Of a stretch of 64,000 bases of DNA, positions 1-64,000 are shown piece by piece. The stretch is taken from assembly GCA_029204225.1 (NCBI GenBank), contig CM055095.1, forward strand, positions 48,625,364 to 48,689,363, in the 5' to 3' direction. Positions within the stretch are counted from its first letter, which is position 1; each line of letters starts with the position of its first letter. The stretch is from Diphasiastrum complanatum. Lineage: Eukaryota; Streptophyta; Lycopodiopsida; Lycopodiales; Lycopodiaceae. The position numbers were made by a program, and so were the translations under genes. The notes under the pieces are model-generated. The model had not been told where the DNA came from, did no database searches, and saw nothing but the letters and a program-made list of their open reading frames with translations.

Positions 1-779
1 GGATTTTGGAAACCAACAAGATATATCAAAAACTCATGGGTTCTACTACATCCATCCTCAAAAGGCATGTTTAGACCAAAAAAGAAAGCAAAGATGACAT
101 TCAAATCATATTGGAAAGCAAAGATCCTTGATTTTAGGACTTTTCTAGAAGGGCAATCAATCTCAGAATCTACAAGATTTCAATATTCATGATCGTCAAA
201 AATGTGACTGTAGGTTCAAAATTTTTTGGGATCTATATTTTAACATTCATGCTTTTGAAACTTGTTGAAATCATATCAGTTATCATATATGTATTGCATT
301 CTTGCATATTTATATCCATCCAGCATAAGTGAATGGGAACTAGCACAATCCTTAGCAAGTATATTAGATGTGATTCATTCGGATATTGGAAAATCACAAT
401 ACAGAGGAAGAACTTCTAAGGAGCTTGCAGATAGTGGTATATTTTTCTATGAGGCCAAGTACATTCTAGATATGCATGGAGGTTTCAAAAAGCTTGAAGA
501 TATACCACTGCCACATTTTAGAAGTGATGAATGATTTGCACCTAATAGTATGGTGTCATAATCTTTTAGGTGCAAATTATTGTTAGATTTAAAAAACTCA
601 ATGAAAGCGAGCTCTGGATCAAAAGTCAACAGATTAAGTTGGTACCTATCCTTATATGTATTTGTAGATTTTTTTTTCAAATGCAAATGTTCGTAGAACA
701 CCAACATTATTTGTTTGTAAGGATGTGCCAGATGACACTCTTTCAGATCTAATGGATGTGGGTTGGGAATGCAAGGTAG
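1..779 (+). other. Left flank with exon-like pieces of an unrecognised gene
   Basis: I recognise no protein family here. Two open stretches have plausible splice edges: 324-534, preceded by a pyrimidine-rich tract and CAG and ending in a stop, and 570-641, preceded by TTTTAG and followed by GTACC. A third stretch (about 697-775) is open in another frame. The frames do not join cleanly under the splice sites I can see, so this may be the decayed or mis-phased 5' part of the gene whose later exons are at 780-1082 and 11073-11234. Confidence 0.25.
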
Positions 780-1082
780 TTGGAGATATTGAATGTACAA
801 TCAAGAAATCGTCTATATTGCATTGCAAGACAAATGCTTAGTCTTACATTCAATTACCAGAGATGGAAACGAATAAGTGGGACCTGGATGCCACTCCATC
901 AAGACCTTCAAATGGATGGTCACACAAATCGAAAAGAAGTCCACATTTTCAACAATGAAGGTATGCTAACTACAATTGTAGTGGAGGATCATTGGAGCTT
1001 GAGTTATATCAGACAAGAGCTGGTCTTAATGCACAATGAAATACTACCAAAACACTTCAGATTCATTATCAATGGAAAGCTA
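780..1082 (+). CDS. Penultimate exon of an unrecognised host gene (part of the ORF)
   Basis: The reading frame is open and ends at a good splice donor (CTA|GTAAGA, exon edge 1082). The last 50 or so residues alternate hydrophobic and charged positions and end in a conserved-looking FRFIINGKL, which suggests a small beta-rich domain. I do not recognise the family. The next exon in the same phase (phase 0) is at 11073-11234, on the far side of a 9.9 kb CACTA transposon. The 5' edge of this exon is not certain; 780 is only the start of the open frame. The gene would still be functional if the enlarged intron is spliced. Confidence 0.45.
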
Positions 1083-1158
1083 GTAAGACTTTAATTTGAT
1101 TTGTGAATCAGTCAATGATTATATATGTAACTTTATTAGAGAATAGAGAAATTGACAG

Positions 1159-1174
1159 CACAACTACATATATG
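1159..1174 (+). repeat. Left terminal inverted repeat of the CACTA element
   Basis: CACAACTACATATATG pairs with the reverse complement of 11034-11049, with mismatches at positions 11 and 16. It is followed at once by the GCCACGCG-rich subterminal block. Confidence 0.7.
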
Positions 1175-1179
1175 TGTGT

Positions 1180-1662
1180 TTTGCCACGCGACGCTGCCAT
1201 GCGGACCCGATACTTAGCCGAAATCTTGACATTTTTCTTATGCGTGGCACTGCCACACGTGGCATATCCACGCTAAAACTTTTTCGAGGACCCCTGTCGA
1301 TGAAATCCAGGCTGGAGGAGAGGTCCGGCAAAAGAATTTTAATTCTGCGTGGCACTGCCACGCAAATTTTTTTTAAACTACAACTTGAAATTTGAGCGCC
1401 AAAATATGTCGGCGTGGCACATCCACGCGTGGAAGTGCCACATACGGTTGTTATTTAACCAATTTTCATGTGACATAAATTTTTTTTGATTTGCCACGCG
1501 TGGCAAATCTCCAGAGAAAATTCTAGAGCGATGGCTTTTTTTATTGCCACGCGTGGCAAATTTGTCAAAAAATTTGCCACGCGTGGCAATATTAAAACAT
1601 AATACTTAGAAAAAAACTGTTTTGGAAATTTGCCACGCGTGGCAGTGCCACGCATGGCAAAA
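1180..1662. repeat. Left subterminal array of GCCACGCGTGGC palindromes
   Basis: At least four full or near-full copies of GCCACGCGTGGCA occur (near 1493, 1545, 1576 and 1630). Several half or compound copies such as GCGTGGCACTGCCACGC lie at 1230, 1350 and 1412. They are GC-rich islands in AT-rich spacer. In En/Spm elements such subterminal repeats are binding sites for the TNPA-type protein, and the same role is inferred here. Confidence 0.75.
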
Positions 1663-4145
1663 TTAGTTTGTTATAATTTTTTTTTATATCTATTATGAAT
1701 AATAAGTTAATAAACAACAACTTTATGATTAATTTAAAAGCAAATAAGATTTCTTTTTTTATATTTTGAACAAGTGTATACTTATAATAAAACGTGGACT
1801 AAAAATTGAATGATCATTATCTCAAATTATTATGCTCTAACGAATTAAAGTTATTATTAGTTGAATATCACATGCTATCTTATGTATTTATAGACATTAT
1901 GATGTGTTTCTATATTGAGAAAATTTTTAATCAAAATTTAACAATTTTTTCAATATGGTATTGATGGGTAAAAATATAAGCGTGAGCTTGATATGCATGT
2001 GAAAGGATGCTAAGTACCATACATTTGAGAGCCGTGTGGTAGCTTGTTAAGCTAATTTGTTGATAAAAAAATTGCAATGTTATACACCTTTGTGTGTTTG
2101 CAAAGATCAATGAAAAGTTGAACAATATTGTGGCAAGTTAGTTCACACATCTATTAATATTGATAAATTTTTCTAATTCTAAGTGATTGCGAGATGTGTT
2201 TGAAATGAAACTTTAGAAATGCAACATCGTAGAAAAATATAATAATTTTAATTTGAAAACAATATATATTGACCACAATGGATCATTTTATGACAAAATT
2301 ATTTGTGACATGTACAGACTTTATTCATCGTCGCAAGATTCAAATTCATCAGCCAATACATTTTGCAACTCATCTCCGCTAAGATGATTTTATCATCACT
2401 ATTGAAATCAAAACCTCTCTCAATATTGTCCTCATGCAAAGAATCATTGTTGTCCTCTTCATCATCTGAGTTGTTGGAATCATGAGAATCAATTCTCGGG
2501 TTTTCAATATTTATAAAACTCGAAGGTATATGTACATCTTTATCAGATATACTTGTGTTGTCCAAATTTAGATCTTCCATTTCATTCTCAACATATGCAT
2601 TTTCGAATACATGTCTTGAGCGTGGCCTAATTTGAACAACATACCACCAATCTTTGTTTAGTCGATTTGGTTGAAACAATACCTGCACATTTAGCAATGT
2701 TAGGATTAGATATTTGTCACATTTTAATTCACAATTGCATGCATAAAAAATAAATATACAAACATTACAAATGATTTCATTTTATAGTCACCTGAACAAT
2801 CGCCCAATCTTGGATAGTCATGCATAGTCCACATTAACATCGCACGCAACAAAAATGTTTTGTCTTGAAGTGGATGTGAGATGTCATATGCTTGGACTCC
2901 CTTCCATAGTAGTTCTAGTTTCTCAATCAATGGTGCAAAGTAGATATCCATATTTTTTATTTTATGTTTTTAAGGAATTAGAAGTGCTTGCATGAGATGT
3001 CCTTTTTTGATGCTTAGCCAAGGTGGAATGTTATAGTTGACCAACACCACTGGCCAAGTAGACCACGTGCTTGACATTTTTCCAAAGGGGTTAACCCCGT
3101 CTGTTGCAAGTCCAAATCTTATATTTCTTGTTTCACTTGCGAAACATGGATATTCTTTGTCAATGTGTTTCCATGCAGGAGAGTCTGAGAGTACTCTCAT
3201 GATCTCATCCGAAGAACGATGACTAGCATGCCATTTCACAAGTTTTGCAAGAGACTTGCAACGAAACAATCGTTGCAATCGTGGGATTATTGGAAAGTGT
3301 CGTAACACCTTGCATGGGATAGTGGTCCCTTGTAAGTCATCTCGATATCGAGGAGTATCGCATATAGGACAAGCTTTTAACCCTCGATACTCACCACGAT
3401 ATAAGATGCAATCTTTTGGACAAGCATGATGCAATGTATAGTCCATTCCCATTGCACTCAACATTTTTCGTGCCTCACCTCTTGTCTCTAACATAGTGTT
3501 TCCTTCTGGGAGTAGTTTGCGCAATCACCTGTACATAATGAAATGAATTTTCATAATATAAAATAAAAGATCATTTAGCCGACTAAAACATTTGACTTGA
3601 ACAACACATCTATTAAATTCTTAAAAAAAAATCCTCAATCTTATTTACCCAAATAAGGATGTAACACTTGTATCACTCCATTTATATTTTGCTTGGAGGT
3701 TCAATATAAGCAACGAAGCAGCCAAACGAGATGTCTTTGCTTTAGGATATAATGGTGTGTTTGATTCTTCTCTCAATTTTTTTTCCTCGGCACTAATAAA
3801 TGATTTGCTATCATGTTCAGTGTGTTCTTCCATATCATGATGCTCATAGACGTTATTTATCAAGTTGTTCATGATTTTAACCTCATCTTGAATGCAAAAA
3901 TCATTTTCAGCACTTGATCTTGATTCTGAAGAAGAAGAAGAAGAAGAAGAAGATCGAGGCTAATTTGCTTTTGCACGTTGTTGTTCATCTATTTTCATTA
4001 TGGTTCTCAATCCCATACGCTCACGACATGCAAATCAAACTCCATATCTTAAATTAAGGCATGCAATATGAAATATAAAAAAAAACAATTAATTCACATT
4101 TAATATAACTTGCTCTCACTAAATAGATAAAATGTATTTTGATAT

Positions 4146-4866
4146 TCACAAGGTACATGCTTGAGTTTGGCTCAAAGCCTTTTGTACACATCTTGGAAGA
4201 GGGCGATTGAAGCTATATTTGATGAATAGCTCTTCACCATATTCAATGGGCCTTATCACACATACCATTCCATATGTACTTTTTGAGTTCCTAGAAAAGT
4301 ATTCTTCCTTTCCATTGGTACGTTCCTCGAAATCACAATTAGTTAATGAAGGGTGCCCAATGGAACTATTTATATATGCAACAATATTGCCATATTTTTC
4401 TGGACGCCCATCAATGTACATACGATGTGATTTCGAAACATTCTCTCCTTGCACACATCGCTCTTCCAAAGAACAAGCATTGGCATTCAAGCCATAAACC
4501 TGCATTCTCCATTGGTGACGACATAGAGCATGCCAATCACCCCAATTGTATTGAGGTCCTGCATAAGGCATTAATGTGACAACACTATTCAGGGGGACAT
4601 CAATGCTAGTCAAAGAAAATAAACCCAATCCCGCATTAGGAAAGTGCTCACTTGGCTTGATCGTACATATGACCCCAAAATGAAAATGATGTTTCACATA
4701 ATGGTAGTGGTACTCTATCAGGCCAACATGAATATTTCTTTCTATCAAAGGGCTTAACCAATGCTTCTAGGTAGGGAGGAAGGGGAGACTCAGTCAATGA
4801 ATTTAAAACATTCTTGGATAAGTCAACAGTACGTAAATTTGGTTGTTCATTTTCAAATCTTGTCAA
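4146..4866 (-). CDS. SET-domain (lysine methyltransferase fold) segment inside the CACTA transposase gene
   Basis: In the ORF at 4748-4146 the SET signatures occur in order: GLGLFSL (SAM-binding, residues about 40-47), IDGRPEKYGNIVAYINSS (about 112-129), NCDFEE shortly after, and VIRPIEYGEELFIKYSF near the C-terminus, with the tyrosine that SET enzymes use at the active site. The usual NHSC is replaced by NSSIG, so the domain is divergent. The upstream 4866-4648 frame gives its N-terminal part, joined by a single frameshift in a T/G run near 4670. SET proteins methylate lysines, most often on histones. No separate promoter or start is evident, and it lies between exons of the transposase. It could be a fused domain or a second gene carried by the element. 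Confidence 0.65.
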
Positions 4867-4924
4867 AATGCATCCAAGTCATGTTCTTTTTTTTAATGGA
4901 GTAAATCTAGATGGGATAGGAAGA

Positions 4925-5165
4925 AGAGGAGATTCTACACAAGGTATGTGAGGTGATGTGGGATGGATAGAATTGACGTGAGGTGTCGTGGGATGGATAG
5001 AATCGATGTGAGGTGTCATGAGATAGATAGAATCGATGTGCGGCGACATCGTGGAATGAATAGAATCCATAGTAGAATTTGCGTGAGGTGTTGTGGGATG
5101 GATAGAATCCATGTGAGGTGTCATGTGATGAATAGAATCTAGAATCGATTCTATGGAAAGATCTA
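4925..5165 (-). repeat. 30-bp minisatellite encoding a PHIDSIHPTT decapeptide
   Basis: On the minus strand, units of about 30 bp encode variants of PHIDSIHPTT, such as PHMDSIHPTT, PHVNSIHPTS and PHIDSIYLMT. Around seven or eight units are visible within exon 4 of the transposase gene, just before the SET segment. The repeat keeps the frame, which suggests expansion while the protein was still expressed. It probably forms a flexible linker. Confidence 0.7.
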
Positions 5166-6350
5166 TGTGAGGTGTGGTGGAGTGAGTGACATGCAAAATG
5201 GAAAGATGCATAACTTCCACATCATGAGGTGTGTAGTGACTAGTGACATCATTATGATCATCAACAAGATCTTCGTCTAATGCCAAAGATGATCCAAAAT
5301 CGCTATTTCTTATCTTGTTGATAAGATTGTCAATCGACGTGTTATAAGACATTGACATCAATGTATTATTCTGCAAGAGTGAAACATTACACAAGCATTA
5401 GTTTTATTTTTTTCAAAAAAATCATAAATATGTGTATGATAAGAACAGTACTAAATTGTCAAAATGTACCTCCAAATCCACATCGGGCTCCTCAATGTGC
5501 TTTTCAAACTTCCACAGATGTTGCGCCACTGTTCGTCTTTCTCAAATTTTCAATCCTTTGCATTGTTTGCACTCGCAATATATCTTTTCATTGTACCTCT
5601 GTTGATACTAATTTCATTTTACAATTACAAAAATGATTAGCTTAATGTTACAAGCTAATCTATATGTGTATAAATACAGTCCTAAGTTTTAAACAAATAA
5701 TTATATAGTACCTGCGATTTAGGTCGAGATTGGGCACCAGAAGTTGATGACAATGATGTTCCACTAAGTCTTTGCTCAAGCATTTGTGCTCTTTTTCGTG
5801 ATTTCATTTTGTAATAATATTGCATCTTCTTTAACTTTTTGCTATCTTGTGGAGGCGTCGTGCTTTAAACAATCGTAGAAAAAAAATAAAAAAGTTATAT
5901 TCAACACACAATGCTGCAAATCCAAATGTTAAGTACATAATATCTAATGTACATTTAATAAATATACCTGTTTTGAGACATTTCCTCAGTAGAAGACATA
6001 TTCGCTAATGAATGATTAAATTTTATCTGCAATTTTTTAACAAGAACGTTAATGATATTGACAAAATACACTTGTTAAAATATACAGTTAGAATTGATAT
6101 GTACACACAAATTTAACAAGATCCACAAATATCTTTATCACTAAAACATTTAGATACCTTACCAATGTCAAGTTGCTTGAACGAATATGACATTGTCTAA
6201 TTCATGAAGAAAAGAAGCAGATTCAAGCAAACTATGAAATAGAAGTGTGATTTCTTTTAACTATTTAGAAAACTAAGCAGTAATTAATACATATTTGTCA
6301 TTTTTAAAAAATCAGTAAAATCTTCAAAATCTTCCTTTGCTTAAATCCGT

Positions 6351-6794
6351 TTACAATGCAAGTATCATAATAGAGCAAACATTTTTCTTAGAATGAACAT
6401 CTAAACCACTATCCATTAGTGGCCCAACACCAAGCAAGCTCCTAGTAAGATTAGAAACATAGAGTACATTTGCTATATCCAATCTTTTAGAGGATCCAAG
6501 ACTAGCCTCACTCTCAATCCACCATGTGTCATTGGAGTAGCTCTTGCTTGTTGGTCTAGATGCCATCAAGGATGAATCAACTTCATCCTCATAATCCTCA
6601 ATGGTAAGGTTGTCTTGCATACTCTCATCTTGTGCATTCTTCTTTTTGTATAACTGGGATGCAAAGTGCCTTCCACAAAAGAAACACTTTTGTTTGGCTT
6701 TGTCTTTCTTCTTTCCTTTAGAGTTGAATTCTTGATCATCATCACTTTTGCCATGCTTTGGATTTTCTTCTTGGACTTCCATCATGCAATACAT
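6351..6794 (-). pseudogene. Copia gag/protease fragment
   Basis: The 147-residue frame has a lysine-rich stretch, a broken zinc knuckle (CFFCGRHFAS, lacking the later His and Cys), and DTWWIESEAS where copia proteases have DTWWIDSGAS, so the catalytic Asp and Gly are lost. The end resembles the segment between protease and integrase (VLYVSNLTRSLLGVG). No integrase or reverse transcriptase follows. It is a small relic inserted between the two divergent CACTA genes. Confidence 0.6.
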
Positions 6795-6836
6795 TTAGAT
6801 TGATTGTTTTTTTTTTATCGCTTATCAATGGAATTG

Positions 6837-7560
6837 ACCCCTATCATACGATATAGCTCAAAATTATTGTCTATCACTTGAGATAAGGCATTGAGTGATC
6901 AAGTTAGAGTAATTTCGAGTTTACAACATTCATGTGATTTTGAATGCTGTGCTTACATGTGAGACAACTCAATTTTGGTCCTAATTACTCATCATTGTTC
7001 TTTGAGTGATCATAATTGACCAACATCACATCAGATAGCTCAATCTTGGTGTCTATCAATGTAAATAGCCCCATTTTGGTGTCTCTATCACTCGAGAAAG
7101 TCAGAATTTGCTACCTAACATATGATTTTGTTGCTTATAACTTGACATGGCTCTATCAAGTGACTAGACTCAACAAGTAATATCTTAAGACAACTCAAGG
7201 TCAAACCCCTATTATACGTGATGACTTAAATTTTATGTCTATGCGTGGTTTTCTTGCTTATCACTTGACACGACTCATCAAGTGATCAGACTCAACCAAT
7301 CCCAAGTCTAATATACTAAGATAGCTCATATCACATGAGATAACTAAAATTTGATGTGTATATTTTGGAATACCTCACTTTTGGTGCATATCACTAAAGG
7401 TTTCTCATAAAGTGACCAAATTCGAGAAATTGTGTGCTCATGAAATAGATTAAAGTCGATTCCCATCACTTTAGATAGTTCAAATCTAATGTCCAATACA
7501 AGATCTTGGTCCTTATCACTTGACATAGAAGATCGAGTGACTGAACTTGGTCAATCTATG
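6837..7560. repeat. Diverged short-repeat region (TATCACTTGAGATA-like units)
   Basis: Phrases such as TATCACTTGAGATA, CTCAATTTTGGT and ATCAAGTGACTAGACTCAA recur in varied order and orientation for about 720 bp. Some sit as inverted pairs, for example ATCACTTGACACGACTCATCAAGTGAT. No coding frame is supported. It may be an old minisatellite or element-end remnant. Confidence 0.4.
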
Positions 7561-8403
7561 ATTTGGAACAATAAATTTTGGCCCCTGATAGATTGAATCT
7601 AGTCCTTGGGCAGGATGATTAGTTTGCTGCTTGGAAGGACAAGAGAGCAATAGTTTTATTTTAAGCAGAGATTACGGCAGCAGAGATCTAATATAGGAGC
7701 ATGAGCACTTCAACAGATGGACATTGCAAATGCTCAATTTTTTCTTGTCCCCTATCACCATCTCAAGAAAAACCCATTTTACGTTCTCATTGATCTTCTG
7801 AAATCAAATTCGACTATGATACAATCAATTAGTCATGGCAATCCTGTTAGCATTGCTGGTAGCACTTCTGCACAAGACCACAACCAAGGATTTCACAAAC
7901 AAAGATGTTTGATCCATTCCTCAACGCTAGCAATCATCTAACAACGTCCGCCGAGTTATTTCCTTTCCATCCACTCAACATAAAATCCAAAAACACCCCA
8001 CCACATTCCCCTGCGCTTTTGTCAATTGCTCTCATCTCCATCCATCAACAATCCCTTCACAAAAAAAACCCACCTCCAATCCCTCCTCAGATTCCACCCA
8101 CAGAGATTTTAGATCTCATCAAATCAAAATACAATTAATACTCATTTGTCCTTTTCAAAAAATCATCAAAATCTTCAAAAAAAACATGGTCCTCTTGTAC
8201 CCAAAATATGTCATATCAATCACATGCTTTTGTCCTTAAAAATTCATGCTTAAAAATATGTCATATCACCCACATGCTTTTGTCCTCAGAAAATATTTAT
8301 AAAATTAGAGTCAAATCATTTTTTTAGTTCCATAATTTGTCATTTTGACAAACCACTCGCCATATGACACATTCCAAGCCGTAATCACGGATTTCCATGC
8401 AAA
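7561..8403. other. Central spacer of the CACTA element, no gene recognised
   Basis: Short open frames at 7717-8138 have no recognisable domain. The stretch 8160-8300 contains a direct repeat (ATGTCATATCA...CACATGCTTTTGTCCT twice). It probably holds the 5' flank of the TNP1-like gene. Confidence 0.3.
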
Positions 8404-8463
8404 AAAAATTGCGTAGCAGTGCCACGCGAGGCAAAAAAATGCGTGGCAGAGCCACGTGACACT
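8404..8463. promoter_or_regulatory. Internal copy of the subterminal motif upstream of the TNP1-like gene
   Basis: Two imperfect copies (GCAGTGCCACGCGAGGC and GCGTGGCAGAGCCACGTG) lie in the middle of the transposon, about 0.4 kb before the TNP1-like coding sequence. If the encoded protein binds this motif at the element ends, these copies could let it control its own gene. That role is inferred; only the motif is seen. Confidence 0.4.
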
Positions 8464-8583
8464 TGAAATCTGGAAAATGAATATAAAGGCCCTCATTCAA
8501 TATTTCTCCACGCTTTCTTGTGGATTTTTTGAGGCTCTCAAACTCTCACAGTCAAGCTCTCACTCTCAAGCTTTCAATCTCTC

Positions 8584-8587
<4 letters not shown>

Positions 8588-8625
<38 letters not shown>

Positions 8626-8685
8626 CTCTCACTCTCAATCTTTCATTTCTTTTCACTCCTCGCCACTCTTTTCTCAATCTCTCCA

Positions 8686-8772
<87 letters not shown>
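8588..8772. repeat. Compound (CT)n / (CA)n microsatellites
   Basis: (CT)n at 8588-8622 and (CT)n running into (CA)n at 8691-8772 lie directly upstream of the TNP1-like coding sequence, where they would fall in its leader. Confidence 0.9.
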
Positions 8773-8773
<1 letters not shown>

Positions 8774-8838
8774 CTTTCACTCTCCAATTTCCAATCTCTC
8801 TTTCTCTTTCACACACCAAAGACAAGATACTTGATATA

Positions 8839-9583
8839 TTGTACCGTGAGTTTCCACAACCCAATCAATTTAATAACAAATGGACGAAGACGAGTATGTG
8901 TACGCATATTCGTCATAAGCGCCAATCATTAAGACGATTATGTAGTAAAGGCAAGAAGAGGCCGGGATGGGCATCTAAAAAAGATTGGAAAAGAGTTGTT
9001 TATGAATCCAAGCATCCTAATCCCGAGCGCTTTTAGCAACAAAGAGAGGCAACAAAATCAAGGCTTAATCTTTTAGGCCAATCTCACCTTGGATCGGGAG
9101 GCAAGGCCAATATGCATGCCCAATTTGTAAGCAATTCTCTTTTAGCTAATTGCATTTCATATGTTTATTGTTTATCAATATTTTCTTTGCTTTTTTCTAA
9201 TCATCGATTTGTGTTGATGTAGGTTGAAGATTATGGGCGTAAGTATACAAATGCCGAGTACAATATTGATATCGCCATGGCTATAGTGCCTTGGTTGATC
9301 ATCTTGCGGCACAAGGCGTACATCCAAGGGTAAATTTTTGTTACATAATTTGTATATCTCTTATTTTTTATATACAATTTTTATTTCATTTCAATTTATG
9401 ATGTGTTTGGCTAATAATTATTAATTTGTTTTGTGAATGTGTATGTAGAGGGCATCCGCTTCCTTTGTGGAAGAAAGTACGGGAGGAAACCAAGGAGAAG
9501 AAGGGAATGAAGATGAAGGGGACGAAGACGAAGGACAAGATTCAGCTTCGGACAACGATGAGGGAGAAGATAGCGAAGACTAA
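8839..9583 (+). pseudogene. TNP1/Transposase_24-like gene of the CACTA element
   Basis: Three exons are visible: up to 9126 (donor TTT|GTAAGC), 9223-9329 (acceptor GTTGATGTAG), and 9449-9583 (acceptor TATGTAG, stop TAA at 9581-9583). Exon 1 encodes a basic stretch, PGWASKKDWKRVVYESKHP, and a glycine/serine phrase LGSGGKA like that of plant Transposase_24 proteins. The last exon encodes a strongly acidic tail. The same exon layout and similar residues recur in the second CACTA relic at 48217-49250, which supports the gene model. An in-frame TAG at 9034-9036 and a frameshift in exon 2 (near 9280) break this copy. Its likely role was binding the terminal repeats. Confidence 0.6.
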
Positions 9584-9869
9584 GAAGCCTACTATTACTT
9601 CTTAGATTTGATGTATTTCTAGTATTTACAAAAGTAGAAAAAATGCTTTTTAGAGTATTAGTATCAATGCTCTTTTCATGAATTAGATGCTAATATGGAC
9701 ACTTTTTTGAATTATGAATATAAACTTTTGTATTTGATCATCTCTATCTCATTATATATGGAATGATTGTTTATTGTTTATGTTTTTCTATTTCATCTTG
9801 TATAAATTTGTTGTAAATATATAAAAACAATAAAAAACAAACAAAACATCAATTTAAGATGATAAAAAC

Positions 9870-10486
<617 letters not shown>

Positions 10487-10575
10487 CCCAAAGCTCTTCT
10501 AATCTATTTGGAAATGCAGTCGAGGCCCCCACTTTTTTCATTTTGCGGGTTTTTTTTTTGTTGAAATATTTATGC

Positions 10576-10960
10576 ATGGCACTGCCACGCGTGGCAGTGC
10601 CACGCCCTAAAAAAAATTGCAAAAAAGTTTGCCACGCGTGGAAGAATTTCACTTGCTGGAAAAATTTGCCACGCGTGGCAAACTTCAAAATTTTTTTCAG
10701 AATTTTTGCCACGCGTGGCAAAATTTAACATTATGTAAAAAAAATGCCACGCGTGGCAATTTTCCAGATTTCTTAAGCGTGGCACTACCACGCGTGGCAA
10801 TGCCACGCGGATTTAAAATTTGAATCGCTCCGAGCCCCCTCCCGCCAAATCGGTTCGGAGGAAGAGCCGGTGATGGAAAACTTAGGCGACGTGGCAGTGC
10901 CACATGTGGCAGTGCCACACGTTCATTGCCACGCAGTTTGCCACGCAATTGCCACGGACA
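10576..10960. repeat. Right subterminal array of GCCACGCGTGGC palindromes
   Basis: Copies of the same palindrome as at the left end occur near 10584, 10629, 10665, 10707, 10745 and 10790, followed by looser GTGGCAGTGCCAC forms to about 10960. The match of this motif at both ends supports the element boundaries independently of the short inverted repeats. Confidence 0.75.
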
Positions 10961-11033
10961 TTGCCGCGCGAGGGTCGTCGGGTCAAATCTGGTCCCCATC
11001 TTATGTGAGTGGCAATGGGCGTGGCAATGGGCC

Positions 11034-11049
11034 TATATTTGTAGTTGTG
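11034..11049 (-). repeat. Right terminal inverted repeat of the CACTA element
   Basis: On the minus strand this reads CACAACTACAAATATA and pairs with the left end at 1159. The exon acceptor of the interrupted host gene starts only 23 bp further right. Confidence 0.7.
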
Positions 11050-11072
11050 CAAGTTGCTTATCTTTCACGCAG

Positions 11073-11234
11073 ATACAAAAAAGACAGGAAAACACAACAC
11101 CCTGCAAGGATCTTCCAACAAATATCAACATTGTAGAAAAAAAATGGAAATCCATACAATCAATTGTACAATTGATATCTGTATTCAATAAAATATCACC
11201 TGAATTTGGGGATTTTGTACAACTGTGCAAATGA
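11073..11234 (+). CDS. Last exon of the unrecognised host gene
   Basis: The acceptor TTTCACGCAG lies at 11063-11072, and the frame runs 53 codons to TGA at 11232-11234. Phase 0 matches the donor at 1082, so the two exons join without a frameshift. The exon lies 24 bp beyond the right end of the CACTA element. With the element removed the intron would be about 99 bp (76 bp left, 23 bp right), a normal plant intron size. The encoded tail is polar and helical, of unknown function. The stop is about 60 bp from the convergent stop of the minus-strand protease-like gene. Confidence 0.5.
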   Translation: MQKRQENTTPCKDLPTNINIVEKKWKSIQSIVQLISVFNKISPEFGDFVQLCK

Positions 11235-11292
11235 TTCCGTTTCTGTATGTCTATATGTCTATAATTTTGTTTCTATATGTCTATATGTCTAT

Positions 11293-12351
11293 CTATTCAG
11301 CTTGGGTATTTACAAATTGCCCAGTCTCATTTGAAATTTGAACATCATCTGGCTTAGACGGCCCAACATCAGTCTTTGGTCCAGTAGTTGACCTAGCCAA
11401 TAGACTAAGGATGATCTCCTGTCGAAATCTGTACTTCGCCAGCAGTATAATCACCTAGGGTAAACTGCAATAAACAATGTATTAGATAAATATTAATAAC
11501 AAACAACAGTTTACATGAAGATAAAATAGAAAGGGCTAATAACTCACCTTTGAAATATCAACATCCTCTTGAATATTGTACCACTTAAAAAATAATTTCG
11601 CATTGTATAGAGTACACCACACACAGCTAAATGAGTCATTTTGATGGGGTGTCTGCAACTCAATTGATTAATAATGGGATGAAGGTATTGACGCTTAACA
11701 ATGATGATAAACAAAAATACACCAAAAATGTTCCATGATTATCTCAATGCTCACAATTTCACATTTTCCTACCGTGGGATTCTCTATTGGAAAATATTTA
11801 CATATCTTTGGCAGCAACAAGTCAGTATCCTTATGTGTGTTGCTAGCGGAATTCATCTTTACACAAAAAAGATTTACGATATTATTATCTGTGATTTTTA
11901 CAGAAATTACAATAAAGCTCCAGTGATCACTACAAAAAAAACCATGAAGAATTCCATTAGATAAATGATACAGTAATTACAAGTAAAGAAGTAGACAAGT
12001 AAAGAGATAGACATACTTGGTATGATAAGGCATCAACATAAACTTCATAGTAGGTGAGCAAGCACCAAGGATATAGTGCGACAAAGTGTCATTGTTGTCC
12101 TTGATGCCTTGCAGAAAAAAATTGCTGAGAAGCGACACTTCTTTCATGGAATCCCTTGCAATATCATATTGTAGTAAGGGGAGACCCACCTCAATCATTG
12201 GATCACTGATAGAGGCCCTTCTATCCTTCATCTGCATACAATCTAGGATTCTAAAATTAAGAGTAAAATCAATCTCTTCTATTTGGAAGAGGATTGGCAT
12301 GCCGATACTATCTATCGCATCAGAAATATCTTTCTCAAATTTTAAAATCAT
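11293..12351 (-). CDS. Ulp1/C48-type cysteine protease-like gene, 5'-truncated
   Basis: Four exons read on the minus strand: X (open from about 12351 to 12017, donor GTATGT), W (11929-11773), Y (11652-11548) and Z (11454-11293, stop TAG). All junctions are GT-AG and the phases agree. The family signature is clear: PYHTK|NDHWSFIVI (catalytic His), a VKMNS where the Asp is expected, PHQNDSFSCVWC (catalytic Gln and Cys) and RFRQEIILSLL. C48 peptidases process SUMO or related modifiers, and the fold is often carried by plant transposons. Here Asp appears replaced by Asn. Upstream, a frame at 12517-12352 (VYLDSDDF) belongs to it but needs a frameshift, and no start codon precedes the LTR fragment at 12509. 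It may be a pseudogene or a captured fragment. Confidence 0.6.
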
Positions 12352-12508
12352 CAGAATCTAAATATACTACAGGTTTGACATTAACGGGAGGAGGCAGGAG
12401 AGAATTTACAATGGAGGGAATGTCCAAAATTTTTGTGGTTGAATCAACCACAGTATCTAGAGCTACAATATTTACAATTCCATCACCTCCAGATGTGGAA
12501 GCTTGGAG

Positions 12509-12646
12509 TATTGGAAATTAAGCCTACAGTTGTCTCCTTGGAATCATAACTTAGACAACTAATTTATTTGAAGAACGTCTACAAACGGGCTTCCGGCTGA
12601 TCTCCAGCAAAGGGTAACCAATCCTATCATAATTTCAAGTTCATCT
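12509..12646 (+). repeat. LTR fragment of a copia element
   Basis: These 138 bp are the reverse complement, at roughly 95% identity by eye, of 31692-31829. There the same sequence directly follows the polypurine tract of a copia element and so begins its 3' LTR (TGTTGGAAATGAAGCC; here TATTGGAAATTAAGCC). Similarity stops abruptly after ATAATTTCAAGTT. Confidence 0.75.
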
Positions 12647-12649
12647 CAT

Positions 12650-13618
12650 ATATATGTTCGAACTTTCTAATGCAATCATAAATGTAGGTTTTACAACATC
12701 TGGATATAAAGCACGCTACATATGAGGGCCAAATTTGGAAAGTGTCATGTGCCAATCTTAGCATTCAAACATCTAATCCATTCATTAAACATCAAATTAC
12801 AATGAAAACATAAGAAATAAAAAAACTAGTCAAAATTCAAGAAACTAACTGAATGTAGTAAAACTTCAGCAAAATGGGTAAAGATAGAATCCATTATTCA
12901 TTATTATTGATCATTCACAAGATTAGGCCTGAAACTAGAGCATGATCATAGCTCTCATGTGATTGTAAGCACATGAACCATCAATATTATCAAGAAAGCT
13001 CTCAAAGAGAAGCTTCAAGATCACCAAAAGTTCAAAAATCATAAAAGTAGAATAGTCTCCAAATTAGCACGACCTCTTCTATTTATAGTGGGCCTTTAGT
13101 GCCTCTAATGAACATTTGGGGCCTTATTACTTTAATTTGGGCCTTACAACCATTATCTCCATTTCACTACATTGTGTCATAACATATTGAACTTCTCATG
13201 TCTCACCTATAATCCATCATGGATTATGTTATCTAATACAACATAATTATAATCATCAACAAATATCATCTAGTTGTTGCGACTTTTAAATACCTATTCT
13301 AAACTAAAAATATGACATTATGACATGGCAAGGCCTTTGTGATATAATACCACATCGTTCTTGTTTAGAGTGTAGATTGTAGCGAGAGTCTAGATCTAGG
13401 AGGGAGTGAGAAAGTCAATCACACTAAATTTATCAGGTTGCACATAACAATTGCGTTGTCCTCGATCCTTATCCCTATCTCTCACGAATGTCATACACGG
13501 GTGGTGAGGTCACACAGAAAGATTTCCTACATAGTCCAAGTGTTGTTGTTTGGTGTGACCACCACTTACTGGATTCATGTGACCTCCTTGACTTGCTTCC
13601 AAAGTAGGATGCTCTTCC
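12650..13618. promoter_or_regulatory. Upstream region of GET3, with a possible minus-oriented LTR
   Basis: No coding frame is supported. On the minus strand CTATAAATAG at 13088-13079 is a good TATA box pointing away from GET3, in a context (GGCCCACTATAAATAGAAG) typical of plant LTRs. The LTR ends are not defined. The GET3 promoter proper probably lies in the last few hundred bases; I see no clear plus-strand TATA box there. Confidence 0.35.
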
Positions 13619-13939
13619 ATGGCGAAAGAGTACATAAATCTTAGCGAGCGAGCGAGCGAGCGAGCGATGACGATGGAGACGAATGAGATGGCATTGCAGC
13701 CGGAGGCAAGCATAAGCAACGTGCTGGAGCAGCAAGAGCTCAAGTGGATCTTCGTGGGAGGCAAAGGTGGGGTTGGCAAGACCACCTGCAGCTCCATGCT
13801 CGCCATTCTGCTGGCTCAAGTGCGCTCTTCGGTGCTCATCATCTCCACAGATCCTGCTCACAACCTCAGCGATGCGTTTCGGCAGAAATTCACACGCACA
13901 CCCACGCTCGTGCAGGGATTTTCCAACCTCTTTGCCATG
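13619..13939 (+). CDS. GET3: GET3 exon 1
   Basis: Contains the start, the (GCGA)n-encoded SERASERA stretch, the P-loop and switch I. It ends FSNLFAM at the donor ATG|GTATTGG. Confidence 0.9.
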
Positions 13940-16900
13940 GTATTGGATCAGCAACTATAACCGTCATAGATTAGGTATGGCTTGTCTATGGCCGTGCTTC
14001 TACTGCCTGGTTATGCTTGCATGCTGATTTAGTGCTCGTTGCTATTGCGGCCTGTTATTTCCCAGGTCTCGTCTAGGAATAATCCGTCGATATGATTTCT
14101 AGGTTTTTTGGAATTAGGGTTAACCTGATAAAAAATGTGGTGCTGTTCGATTCATGAATTCTGCATGCTGTTTCTCATGTCTTATTGTCGGTGTTACCCA
14201 TTTGATCGGATTTCTAGGACTTTGTGAATTAGGTTTAACCTGATCGAAAATGCCGGGGAGCTGATTTGGAAGTCGCTGCTTAATTCATGAATTGCTGCAT
14301 GCTATTTCTTATCTCTTATTGTGGATTGATTGTAGAAATTACCTTGTGGATCTGGTTTTAGGGTTTTGTGAAATTAGGGTTAACCTGATTGAAATTGCTG
14401 GGAAGCTGATTTAGTACTTGCTAGCTTATTTGTGAATTGCTGCCTGCTGTTTCTCGTTTCTTGTTGTAGGAGTCGCCCGCGTGATATGCTTTGAGGGTTA
14501 GATTGATTGTAAATAACTGATGGGTGGGTTATTGAGATGAGATGGAGTTTATGGTAATTTTATTGTGGCAATGCTCATGGTAGGAGGTGGATCCTACGTT
14601 AGAAAGCGATGAGTTGGACCAATTTGAAGGCGGCATGGGCGGGTTTATGTCCGAGCTGGCAAATGCCATACCTGGCATTGATGAAGCTGTTAGTTTTGCA
14701 GAGATGCTGAAGTGAGTGTCATATTTTTGGGGTTTGACTTGACAAGTTTTTCGTCTTGCATACTTACAAAAAATTCACAAGAAATCTTAGAACTCACCAA
14801 AAACATACTTGCTTACAAAATGCCCAAACCATGATAGTTTTTTTGGTAAGCTTGTCCTTAGTCAATGGAACATCGCTTTTACGATAGCTCATAGCTTTAA
14901 ACTTTTAAAGTTACTTTCCTTTTAGATTCCCATATATTATGTATGAGTATACAAGATGCAAATATACCATTCGAAGCACTTCATACGTAGGATGTCTATT
15001 TCTGTAAATATCGCATGCCTTTAGTACATCGTTTGAAATGAGCTTGTTCCATACTGTGATTAGATCTTAAGATTTACACAAAGTGAGGTAGTTCTTTTGC
15101 TAGGATTCATGATGGAAGGTATCCAAGAAGTTGTAGAGACCTTAAATAATGTTGCCTTTGAATGCTTTATATTTGTTTTTTGCCCTTGAGTATACAATAT
15201 TTCTCTCTTTGGCATCCAAACTTGTAGTAATATTTTTAGTTGTTTCTAGTTACAAATGTTATAAGCTCTTTTTGGGATCAAAATCAGTTTTGATATTGGT
15301 TGTGTTGCGAATGCAGGCTAGTGCAAACAATGGATTACTCAGCTATAGTTTTTGATACAGCTCCCACTGGTCATACATTGAGGCTACTACAGTTTCCTTC
15401 GACTCTGGAGAAAGGCCTTGGAAAATTAATGAGTTTGAAGAACAAGTTTGGAGGTCTTATTGGCCAGGTGATATTCTTGCTTTATCCTCTTATTAGTTTG
15501 GATTGGACGTAGATTTTGTCTGTGTAGAAATGGGAACTTATTCCATGTAAAGGATATTGTGAGTGACAAGTAATTAGGAATCAGGGAAAGGAAAATGCCT
15601 ACTTTGCAATGAGAATGGATTCACATGCTGTAGAGAAGGTTAATTCTTTATAGAAGTAAATCATATTATACTCAAAATAGAGAGATAGGAACCTGTATAA
15701 TCCATAAAAGCATTATGTTCCAGATTGGAACGCTACATTTATTTTAGATTTTTTTTTTATGTATGTGTTAGGCTGGGAAAAAACAACAATTTAAGGCTGT
15801 AAAAAAAATTCCAAACACATTGAAATTCGCTATGAACTGCCAAACTTCATCCATACTATAATTTCTATCAGACTAGCTACTATAGGGATTTTGGAACTCT
15901 AAAAAATTAGAGAAAGGTGAAAAACTACCACATGATCCATCCAAAATCCGACAGAGAGGCTAGCATCTAAAGAATTTTAAACTTCAAGTCTTCAACAAAC
16001 AGATACTAGATATGTTTTACGAAGCAATGACGCATGCTTAACAGGCAATACAAAGCATAGTACATTCACTAACTGAACAAAGCATTTAGGCTTTAGCATG
16101 CTGCATACCAAAATTGAAACTTGAAAGCAATCACATAGTATATACTACAAACTAAAATGCTGAGTGTTGAAGATACAAAAACATGGAAACTGATCCACAG
16201 TCCATATATGCCTTATGAGAATGATCAATATGGTATTAACGGTAAAGCTTTGATAATTATTAAGGAGTGGGTCAATGGCCAAGTACATGAGTACGATAGA
16301 TGGACAATGGACTCATAGAGTCATGCGACACGAAATAAAATCCTAAATCTTTATGACTTAGAGGTATCATGATCAGATGAGGATTCCTCCTCATCACTAA
16401 CAATGGTAGTCGAGTAGGATGATAGGGAGTCCTCTTCGAGAATGTGCAGCTTTGTCCCTGAACCTTTGCCCTTGCCTCTGCCTCCCCCCTTTCTGCATAT
16501 AAGTGATGCAGGCTCGGCTTGTGTCTCGACATCAGGATCAACCCACCCCACATCCCCTACATCCTCTGCATCGGCCTTAGCCATGGATCTAGTGGTCCTG
16601 TGCTACCTCCTATCATGACGTGCCAGCTCCCAATGATACTCCACAAAGATCTCATCATCAGATGCAACCTCTGTGTGTGCATGGCTTGCTGCAGTGTCCA
16701 TGATCTAAGGCACTCCTCAGGATTCGCTTGCCTAGATCTACCATCTCTTTGCATGTGCCTGACTAGCCTCCGGTTGGTGATGCAATTACCAACCTGTTAA
16801 GTTGGGGAACAATGAGCCTATTGTGTCTCTTCGTGTGCATGAGAGACCAAGTGCTCTAGCTCCGTTCACGAGCCAAAGCGGAACAATCATGAGCAAGGAT

Positions 16901-19900
16901 GCGAGTGGCAAGAGCAATAATATTAGGGGCGGAATTACCCACCACATCATGTGAGTGGCTTCGGCAAAAACTTGTCATACTCACCTTGAGATTCAATGAA
17001 ACATCCATGTTTGCACTCAAAATCCAACAACTGTCTCTCGATTCTGTGCAACACTAAGTCGTCAAAGAGCATACACAAAGTGTTGACAATTACACAAGTG
17101 CCAAAAACAAGATGGATTAGATAGCGATTAGTCCTATTGGAGACCTGAATACACATTTTACGTATATGTCCTCTAGTCTTTCCACAAACTCGCCATCTGT
17201 GCATAGTAGCCCACATAGGGTGAAGCAAATGAGCACATCGTGTGGGCTTGTGGAAGAAATTCCACCTATCAAGGCACTTCTCTTGGATAGCTAACAACAA
17301 CACACGTTAGCACTCTCAGTAGAATCCAGTTTGTATAATCTCCCAAATCTAGATCCTCTAGCTATCACCTCATCCCAGTTTTAAATTTGTGCTCGGTGAA
17401 GGTTCATTCTATTAACAATAGTTTCAAAATCCTCCTGACATGGATAGTCGGTCACTCCAGTGTATGTAGTTATTAGTTATGCCTCGTCATTCCGAGCTTG
17501 GCCGATAAACTAACTAATAATCATATGAGGGCCCAGACCTATAATTGGACATAGGAGCACTTGCATGGTGTTTGACTGCTATAATGCAAGAATAGGAGGT
17601 CAATTGCTATTCCAGGTTGCATGGGGATCCCAATATTCTCTCCTCATGGGAGAGAATATATACTATTGGAAACTCGCCCATCTACCTATTGGATTTTCTG
17701 ATCCTTAAAGCCAGGAGCCCCTCCTCTCTTGCATTCATTCACCATGGCATGGGGGTGAAGTAGTTAGGGTATTGACTAGCCACTTCCTGTTGGTTGGGTG
17801 GTTTTGCTCCACAGGTGTCCTTTTAGTTGTATGCAATAAGATCTAGTTGGATCTTCACTAGGCGATCATCATAGTGGTATCAGAGAATATATATTATTGG
17901 AAACTCGCCCATCTACCTATTGGATTTTCTGATCCTTGAAGCCAGGAGCCCCTCCTCTCTTGCATTCATTCACCATGGCATGGGGGTGAAGTAGTTAGGG
18001 TATTGACTAGCCACTTCCTGTTGGTTGGGTGGTTTTACTCCACAGGTGTCCTTTTGGTTGTATGCAACAGGATCTAGTCGGATCTTCACTAGGCGATCAT
18101 CATAGAGGTATCAGAGCAAGGCTTTGCATCAATCGGAAGGTGGAGCTGCTTCTTGTTTTTTCCCAGCCTTTTGTAGTTTCTCCTTGCTTATTACTTCCAG
18201 GTGGTGGAATTGACCTCCAAGTAGGTGGCTTCTCTGAATTGGGTGTACTTTCAGCCTATTGATCATGATTATGGATTTTCTCCATAGGATTTGATGGAAA
18301 TCATGGATTTTGGATGGTTTTTTGTGATTTTTCACCTAGAATTGAAATTTTTTGCTTGGAATTTATCATTGCTACTGATCTAGTACGTTTTTCAGATTGT
18401 ACTTGCTGTTTTACAGTCATTATTGATTGGATCTAATGATTGCATGTCGGTTGAAAAGTCAAAGTAATGCTTAGATAGTAATTTTTAGCCAAAAATTAGG
18501 GTTTCTGGACTAGAATTGGGCTATGAGAACCACAATTGACTGAAAACAAAACTTGTAGTGTTTGCATGTAATCGATTTACAGTGATTTGGGTTTGATTGC
18601 ACTCAATTGTGGATTTGATCCACAAATTTTGGTCAAAATTGGTCAAAAAACATGGTTTTTGGACAAATTATGGGGTTTTTCATAAAATTCATGGCCAATA
18701 CGTTGCATGCACATTTTCAGAGGTGTAATGAAGCTGTCCTAAGGCTGTTATGAAGTTTGGTTAGGATTGGACATCATTAAGGATCTCAGAAAGTCAAAAA
18801 ATAGTGTATTTTTGAGAACGTTTGAGCATGGATAACTCTCATATGGTGGTCTGAACCTGTTGGATCTTGTTACAAGCTGAAAGATATGATGGATTGCCTC
18901 TTTTTTGAGCCAATGATCTGAGCTTATGATTGCTTGCTGGACCTGATAGAAGCTTCTATACCTCTTTAATGAACCTTAGAAGAGTGCTTGTAACCTTTGA
19001 TTGGATGCTTATTGGGCTGTAGATGGATTTTTGATGAATCAACCTTGAAAAGTGCACCCTCCTACTTGAATTTTGGTCATTTACAGCTTGCACGTGTGAA
19101 GCCTAGGTGGCAAGATGACGTGGCAAGTGTCTTGTAGACCTATCCTCCCTCCGTACTGTGCTTTACAGCGACCAATTTGGTGTCCTGTAGAGAAAGTTAT
19201 GGCTATCGGAAGTTTGACAATTTTTGAACTAAAATTTGAAAATTTTTCGTAATGTCCTGATGCATGCATGCATGTAACTCAATGTAGTGTTATTCTGTTG
19301 TTGAAAATGTATGGATAGACCTGTATGCATGTTTTGATGCATGGTACATGGGTGTTCAGTAGATTGATTAGAGAAACTTCATGAAGCTATTTTTAGCAAT
19401 TCTAGTTCAAAAAGCTGATTTCCCAGTTACTAGGCAATTTATGTAAAAAATTTGATTTTTTAGAAATCACTGCATGTCATATCTAATGCATGCCGGATGT
19501 TTCGAAATCCTTTCGGAATGTGATGGTAACTGTGAAACTACCAAGTCAATGTTTTAGATCGATTTTCACAGTTTAGGTCCATATCGAACGGAAGTTGAAA
19601 ATCCCAGTTTACGTAAAATTTGTAGTATCCATGGATGTTTTGGATTTGTTCAAATTCGTTGGTTATTGATCAAACAGAAATTGCTTAAAAAGTGAATGAC
19701 CTTATTGAGTTGAAATTAGTCAGTTCTATAAGGTCACTGTACCTTTCACTTTTAGTTAAAGATTTGGAATTTGTTGAGTAATGGGAGCATATCTTGTTTC
19801 TTGGGATCAATAAAGACCAAGAATAACACAAATCTTATTCGAATAGTTCTATGCTGATCCATAAGAGGATTTGCCAGTATTCGAGTGTGGCAATTAATTT

Positions 19901-22900
19901 GTGAACAATCAAAACTGTCTGCTTGATTAGTAGTTAAGGCACTACTGATACCAAATTGATCTTTTTCCTAGTACAAATTTGGGGCTTTCAGCCTGAACCA
20001 TTTTTGGAAGGGACAAAAGAGATGAAGCCGTAGGAGTAGATGATTGGTTGTCCTAGTGATCCAGTTATTTTATTTACTTTCAATTCCTGAACTAGAAGTG
20101 ATAGCAAGTGAGAATAACGATTGAGAATTATTAAAGAAAACTGCCTCTAGGAATTTGGATTCCTTTTTCCCAGTGTTAATTAGAATTTTGTGAAATCGAA
20201 GATTTTAAGCGAAAAGTGAGTGGCAAGTCGGATAATCCATTTATGGAACCATCTCTATTTTGCAATTGGATTTGGATCTTGCAAGTGAAAGCAGACGGAC
20301 GGTGTTCCATACAGAAATCTAGTAATTTGGATTTTTTTTTGTGGCATTATAGAGTGTTTCTTTGTAATGACTGAGACAACCAAGAGAAATTCTAACTTGT
20401 AAAAGAATCAAGTTCTTTTTACTGATTCTGAAATAGATATTGGATATCTAGGATAGTATGATATTCGGTTTTGTTGAGATTCTAATGTTCCTTTTGGTTC
20501 AGTGAATACATGTGGCATTTTGGCAACATTTGAACGATATATTTCGTCCATGCCTGGGTCAATGCTCAGTGGTATTCTTATATGATGTGTTCATCTACAG
20601 AGGAATGCTTAAGGAGCATGAGAAAATTCAATGGCTAGAAGTATCTCCTAGAATTGGTCGTGATTCTGATCCTATATTTGGATATTGGATAGCCATATAG
20701 TCTCATTGACTTTTTGGGTAAATAGATCTAGAAGCAGAGAATTCTTGGAGGAAAAGCTGGTGGTATGGGACATCAGTGATTCCAAAGGGGATTTCTTGTG
20801 CGAGAATGATCTGTAGACCGATGGTTAGTGATTACGGTAATGGTAATGCTAACGGGTATTTTGGGAAATTTTGAGATATAGATCTAGATCCCAAATTGGT
20901 ATCTCATTATTTACAAAATCTGGACGCCCTTAAATCTATTTCTGTTTAAATTTAAACCTCTACTTTTTAGGAATTTCTTAAATACGAGACAATTGGATTC
21001 AGATTCATATAATTCCTTCTAGTGTAGAACTATGTTCTGAAGGACTGTTATAGTTATATGAAATTGTACTTCTATACAAGATTTGTGAATATGGCTTAGA
21101 ATCTGTTGATGTTTTCAATTGATTCGGGGAATTTAGACTTCCCAAACCCAAATGTGTATCTCTATTTGATAGTTGATTATTGAGATGTAATATTTCTATA
21201 ATCTGGGATGAGATATTTTATGATTTTGGAGAAAGTTCAGTTTGTAATAGTATTGTATACTCATTACTAACTTTTTCAAACCTTTGATATCTTATACGTT
21301 GTCTCCTGAGAACTTTTCAATTGAAATTATGGAATTTCTTTTAAAAGGGGGAGAAGAAAAGATAGGAATAAGACTTTTGATGAATCAGCCAATTGCATGG
21401 GTTTTTGAAAAAAAAATCCAGTGTGTGTGCAAAGGTACTATTTAGTTGGAATAGAGGAACTCTGTATGTAATTGTTTTTAATAATCTGGAATTAGAGCAT
21501 TTTTGGGGGTAATGAGCTGTGAGGTATTCATGAATATGGATAGTGGTGGTAAAGATTAAATCAAGGTTCCACTAATTTTTTTGCCAAGTACCATTTTGTT
21601 ATGGATTGGATTAGAGGGAATGAAGCTTAACCGTATGTCCAAAGATGTCTATATAAGTCAACCTAATCTTGGTTTGAATACTAAGATCTGTTGTAGGTTG
21701 AATGGTTGAAGAAATTTTGTTAGTAAAAGTATGATGGTTGGAAAACTTGTGATGTGGAATTATTCACTTCAGAGATTTCCCAGATATGTTATTTACTCAT
21801 GAGAAATAGAGTTTTTTGGTAACTGAGTTGCAAGATTCTCAGTGAGTTGTGTGAGTAACATATGCGGATTATGGATATATTTGCCAGATTATAGCCTATG
21901 TTTATGTATAGGAACATAGTTGGATATGTTGGTACGTACGTCCTAATCTTGTGGATCTACTATGTATTTCCTATGTACTGAGTTTGTATCGTATACTTAA
22001 ACTAGTTAGTGTGCATAGACATATGAACAAGTAATGTTTAGAACAATTACTTGTAGGTTAATGGATCTTTCTGTGTGGAAGGATAATTCATTGACTTATT
22101 GATGGTTTGGATGAGGATCTAAATGTGGTATTGTTTCGAAATATATGAATTCGATACCTAGACATTTAAGATTTCTGAATCATTTACAATTGACTTGAGT
22201 AATTGGATTACTCCTGATTGGAAGTTAAGTGGTTGAGTAAGCATTGTGAAGAGAATTCGCCAGGAACCGTTTATTTTGGTCTATATTGCTTATAAGACAC
22301 ATAATTTGTGAGTCATCAGGATTGATCTATGAGAGTTGTGTGCATAGAATATAGAAGATTTTTGATATAGAATATTTCTTGAATGAGAAATATATCAGAA
22401 ATATATCCTAAGTTATTGACTGTATCCCAGTGAGCTCATATTGACTGTATCCCAGTGAGCTCATATTTGATGATAGAGTCTAACTAATATCAAGGATAAC
22501 CACTGAATTCAATTGAAATTCAGCAGAACTTTGTAATCTCTAGATGTTGTTCTAGGTGATTGTCTGAAGTTTATGATTGCTAAAGACGGGTGCTAAAATG
22601 GTCTTTTATTACTTCATTGATTGTAGAATTTGGAACTCATAATCTGGTTAAGAATCGGGTTGGAAGAATATTCTTGAAATCCAGTATCAAGATGGTATGG
22701 TTGCTAATTTCTTGCATTTGATGCTAGTAATAGAGAATTTAACTCAAGAGAGTTTCTGGGGTACTTTGAGTTAAAGTCATTTTTATTTTGATGGATCTCC
22801 TAAGAGATTTTGGTAGGATGAATTGGAATACCTTAATTTTTTTATAAATCTAAGTATATTTGTACCAAGAAGCATTTATGGCATGTCTACAATAAATTGT

Positions 22901-25900
22901 GGATAGTCTTGGACTATAATTGTTTGGAACTTTAACTTTTGAACATTGATTTCCAATGTAAGGTGACATTTCACTCAGTGATTCATGTAAATTGAGGTTA
23001 CATGAAGGTGATGTTACTAGATTGGAGAGAATCAGGCCAATAGGAAAATCTATCGCTTAGTGTACTTCTAAAGGCAGATATAGTACTTCAGTGCAGAGAT
23101 AGATAATTAGTGAATTATTCCATCTCTAAGTACTTATTTGATATTGAAGTCAGACTAAAGATTGATTATCAGGGTAAATGTGAAAGTTAAAAGATTGATT
23201 TTTTAGCTTTTGAACTTGATCTTTAGGATTGGTCAACTGCTCATCCAGTGTATCATGTAAACTTACTTTATATGATGATGACAGTTGGATGTATTGAAGA
23301 TTCTACCCATTTGGAGGATACGAATGCGGATCTTCCCTAGCTGCTCGTTCTGAGGATAGAACTTGATTGAGGGAAGAAGAATGTTACGTCCATGTCCAGT
23401 ATGTGGAATTCAGAATAATTCTTGACATGGATAGCCGGTCACTCCAGTAGTGTATGTAGTTATTAGTTATGCCTCGTCATTCCAGGCTTGGCCGATAAAG
23501 TAATTAATAATCATATGAGGGCCCAGACCTATAATTGGATATAGGAGCACTTGCATGATGTTTGATTGCTATAATGCAAGAATAGGAGGTTAATTGCTAT
23601 TCCAGGTTGCATGGGGATCCTAAGAGGAATATTCTCTCCTCATGGGAGAGAATATATACTAGTGGAAACTCGCCCATCTACGTATTGGATTTTCTGATCC
23701 TTGAAGCCAGGAGCCCCTCCTCTCTGCATTCATTCACCATGGCATGGGGGTGAAGTAGTTAGGGTATTGACTAGCCATTTCCTGTTGGTTGGGTGGTTTT
23801 GCTCCACAGGTGTCGTTTTGGTTGCATGCAATAGGATCTAGTCAGATGATCTTCACTAGGCAATCATCACATTAGGTCTGGCTGCCATTTGTACAATGTA
23901 GGTTGGACCCGAAGCAACCACTCCAACGTGACGAAGTGGTAGGCAAAGCATGTGGGTGCTGGCTTTTTTCAGATCCAACGGGCTATATGTCCTGAACACC
24001 TGCCATAGTCACCATAGGAACTGTCGCCTCTGTTGAACCTGGACCACTGCTCTCAGTAGGCCCTCCCCCAATTGGGCCCTGATGGAAAAGCCTCTCCTGT
24101 GGTGATGCTCTTGCTGTTGTTGATGGTGGCCGTTATGGGCCTGCCTTTGCTGACGAAGTTTGTGGTGGCCCTACTACTGATGTGTAGCATGCAATGGAAA
24201 TAAGGACTCTTATTGTGATCATCTTGGCCACAGATGCAAAAGTGTCTTCATAGTCAAGACCTTTGATTTGTGCATTTCCCTTTGTACATAGTCTTGCTTT
24301 GTATTTGTTGATAGATCCTATCAACAAGCATGTGATTGGATGCAAGTGGATGTTTAGGTCATGGCTTCAAACCACTCCTTGGATTGGAGTGCGTGGATAC
24401 TTCTTGGCTCTTCATAAGAATTGAAAAAAGTTTGATAAGTGGTGCCATCTTCCACTTGCTTGCCTTTCTCCACATAGGTGAGTTTCCTTGGCTCGGATCT
24501 CTCTCTCATGGATTTTCTTGGTGTGATTGCTTGAAGATCCTCCTCGGACCTCCTCAAGCCTCGACCCCAACATATCTCGATTAACATCAAGATTGATAAT
24601 TTTAGATTCATCATGAGATGATTTGATCTCGGCCCCTTCCAAGTTGAAGTTTTGATCTTCATGGAAGATCACATCTCTACTCACAATGATCTTGTTTGTA
24701 GAGGGAATAAAGACTCTATAGGCTTTCTTGGATGTTGAATATTCAATCATAACTCCTTTGATTGAACTAGGATCTTCCTTCTTCCTGGTCTCTAAAGGCA
24801 CATGCAACAAATGCAACCAAAGATCCTAAGGTGATCTACCTTAGGCTTTTCCTTGTACAACATCTCATATGGTGATCTTTTTCCAAGAGCAAGATTAGGA
24901 AGTCTATTACAAAGGTAATTAGCACATGAAATCGCTTCTCCCCAAAAATCTTTTGCTTTTGCACATTCACATAGAGGTCTATTTTTTCTTTCAACAACCC
25001 TATTTTGTTGGGGAGAATAAGAACAAGTAAACCCTCTCCTTACTCCCTCTTGCTCACAATAGTCATTAAATTTGTTGGAGATATACTTCCCTCCACTATC
25101 ACATCTCAAAGCTTTCAACTTACAAGAATATTGCTTTTTAACTAAAGCTTTGAACTTAAGGAAGACATCAAACATCATGGATTTGGAAGACGAGATACAC
25201 CCAAGAAAATCTTGTGTAATCATCTATGAAAGTTACAAAGCAAGTTGCTTCTCCTTTGCTCTTGGAAGAGAAGAAGTGGACATCCGAGTGCACAAGCTCA
25301 AGAGGATGATGAGTCTTGATGTTGGATCTTGGAAAAGGTCTTCTATGAGATTTTGCCATTGCACAAGCTTCACAAGGTTGAAGCTCCTTTGCCATAGACT
25401 TTGGTTATCCAATAGCTTTTCCTTCTTTGAGCATAGATGTCATGGCCTTGAAATTGGGGTGGCCCAATCTCTTGTGCCATAGATCTTCTTGTGGAATCTT
25501 GGTTTTGTAAGCAACATCACAAAGATTAGCACTCTCTCTGGAATCTAGTTTGTACAACTTCCCAAATCTAGATCCTCTAGTGATCACTTCAGTCTCCGTC
25601 TTGATTACACATGTGTCAACATCAAATTTGACATCTAAACCATCATCAAACAATTGACCAACACTAATGAGCTTTTTTGTTAGCTTTGGTACATAGAGAA
25701 CATCATTAAGACACAAGGTTTTTGATGATGCTACACTCAATGGAATGCATTCCATTCCTTCAATATTACATTAAACATCATTTGTTGTATAGGTTGATCT
25801 TTTAGTACCCTCATATGGCATGAGACTAGTGAATGAATTTATAAAACTGGACATGTGAGAACTAGCCCCACTATCTATCAACCACAATTCCTCTCTCTTG

Positions 25901-28900
25901 AAGGGGGAAGAAGAAAAACTTGACATCATCCTCCCTATCACTCTTATTACCTTCACTCTCTTTCTCATTAGTAAGGTTAGCTTGTTTGAATTGGTTTTGC
26001 AATTTGAAACATAGCGGCCTTTCTTGCCATAAAAGAAACACTTGATCTTTGACTTGTTCTTCCTTCTACTAGATGTTGTAGCTTGTGAGGAATGATCCTT
26101 ATCTCCATCTTTGGCTTTGTCCTTGTCTTTCTTGAAGTGTTGTTATTGTTGCCCTTTGCTCCTTCCTTTTGGCTTGTCCTTGGTGAAGAGTGCTTTGTCC
26201 TCTCCACCATCCTTCAAAGAAAGTTTGTTGATCCTCAATAGCTTGTTCTCTTGCCTACATTCTTCGGCAATGAAAACACCTTGCAATGCCTCCAAGCTTG
26301 GAAGCTCCTCATGGATTGCATAAGTTTGAACAATATTGTCAAATTCATCTTCCATTAAGGATTACTTGCACTAATTGATTTTGATTGAGATGGTCTCCTA
26401 TGCAAGCAAGCTCTCTATGAAGATCTTTCACTCTCATGACAAAATTTTAGACACTCTCATCACTTTTTTGGTAGCTTTGAAAGATTTGATTTCTTAGTGT
26501 GAGCAACTTAGATGTGTTCTTTGCCTCATAAATGGCTTTAAGGGTGTCCCAAGCCTCTTTGGTCGAGGTGCATGAGCTAATCTCTCTCAACACTTCATTT
26601 GACACATTCATTTTGATACAATGTAGGGCCATCCTTGCCCTCTTGAAAAACACTCAAGGACTCCACAAACTACTCAAACACAATGGGTTTGAGTGAAACT
26701 ATGTGGCTATGACAACAAAATCTCATCTAGATCAACCCTAGACTAGATTGACAATGAAAATCAAGAGTTTTTTTGATGATCTAAGCTAGATGTGAGCCTA
26801 CAAGCAATCACACACTAGATTTGGATCTACCTTGGAAAAACACCAACCATTCAAAGTTAGGTGATCTCACACGTGTCTGAGCACAGCAGTCCATATAGTA
26901 CTCAGGCTGGATCAAATCAATGTGATTTTGATGCCAAAATCCTATACTTACAAGTCCAAGTTTTTCAAGCAATTTTTCATCAAACTTGATGCATGCAATC
27001 CATCCTTAATCTAGCTCTTATACCACACGTCTGAAGACTTCCAAAATGATGTAATTGATCTTCTAAGGTGTGCGTGATTGCACATGAATCTATCTCTTGA
27101 TTGATGCAAACAATCTAGCTGGACGATGTCTTCTTAGGTACATCAAGTTCAGGGTTCTCTTTATGCTCATGGATCTTTTTAAGTGAAGATGGAGCTCTAC
27201 TGAGGTGCAAGATGTGTTACTATCAGATCTCAAAAACTTGGGAAGATGGACAATCAAGAAAGGAAAAAAAACATTGCTACCTCTTCAAATGATGGTGCCC
27301 TAATGTTCACTTGTGAATATGTTTTGCCGTTTATGATGCACTAAAGTCCAATTTCTATGGCCCAATCATTAGTTGAAGAACCTCAAGAGGTATTCGTATG
27401 GAAAACTATTTGCTCTAAAATATATAAAGTTCCCATTTAGCTAGTCCTAACGAATTTTACGAATGGGTGATCATTGGTTAGTGAGCATTTTGTCACTGTG
27501 GGAGTATGTATACTTTATGAGGGATGGGCTAACAGAATTTTTGTAGTTAGTATTAGAGTTGGAAGGAACACCATTCCCAATGACAAGTAAGATCAATGAG
27601 TTAGAATGACATTTGAGTGAATACAAGGAGGCTACGAAAACTGGAGCTTCTTGATTCCAAAAAGAAAAAGGTAATACCACTAGGTAGTTCAAACATAGAA
27701 ACCTTCCAAATGGAGTTAGGATACTTTAGACAAATTCTAAAGTTAACTAAACTTAGCCATCATATAAATGCCACTAACTACTAGTTAGCCATTTATTATC
27801 CTATAGAGGATTAGAGAGGGATCCACCTTTATTTATTGAGGTAATAGAACCTTCTGAACCGTATTAAGCTTTACAAGGCCTTATTGCATTAACGGTATTT
27901 TTAATGCACGTGACACTCCTTTTTTCATAAAAAAATTGAAGTACTTTGATGAAATTCATCCATTGAGGACCTGGTAATGTTAAGTAGATATGCATGAGAT
28001 GTTCAATCTTGTAAGACAAGGCTGTAGTAAAGTTTCTAGTGAAGAGCCTTGATTTACAAGTTATTTGCCTTATAATCTTGAAGATCGTTGAAGAAGAGGT
28101 TGATGATCCGCAAGCGTCCAATTCTGCAAGGGTTGACAGGGTGTTACATGACAATGTTGTCGTTGATCTACTCCCTCAGCATCTGTGTTGCTTGGAAAGT
28201 TCATACAATTCCCCAGGCATCTCTTTGTTGCTTTGCATCAAGGGATACTGCTTCATATATAGTTCCAAAGTGTTGAATAATGACTTTCATTATTATGGCC
28301 AATGATTAGAGAAATGAATGCCATACTGCGAAAGGATCATCTTTGTCATCTTCACACGGAATGTAATGGATCTGGATTCATTAACCAGTAAAGCTTGCTT
28401 CCAGATATAATTCCCTTTGAAAATCACCAAAGCTACCAAATTCCTCTTGGGAGTTTCTAACGTATGAGTTAAGCTTGAATCTACCATTATAGATCCAAAT
28501 AATCTTGTTGACTCAGTTGCTCCTATAATATGGGTACCCATGGGCAGAATACACGATCACTGTTTGTTGCAAATTTGGATCCCAGAGAATAGTCAATTTC
28601 TGTTTTTGTGCTCGTAACATAAATCAATATTTTCCATGGGTCTGCAATATTTTTTATAGTGTGTGCTGTACCATATTTAAGTGCGAGTTTGCTTTGTCAG
28701 GTATCAACCCTCTTTGGAGTAGGTGACGAATTTGGAGAGGATGCACTTATGGGCAAGCTTGAGAGCATGAAGGGTGTTATTGAGCAAGTCAACGAGCAGT
28801 TTCGAAATCCAGTAAGAAATTTGATCTAATTTTGCAAGCATATTCAGTTACGAACTTTGCATTTTAGTGTGCTCTTCTCACTTCAAGGAAAGCATTTCTT

Positions 28901-30010
28901 TCCTTAACAAGAAGCTTTGGCCCATGCATGGTGTGGTGGTGTAGCTTGTTTGGCCACCCATGTTTGATTCGCTGCCCATCCATGGGCATCTGTTTAAATT
29001 GTTTTGTTTTGTTCAGTGAGAACAAGAAAAAAAAAAGAAGTAAAAAATAGAGTAACAAGAAAAAACAGTATGTCATGAAGATCAAACATTTGCTGTTCTA
29101 GCTAGTAGGAAGTAACTGCATCTCTTGCAGGATTTGACAACTTTCATATGCGTATGCATTCCGGAGTTTTTATCTCTTTATGAGACTGAAAGGCTGGTTC
29201 AGGAGCTTGCAAAGTTTGAGATCGACACCCATAATATCATCATTAACCAGCTCATATTTGAAGAAGAAGGTAAGATTATTCGCTCATTTACAAAAGAAGC
29301 AAACTCTGTGTATGTTGTATTGAATTCCATTCTTTTTTATCTCATGCCTCATATTGAACCACAATGTTATTCCAAGTTCATTTTTGACTCATTAGCAGCA
29401 TACAGGGTGACGTGCTATCTTGATTATTTCTTCCCATAAGTTCACAGGTGGGTTTGTTGAATATGACAAGTGTTAATCTGGACAGTTTCAGATTCAAAGC
29501 TCTTAAAGGCCCGGGCAAGGATGCAGCAAAAGTATCTGGACCAGTATTATGAGCTCTACGAGGATTTTCACATCACTTTGTTGCCCTTGCTTCCTGAAGA
29601 GGTCATCTGAAGAAACCTTAAGTCCTCAAAACTCTGCCTTAATAAAGCTTGGCACCTTTCTATTGCTTGTGATAGTTTTTTTTATTGTTTGTTACAAAAA
29701 AATCCTCACTTCTTTACAAGAAATAGTTTGGGATGTAGGGTTTTGTTTATTTTGTTTTGTAGCCTCCAGCTACAGGTTTTCAATAATGCTCATCTTGCAT
29801 ATAATGCAGGTGCGAGGTGTGGATGCTCTTAAAGAATTTGCTTCGAATTTGAAAGTTCCATATAAACCTAAAGCTATAACAGGAAGTGCATGTCTCAATG
29901 AAAAGGTTGTGGCTTTAGAACAAGAAAATGCTCAATTACAAAGTCGTGTGTTGGAGTTGGAATCTGAGTTTGATAGACTGCGGAAAGGGAAGCAAATAGT
30001 GGAAGGGTAG
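13619..30010 (+). CDS. GET3: GET3 (ArsA/TRC40-type) tail-anchored protein targeting ATPase, 7 exons
   Basis: Exons 13619-13939, 14584-14711, 15317-15467, 28701-28811, 29131-29269, 29492-29601 and 29810-30010 join in frame to 386 residues, all with GT-AG edges. The protein has the deviant P-loop [10 protein letters not shown] (residues 47-56), switch [11 protein letters not shown] (78-87), switch [12 protein letters not shown], and the conserved [14 protein letters not shown]. The zinc CXXC motif of fungal and animal GET3 is absent, as in plant GET3a, which this matches closely. GET3 is a cytosolic dimer that captures tail-anchored proteins and delivers them to the ER membrane receptor. The C-terminus has a short predicted coiled coil. 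The first ATG adds 23 residues to the usual N-terminus; in-frame ATGs at 13667, 13673 and 13688 are alternatives, and 13688 (MALQPEA) gives the family-typical 363-residue length. No lesion is seen. Confidence 0.93.
13643..13666 (+). repeat. (GCGA)n tetranucleotide repeat at the GET3 start
   Basis: About six GCGA units lie between the first ATG (13619) and the second (13667). In frame they encode SERASERA. If translation starts at 13667 or 13688 the repeat is in the 5' UTR. Confidence 0.9.
13940..14583 (+). other. GET3 intron 1 with internal repeats
   Basis: A phrase of about 120-150 bp (GAATTAGGGTTAACCTGAT... AATTGCTGCATGCT) recurs three times between 14100 and 14460, so the intron grew by tandem duplication. 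No gene is seen. Confidence 0.5.
14584..14711 (+). CDS. GET3: GET3 exon 2
   Basis: Acceptor TAG, beginning [13 protein letters not shown] and ending in AEMLK at the donor AA|GTGAGT (phase 2). It encodes the alpha-helical client-binding region following switch I. Confidence 0.9.
15317..15467 (+). CDS. GET3: GET3 exon 3
   Basis: Acceptor AATGCAG. It encodes [20 protein letters not shown], the Walker B/switch II region, and ends FGGLIGQ at CAG|GTGATA. A 13,233-bp intron follows. Confidence 0.9.
16272..17303 (-). pseudogene. hAT-type transposase C-terminal relic
   Basis: The frames at 17303-16947 ([20 protein letters not shown]), 16754-16557 and 16584-16272 resemble the region of plant hAT transposases where a DRWW-like helix, an Ala/His-rich segment and a tail with acidic runs occur. 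Frameshifts and stops separate them. The N-terminal zinc finger and DDE core are not seen. It lies antisense in GET3 intron 3. Confidence 0.45.
17311..17390 (-). pseudogene. Short copia fragment
   Basis: About 80 bp closely resemble 25515-25595 of the antisense copia element (GSRFG-LYKLDS coding sequence). It is an isolated piece between the hAT relic and the gypsy 5' LTR. Confidence 0.6.
17436..17871 (+). repeat. 5' LTR of the gypsy element (lacks its first ~43 bp)
   Basis: Matches the 3' LTR from TGACATGGATAG to the end CATCA. The 3' copy starts earlier with TGTTACGTCCATG, so the 5' copy has lost that piece or been joined to foreign sequence. Confidence 0.75.
17888..18118 (+). repeat. Second, partial tandem copy of the 5' LTR end plus primer site
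   Basis: About 231 bp repeat 17657-17887, including the LTR 3' half and the primer site. The second primer site reads GAGGTATCAGAGC (one change). The join has AGAGAATATA at both edges. Confidence 0.8.
23382..23869 (+). repeat. 3' LTR of the gypsy element
   Basis: 488 bp from TGTTACGTCC to CAATCATCA, following a polypurine tract. It closely resembles the 5' LTR. Confidence 0.75.
23870..24180. other. Short GC-richer segment between gypsy and copia elements
   Basis: Base composition and the proline/glycine-rich minus-strand frame resemble the hAT relic at 16.3-17.3 kb. It may be the displaced part of that element across the gypsy insertion. No firm identification. Confidence 0.25.
24133..26653 (-). 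pseudogene. Ty1/copia polyprotein relic, antisense in GET3 intron 3
   Basis: Reading on the minus strand: gag (26653-26143, helical, [18 protein letters not shown]), a disrupted zinc-knuckle region, protease ([12 protein letters not shown] near 25900), GAG-pre-integrase (25755-25405, [10 protein letters not shown]), integrase (25395-24792, [22 protein letters not shown]) and the beginning of reverse transcriptase ([20 protein letters not shown]) at 24345-24133. Stops and frameshifts separate the pieces, and the rest of RT and RNase H are missing. It belongs to the same family as the plus-strand copia at 44.5-46.2 kb. Confidence 0.8.
27014..27025 (-). other. Primer binding site of the antisense copia element
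   Basis: TGGTATAAGAGC on the minus strand, close to the initiator Met tRNA complement. The 5' LTR should lie just to its right (27026 onward); its outer edge is not identified. Confidence 0.55.
27864..28154 (-). pseudogene. LINE-like reverse transcriptase fragment
   Basis: The 96-residue frame contains [16 protein letters not shown] and a following VTCIKN segment, like the GFGPQW-(x)-KVLY region of plant LINE reverse transcriptases. The catalytic boxes are not seen. A second frame at 28541-28293 may belong to it. Confidence 0.35.
28701..28811 (+). CDS. GET3: GET3 exon 4
   Basis: Acceptor TTTGTCAG. It encodes [16 protein letters not shown] and [13 protein letters not shown], part of the helical client-binding subdomain. 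Donor CCA|GTAAGA. Confidence 0.9.
29131..29269 (+). CDS. GET3: GET3 exon 5
   Basis: Acceptor TCTTGCAG. It encodes [20 protein letters not shown] and the nucleotide-base-binding IINQ segment, and ends in acidic EEE at G|GTAAGA (phase 1). Confidence 0.9.
29492..29601 (+). CDS. GET3: GET3 exon 6
   Basis: Acceptor CAGTTTCAG. It encodes [19 protein letters not shown] (no CXXC) and ends LLPEE at GAG|GTCATC. Confidence 0.88.
29810..30010 (+). CDS. GET3: GET3 exon 7 and stop
   Basis: Acceptor TAATGCAG, encoding [20 protein letters not shown] followed by a heptad-patterned tail ([19 protein letters not shown]). Stop TAG is at 30008-30010. Confidence 0.9.
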   Translation: MRGVDALKEFASNLKVPYKPKAITGSACLNEKVVALEQENAQLQSRVLELESEFDRLRKGKQIVEG

Positions 30011-30177
30011 GGTCGTTGTGGCTTTTTTAGCTGATCTTGAATCAGCCAGCAGATTCATGACATTCAATATTTGTTAAAAATACTTTTGAGTCTGGACTTA
30101 TAGGTACCAATTATCATTGAGGCGCATGCATTCTTACTATTCAATGGGATGGAAGTTTATCCTGTAAACTCCCATGA

Positions 30178-30183
30178 AATAAA
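30178..30183 (+). terminator. Candidate polyadenylation signal of GET3
   Basis: AATAAA 168 bp after the GET3 stop codon, the first such motif downstream. Confidence 0.45.
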
Positions 30184-30296
30184 TTCAAGAATTATAGATG
30201 ACTTGGAGAGTGGTATGTGTTCAGTTTCCTTTGATGTGCTTCTTGATGTGACATTTCTAGTTGTAAAGCTAGTGCAGTTTTGTCTGCAAATTGGAA

Positions 30297-30301
30297 CACA
30301 C

Positions 30302-30333
<32 letters not shown>
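30297..30333. repeat. (CA)n microsatellite with CG interruptions
   Basis: (CA)n interrupted by CGCGCGCG at about 30309. Confidence 0.9.
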
Positions 30334-30334
<1 letters not shown>

Positions 30335-30339
30335 TAGAT

Positions 30340-31375
30340 GTGTATAGTTATATACATATTACATATATACGTATTGTTTCAGTGTGTAAGGACTACTTGC
30401 TTAACTTAAAAATTTGAAGAAGAAACTTGTGCACTTTAATTACGTACACTGAACTTAATTCATTATTTGCTAATTTGTTGTGGAATAATAAATTCTATCT
30501 AGTTTCTTGAAAGGCATGCTAACCATAAAATATGTTGTGCGCTACGTAACGTCAGTCATGAATTTATGCTCAGGGCTGGAATTAGACAATGTTAGGGACT
30601 CATTCATTTCACCCCTCAATCTTGCCAATTCAATTGATTGTACCACCGTTGTGATCATTTCATTTTTTGTTAAGCGTAGGCTGATTGGGACAGGGAACAA
30701 GTGGTAGGGCATAGATACTCTTGGGACACATTGACCATACGAATCCCCTAATTTAAAAGGTTTTATAAGGGCCTCCAGAACACCATATGGAAACTCCATT
30801 CATTCACAATTTATCTTTCATAGATTCATGCAATAGTTGATTCGTAGGACATTAGTGATCGTACTTTGATCTTTATAGGAGGGGTTATACGATCATCAGT
30901 TTTTTGTTGACTTTTGTTTGTGATTCAGTATGCTTGATGTTGTTCATGACTTAGTTTTGGAAGAAGTTTGAGATCTTTATAATTCCACATACCCAAACTG
31001 AGATCTATAAGTGCAACATGAGCACTTATTGTAGTGCCAAAATTAGGGTATTTTTCCCAAAGCAAACAACTGAAGGAAAAAAGAGAAACATGTTTGCCAA
31101 ACCTTTAGTGTCAAGTTTCCATGTTGTCCATGATCTTTAGGAGTAAGCTATCTATACAACACTGGGTCGTATCTATGAAGTGTGCCACACTTGCACTCTA
31201 ATCAAAAGCTGTCTTCACATCAATACACATCTGAAAAGAATTATAGCAATGGTGGACACTTATCCTAGTAAGTCAGAATACTTTTGGATTGCTCTAAAAT
31301 TATCCAAAGCTTTGCATGAGCAAGGATACTTTCTTCAGTTAACATTCAAGGTACACACTTGTTTGAAGTGAACTG
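30340..31375. other. Intergenic stretch after GET3; one exon-like piece
   Basis: Mostly without supported genes. At about 31246-31350 an open piece (AMVDTYPSKSEYFWIALKLS) is preceded by TTATAG and followed by GTACAC, so it could be an exon of an unrecognised gene cut off by the copia LTR at 31.4 kb. The evidence is weak. Confidence 0.2.
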
Positions 31376-31399
31376 ATAGTTTCGGCTTCAACTACAGCT

Positions 31400-31829
31400 A
31401 GTAGCGACAAGGATTCGGAAGTGTGCTTCAGCCTGCGCTTGTTGCATTTTGCGAAAAATGCGACATTTGGTGAATCTACACATATTTGTTCATTTTAACT
31501 CTACGAGAGAATGTGACAAATGCGAAAAACCTGAAGAGAGAAAATGCGACACTAAGCCAAAATGCGAAAAAGCCGAAGAAAGGTAGAAACTATTTTAAGT
31601 CATGTTTTAGCTAAATGTTGGGTTTTTGGGAAATGCGAACTCGAGAAAGTGTTCGACATTCAGTTTTTCCAGCCCACGAACCTGCAACTTAATTTCAACT
31701 TGAAATTATGGTAGGATTGGTTACCCTTTGCTGGAGATCAGCCGGAAGCCTGTTTGTAGACGTTCTTCAAATAAATTAGCTGTCTAAGTTATGATTCCAA
31801 GGAGACAACGGTGGGCTTCATTTCCAACA
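31400..31829 (-). repeat. 3' LTR region of the 32-34 kb copia element
   Basis: Starts TGTTGGAAATGAAG (minus strand from 31829) directly after a polypurine tract AGAGGGGGGA (31840-31831). It contains several GCGAAAAATGCGACA-like phrases at 31430-31570. The far edge is not defined. Confidence 0.6.
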
Positions 31830-31922
31830 ATCCCCCCTCTCACTTTCCATACTTTCTTGCCACTTCACAGCATTCTTGGAGTTAATTGCTTCGGCTAGGC
31901 TCTCTGGTTCTCCTGATGAAGT

Positions 31923-34171
31923 TCAGAATGATTGAGGTGTATACCTCTCAGGAACTGTCCGAGTTCGTGAGGATTTGCGAACGTTTGGTTGACCAGGATG
32001 TGATGATGCTTCTTCTTGAATTTCTCTAGATCTACTCGAGCTAGCTTCGTCTGGTCTGATGACAGGTACTATCGGCTGCTCGGCTTCTATAGCTGTAGCT
32101 GCAGGTTCTGTAGAAGGAACATCAACATTGGAAGAATCCATGCTACGTAAAATAGGATGAAATGACATAGCATCGTTTATCGATGGTTGTTTGAAATCAT
32201 AGTATATATGTTCTTGAAATATTACATCCCTAGAGACAAATACTACATTGTTGGATGGATCATAAACTTTATAAGCTTTATGTTCATCAGGATAGCCAAA
32301 AAAAATACATTTATTTGTCCTATGATCCAGCTTCTTCCTAAGCTGTTTAGGAATGTGAACAAAACATATACAACCAAAGTTTTTTAAATGGTTGACACTA
32401 GGCTTGTGCCCATGCCAAACTTCATAAGGAGTTTTGTTGTTGACGGCTTTGGTGCTGGATCTGTTTTGCAGATAACAGGCTATGGCAGTAGCTTCTGCCC
32501 AGAACTTCATAGGTAAGTGTGCTTGATGTAGCATGGATCTGGCTGAGTTGCGAAGAGTTCAAATCTTCCTTTCTACAATCCCATTCTGTTGAGGTGAATA
32601 AGAAGTGGTGAACTGTGTTCTAATACCATGTTCAGCCATGTAGTCGGACATCTTGTTAGAGATGTATTCACCGCCACCATTAGTTCGGAGTGCCTTCACT
32701 TTTGTAGACGTTTGTGTCTCATCCATGGCCTTGAATCTCTTGAAGCATTCAAAGGCTTCAGATTTGTGCTTAATGAACATGACGACCATCTAGAATAATC
32801 ATCTATGAAAGTGATAAAATGGATTGCATCTCCTAAGGATGGAGTTGGCATTGGACCACAAAGATCGCTATGTACAAGATCCAATACATGCTTTGTTTTG
32901 ATGGAATGTGATTTTGGAAAATTGCTTCTAGAGTGCTTTCTATAGATGCATGATTCACAAAAGAAAGATTTCCTATCTAATGAAGAAGGAAAATTCAATC
33001 CATCAACTAAATTATTACAACGCATATAAGAAAGTGATCCTGTATTCCCGTGTCCAAATCGACTATGCCACAGAACAACACTTTCATTTTCATTTTCATT
33101 TTCATTTGAGATACTAGCTAATGCAACTGAATTAGAGAGTACATAAAGATTTCCGACTCTAGTGCATGTAGTCAGAGTAGTATCTTCCTTGAGTATTGTA
33201 CATTGCTCAGACGAGAAAGTAACAATGTAGCCCTCATCAGTTATCTTAGAGACTGATAACAGGTTCTTTGATAACTAAGGAATATGAAGGACGTTAGGAA
33301 CACAAATAGATAGATTATTGTTGAAGGTGATCTTCACTGCTCCTTTGCCTTCCACGTGTATGGTGCTAGAATCTCCGAGGTAGATGAATTGATCTTTGTT
33401 GTAAGCTGCATACTTGGTAAACCATTTCTTGCGAGAGGTCATGTGTTGGGTAGCGCCGCTGTCTAGGTACCAGCTATCACAGCCTTCGTTGTTGCTACTG
33501 TAAGTCATTAACAAGTGTGTATCTTGATCCTTGAATTCCTTGAATTCCGTCGCGTTGGAGGAGTCTGGCTGCTGTTGTTGTTGTTGCTTCTTTGCCTCAT
33601 TGTAGATCCAGATATGACACTCCTTGATATCGTGACTGGATCTCTTGCAATATCTGCAGAAAAGCTTCTTGCGTGATCCACCATGTTCACCTTGAGTGTG
33701 AGGCTTCTGATGTTGCTGCTGCACTTGATTTTTGACCTTGGAATAGTCTTTCTTCTTGGTGTACAGGGCCATGGATTTGTCTTTGATGGACAGGTCGCTG
33801 GTCTTCCTCCGCATTTCTTCTTGAAGAAGATGACCGATCACCTTTTGAAGAGTGAGGTCGGGTTGTGTAGAAATTATCACCACAAAGTGTTCATACGACT
33901 TTGGAAGAGAAGAAATCAAGGTCATGATGACATCATCATCTTAAATAGAACATCCTACAACTGATAACCGATCCAATAAAGATTTGAAGCTGTTGATGTG
34001 AGAAGTGATGGCAGTAAAATCAGACATGCTAAGAGTAAAGAGCTTCCTTCTCAGATGTAATCTAGTGGTTACATCATGAGTCTCATAGAGATTTGATAAC
34101 AAATCTAATGCATCTTTAGAGGTTTTGCATGTGGTATACATGCTAAGGCCTTCCGATCTTTGATCTTCCAT
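31923..34171 (-). pseudogene. Ty1/copia gag-protease-integrase relic
   Basis: Minus strand order: gag (34171-33941, then 33925-33275, with the zinc knuckle CRYCKRSSHDIKECH and a poly-Gln stretch), protease (CDSWYLDSGATQHM), GAG-pre-integrase and integrase N-part (33025-32696), integrase core (32789-32559, SYSPQQNGIVERK), and integrase C-part to the hinge before RT (32534-31923, PERYTPQSF). RT and RNase H are missing: the sequence passes directly to the 3' polypurine tract and LTR. The start is cut by the gypsy element at about 34175. Catalytic motifs are well kept, but frameshifts occur. Confidence 0.85.
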
Positions 34172-34179
34172 GTCTTTGC

Positions 34180-34824
34180 TTGATCACCATCTTCTGGTTT
34201 CAGGTCAACACCGTGCAAACACAAGATGCACGAAGGCTCCAAGCACGGATGCCCGATAGAGGCTATGAGAGCACATGCTCTAACGCGGAACTAGGCGATA
34301 TGCGAGCCATGCTAAAGAGATACATGGACGTGATGAGTGAGAATATGCAAACCTTAGCAACAGATGTCAATTTTCTCAAACGACACCAGAATTCGTTGGG
34401 TCAGAGACACCCCATAGAAGGACCGAATCCCTTAGTGTGTAGACACTGTAGAGAGAATCATTTAAATCAAAATTGTCCCAACCAAGTTTGCGGGTACTGC
34501 AAGAGGCCTGGACACTTGGAGGATAGATGTTGGGTACATAGAGACACATTAAACACTGGGAATAGGATGCTTGGGCCAGTGAACCATAGACCCCAGGAGG
34601 ACAGAACGGTAGGGCCATCAAGGCCACCTCAATACATACAACGCGGACCCAAAATTAGCCAGGTGGATAAAGGGAAGGCATGCATAGAAGATGACCGGCC
34701 ACCCGTGAACTTCATCGCCGTGGAGACAGTAGAGGAACCCACGAGCAGGAAAGAGATTTTAGTAGACGGAGCTACCTCCCAGGAAACCCAAGCCTACACC
34801 AAACTCACCACCGGGGGTAGATAA
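34180..34824 (+). pseudogene. Gypsy Gag C-terminal part with zinc knuckle
   Basis: 214-residue frame with CRHCRENHLNQNC and CGYCKRPGHLEDRCW (CCHC-like) around residues 85-115, as in Athila/Tat Gag. The N-terminal capsid part is missing upstream because an antisense copia element abuts at 34175. Confidence 0.7.
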
Positions 34825-34828
34825 TCCA

Positions 34829-35611
34829 GTGGTCATTGAGAAGCCAGTATTCAAACCTACACCCATCTACAAGGATCCACTGCCCAAAGAGCAAGGTGAT
34901 GTTAGCGTCTTGGAAGGGCGTAGACATCCCAGATTCCTAGGACCGAGAAAAGGGAAAACTGGCCTAGAAAGTAAGAGAACCATGACCCGAATGCGCAGGT
35001 TTAGGAAGGATATAGACCTAAACTTGAAGAGAGAGAATACTGACCTAGGTCAAGCCCCAGAGAATCTAAAATTGGAAATAGGGCTCTGGCAACTAGTACA
35101 GTTGTCACCCACTATTAAACGCACAGTCAAACGATTGATGAGACCACCCATGACCAGAACACTGGAGCCACCTACAATAGGGAAAGTAGATGCAGATTTG
35201 TTAGATCACTATTGCCCTAAGGTAGATGTACTCATAGATGGCCTAGTCATTTTAGGGGCCATAGTTGATGCAGGGTCGGCAGTTAACATCATAAGTTTAG
35301 AACTTTCAGACCGCCTTGGTTTTACTCTAGAACTCGCTACCTTGATAGCCCTAAAGCTAGCCAACAACTCTGTGATCAAACCAGAGGGCGAGCTTAAGAA
35401 TGTACCCATTACCATGACTAACAAGACCATTCAAGTGGACTTTTACGTCATGAGGATGTACGCCGAAAAACGGGGATACTCTAAATTGCTAGGACAGCCA
35501 TGGCTCAGGCTTAGCAACTGCACAGTCGACATCCCCGCAGGAGTACTGATTTTTGGAAGGGGTAGAGAGCGTACCATAGTCGACGGTTATCCCGAGGTGC
35601 CTCAGTCATAA
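34829..35611 (+). pseudogene. Gypsy aspartic protease region
   Basis: 260 residues. The protease core reads LGAIVDAGSAVNIIS at about residues 145-160, with D-A-G-S in place of D-S/T-G-S, followed by the flap and a GRGRERTIVDGYP tail. It is one frame from the Gag ORF, separated by a stop. Confidence 0.7.
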
Positions 35612-35905
35612 AGAGCACCCATACCTTCGTCTGAGTGGGAGGAGGTCACGAGTAGTGAGGACGATGGTGAGTCCACTATAAGTGAAGATGAACTAGATCT
35701 GAGATCAATACTAGACATAGAGTGGAACAATCCAGAAGAGCGGCCTCCCAAAGTTTGGGACGTCGATATTTGCCTGATAAACCTAGGAACTCTAGAAGAT
35801 CCCAAGAACATCAAAATAGGTGCTTCCCTAGGCATTGGAGAAAAAGAAGAATACGAACTGCTGTGTAGAAAGTACTAGCATATTTTTGCCTGGGACTACT
35901 CATAT

Positions 35906-37246
35906 TTGAAGGGGATTCTACCTGATCTAGTGACTCATACAATACCACTGAAGGAGGGAGCCAAACCTATACGACAAAAACAACGTCGACTACCCTACCA
36001 CCTAAAGGAAGGAGTATACACTAAACTCGAGAGACTTCGAAATGCTGGTCTGATATTTCCGGTAGAGAACACCGAGTGGTGCTCCCCAATAGTGCCTTGC
36101 ACCAAGAAGAACTCTACACGCATTTGCGTATGTGTGGATTATAAGAGGTTGAACAAACAGACTAAGAAGGACTACTATCCATTGCCGTTCATAAACCAAG
36201 TCCTAGAAGAAATGGCGGGAAGAGACCAGTATTGTTTCATGGACTGTTTCGCAGGCTATAATCAGATAGCCATAGCAGAAGAGGATAAATTGAAGACCAC
36301 CTTCACAACCACGTTTGGGGTTTTCGCTTACCACGTCATGCCCTTTGGGTTGACTAATGTCCCTGGAACCTATTAGAGGTTTATGAACAAGCACTTCGAG
36401 GATATCTTAGACGAAAATCTCAAAATTTTTATAGATGACCTCTGTGGGGCAACCACTATCACAGAATATCTCACCATGCTAGAGAAGTGTTTTCAGAAGT
36501 GCGCAGTAACCTGTATAGCCTTGAATGCTAACAAGTGCCTATTCGGTATTCCTTATGGGGTACTGTTAGGACATGTCATTAGCAAGTACAACATGGCAAC
36601 TGATCCAGAAAAAATAGCTATGCTCCTAGCCATGATGGCACCAAATACGGTGTCCCAACTTCAGACCTTCTTAGGCTCGAGCAGTTATTACAAAAGATAT
36701 GTGATGGCCTATGCCATGCGTACGTACCAAATGACTGGCTTATTGAAAACCAACGTGGAGTGGACCTGGGACAAGGCATGTGAGAAGACTTTTCAGGAAT
36801 TAAAAGTAGCTTTGGCTAACGCTCCAATATTGAAACCACCTATGTACGACAGGGAGTTCTTCGTTTTCACGAGCACCACGGCCACGTGCATAAACTGTTG
36901 CCTGGCCGAGATTTGGGACAAAAAATATCACCCTATTATTTTTATAGGGAGAAAATTGAACAAAGCTGAACTTAATTATAGTAAGGTTGAGAAAATTTGT
37001 TTTGGGATAGCTTACGCTGCCGCCAAACTAAGGCATTACCTATTGCATTGGAAAGTGACTTTCTTTACCAAGAGTACTGCAGTCACCTTGATGATGAATA
37101 AACTAGAACCTCCTGAGCGCTTAATGAAGTGGATAATCTCCCTTCAGGAGTTTGACTACACCCTCCAAAGCAAGCCGCCTAAACTACAGGGGTTAAACGA
37201 TTGTATTTGTGAGCTGGGAGGGGTTACTGAAATAGACGATGAGTGA
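35906..37246 (+). pseudogene. Gypsy reverse transcriptase and degenerate RNase H
   Basis: RT runs through RICVCVDYKRLNKQTKKDYY, FMDCFAGYNQI and HVMPFGLTNVPGTY to a stop at 36374-36376, then resumes with the catalytic box as FIDDLCG (normally YLDD). The RNase H that follows lacks the first aspartate (FFVFTSTTAT where YTDAS is expected) and the DH box (FFTKSTAV), while keeping LNYSKVEK. So the native RNase H is catalytically dead. Apart from the single stop the frame is well kept. Confidence 0.8.
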
Positions 37247-37324
37247 GAGACTGATCACTTAAGAGAGCTTTTGAGGGTAGACGTTGACACAATTCTTGAG
37301 CAACTTTAGCAACCTACCTATCAG

Positions 37325-37596
37325 TTAGAATTAAAATTAGAATCACTGTGTTACTGTATTGTGGGTTCTATCAGTGGATAAGGATCAGTTGGCCTCGCCA
37401 CGAGGCAAGTCGACGGGACACGCATCCCGCCAACGGCAACCTGGGTCATGCATGGGTTGCCTGAGTGAACAACTATATGTACAGTGTAATTTCATTTTGA
37501 GAAGTACAGTTGCTATGTGAGCGTGTTGAGGAGAGTGATTTTCTGTCTGTGTTACTGTGTAGCATGATCTGTGTTCCTGTGCAAAGCAAATTCTAA
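37325..37596 (+). repeat. LTR A, copy 1
   Basis: 272 bp, TTAGAATT...AATTCTAA, followed by the primer site at 37599-37610. It includes a GC-rich island around 37400-37440 that recurs in all copies. Confidence 0.8.
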
Positions 37597-37905
37597 GTTG
37601 GTATTAGAGCCGTACAGGGAGTGTACACAGTACAGTGTCGCCGTTGAAGAGCGCTTCGGGAGAACTGTCTTCTGAGACTAAACACATTGAGATTCAATAT
37701 CACTTCATACGTGAGAGGTTGCTGAGTCGTGAAATTCATGTTGTTCATTGTAGCATAGAAGAACAACTAGCTGATATTTTCACTAAGCCACTTACTGGAG
37801 AAAAGTTTGATAAGTTTAGATCAAAACTTTATGTACTTAAAGTTTGTTGACTTTAAAGCTATGTATATGACTGTATAAAAAGTGACTCTACTCTAAGGGA
37901 GAGAG

Positions 37906-38177
37906 TTACAATTAAAGTTAGAATCACTGTGTTACTGTACTGTGGGTCCTATCAGTGGATAAGGATCAGTTGGCCTCGCCACGAGGCAAGTCGACGGGAC
38001 ACGCGTCCCGCCAACGGCAACCTGGGTCATGCATGGGTTGTCTGAGTGAACAACTATATGTACAGTGTAATTTCATTTTGAGAAGTACAGTTGCTATGTG
38101 AGCTTGCTGAGGAGAGTGATTTTCTGTCTGTGTTATTGTGTAGCATGATCTGTGTTCCTGTGCAAAGCAAATTCTAA
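37906..38177 (+). repeat. LTR A, copy 2
   Basis: Same length and sequence as copy 1 with a few changes, e.g. TTACAATT at the start. Confidence 0.8.
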
Positions 38178-38900
38178 GTCTATCCACACTAGAGACACCC
38201 AACAGTATGACAACTCTAGAAAAACGAAAGCTACGTCTACAGGCCCTAAAGTTCACTTTAATAGGGGGCACACTGTATAGACGAGGTGTAGAAGGGTTGT
38301 ATTGAAGATGCATCACTCCTGAAGAAGCCAAATCTAAGGGCAGGTTACTGGTGGCCGACACTATTCCAAGATGCCCATTTACATGCCCGGAACTGCGACA
38401 CCTGTCAACAAGTTGACAAGACGGATAATAGGGTGCGATTGTTAGTTCCAATACAGGCATGTCTCTCCTTTGAAAAATGGGCATCGACTTCGTTGGCCCA
38501 ATACACCCAACTTCATCTAGCCGAAAACATTGTATCATAGTGGCCACTGACTATTTCACAAAGTGGGCTGAGGCACGGGCTGTGGCCAAAGAGAATGCAA
38601 AAGAAACCGCCTGGTTCTTACTAGAACAGGTGATGGGCCGGTTCGGTACACCCAGAGAACTCATCTTTGACAGGGGTGTACCCATTTCCTAAACAAAACT
38701 ATCAAGGCTTTGACCGATCAGTTGACAATCAAGCACCAGAAAAGCACACCCTACCACCCACAAGCCAACGGTCAGGCTGAAAGCACGAACAAACAACTGG
38801 TAGGAATCCTAAGGAAAACCGTATCAGACCGACAAAGGGATTGGGACAAAAAACTGTACTCGACATTGTGGGCATATAATGTCACCTATAAGACCAGTAC
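38178..38900 (+). pseudogene. Gypsy integrase, first copy, cut by an LTR
   Basis: Continues the gypsy element after the miniature copia. The integrase core from 38477 reads MGIDFVGPIHPTS, YFTKWAEARAV, FGTPRELIFDRG and TPYHPQANGQAEST, with a frameshift at about 38678. It stops at 38900, where a TGTGAAAGATT-led LTR begins. Confidence 0.8.
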
Positions 38901-39552
38901 TGTGAAAGATTCAACTAGTTTCATCACATTTTGCAATATTTCCATATTTGGCATATTGAGGCCAAAACTTGTTTTAGACTTAGAGGTTGACTTTTCAAAG
39001 TTCATTAGTCTAAATTTCATTTGAATAAACACTTTTTTTGAAAGTGTGGGAAAGATAGAATGCGAGTTTGAGTAGATTCAATTTGAATAAGTTGGGTACA
39101 TTGAATCTAGACCCAAAATTGGTAGGGTTAGCATTTTGGTGGGAAAGCCAAGTGGCCAAATAGGGTTTGGACCTGTTATAAAAGGATGTAACTCGTGGAG
39201 AGAGTCATCTTCTCTCTTCTCTATCTCATTTCATGCTTATACATGGTTCTCTTGGGTTCTACTATCCATTGGTGCACTATCTTGGTGATTGCTTGCAATT
39301 CTATGTGTAGAATGATCTATATTTGCTATTTTTGGATCCACACGTGTGAAATACAGTAGCTTGCTGGTTTTGTACGGACAGAAACAGTACATAATCATTT
39401 CATGCAAGTTTGATCAAGTTCTATTAGTGTTTGCATCTCAAATTGTGTGTAGATGCTGATTTTTCTACATTGGTGAAATTGGTAGTGTATTTCTCTTTCT
39501 AACCAAAGATCATTCAAGTAGATTGGATCTTAAGGATCTGAAATCTTTCACA
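38901..39552 (+). repeat. LTR B (652 bp) of a copia-type element, followed by a primer site
   Basis: Starts TGTGAAAGATT and ends AATCTTTCACA, an 11-bp perfect inverted terminus. TGGTATCAGAGC follows at 39553-39564. Its partner LTR is not found; the interior leads into RNase H and an LTR of a different family. Confidence 0.8.
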
Positions 39553-39564
39553 TGGTATCAGAGC

Positions 39565-40084
39565 TTGTGTTTCAGGTTATGAAGGAGGAAATCAGATCTA
39601 TCAATGATTTGGTGAAGATATCAAGTCTAGAGCATGCTAGAGAGGATTCTACACCAAAATCGGATTTTTTGCTTTTGTAGATTGGATCTTTTGTAGATCA
39701 AAACACTAAATAGGTCAATATACTTGTTCAATTCCATTTTTTGAATTCACATGCTGGATTTGGCCGATTTTTGGATCATTGGTTCAGCCTAAGTGGTGGC
39801 TTATAGATTGCATATCAAATTTTTAGCATTTGCATGTAGATTTGGAATAGTCAATTTTTTGTGATTTTGTCAAAACCCTAATTTTGATTGGATCTCTAGA
39901 TAGTGAGGTTGCTGGACTTCATTTGAGTGTGTTTCAATCTTAGGAAGTGGCAAAAGTCATTAGATTGAGGATAGATCATAGGTTGGTCAAGATTCCATGA
40001 TTCTATGTGTTGATTTGCTTGGATAAGTGCTAGAAGAGAATTTGTGAGATAGTTTCAAATCTTGGTGATTTCTTTTGAAAGCAT
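39565..40084. other. Leader sequence after LTR B, no gene
   Basis: AT-rich untranslated leader between the primer site and the copia RNase H fragment. No coding potential is seen. Confidence 0.4.
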
Positions 40085-40441
40085 TTGTTGTTGTTCAAAG
40101 GAGTGCTTTGTGCATTGAAGCAGATTGAAAGAGAAGATCAGGTCATTGCTACATGGTTGAGACAAATCTTGGAAGAAATTGGCATGAAGCAGAAAAATCC
40201 CACGACTTTACATAGCGACAGTCAGAGTGGCATTCAGCTAGCAAAGAATCCAGTGTTCTATGCGAGAGCTAAACACATTGAGATTCAATATCACTTCATA
40301 CGTGAGAGGTTGCTGAGTCGTGAAATTCATGTTGTTCATTGTAGCACAGAAGAACAACTAGCTGATATTTTCACTAAGCCACTTACTGGAGAAAAGTTTG
40401 ATAAGTTTAGATCAAAACTTTCTGTACTTAAAGTTTGTTGA
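40085..40441 (+). pseudogene. Copia RNase H C-terminal fragment
   Basis: 118 residues: ATWLRQILEEIGMK, TLHSDSQSGIQLAKNP, ARAKHIEIQYHFIRERL and LADIFTKPL, the end of a copia polyprotein. It is a longer copy of the tail in the miniature element at 37.7 kb and is followed by the polypurine tract and LTR A. Confidence 0.85.
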
Positions 40442-40496
40442 CTTTAAAGCTATGTATATGACTGTATAAAAAGTGACTCTACTCTAAGGGAGAGAG

Positions 40497-40714
40497 TTAG
40501 AATTAAAGTTAGAATCACTGTGTTACTGTACTATGGGTCCTATCAATGGATAAGGATCAGTTGGCCTCACCACGAGGCAAGTCGACGGGACACGCGTCCC
40601 GCCAACGGCAACCTGGGTCATGCATGGGTTGCCTGAGTGAACAACTATATGTACAGTGTAATTTCATTTTGAGAAGTACAGTTGCTATGTAAGCTTGCTG
40701 AGGAGAGTGATTTT
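40497..40714 (+). repeat. LTR A, copy 3, truncated
   Basis: Starts TTAGAATT after AGGGAGAGAG and matches LTR A until GATTTTCT, where it joins gypsy integrase sequence directly (shared TCT at the join). Confidence 0.8.
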
Positions 40715-41579
40715 CTCTCCTTTGAAAAATGGGCATCGACTTCGTTGGCCCAATACACCCAACTTCATCTAGCCGAAAACATTATATCATAGTGGCCACT
40801 GACTATTTCACAAAGTGGGCTGAGGCACGGGCTGTGGCCAAAGACAATGCAAAAGAAACCGTCTGGTTCTTACTAGAACAGGTGATAGGCCGGTTCGGTA
40901 CACCCAGAGAACTCATCTTTGATAGGGGTACCCATTTCCTAAACAAAACTATCAAGGCTTTGACCGATCAGTTGACAATCAAGCACCGGAAAAGCACACC
41001 CTACCACCCACAAGCCAATGGTCAGGCTGAAAGCACGAACAAACAACTGGTAGGAATCCTAAGGAAAACCGTATCAGACCGACAAAGGGATTGGGACAAA
41101 AAACTGTACTCGGCATTGTGGGCATATAATGTCACCTATAAGACCAATACCAACCACACACCCTTTTTTCTAGTGTATGGCCAAGAATGTGTACTGCTAA
41201 TAGAAATAGAGCTCCCATCCTTGCGGTTTGCCATGAACCATGACCTAGGAGAGAAAGAACAATACAGCACCGATTGGACACTTTACAAGACCTGGACGAG
41301 CACCGAATAGCTGTCCTAAATCACCAAGAAACCCACAAAAGACACATAAAGGAGATTCATGATAGGAACATGCGTGATTACCAGTTCAGACAGGGGCAGT
41401 TAGTGTTGTTCTACGACGCTAGACATGAGCTGATGCCTCAAAAGTTGGGGCCACGTTGGAATGGTCCATATGTAATAGTGAAACAGTATGAAAATAACAC
41501 GGTTAAGTTGGCAGAGTTAAACGGTGAAATTTTTAAGCACCGAACCAACATAAACAAGATAAAAGCTTACCGTAGTTAA
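40714..41579 (+). pseudogene. Gypsy integrase, second and complete copy
   Basis: Repeats 38459-38900 at very high identity and continues through the integrase core (HRKSTPYHPQANGQAEST) into the C-terminal GPY/F-like region (GPRWNGPYVIVKQYENN). One frameshift near 41275 separates the two open frames (40729-41310 and 41274-41579). It ends KIKAYRS and stop. Confidence 0.85.
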
Positions 41580-41799
41580 AGAGAAGCTGAAGTCACCTGT
41601 ACAGTATGTAACACCTTTTTCTGTTCATCTTTTCAGGTATCGGAGTGAGCGACCTAGAAGCATCATGAATACTGGGAACACTCAAAGAATCAGAAGTAGC
41701 CTTAGTGACCTTGTCCATATACGTTGAACGGAAGGGTGTGAAAAACCCAAACAAAAATTCATAAAATCAAGAAAAATACAAAAAGATTATTGTTGTGAT

Positions 41800-42480
41800 A
41801 TGGAACTCACCCAAGAACTTGGGACGTATACATTGAAGGTAGACGGAGCCTGCAGACATTCGAATAGAGAAGGTGCCATAGGAGCAGTAGTGCAGAATTC
41901 CAATGGGAATGAACTAGCCAGTATAGGAGTCCTATTAGGGAAAGGATTCACGAACAACACTGCCGAATACAAAGCCCTTCTAATCGGTCTACAAATGACC
42001 ATGCGAGTTGCGCAAACTATAGACAACCTCCGAATTATGGGGGATTCACAACTCCTAATCCGAGGTATGACTGGCATATACCGACTCAAAAGCAGGACCT
42101 TACAGGCCTATGTAATTGCCATCAACGAATACACTAGAGAGTTTTCCCACATCGAATGGATGCATATTCCACGAGCACAGAACCAACGTGCTGATAGTCT
42201 AGCTGCGATAGCCTACGACCATGATCATTACTGGCAATGTGAGCCAGGTAGGGTAGTCATTTCGCCCATAACCATTGCTGCGGAGCTATGGACAGTCCTA
42301 AAATCCCAAGCATGGTATGGAGTTCGGTGGATCAGAAGTCTGATAAACCAAGTAGGTCTAGAGAATCCCCAACTCCTAGCCCAATTACATCAGTTAATGA
42401 GCCATGAACTATCTAGAACTTGTTTTAGGTCACACCATAGTAGCATAACCCATGGGAATGCACACGGCCTAAGTACATAG
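41800..42480 (+). CDS. Archaeal-type RNase H ORF downstream of integrase
   Basis: 226-residue ORF from ATG 41800. The RNase H fold shows all four acidic positions: KVDGACRHSN, NTAEYKALLIGL, IMGDSQLLIRG and QRADSLAAIA. The compact form lacking a basic protrusion is the archaeal/plant type acquired by some Tat-lineage gypsy elements. It removes RNA from RNA:DNA hybrids in reverse transcription. The native RNase H at 36.9-37.1 kb has lost its catalytic acids, so this one presumably took over. The last third is unassigned. Confidence 0.75.
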   Translation: MELTQELGTYTLKVDGACRHSNREGAIGAVVQNSNGNELASIGVLLGKGFTNNTAEYKALLIGLQMTMRVAQTIDNLRIMGDSQLLIRGMTGIYRLKSRTLQAYVIAINEYTREFSHIEWMHIPRAQNQRADSLAAIAYDHDHYWQCEPGRVVISPITIAAELWTVLKSQAWYGVRWIRSLINQVGLENPQLLAQLHQLMSHELSRTCFRSHHSSITHGNAHGLST

Positions 42481-42682
42481 TAAAAACCCTGCCCTAGCAA
42501 GAACCTGATAGATACACACGGAGGGGGAGAGGGGTTTAAAGGTTTAAAGATTTTTTGTACATTCAACACATTGTATATTCATGTATATAAATGCTAAAAC
42601 ACAAGTGATGGAATTCACTGCTGAAAAGAGAATGGAAGACCCACAGAGCAGTAATTAGCCCGACCAACGCCATAGAAAACTG

Positions 42683-42982
42683 ATGAGGTTCGTACTGAAG
42701 GAAGGACAGAGGACCGACATAGAAATCCAACGTCTGAAAAAAGAATTGAAGAAACAAAAGAACCTACAAATCAGAGCCACTAACGAGCTGGTTAGCACCA
42801 ATAAGGAGCGAGATACCTGGAAGCAGAAGTACAATGACCTCAAGGAGGCTAATGACAGACGACAGATAAGCCATAGGGAGGGGTATAAAGGGCAGGTTAA
42901 GATCCTAGCCAACACCAAGGTGGAACTAGCTGCAACCGAAACTACCGTAGCCATGCTAGCTAGGCAGTTACAAGAGTATTAG
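42683..42982 (+). CDS. Coiled-coil ORF after the gypsy RNase H
   Basis: 99 residues from ATG 42683, almost entirely charged heptads (IEIQRLKKELKKQKNLQIRA). There is no recognised domain. It may be an extra ORF of the gypsy element between pol and the missing 3' LTR. Confidence 0.4.
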   Translation: MRFVLKEGQRTDIEIQRLKKELKKQKNLQIRATNELVSTNKERDTWKQKYNDLKEANDRRQISHREGYKGQVKILANTKVELAATETTVAMLARQLQEY

Positions 42983-43048
42983 AGAAAAGAAGCTGCAAGA
43001 GGACCAATTAGGCCTCAGAGTTCCCGCAACCCTTTACCCGCTTACCCT

Positions 43049-43705
43049 GTGCACCGCAAGAAAATTTTGTCAGACAGTCTGTTCTACAAAAATTTTGATG
43101 CTTACAACTTATATCTACCGCCCATGGAGTTTCCGCTAGATATCCAGGTTTTTGAGCTACGACCATCCACGAGTTCCGCCCTCAGATTCACATGGCCACT
43201 CATCCCAGGTAGTTTTGAAAACTACAAAGATTCTTGCGAGAGCTTATGTAGGTTCTCAGTTGTTGCCGCACACCAGAAAGATGATATCATTAGATTGGTC
43301 GGCGGCCACTATGCAGATCAAGCCCTGAAATCTTTAAGATTCAAGCCACTAATAGCTGATTCCAATGTTTATGTAAGAATTACGAATGGAAAGATCATCA
43401 TTATAGCTATATATGTGGACGACACTCTGATACTCTGCAAGAGTGAGGAGCCTATTGTTGAGGTGAAGTATGATATCTCGAAGCATTTCGAGATTGCAGA
43501 CCTGGGAGAAGCCAGATGTTATCTTGGCTTACATATTGACAAGAACTATGAGGGAGGTAAATTGTACCTTCATCAGTCCAGATATACCCTGAAAATCTTA
43601 GAAGATTTTGAGATGATAAACTGCAAAGGAGCAAACACTCCAATGCTTGCAAGAACAGTCCTGAAGAGTGAGGATTGTCCAAGACTGAAGAAGAAAGAGA
43701 ATTGA
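43049..43705 (+). pseudogene. Chimeric ORF: unknown N-part fused to copia reverse transcriptase
   Basis: One open frame of 218 residues. The first ~97 residues (to about 43340) are unrecognised and continue the gypsy-derived sequence. From KPLIADSNVYVR the rest is the copia RT C-half, with YVDDTLILCKS (catalytic YVDD), FEIADLGEARCYLGLHI and the conserved tail. The copia frame continues after a stop to 44015 (GSLMYLRDNTRLDIAYVM). It is an accidental in-frame junction of two elements. Confidence 0.65.
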
Positions 43706-44015
43706 TGCAGCATACACCATACAGAAAGTTGATTGGATCACTGATGTACCTTAGAGATAACACACGTCTTGACATTGCTTATGTCATGTTCAGGATGAGC
43801 CAATTCAGTACGAATCCAGACTTGACTCATTGGAAGATTGTGAAATGAATTTTGCAATACCTTCAATTAACGAATGAGTTTGAATTGTGTTATTCTCGTG
43901 ATGCAGGGTTCCAGATGATTTTTTACAGTGATGCTAGCTGGGCATCTTTCAAGGACAACTGCAAAAGTGTCTCAGGAGGATGCACCATCTATAAAGTCCT
44001 CACAACAGGATTCTA

Positions 44016-44553
44016 GCCTAAGCATACCATACAAAGCAACAACACAAGGGAACAGGTGGTGGATAAACCAACCCAACCAAACCTAGATCATACAGATCTA
44101 GCCCCCAAGCTATGGATCAGTCAGAGTCATGGAAAGAGGAGTCACACCAGCAACATGTAGCTACCAATCACAAAATCATGCATACACTAGTGAGAGCCCA
44201 ACAGGTATACTTATATCCTCCAAGGCCCATGCACCACTGGTAGTGCACTGTGACACCTCATTGGACACCTCTGCAGCCTATCTAGGCCACGTCATCCAGC
44301 TCCCTAATGACTCACTGATAGACCCATACCAACTCCACCACCATGTGTTTAGGCCTACAACCATTAATTATGACCATACACTTAAGGGCCCCAATTCCCT
44401 TATAGTCACAATTAACTTACGAGTTGTTGGTCTACTGGTCCCTAGCATGGACATGCTACCCGAGACTAGTTATGGGCATGACATTCTTTCCCTCTTATTC
44501 AAGTTCTATCCTCAAAACTTAAAACTAGAAAAGCTCCTCCTTAAGCTTCCGTC
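44016..44553 (+). other. Unrecognised open frame between two copia pieces
   Basis: The plus frame 44129-44710 is open and ends in copia sequence, but its first 140 residues match nothing I know. Phrases such as PLVVHCDTS and TINYDHTLKGPNSL faintly resemble an RNase H of a gypsy type. Confidence 0.25.
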
Positions 44554-46170
44554 TTGTTCTCAAGAATTGTCATCGTCCGTACATCCCCTCCATCGAACCA
44601 GATGCTCGGTAGCTATACGATTTTTCAATTGTTTAGTTCTTGTATCCAAGATCTTTTCGAGTTCAAGACAAGATACACCATTTTTGTTCCATCCACTAAT
44701 CAAACTATGATAAGTAGAGATGTGATCTTCCATGAAGATCAAATGTACATGAAGGACAATGTGCAGGAATCTCAAGAGCTTATTCATCAAGGAGGAGTCT
44801 CTTCATCAAGTATTGATCAAGATGAAGACTTGTTGGGGCCAAGATCACAAGAGAAGCCGATCTACCAATGACTCCAAGAAGATCAACCTGAGAGAGATCC
44901 GAGCCTAGAAGACTCAACTACTTGGAAAAAGACAAACAAGTGGAGGATTCAAGTTCTCTACATGCTTTTCACACTTCCATTGAAGAACCATCAAGTGTGG
45001 AGGAAGCTCTTCATTCAAAGGATTGGATCAAAGCTATGGAGGCCAAGTATGAAGCTTTGATGCAAAATGAGACTTGGCAACTTGTAGATCCACCTAATGA
45101 CAAGCATGTCATTGGATGCAAGTGGGTCTATAGAATCAAGCTCAACAATGATGGATCAATCAATAAGTTCAAAGCAAGGCTTTGTGCTAAAGGCTATGCC
45201 CAAATCAAAGGCATAGATTATGAAGAAACCTTTGCTCCCGTAGCAAAGATGGTAACCATTAGAATTCTCATCACTATTTGTTGCTTTTACGATTGGAAAA
45301 TGCTTCAACTTGATGTTTCCAATGCTTTCTTGAATGGTTACTTAGAAGAAGAAATATATATGCATCAACCTCCAAGTTTTGTTGTGAATGGCAAAGGATC
45401 AAAAGTATGCTTACTTTTGAAAAGTCTTTATGGCTTGAAACAAGCTCCAAGGGCTTGGTATGAGAGGTCGAACACTTATCTTCTTTCTATTGGTTTCAAG
45501 ATTAGTTCATATGATCCATCATTATATCTTAAATATGTTGGTAATGATATAATCATGTTGCTTATCTATGTAGATGACATTCTATGATTGGAAAAAGGGA
45601 AAGAGGATCTTAAGATATGTTGCATCCGCTCAAGACTATGGACTTTGTTTTAAAAAACATGATCTAAGTCTTATTGCCTTTTTAGATTCGGATTTTGCAG
45701 GTGATAAGGTGGATAGAAAGTCCACAAGTGCTTACACAATATTTTTGGGAGGTAGTCTTGTCTCTTGGCAATCTAAGACGCAAGACACTATCTCTTTATC
45801 TTCATGTGAAGCCGAGTACAAGGCTTTGACCATCACAACAAAGGAAGTCATTTGGATCAAAAGACTACTAGTGGAGCTCAGGATCATTCAAGAGGAGGAA
45901 ATATTTACCTTGCATCAAATGTGATAGCATCTCGGCCCAATATCTTGCAAGTAATCCAATCTTCCATGCAAGAAGTAAACACATAGAGGTAGCACACCAC
46001 TATGTAAGAGAAAAAGTTATGGATGGTGAGATTCTCCTTGAGCATGTATCAACTTAAAATTGTTATGCAGATTTGCTCACCAAGCCTCTAGATAAGGACT
46101 TTGAAAAAACATAGAACAAACCTTGGCTTGATCTCCAAGTCCTTAGTATTGTAAATATTATTTTCATTTT
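44554..46170 (+). pseudogene. Ty1/copia integrase end, reverse transcriptase and RNase H, internally deleted
   Basis: The hinge ([21 protein letters not shown]) leads to RT at 44922-45587 with WVYRIKLNNDGSINKFKARL, DVSNAFLNGYLEEEIYM, SLYGLKQAPRAWYER and the catalytic LLIYVDDIL. At 45585 the frame jumps into RNase H (ILRYVASAQDYG, DSDFAGDKVDRKSTS, SSCEAEYKAL), so the RT thumb is deleted. The end (SKHIEVAHHYVREKV, DLLTKPLD) has stops. Same family as the antisense copia in GET3 intron 3. Confidence 0.85.
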
Positions 46171-46179
46171 AAGGGGGAG

Positions 46180-46880
46180 TGTGAAAATATTGTAAAATTA
46201 AAATAATATTTAACTTAGAGATTCAAGTTTTGGGGTTTGTCCAAACTTGAGGTAGACTAGTCTAGTAACTTTCCAAGCTGAGTCAAGGTAGATTTTTAGT
46301 CTCCATAGTGATGTGTAGGTCTAGAACCTATCAAGAAGCATGTGAGGCTACTCTTGTAGGTCAAGGATTCTCAAAAAGAGAGATTCTCAAGTCTTATCCA
46401 TTTCTCTTTTTGTCATCTAGTAGAGAGGTAGAGGCAATGTGGCATCTAGGTTGCTTTCTCTCTCCACGAGTTCTAGAAGGTCTCTTGTATTATAAATAAG
46501 GTGGCTTTGTACCTCAAGAAACACTTCTTCAAGTAAAGCTTACATTTGATCCATTGGATGTGTAATGATAGTTAGATTGTGATGAATGCTCTTGCCTTCT
46601 TGCTAACTAGCTTGCCAATGTTTTTCATTTGTTTGTTTTTGGAATAGAAGCTAGTTTAGTGTGCAAACATTCATTTCGTTGATCCTTGTACTTCCAGCTG
46701 GTTCACACGTGTGAAAAAGCTCTCAAATTCCACACGAACTGATTTTGTTCGCAACTGGTTTCGCTTCGCTTCGTGATCACTTCGCTTTCAGCAAAAATCA
46801 ATATCAAAGCTCGTTCAAGTTTCGCTTCGCTTCGCTTCGTTTCGTCTAGTTTCATTTCGTTTCATTTCGTTTCGTTATAG
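46180..46880 (+). repeat. 3' LTR of the copia element (outer edge uncertain)
   Basis: Follows the polypurine tract AAGGGGGAG and starts TGTGAAAATATTG. It contains a TTCGC/TTCGT pentanucleotide run at about 46760-46880. The expected CA end is not certain and may lie near 47009. Confidence 0.55.
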
Positions 46881-47203
46881 AGCCTGATTGATCTTTTTGC
46901 AAATTCTTCTCGAGCAGAAATTATTTGTGATCAAAATAGATTCGTGAATCGTTTGAGAGACTCCCATTAGTTTGTCACCAGAATTTTACTGGGGCTACAT
47001 TTTCCATTAGTTCCCTCATTTGTATCAAGACTTTTATTCACTTGGAATTTATTACGAACGGATCAATACCATGTAATGGCATTCAATGGTGTGTCTAAAC
47101 AAACCGACAAAGAATGTGTCATTTAAACGAGTCAATGGTTACCTAGATATCCTAATAATAAAAAGTAATAATAAATACAACAAATGCGTTAGCTTTTAAA
47201 CCA

Positions 47204-47501
47204 AACCTCAATCTCTTTTGGATTTGATATTTGACCATTTGCTCTACTTCCATACTTCCACAAGTGATCATTGACAATGCGTCTTTGACGCATCACTTGC
47301 CCGTCACATCTAACGTAGGTGCACCACATTTGTTCTTGATAATATTTGACCTAAAAAAAATTGTAATTACATTGTTTCTTGCAAAAATTGATAATAGTTA
47401 ACTTGCAAAAAAATTATTGTAGAATATGGTATATTGACTTCACATAAAACTTACCTTATTGACATTTCTGCCCTCGTCACTAGATTCTCCGTTTGATGAA
47501 C
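47204..47501 (-). pseudogene. TNP2 N-terminal exons (transposase-associated domain) of the second CACTA relic
   Basis: Exon 47353-47204 (acceptor TTTTTTTTAG, donor GAG|GTTTGG) encodes WCTYVRCDGQVMRQRRIVND followed by HLWKYG. This aligns with the CKQCKG...RRTVAQHLWKF exon of the first element. Exon 47501-47458 encodes SSNGESSDEGRNVNK with donor AAG|GTAAG. The TNP2 core is absent. Confidence 0.6.
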
Positions 47502-48227
47502 TGCACAAACATCCGTCAAAACATTCAATTTTTATTAAAGTATTTCAAATGTCCAAGACTCTTTTTTTCTATAAGAATGTTCGTTCTTTTGATTGATTAA
47601 GTATCTGTTAAGCAATATGAGTGTTCATTACACGTGGAGGCATGGAATGAAGAGAGCATATTTGAAGTTTGATAAGCATTTTTTTACAATCAAGAGGAGA
47701 AAGTCATTTATAATTCTTTTTTGGATTGGTCATGACATTGTAGATATGAATATTGTTGTTGTTTGGTGGTAGGGAGAATATTTAATTCCATAGTGTGCAT
47801 GCTTGATGCAAGAAATGATTGTCATAAAGGAGTAATTAACAACCAAGATTTCTTTTGTGAATAGCTAGTTGTCTTGAGAAATTTGGTCAACTGGCGATGG
47901 TGATTGATTGTTGATAGTATGTTTTGGACAATTTATGACATATTTGCAAAGGAGAATGTAATTACTTCTTATTTCATGGAGAGAATGTTGTTAGTGGAAG
48001 TTATTCAAGTACATTACATTATTCAAGTTTTCTGTCCCAATGTTTCAAGCTTGGAGTGTTTGGAAGTTTTAAATTAGTCCTTATATTGTTGGGTTCACAA
48101 TCTTTTCATGATGTGAATTTGTCAATTTTCAGATCTTCGACTAAATAATTATTGTCCAACATATGATAGAATTCATTTCATAATTTATTTGTTTGTTCAG
48201 CATCCGCGGGTAGTTTTTGCACACAGC

Positions 48228-49250
48228 CATGAGTGGTAGTGGCTGTGGCAGCGAATGGCGTCGATCTAGGTTTGTATATAGAAATTACATCACCACTAGC
48301 TTTATTGGTACCATGTCGCCCGAACAAAGGGCGGTTGTTAACATAGAAGAAGGCACCGCAGAAGGCCCTTCATCTCCACAAGCCGCAAAAAACACTACAA
48401 TTTAAATGCCGATGGGAATGTAGTGAGGGGTGAGAAAGGGACAATTTTTATTAATAAGTTGCATTTGTTATGTTCCCGTTATTTTGGAACAAGTCTTTTT
48501 AAAAAATGGTGTGATCAACTAGGAGAATCAAAATCCAGGATTATGTAGGAGTTGCGGGAAGAATTCCCGCAAGAAAATGAGCTCGATTCAAGAGCCATAT
48601 CAAAAGATATGAGCAAATGGATTCGACATAAGAGGGATGCCATGCGGGACACATTTTGGGCAGGCAAGGCAAACCTGCCTAGTGTTCCAAGCCAGATTGG
48701 AAGGCCTGCAAGGATGAGGCCAAAGATCCAGAAAAATATCGCTTGCAAAAGGAGGCTGCGACGAGTAGAATGACCCATGGCATGGGAAATCTTAAGTTAG
48801 GATCTAGTGGAAAGGCGGGCCTACAGGCCCAAATGGTATGTAATTCATTTATATTCTACAATGCATTCTTTACTGTCATTGCATATGAATTAATTCGTGG
48901 TAAAATTTTTAACTTGTCATTCATTTTTGTTTTTTTATAGCATCACGACTTTGGACGCTATCCATCCAAGGCCGAGTATGAAATTGCATTTCGCGATTCA
49001 TACGCTGGTTTGGTGGTAGAGCTAGCTCATCAAGGCATCCACCCCATAGTGAGTCATATTCATCATTGTGTCCATCAAATTTATTTATATGCATATATCA
49101 TCAGTAGATTGATCTTTGGTCGAAAACTTACCATTGTCATATTTGTTGTTTGTGTTGATGCAGGCACATGCAGCGCCAGCTCCAGGTGCAGAGCATGTCG
49201 CATCTATGGGTCAGGGTGATGATGACACTAGTGCCTCTGATGAGGAGTAG
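48228..49250 (+). pseudogene. TNP1/Transposase_24-like gene of the second CACTA relic
   Basis: Pieces: a start MSGSGCGSEWRRSR at 48228, a body from about 48550 to 48835 (KWIRHKRDAMRDTFWAGK, then in another frame ACKDEAKDPEKYR and LGSSGKAGLQAQ; donor ATG|GTATGT), exon 48941-49048 (HHDFGRYPSKAEYEIAF, donor ATA|GTGAGT) and exon 49164-49250 with an acidic end and stop TAG. A stop near 48545 and a frameshift near 48700 inactivate it. It matches the gene at 8.8-9.6 kb exon by exon, with clear divergence. Confidence 0.6.
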
Positions 49251-49849
49251 TAGTGTATAATATAGTGTAGTTTTTAATTTTTTTGTTTTCGGATATATGT
49301 ATATCATCACGATGTATTGTACATGAGACAAAGTCTCACAACACTATGTAATATAACGTTCGAGTTTCAATGATTTTGATTTGTGAATATTGAATGGATT
49401 GTAATTTCCATACGTTAGTTATGAAGTTGTGAATTGTTATCCACATAGTTAATTCGCAAGTGAAGTTGTAAATGAACCCTAAAATGCAAAAAAACGTCTC
49501 AAACCTGTTCAGAGAAAATGTTTCAAAGTTGTTAGACTTTTTAAAACTTCATTCAGTAATGAAATCATCATCCATAGTATGCATAATGCTTAATTTAATT
49601 AAAGACAACTTAGATCTTTAACCCTAAACCGCATTACATTATGAACACCTAAATCACATGCATCCTTGGAAAAAATGAGAGAGAGAGAGAAGAAAGGATT
49701 AGTTATGCTAGATGAAAAAGACATGACTCATGATCACTAACCTCATTTTAAAACACCAATTGTATCACATAATTGATAGTTTAACTCAACTGCAGCATCT
49801 CGTCAGTTCTGATCCTATTCGAAAAAAAATGCGTGCATAAATTGTGCGT

Positions 49850-50326
49850 CAAAAACAATCAAAAAATTTTTTTAATGCTTTTTGGAATGTCGGATTCCGA
49901 CATCCATTTCAACCCTAAAAAAGACGTCGGAGAGATGTCGGACATTTCCGACACCTTTGAAAATGTCATCTGTCTGTTGGAAATTTACAGAGGATGTGAA
50001 AATCTGACACTTGAAAAATTTGTCAGTTTTCGACATCCACGTGGACTGTCATTTTCCACGTGGCGTCCCTAAGTGACTGTCGCGTGGTGACAATCGTATG
50101 TTGGTTTTCGACATGTTTTTATGTGACGGATTTCGACATCTAATTTGAATTACACTCTGGCAGTAGTCGGAAAGGAAAATCTGTCGGATGTCGACGCGTT
50201 GAGTTCTGATAGATCGTTTGCGACAGAGTTTTCGACATGGTTTGCGATAGTTCTCCGACATCCCGAAATTTGGCAAAAAAAAATTTCACGATTTTATGTC
50301 AAAAACCACTATTTTTTGTTGTTGTG
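49850..50326. repeat. Right subterminal repeats and terminus of the second CACTA relic
   Basis: Many copies of TGTCGGA, TCCGACA and TTTCGACAT in both orientations, including the palindrome TGTCGGATTCCGACA near 49888. The array ends with the terminus CCACTATTTTTTGTTGTTGTG. Confidence 0.65.
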
Positions 50327-50464
50327 CTATTAGCATTAAATGCTATTGGCTATTTATTACAACCGCCTTATAACAATAAATGTATTTACAATAGTAGGTG
50401 AACTATCATAAAGACTTTTGACAGTTATTTTGGATCAATTTTTCCATGACGGAAAAAAGTTAGT

Positions 50465-50540
50465 TGAGTCGACGATGTCGGCTGATGGAGTTAGTGCTTT
50501 AAATGTCGATGTCGAGTACTTCGATGTCGAGCAAGTCTTG

Positions 50541-50615
<75 letters not shown>

Positions 50616-50660
50616 GAGATTTGATGAAGTCGATGACTTCGATTGGAGATGGAGTCGAGT
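50465..50660. repeat. GATGTCGA-rich stretch and (TA)n tract
   Basis: GATGTCGA/G phrases at 50470-50535, then (TA)n at 50545-50612, then GTCGATGACTTCGATTGGAG. The TCGA words resemble the neighbouring CACTA subterminal motif. Confidence 0.7.
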
Positions 50661-50786
50661 ATTTAACAAGTTTTTCAAGATGCTCATTATTGAATGGATT
50701 TGAGGTTGAGCATTGAATTCCAGCAGGTGGCACTGTGAGACAAACAAAGAATAATTTTATATTCATACTTAACTAAATACGACAAT

Positions 50787-51577
50787 ATGAACATGCCATG
50801 TCTGCTCATACATTTTTTAAACAAACTATGTCATCACAAACCTCCATTTGATAACACATTCCCACACCTATTTTATACAAACTATGACAAAGCAAAACAC
50901 AATGATCATGCCTTGCAACAATCAACAGAAATAGAATACATCTTACAAGCAATTGACTCATTCCACATTTCATGTCAGAAGAACCTAAAAATTTCTAGCG
51001 ATTCCAAAAATACAGCTGGCTTACCCTCAATTATCAGAGTCAAACATGGCATGTTGATTGAGTTATGTGCTTCAAATCTAAACGTCAATGATGGATTGGT
51101 CAATGATGTAGAAAGATACGTCAAAATGAAAACAACAATAATGGTTGAAGACATTATGTAGATAAAATTCTTTGACCCAAATATAGGAGCCATAACAAAA
51201 TACAAAAACACTCATATTTACTACCAACAAATCAATAGAGCGTGGACACCTATATGACAACTAGTCAAAGAAATACAAATATTGGAAACAATCATTTGAA
51301 CATCATCACCAAAAAATAATTTTGAATCCAACTCACTAGAATACAAACAATACATCGTGCACAAGGAATGACAATGGAAAAACTCGCATTCAATTCAAAA
51401 AGCATTAAATTGCATGGTCTAGCTTATACAACACTTTCAAGAATCAAGGACACTAATAATTTATACCTCCTACAACCATTGCAACCAGAAAATTTCATCG
51501 TTGACAAAAAAGTGAAACAAGAAATGCAAAGACTACATGACACAATTGCTTGGAAGCTCAATGTTCTCGACTTATAG
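50787..51577 (+). pseudogene. Helitron/PIF1-like helicase C-terminal fragment
   Basis: The frame 50787-51161 has LPSIIRVKHGMLIELCASNL and NVNDGLVN, matching the beta-barrel region of PIF1-type helicases. After a gap, the frame around 51330-51577 has TIHRAQGMTMEKLAF and HGLAYTTLSRIKDTNNLYLL, the conserved HR-Q-G and YTALSR motifs V-VI. Walker motifs are not seen. PIF1-like helicase is the C-terminal part of Helitron Rep/Hel proteins; a Rep domain is not seen, so a cellular PIF1 origin is possible. Confidence 0.65.
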
Positions 51578-51669
51578 ATGTGCAGATGAATAAAGTACAA
51601 AGGTAAATGTGATGTCTGTAGGAGATCGTGGGCGGCTATTGTCGTTGTCAAATCTGATTGCACAGTTGC

Positions 51670-52053
51670 ATGGGATGAGCGTGAGAAGGCTGCGACGTCA
51701 GCCTTCGCTGAAATGAACGTTGGTGAAGATGCGAAAAATGCGACACTCTGACAAATGCCTTAAAATCTGATTTACAGGGTACCTTTGCTTTTTCATTAGG
51801 GCACCTTCAGCATTTGTAGGACAATGTTGCCTCTTTTGCCTGTCACAAATCACGTGTAAAGACACAGTGTCATCTTTTTCGCCTTTTTTGCCTATGGAAA
51901 TTTACTTGTATTTATGTAGACAGTCACATTTTTCGCCTGTCTTATTTTACATGTAAATATGCAGACTGTGCGACAACATGAGTAAAAAATGCAGCATGAA
52001 TGGAGGCAACTTTTAAAATAGGATTTAGGAGAGTAGAGGAGATAAATCTAACA
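51670..52053 (-). repeat. Possible 3' LTR start next to the 52-56 kb copia element
   Basis: On the minus strand, AAGGGGGG is followed by TGTTAGATTTATC at 52053, as at a polypurine tract/LTR border. It contains GCGAAAAATGCGACAC, as in the LTR region at 31.45 kb. It does not match the LTR at the other end of the element (56236-56760). Confidence 0.4.
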
Positions 52054-52099
52054 CCCCCCTTATTCTGGATCCATGAATGCCTTGATCTTTAGACTAAGC

Positions 52100-55000
52100 A
52101 ATGCACAAACTTGTTGTGTGCATTAACACTTAATGCCTTTGTGAATATATATGCAACCATGTCCTGCATTCTGCAGTACATTAAGCTTACCTCCTTGTTG
52201 AAAACCTTGCCCTTGATGTAGTGATATTAGATTTCAATGTGCTTACTCCTAGAATGAAATCTAGCGTTGGCCGATAAGGAGGCAATAGGACTCTGATTAT
52301 CACGGAATAAAATTGTAGGGCTATACTGATACAAATTCATGTCTGACAGTAAATTTCTTAGCCAAAACGCTATTTTAATAGATTGAGAAGTAGCTATGCA
52401 TTCTGCTTTCGTAGAAAAAAGAGCGATAGAGGTTTGCCTATGACTGTTCCATGAGATAGGGCCGCCACTGAAGAAGAATGTAAATCCAGATGTGGACTTA
52501 TGATTGTCTACATCTCCTCCCCAACTTGCATCAGAATATCCACTGAGCTGATGAAGATTGTCCTTGCTGACATCTCCATAGTAGATGCACTACTCCATGG
52601 TAGCTCAAATATACCTCATGACTCTTATGAGAGCCTTCCAATGGGTAATGCCAGGATTAGCCATATATTGGCTGAGTGAGCTTACATCAAAAGAGATGTC
52701 AGGTCTTGTACAGACCATTGCGTACATGAGAGATCCAAGTATTGATCGATAAGAATACTCTCTCATCTGCTCCTCTTCCTGCTTGGTCTGGGGACATTGG
52801 TCCTTTGACAAACACAGGCCTGGATCCATCGATGAGTGAGATAACTTACAATTCATTAGATTGTATCTGTTAAGAATATTGTGAAGATACCTTTGTTGAG
52901 TGATATAGATCAGTTCTCTCGCTCTATCTCTGTGGATCTGAATGCCGAGATAGAAGTGAACTTCGCCCAGATCAATCATGTTGAACTCAAAAAATAGCAT
53001 ACGTTTAGAATCCTTGAACAAATTGGTATTGTTACTGAAAAGCAACGTATCATCCACATATAAGGTGATGATAATGTAGGATTGCTGCACCGACTTGGAA
53101 TAGACGTTGCAATCAGCAGTGCTTGGTTGGAATCCTTGTTCGATGAGGAATGTGTTGATCCTTTGAAACCAAGCCCTTGCAGACTGTTTCAAGCCGTAGA
53201 GTGCTTTATGGAGTTTACAGACATGATTCTTCATAACTTACAAAACATATCCTTCGAACTGGATCATGTAGATATCTTCTTGTATAACTTCATTCAGATA
53301 AGCTGTTTGCACATCAAGTTGATGCACTTCAAGGTCGACAGCTGCAACATATGATAGGAGGGCCCAAATCGACGAATGTTTGACTACTGGACTGAAAGTT
53401 TCATTGTAGTCGACGTTGAGGATCTGAGTGAATCCTCGTGCTACCAGTCTTGCCTTCCTTTGATCAATTGCTCCATTGGCATTTTATTTGATCTTGAAGA
53501 TCCATTTGCAATCAATGATATTGCAGCCAATAGGAGCTTCGACTAGTGACCATGTCTGGTTCTTGATTAGAGAGAAATACTCTCTGTCCATGGCTTCTCT
53601 CCAGAGATCAGAGTCTAGTTGGCTGAGTGCCTCTTCGACTGTTGTCGGTTCTTGTATCAAGAGACATGCAGACTCAAGAGTATACCTTGTGGGCTGTGTG
53701 CGCACTCGGTTTGATCTTATGAGAGGAATCGACTGATGAACCAATTTTGGGACTTTTTGCTGGGTAGCAGCAACATCTTCGTCTGATTCGCTGTCAAATA
53801 GTGGGTCGACAATGGACACGCCTGAGCTAGAAGCTCGGATTATCGTGTCAATGGCAGGTGATGAAGTCTCCTGGAGCAATATCCTTGCCTTTGATGTCGA
53901 CGAACTGATCCTCGATAAAGACTATATCTCGGCTGTACAAGACTTGCTCGGTATTGGGATCATACAGCTTGTATGAGTTATCAGATGAAATGTATCCAAT
54001 CAAGATGGCCTTGAGACCTTGGAAGTCCAATTTCTTCCTCGTGTCTTTTGGGATCTGCACGTAGGCAATGCATCCGAACACTCTTAGGTCCTTCACAGAA
54101 GGCTTAGAGCCTCTCCACACCCCATGGGGTGTTTTACCTGAGAGGGCCTTGGTCGAACATCTGTTCTGGATGTAAGCTGCAGTGGAGATAGCTTTGGCCC
54201 AGAATCTCTTGGGCAGCGATGCATGCGCTAACATAAATTTGGCTGATTCAACTAGGGTACGGTTCTTCCTCTCAGCTAAGCCATTCGACTGAGGACTATA
54301 AGGAGTGATAAATTGATGCTCAATGCCTTGGCTTTGGCAGTACTCCTTAAACTCAGTAGAGATATACTCTCCACCATTGTCTGACCTTAAGGTCTTGATC
54401 GTCCTTCCAGTCTCCTTTCTGCACGCTCCTTGAAGATCTTGAAGCAATTAAAAGCTTCTGATTTTTTCTTTATAAAGTACACCGTAGTCCTTTTGGAAAA
54501 TTCATCAATAAAAGTTATAAAATACTTTGCATCCTTCAGCGAAGGATTTTTCATCGGGCCACAAATGTCTGAATGTACAATGTCTAACAATCCTCTAGCA
54601 GTATGCTGATGGCTTGATCTAAATGGTTTTCTACTCTGTTTACCAACTAGACAATCTTGACAGACAGGTAACTCAACTTTATCACAAGGATAGTCAAGAT
54701 CAAGAACAATAGATTGTCTAGACATTTGTTGTACAGCAGCATGATTCAAGTGACCAAGTCTATAATGCCAAAGTAAACTTTTATTTACATGAATAGAAAA
54801 TTGAGCACCTGGCTAGAGGCAGAAAAGCAATGACTTAATTTATACAAATATCCATGTCTCTTTTCAAGTGCTAGGATCTTGCCTATCCTATCAACTACTT
54901 TGCACTGATTACATTCGAATTCTACTTTATGTCCTAGATTTGTGATTTTGCTTATAGAGAGCAGATTTGTAGATAAATTGGGTACATATAGGACTTTAGA

Positions 55001-55915
55001 AAGTAGCTTAGACTAATCATTTGCAAAGCCTAATCTTACAGTACCTTCACCTTTAATAGTTGTGTGCTATTATTGCCACAGTGAACATATGTATTGGTAC
55101 TGTAGGGTGTATAGGACTCAAAACAGCCAATGAGACTGGTCATATTCTGAGTGGCACTGGAATCCAGAAACCAAGAACTGTCGCTGGATGCTCCTTTGTG
55201 GCTCATGAAGGCATCATGATCCGCTTCTTGAATGGGCTGTGGAGCTTCTATAGCTGTATTTGCACTTGATTCGACTACCCCTTGATGTTGTTCTTTGCTT
55301 GCAGTATCCGACAGTCTTGAATTTCGTGGTTGTTTCGCTTGTAGTACTTGTAGAACAACTTCTTCTTCGTCTGCGAATTCGACTGTTCTTTGTGTTGTGC
55401 TGGTTTCTGGTCTTGCTTTGATTGCTTTGGGTCCTTCTTCTTCTTCTGCTTAGTCGTGCTCTTGTTGGTGTACAAAGCATGAGAATCAGTTGAGGAACTT
55501 GAGGCTTCGTTCCTCCGCGTGTCTTCCTGCAACAACATTGTAATGACTCTCGAAAGAGTCAGTTCTGGATGTGTCATGATGATCATCACCCAGCTGTCGT
55601 ATGAGCTTGGCAAGCTTGTAAGCAGTTGCATCACTACATCTTGATCGTCTATGACAGATCCGACAGCGGCCATTTGCTTCAGCAGGTTCTTGAATTGGTT
55701 GATGTGATTTTGTAGGGAATCACCATTCGCCATCTTGAGGGAGTAAAATTTCTTCCTGAGATGTAGCTTGAAAAGCTATATCTCGCACTTCGTATAGCGT
55801 GCTCAAGATGTCCAAGACTTCTTTGGATGTTTTGGCCTCGGATACATGGCCGATCTGAGTATCCGAAATGTTGAGGATGACCAGCGTAAAAGCGTTTCCA
55901 TCCTTCAGTTTTCAT
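52100..55915 (-). pseudogene. Ty1/copia polyprotein, near complete but broken
   Basis: Minus-strand order: gag (55915-55275, with a degraded zinc knuckle YKYYKRNNHEIQDC), a damaged protease/pre-integrase stretch, integrase (54749-53848; ITFIDEFSKRTTVYF, YSPQSNGLAERKN, hinge SYKLYDPNTEQVLYSRDIVF), the RT N-part (53879-53484; WREAMDREYFSL, IDCKWIFKIK), RT (53234-52605; LHKALYGLKQSARAW, catalytic LYVDDTLLF, RPDISFDVSSLSQYM) and an RNase H tail to about 52100 (SRSKHIEI, YIFTKALS). Stops lie at 53240-53480 and in the RNase H. Confidence 0.85.
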
Positions 55916-56223
55916 TTGGCGATTGCTGCGTCGTCTGCTTCGGGTTTTCCTTCTGCACCTGTAACAACATCATACAATTCTTTAGCCATTAGCATTGTTT
56001 TCATCTTAAATTTTCACAAATGGTAATTGGCTCCATCAAGCTTGTCCATGATAGGACTGGTTTTCCCTTGGGAATCCATGTGAAAGATTAGTCTAGGTGA
56101 TAGAAATAACTATCAGTAACTTAAGTATGAAAATCTGGTGCAAAAATACAAAACAAGAAGACAATTACTCTATCAGCTAGTAGAGTCTTGTTAATATGGA
56201 AGCTTATCAGTCTACAGAAAATA

Positions 56224-56235
56224 GCTCTAATACCA
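56224..56235 (-). other. Primer binding site of the 52-56 kb copia element
   Basis: TGGTATTAGAGC on the minus strand, immediately inside the 5' LTR. Confidence 0.75.
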
Positions 56236-56760
56236 TGTTGGGAAAAAGGGTGTGAGAGAAAAAACAAAAATAGCTCGAAAAGAAACGAACACGAAAAGAA
56301 AGTGTTCATGTGCAGCGGAATGAGCTATCTCACTCTTTTCCTAAGCACGACTACACCTATCAGACATGAACAGAACGTTAGTGATAGAAATCACGTTCAA
56401 TCTGATTACGTAGCCAAACATTAAGCAACAAAACATCAGAAAGATAATTTGTCACGAACAGCTAGACAAATTATTAGTCGCGAACAGCTAGACTAATAAT
56501 AATTTGCGAAGAACAACCACCCCCCAAGTATTAGAAAAATTAATACCAATCTACTACCAAGCTCCTACTATTATGGGATCCCATACTACAAAAGCACTCA
56601 CAAGAAGAAGCCTAGCTCTGAGTAGAACAAGAACTCACACTAGCAAGACATATCAAAGATATTCTAGAATTATCGATCATGCATAAAGGATTATGGTCCT
56701 TTTATAAGTTAGTACCCACACCCTCCTACTACTGGTATTTCAAGTAATCCCAACCCAACA
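56236..56760 (-). repeat. 5' LTR of the 52-56 kb copia element
   Basis: 525 bp. On the minus strand it begins TGTTGGGTTGGGATT and ends CCCAACA next to the primer site. A TATA box (TTATAAAAGG) lies near 56705-56698, fitting the LTR promoter. Confidence 0.8.
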
Positions 56761-56985
56761 TTGCCTCAATGTAAGTGTGCCACCTTTAGGAACCCTAACC
56801 CTAGCCTCCACAAAGATCAGTCTTGATGGCTATAATCAATGCTATTACCAAATAAACGATGCATTAATTGAGATGCCGCTGGTTCCTGTGTCAAGGCTTG
56901 ATCAACTAGGGTTATCTAGGAACATAGCAGAAACATTTGCTTGTTTATTTTTTATGTAAATGATGTGAAATGATTTATTCTTCTT

Positions 56986-57152
<167 letters not shown>

Positions 57153-57716
57153 TGGGAGTTTGTTTTACCCATATCCATTGTTGTCTCATAATTTCACATC
57201 AAAATTGAAAGCTTGATGATAGCTTGGGAATCACTCTTTGGAGAGCCAAAATTTCAAAGCTAAGGATGTTTCATTTATGTGAAAGTCATGAATAGCTTTT
57301 CTCCGATACCAACTAATTTGATTAAGCCAACTTCCTTTGTTTTTCAGCTCTAGAAAAACTTTTACATGTATTTGTAGAGAGAGAAAAAGAGAGCAAAACT
57401 GATGTAAAACATGTTGCTCTACCAAATGTTCACAAAGGATTTTTTTTGAAAATTTTGCAAGTATAGATGGAGAACATGGTTGATTGATCTATGACCCAAG
57501 TGATAGCACAAACAAATCTACACATTATTAGGCAAGAGCACTTGCAAAATTGCACGAAATGTAGATATAATCAAGATGAATGTCATAACGCTAAAGTGAG
57601 ACATACATAAAGCTTTATACATGATCTATAACCATTTAGAAATAGGCTGGAAATGATTCATAACTCATAACTATGCATAGATCATCACACTATCCACAAT
57701 CTAGTACAATCTCATA

Positions 57717-60760
<3,044 letters not shown>

Positions 60761-60779
60761 TGGTTATAACTCTATATTT

Positions 60780-62533
60780 TGGATTGCATGTGGATTTGGA
60801 AAACGTTCGTCTTTCTTGAAGACAAGTTCTATGATTTTAAGCAAAAGAAAATGAAGGAATTTGTTCCAACAACTCCATTCACCATCGATAGGCTTGGACC
60901 TACGATTCTTCAACCACAACTTGAAGACATCCTTGTCATACACCTAGGAGATTCGTCTACTCAAGAACCTTTAACTCGAAGATCTACTCGACAATGACAA
61001 CAACCTGATTGATTCATTTCTCAGGCGTTTTTAGTCATAATGAACCTGCCTCTAGTGCGGAAGCATTGTCAATGTCAGATGCAAACAAATGGAAAGCTGT
61101 CATGGACGCTGAGTATAACTCATTGACAAAGAACAAGACCTAGAATCTTGTTGATCCTCTTGCAGATACAAAACTAATTGACACTAAATGGATCTTCAAA
61201 CTAAAGCTCAAGCCAAATGGATCAATATCCAAATGGAAAGCTTGATTGGTGGTTAAAGGATATGAGCAAGTATACGGGATATATTACACTGACACTTTTA
61301 GTCTAGTGGTAAAGCATCAATCTATTAGAACCTTGTTGGCTATAGCTGCTGTAGAGGATCTGAACATTCATCAGATGGATGTCTAGATGACATTCCTTAA
61401 TGAATAGATACAAGAAGATATTTATATTTATCAACCAGAAGGTTACGGCCTTCAAGGCCAAGAGAATATGGTATGCAAATTACAAAAGACTCTATATGGG
61501 CTCAAGCAAGCTCCTAGGGCCTGGTTTGAAAGAATTAATCACTTCTTGTTGTAGCACCAATTTACTTCTTATTTTGCAGATTCAAATGTGTATCTGAAGC
61601 ATAAAGGACTAAGCTATGAATAGCACTATATGTTGATGATTCTTTAATCATAAGCAATTCTAATCAATTATTACATGAAACAAAGTCTTCAAGAATTTGA
61701 AATGACCGATTTAGGCCCAGTTCACTACCTACTTGGTATGGCGATCACCAATCGCGCAAGCAGAAGGATCCATGGATCCAAGATCCAAACTATCAAAATA
61801 CATGTGTCCCAGAATCGACGCAGAATAGAAAGAGATGTGCAGATACCCTTATCAGTCGCTAATTGGATCAATAATGTATTCGATGATCTACACTTGACCT
61901 GATCTTGCATATACGATAAGCACAATGTCACAATACGTGTCCAATCCAAGCTTACAACATTGGAAGGCTCTTCAAAGAGTTTTGAAGTACATTCAAGTTA
62001 CAAAGCACTACGCTTTGTGCTATAATGGAAACACATAAGCTGCACTCACCTTAGTCACCTATTCAGATTCTGACTGAGCAGGAGATGTTGATACCAGAAT
62101 ATCCACATTTGGTTACATCTGTTTCCTTGTAGGAGGACCCATCTCATGAAATAATAGAAAGCAAAAATTTATTTCTCTGTCCTCTACATAATTAGAATAT
62201 GTTGCAGCTACCTTAGCAGTGAAGGGATTTATTTGGCTCAAAAGGTTACTACAGAATCTGCAATTTTCACAAATCGGTCCAACTTTACTCCAGTGCGACA
62301 ATCAGAGCTGTATAGCTCTATTTTTGAACCCACGAACTCATACTAGAACTAAACACATAGAAGTTCAGATTTATTTTCTTAGAGAGAAAGTTCAAAATAA
62401 AGAAGTTGTACTAAGTTACTATCATACAGACAATATGTTGGCTAACATTTTGGCAAAACCTTTGTCAAGAGAGAAACATGCTACTTTGGTAGGTATGAAT
62501 AACCGATCTACGGATCAACTACTGAATTGTTAA
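60780..62533 (+). pseudogene. Ty1/copia reverse transcriptase and RNase H relic
   Basis: Plus strand: hinge, then RT (DAEYNSLTKNKT, TKWIFKLKLKPNGSISKWKA, TLYGLKQAPRAWFERINHFL), the region after the YVDD box (FEMTDLGPVHYLLGMAI) and RNase H (YSDSD-AGDVDTRISTFGYI, LLQCDNQSCIALFLNP, RTKHIEVQIYFLREKV, NILAKPLSREKH). More than ten stops or frameshifts are present and the YVDD box is disrupted. Gag, protease and integrase are missing upstream. Confidence 0.8.
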
Positions 62534-63140
62534 TGATCTTAATTGTAAAATTAGAATAACATAAGATCATCAAACAACTATATAAGAAAATGAGCGTTTA
62601 GAGAGAGATAACAAAAGAAAAACAGTATTGAAACAAGAAAAGAAGAACTCAGTATCTGACTCCTCAGAGTTAGAGATCACATAGAGAGAGTCAAAGTATT
62701 ATATAGCAATTACTTGTTTCTGTAAGTAGGATCATGCTCTTACAACGCAACTGTCTTATGATCTGATCATTGTTACTACAACATTCTTATACAGATTCGC
62801 TATTTTTCTATTATGTTGCGTACGTGTTGAATGATTAATTACCTCTCACTCTTCTCTCTCTATTGTCACGAATATCAAAAACAAAAAACTGCATGGTTGT
62901 CACAGACGTCTAGTCATTTCGTATTTTTTTTATGGTTGTCTATAACACCTACGCTGTTATTCATTATCAACACAAATCAGAACTGCTCTACTCTTTGAGT
63001 CTCTAAGTAATCCGGATCCTATTATCATTTTATTTTGTTGTCATTGTTTTTCTTTGATGGGTTGCGGGCTGAGAAACCCTGCGTCATTCCCATCAGAGTG
63101 GTATCAAAGTAGTAAATAGAAGGAAAATCCAACATGTAGA
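62534..63140 (+). other. LTR-like stretch ending in a primer-site-like sequence
   Basis: After the copia RNase H comes an AT-rich region ending CATTCCCATCA, GAG and TGGTATCAAAGTAG at about 63098-63111, like an LTR end plus Met tRNA primer site. The LTR start is not resolved. Confidence 0.35.
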
Positions 63141-63143
63141 TGG

Positions 63144-63530
63144 TTACAAAATGAGACTGTAATTTGAGCTTTCTCCTTCGCCCTTTGAATTTTTGTCAAC
63201 CACTGCAAAATCTTTAATTGCAACACAATAAAAAATTTCCAAGTCTATATATTTGTGAAGATAATTCTCGTCAATAGATAGTGCAATTGTGTTGTCGTCG
63301 CTTTCATCAATCAAATCAAATCTCAAATATTTTCCGTACATGGTTGTACTATTCCAATTCTCATACTTTGCCCAAATTTGATCCAAAAATAAATCACCTC
63401 TAGTGTTTGGATGCACGTCATAAACTTCGATTGCTTGATCTCGAAATGAATGAGTTTGACTAGGTGCTTTTCTGATTTCTGGACTATTATCAATCATTTG
63501 GTGGTAGGCTTTAGATTGTGCCAAACTCAA
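63144..63530 (-). CDS. Unrecognised 128-residue ORF
   Basis: Minus-strand frame with mixed composition that looks like real coding sequence (EVYDVHPNTRGDLFLDQIWA, YGKYLRFDLIDESDDNT). I cannot assign it to a family. It begins at an alternative start in the listed frame, so it may be an internal exon that continues beyond 63530. The neighbourhood is retroelement-rich. Confidence 0.3.
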   Translation of the reverse strand: MSLAQSKAYHQMIDNSPEIRKAPSQTHSFRDQAIEVYDVHPNTRGDLFLDQIWAKYENWNSTTMYGKYLRFDLIDESDDNTIALSIDENYLHKYIDLEIFYCVAIKDFAVVDKNSKGEGESSNYSLIL

Positions 63531-64000
63531 TTTCTTACTTTCATTGGACCTTGGAAAACTTATTCTTTGGCTTTAAACTTGTCTACGAAGAAGACATTTT
63601 TTAGTTCTTACTGTTTGTGCTATTCAAAATTTTCTTGTCCTCGCTTGCCAAATCATTGTCTTCATTGAAATCTACAAAACAATTTTAGCACAAGTAATCA
63701 AGATTACCAAGCACAATCTTTATTTTCAATAATCACTTTTAGCATTCATAATTTATATTTAGTTAACAATGTTCACAATTAGTATTCGCAATATTCACGA
63801 TCATTATTCACAGAATATCTATTTCTCAGTATTCACAATTTCAAATCTCACAAACCATCACTGAAGTAGTCTTTAGGACGCATATCTAAAAATTCAACCA
63901 TTTCTACAAAAAACTTGTTGATGAATTATATCTTTCACAAAAAGCATAATAACTACAATTGTCTACCTCAAGGAAAAACAAAACAAAACACAATATATGA
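63531..64000. other. Right edge, no gene seen
   Basis: AT-rich with repeated short phrases (ATTCACAAT, AGTATTC) between 63720 and 63850. No coding frame is supported. Confidence 0.4.

Follow-up and report, generated by a model that had tools for sequence, protein, structure and literature searches.

A lineage of CACTA/EnSpm-type elements in Diphasiastrum complanatum carries a standing SET exon in its transposase gene. We regard it as probable on balance, judging from sequence, that this exon serves as an alternative terminal exon and that the transposase-associated domain encoded upstream would target the SET product to the element's own repeats. The element was found on the minus strand of a stretch of 64,000 nucleotides (the window), in which a first-pass annotation had described a SET domain lodged between the exon for the transposase-associated domain and the exons for the TNP2 core. 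This position was borne out, with the associated exon, the SET exon and the TNP2 exons (PF02992 matches) all on one strand. The proposal that the element lineage bears its own SET domain is upheld by TNP2-gene sequence downstream of SET at 33 of 35 places, by the presence of SET in four subfamilies and by dN/dS values of 0.08–0.18 between them, but the fusion of SET to TNP2, which had been offered as one form of this proposal, is not.

Structure and classification of the element

The features of the window copy are collected in Table 1. Its termini agree with the 5'-CAC...GTG-3' form described for the CACTA/EnSpm class in the available portion of PMC12730594; in place of CACTA, the pentamer from which the class takes its name, the element has CACAA, which was treated as a variant and not as class-defining. 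The motif of the subterminal repeats, a feature of CACTA/EnSpm elements, occurs four times near either end, and a TNP2-type transposase (Transposase_21, PF02992) is matched in two parts, with profile positions 1–205 covered piecewise by the window copy and copy L043. No Harbinger transposase was found among the nine window ORFs scanned with Pfam, TNP2 being the sole transposase match. The inverted arms (1158–1189 and 11019–11050) are 78% complementary. The 3' end at 1159 is backed by a three-way comparison of the window with copies L040 and L042, in which the three pairings had 68–71 of 74 bases alike inside the end as against 12–17 of 50 outside. The 5' end at 11049 was placed from the window copy alone, and the trinucleotides flanking this single copy with both ends, CAG and CAA, are alike at two of three bases and would make at best an imperfect 3-bp target site duplication.

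Table 1. Coordinates of the element in the window and of the features within it
Feature	Position	Strand	Basis
Whole CACTA/EnSpm-type element, ~9.9 kb, degenerate copy	1159..11049	-	TIR CACAACTACA...TGTAGTTGTG
5' subterminal repeats, GCCACGCGTGGC and variants	10564..10918	.	sequence
Nested Copia fragment, gag/protease-like, outside the finding	6351..6794	-	ORF; weak Pfam matches only
Predicted first coding exon, ATG at 5999 (MSSTEEMSQN)	5968..6026	-	read from sequence, splice consensus
Predicted exon, basic region (TTPPQDSKKLKKMQYYYKMKSRKRAQMLEQ...)	5712..5862	-	splice sites
Transposase-associated-domain-like exon	5470..5598	-	donor GAG/GTACAT, phase 0; PF13963 in homologous exons
SET exon	4146..5370	-	acceptor TTGCAG/AATAAT, phase 0; own stop TGA 4148-4146
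In-frame minisatellite region in SET exon	4907..5221	-	repeats of DSI[HY]PTTPHI
Pfam match to SET, profile positions 45-104 (of 105) (GNI.AYINSS...TNC...GEELFIKY)	4215..4436	-	PF00856
Remnant of next TNP2-gene exon (DYELSSSS... elsewhere; start deleted in window)	3648..4025	-	tblastn of L042 exon
TNP2 core exon, part 1	2970..3524	-	PF02992, E=2.8e-31
TNP2 core exon, part 2	2724..2969	-	PF02992, E=1.3e-13
C-terminal tail of transposase gene	2299..2781	-	by eye equals tail L039:1740-2582(-)
3' subterminal repeats, motif as at 5' end (GCCACGCGTGGC)	1232..1662	.	sequence

The window copy is dead, with damage in the associated exon, the SET exon and the TNP2 part. The associated exon has an in-frame stop. 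The stop and frameshift reported earlier for SET are real, being a nonsense codon at 4881–4879 after ...LKKRT and a frame change near 4680. A further in-frame stop separates the two parts of the TNP2 core, the remainder of which is missing through a deletion. The ORF taken as the tail of the gene had no Pfam match in the window; the earlier part of its counterpart, L039:1740-2582(-), matches DUF4216 below the cut-off (E=7.9e-5).

The transposase-associated domain is a putative DNA-binding domain. Its assignment to the exon upstream of SET in the first-pass annotation gained partial backing, in that similarity to PF13963 is present in the homologous exons of copies L044 (25.3 bits, E=1.7e-5, slightly below the cut-off of 27.7) and L042 (15.5 bits, E=0.019), with both scores falling below the cut-off. 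The interval 5370–4146 proved to be an exact exon running from acceptor to stop, the splice acceptor (CTCTTGCAG) ending at 5371. The minisatellite within this exon varies in length among elements and, by eye, is missing from the two subfamily B copies read, L043 and L044.

In several copies of subfamily A, Copia gag/pol fragments were also observed 5' of the first exon (window 6351-6794, L040:996-1817 and, flipped, L042 3-695), the fragment in L040 being a longer relative of that in the window; it is as if an old nested insertion had been amplified along with the element.

Copies in the host genome

The host genome (1.74 Gb, 5,176 contigs) was searched with the SET ORF. All 150 scored sequences of 2,839 candidates matched, at 69–100% identity, and with about 40 of a fourth type the SET relatives number about 190 among the matches listed. 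Flanks were read in 36 sequences, selected by SET similarity or open-frame length and not by TNP2, which represent 33 distinct places including the window (L039–L041 duplicate L010, L015 and L032, and there are several near-identical pairs on small contigs). Downstream of SET and in its orientation, the next TNP2-gene exon was present in 35 of the 36, a TNP2 exon in 34, and one or the other in every sequence. The associated exon was present upstream in 26 and was not found in L039, L040 or L043, each with about 3.5 kb upstream examined. Over all distinct SET places with flanks, TNP2-gene sequence followed on the SET strand in 33 of 35, so that SET is not a one-off capture. The two exceptions, L069 and L070, were added for subfamily C; in both, the TNP2 gene breaks off after the start of the next exon and the element 3' end follows, and these two look like internal deletions.

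The association was also compared from the side of the transposase, using 150 of the 151 TNP2 matches and 138 of the 146 SET matches, with the eight top host-type SET matches (L001–L008) excluded. For 53 of the 150 listed TNP2 places, a listed SET lay no more than 8 kb upstream in the same orientation, at 785–922 bp in 35 cases, compared with 1 place with a listed SET downstream and 4 with one on the opposite strand. Among the first 70 of a further set of listed places, the corresponding numbers were 16, 0 and 0. When 20 of the 97 TNP2 places lacking a listed SET were drawn at random, SET sequence was present within 2.3 kb at 13, in one case inverted and in some rearranged. At the other 7 of these 20 no SET was found within 2.3 kb, which counts against the main reading. 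One of the seven, L051, looks like an internal deletion, in that its associated exon is preserved and the beginning of the SET exon adjoins the TNP2-gene exon. Three TNP2 places from other families were picked by the TNP2 profile: L074 has SET, L073 has none within about 3.4 kb upstream of TNP2, and L075 has an inserted Copia element upstream that makes it uninformative on SET.

Many copies of the element are damaged; open SET frames of 347–424 codons survive in copies including L040, L042 and L044. An interval of 1.8 Mb on contig C1 (48.5–50.3 Mb, including L069 and L070) holds 26 of the 150 listed TNP2 places and 16 of the 138 SET matches, and L069 has two element 3' ends 4.3 kb apart; subfamily C seems to make a dense array there. 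Several copies recur at equal or almost equal score on a small contig (for example C1449, C1333, C2069 or C4042) and on a chromosome-size contig, which suggests unpurged haplotigs in the assembly.

Subfamilies and selection

The copies fall into four subfamilies (A–D) with one element order and SET identities from about 80% down to 55%. Subfamily A includes the window and subfamily B is about 75% identical. Subfamily C, with many copies on contig C1, is represented by L064, which has SET and the next exon. Subfamily D (L074) was picked via the TNP2 profile and not via SET, and has the order associated exon, DFGSSLALDEDLVDD, SET, TNP2. About 40 SET places are of the D type, at least 73% identical to L074, after which there is a gap down to 61%. 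Among the D-like TNP2 places, 8 of 19 have a D-like SET 773–881 bp upstream and none has one on the opposite strand; the 11 of 19 without a listed SET count against the main reading.

For the estimates of selection, SET copies with gaps or with fewer than 168 aligned residues were dropped, leaving 39, and stop codons were skipped; the group comparisons used 15 of these, hand-picked (11 A, 3 B, 1 C). Between subfamilies the SET dN/dS was 0.083 for A–B, where dS is about 1.5 and near saturation, and 0.179 for A–C and 0.156 for B–C, both of which rest on one C copy. The higher values within subfamilies, 0.549 in A and 0.413 in B, reflect the decay of recent copies. SET and TNP2 diverged in step: A–B dN is 0.12–0.15 for SET and 0.16–0.18 for TNP2 at similar dS, and A–D identity is 0.553–0.56 for SET and 0.547–0.557 for TNP2. 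Purifying selection and this divergence in step imply that SET is an ancient acquisition, older than the separation of the subfamilies, which selection has since maintained and which has been passed on together with the transposase.

The SET domain

The domain call of the first-pass annotation was confirmed by a profile match, the window ORF 4146-4766 on the minus strand giving PF00856 with E=1.4e-6 and 29.1 bits against a cut-off of 22.4. The landmarks on which that call had been based (GLGLFSL, GNIVAYINSS, NC and GEELFIKY) all lie within this ORF. The cut-off was passed by at least one copy in each of the four subfamilies (A, 29.1–33.9; B, 26.6–28.4; C, 33.1; D, 23.5 bits), which rules out a chance match.

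In an alignment with SUVH-type SET domains from the same host genome, IDG...GNI.AYINSS...TNC falls onto IDA...GNV.RFINHSC.PN and GEELFIKYSF onto TELTYDYGY, so that the catalytic Asn and Tyr positions are retained. The SAM-binding Gly motif (GLG) was matched by eye, the alignment with the host domains not having placed it. Asn, Tyr and GLG are invariant across six A and B copies; with Y.GP and IDG...NI they are conserved in A–C, and those within reach of the fragment are also conserved in D. The canonical NHSC is absent, INSS...TNC standing in place of NHSC.PN, with Ser for His and with the Cys also lost. This motif varies among SET proteins, for example in PRDM9, and the canonical form was therefore not treated as required for SET membership. 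No pre- or post-SET cysteine clusters were seen in the region aligned with the host domains, which, like the Ser in place of His, counts against the main reading. A search of solved structures by sequence found no SET relative, NCBIfam gave nothing relevant, and none of 32 pattern matches in viral contigs was confirmed. A single-sequence AlphaFold prediction was unusable (pLDDT 30.5).

SET enzymes are able to methylate non-histone proteins, and the loss of the NHSC histidine and cysteine could point to a product that modifies proteins encoded by the element itself, or that serves as a reader or partner without catalysis, instead of acting as a histone methyltransferase. We consider this unlikely, however, given that the catalytic Asn and Tyr positions and the motifs conserved with them have been kept in A–C (and in the covered part of D), and that SET is under purifying selection.

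Gene model

We infer, as the economical reading, that SET forms an alternative terminal exon and that one gene would give two proteins with a common associated domain, because the phases fit both from the associated exon to SET and from the associated exon to TNP2, and because the SET exon has its own stop. The associated-exon donor (GT) and the SET-exon acceptor are both of phase 0 in subfamilies A, B and D, in agreement with the earlier observation that the exon upstream of SET joins in phase, and the acceptor of the next TNP2 exon is of phase 0 in these three and also in C, for which the sequence examined does not extend to where the SET exon begins. The stop at the end of the SET exon is present in 35 of 36 A and B sequences, the exception being L023 through a one-base insertion; the C and D copies that were read also end the exon in a stop, each at a position of its own. 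In the D copy L074 (~2591-2605, flipped), AATAAA lies directly at the SET stop, which fits an alternative 3' end; by eye it was not seen near the stop in the A and B stretches read.

The SET exon could alternatively be a separate gene that simply lies within the transposase gene and has a promoter and a start codon to itself. A second protein is possible in CACTA elements and the stop of the SET exon would suit such a gene, but no start codon was seen by eye at a conserved place at the 5' end of the exon in A, B and D, the splice acceptor and its phase are conserved in the same three subfamilies, and the conserved DFGSSLALDEDLVDD stretch upstream of SET is in the same frame. This arrangement is therefore improbable compared with an alternative terminal exon spliced to the associated exon.

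A true fusion in the manner of SETMAR, with the associated domain, SET and TNP2 in one polypeptide, would be in keeping with the location of SET between two parts of a transposase gene whose exons share a strand, and in phase with the exon upstream. It is nevertheless very improbable, and the fusion option of the first-pass annotation is rejected. Translation would end at the SET stop in nearly all A and B sequences and in C and D. The donors common to A and B at the end of the SET exon (GTGAAT/GTGAAG) are of phase 2 and would misread the next exon, since that exon needs phase 0. The sole strong phase-0 donor noticed, GTATGT inside SET in A, is replaced by GTCTGT in B and by GTTTGT in C, and the sequence past it is itself under purifying selection (A–C dN/dS 0.163; A–B dS is saturated). 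Across the subfamilies compared, no strong conserved donor was found that would link the SET exon to the phase-0 TNP2 acceptor. A single reading frame of SET and transposase, as in SETMAR, is thus absent here: SET stops and the phases do not fit.

That the window copy took up a host SET fragment in a one-off capture or by chance, as its degenerate state might have suggested, has a negligible probability in view of the four subfamilies, the roughly 190 listed SET places, the selection on SET and its co-divergence with TNP2.

Proposed function

With the SET exon as an alternative terminal exon, use of the exon would give a protein of associated domain plus SET, and skipping it would join the associated domain to the TNP2 core as an ordinary transposase. 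Through the associated domain, the SET enzyme would then be recruited to the subterminal repeats of the element itself and could methylate lysines there, either on histones or on the transposase; this methylation might help the element to stay expressed or might control its dose. The SET product would thus be catalytic and might act against silencing. As a tentative extension, for which our confidence is lower than for the gene model and targeting together, the element may encode a self-targeted chromatin writer, in which an alternatively spliced protein of DNA-binding domain and SET would mark the element ends, either with a permissive mark or by blocking a repressive one, and which would have outlasted the split into four subfamilies.

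Plants silence transposons via histone and DNA methylation. If the proposal is true, a histone-methyltransferase-type domain that has been selected for and multiplied to high copy number with a transposon would be direct evidence of elements fighting or steering silencing by writing chromatin marks, and this would go beyond mere blocking of DNA methylation. The family offers a testable system with respect to the marking of its own members, the target lysine and the change in silencing upon loss of the SET exon. It also means that transposons can inflate counts of SET-domain genes in plant genomes.

Comparison with known systems

In maize En/Spm, TnpA and TnpD are two products of one CACTA gene formed by alternative splicing, as proposed here from splice phases; TnpA is not known to carry a SET domain. 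SETMAR of primates joins SET to a mariner transposase and arose as one host gene in a fusion that happened once. It resembles the plant element in having SET beside a DNA-transposase domain, but in the plant SET belongs to a mobile element and a SET–TNP2 fusion is unsupported.

Among oomycetes, SET genes have been reported in Phytophthora from DNA transposons of the HarbingerS and MuDR families (Kojima and Jurka 2014, as cited in PMC12730594). As described in the available portion of that source, these are also DNA transposon lineages in which a gene for a SET histone methyltransferase is a fixed component, a likeness drawn from the description and not from SET sequence; they differ in belonging to the Harbinger and MuDR superfamilies and in having oomycete hosts, whereas the plant element is of the CACTA/EnSpm type and has SET among the exons of its transposase gene. 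The same portion of PMC12730594 describes fungal EnSpm and other DNA transposons that encode TET/JBP, for which an escape from silencing has been proposed. These elements likewise combine an EnSpm-type transposon with an enzyme that edits epigenetic marks (an assignment made from the domain in the plant element), but they are fungal and carry a 5mC dioxygenase instead of SET. VANC of the Arabidopsis VANDAL elements directs hypomethylation through motif recognition (PMC13317346, in the part available; also listed on VANC anti-silencing are PMC5735166 and PMC10398659), and so provides a plant DNA transposon encoding a sequence-specific protein against the silencing of its own family, a role that would be shared by the SET product. 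VANC differs in that VANDAL elements are MULEs and in that the description in PMC13317346, as far as available, mentions no SET domain.

No report of a SET domain in a plant CACTA element was found in the accessible parts of the open literature, a scope that excludes most subscription papers and Repbase, and the whole word SET is absent from the available text of a review from 2026 on how plant elements capture genes (PMC13317346). Transposons bearing chromatin enzymes are already known and, as far as searched, the superfamily, the kingdom and the gene layout are new here.

Elsewhere in the window, positions 37323–41150 contain direct repeats of 220–450 bp with 95–98% identity.
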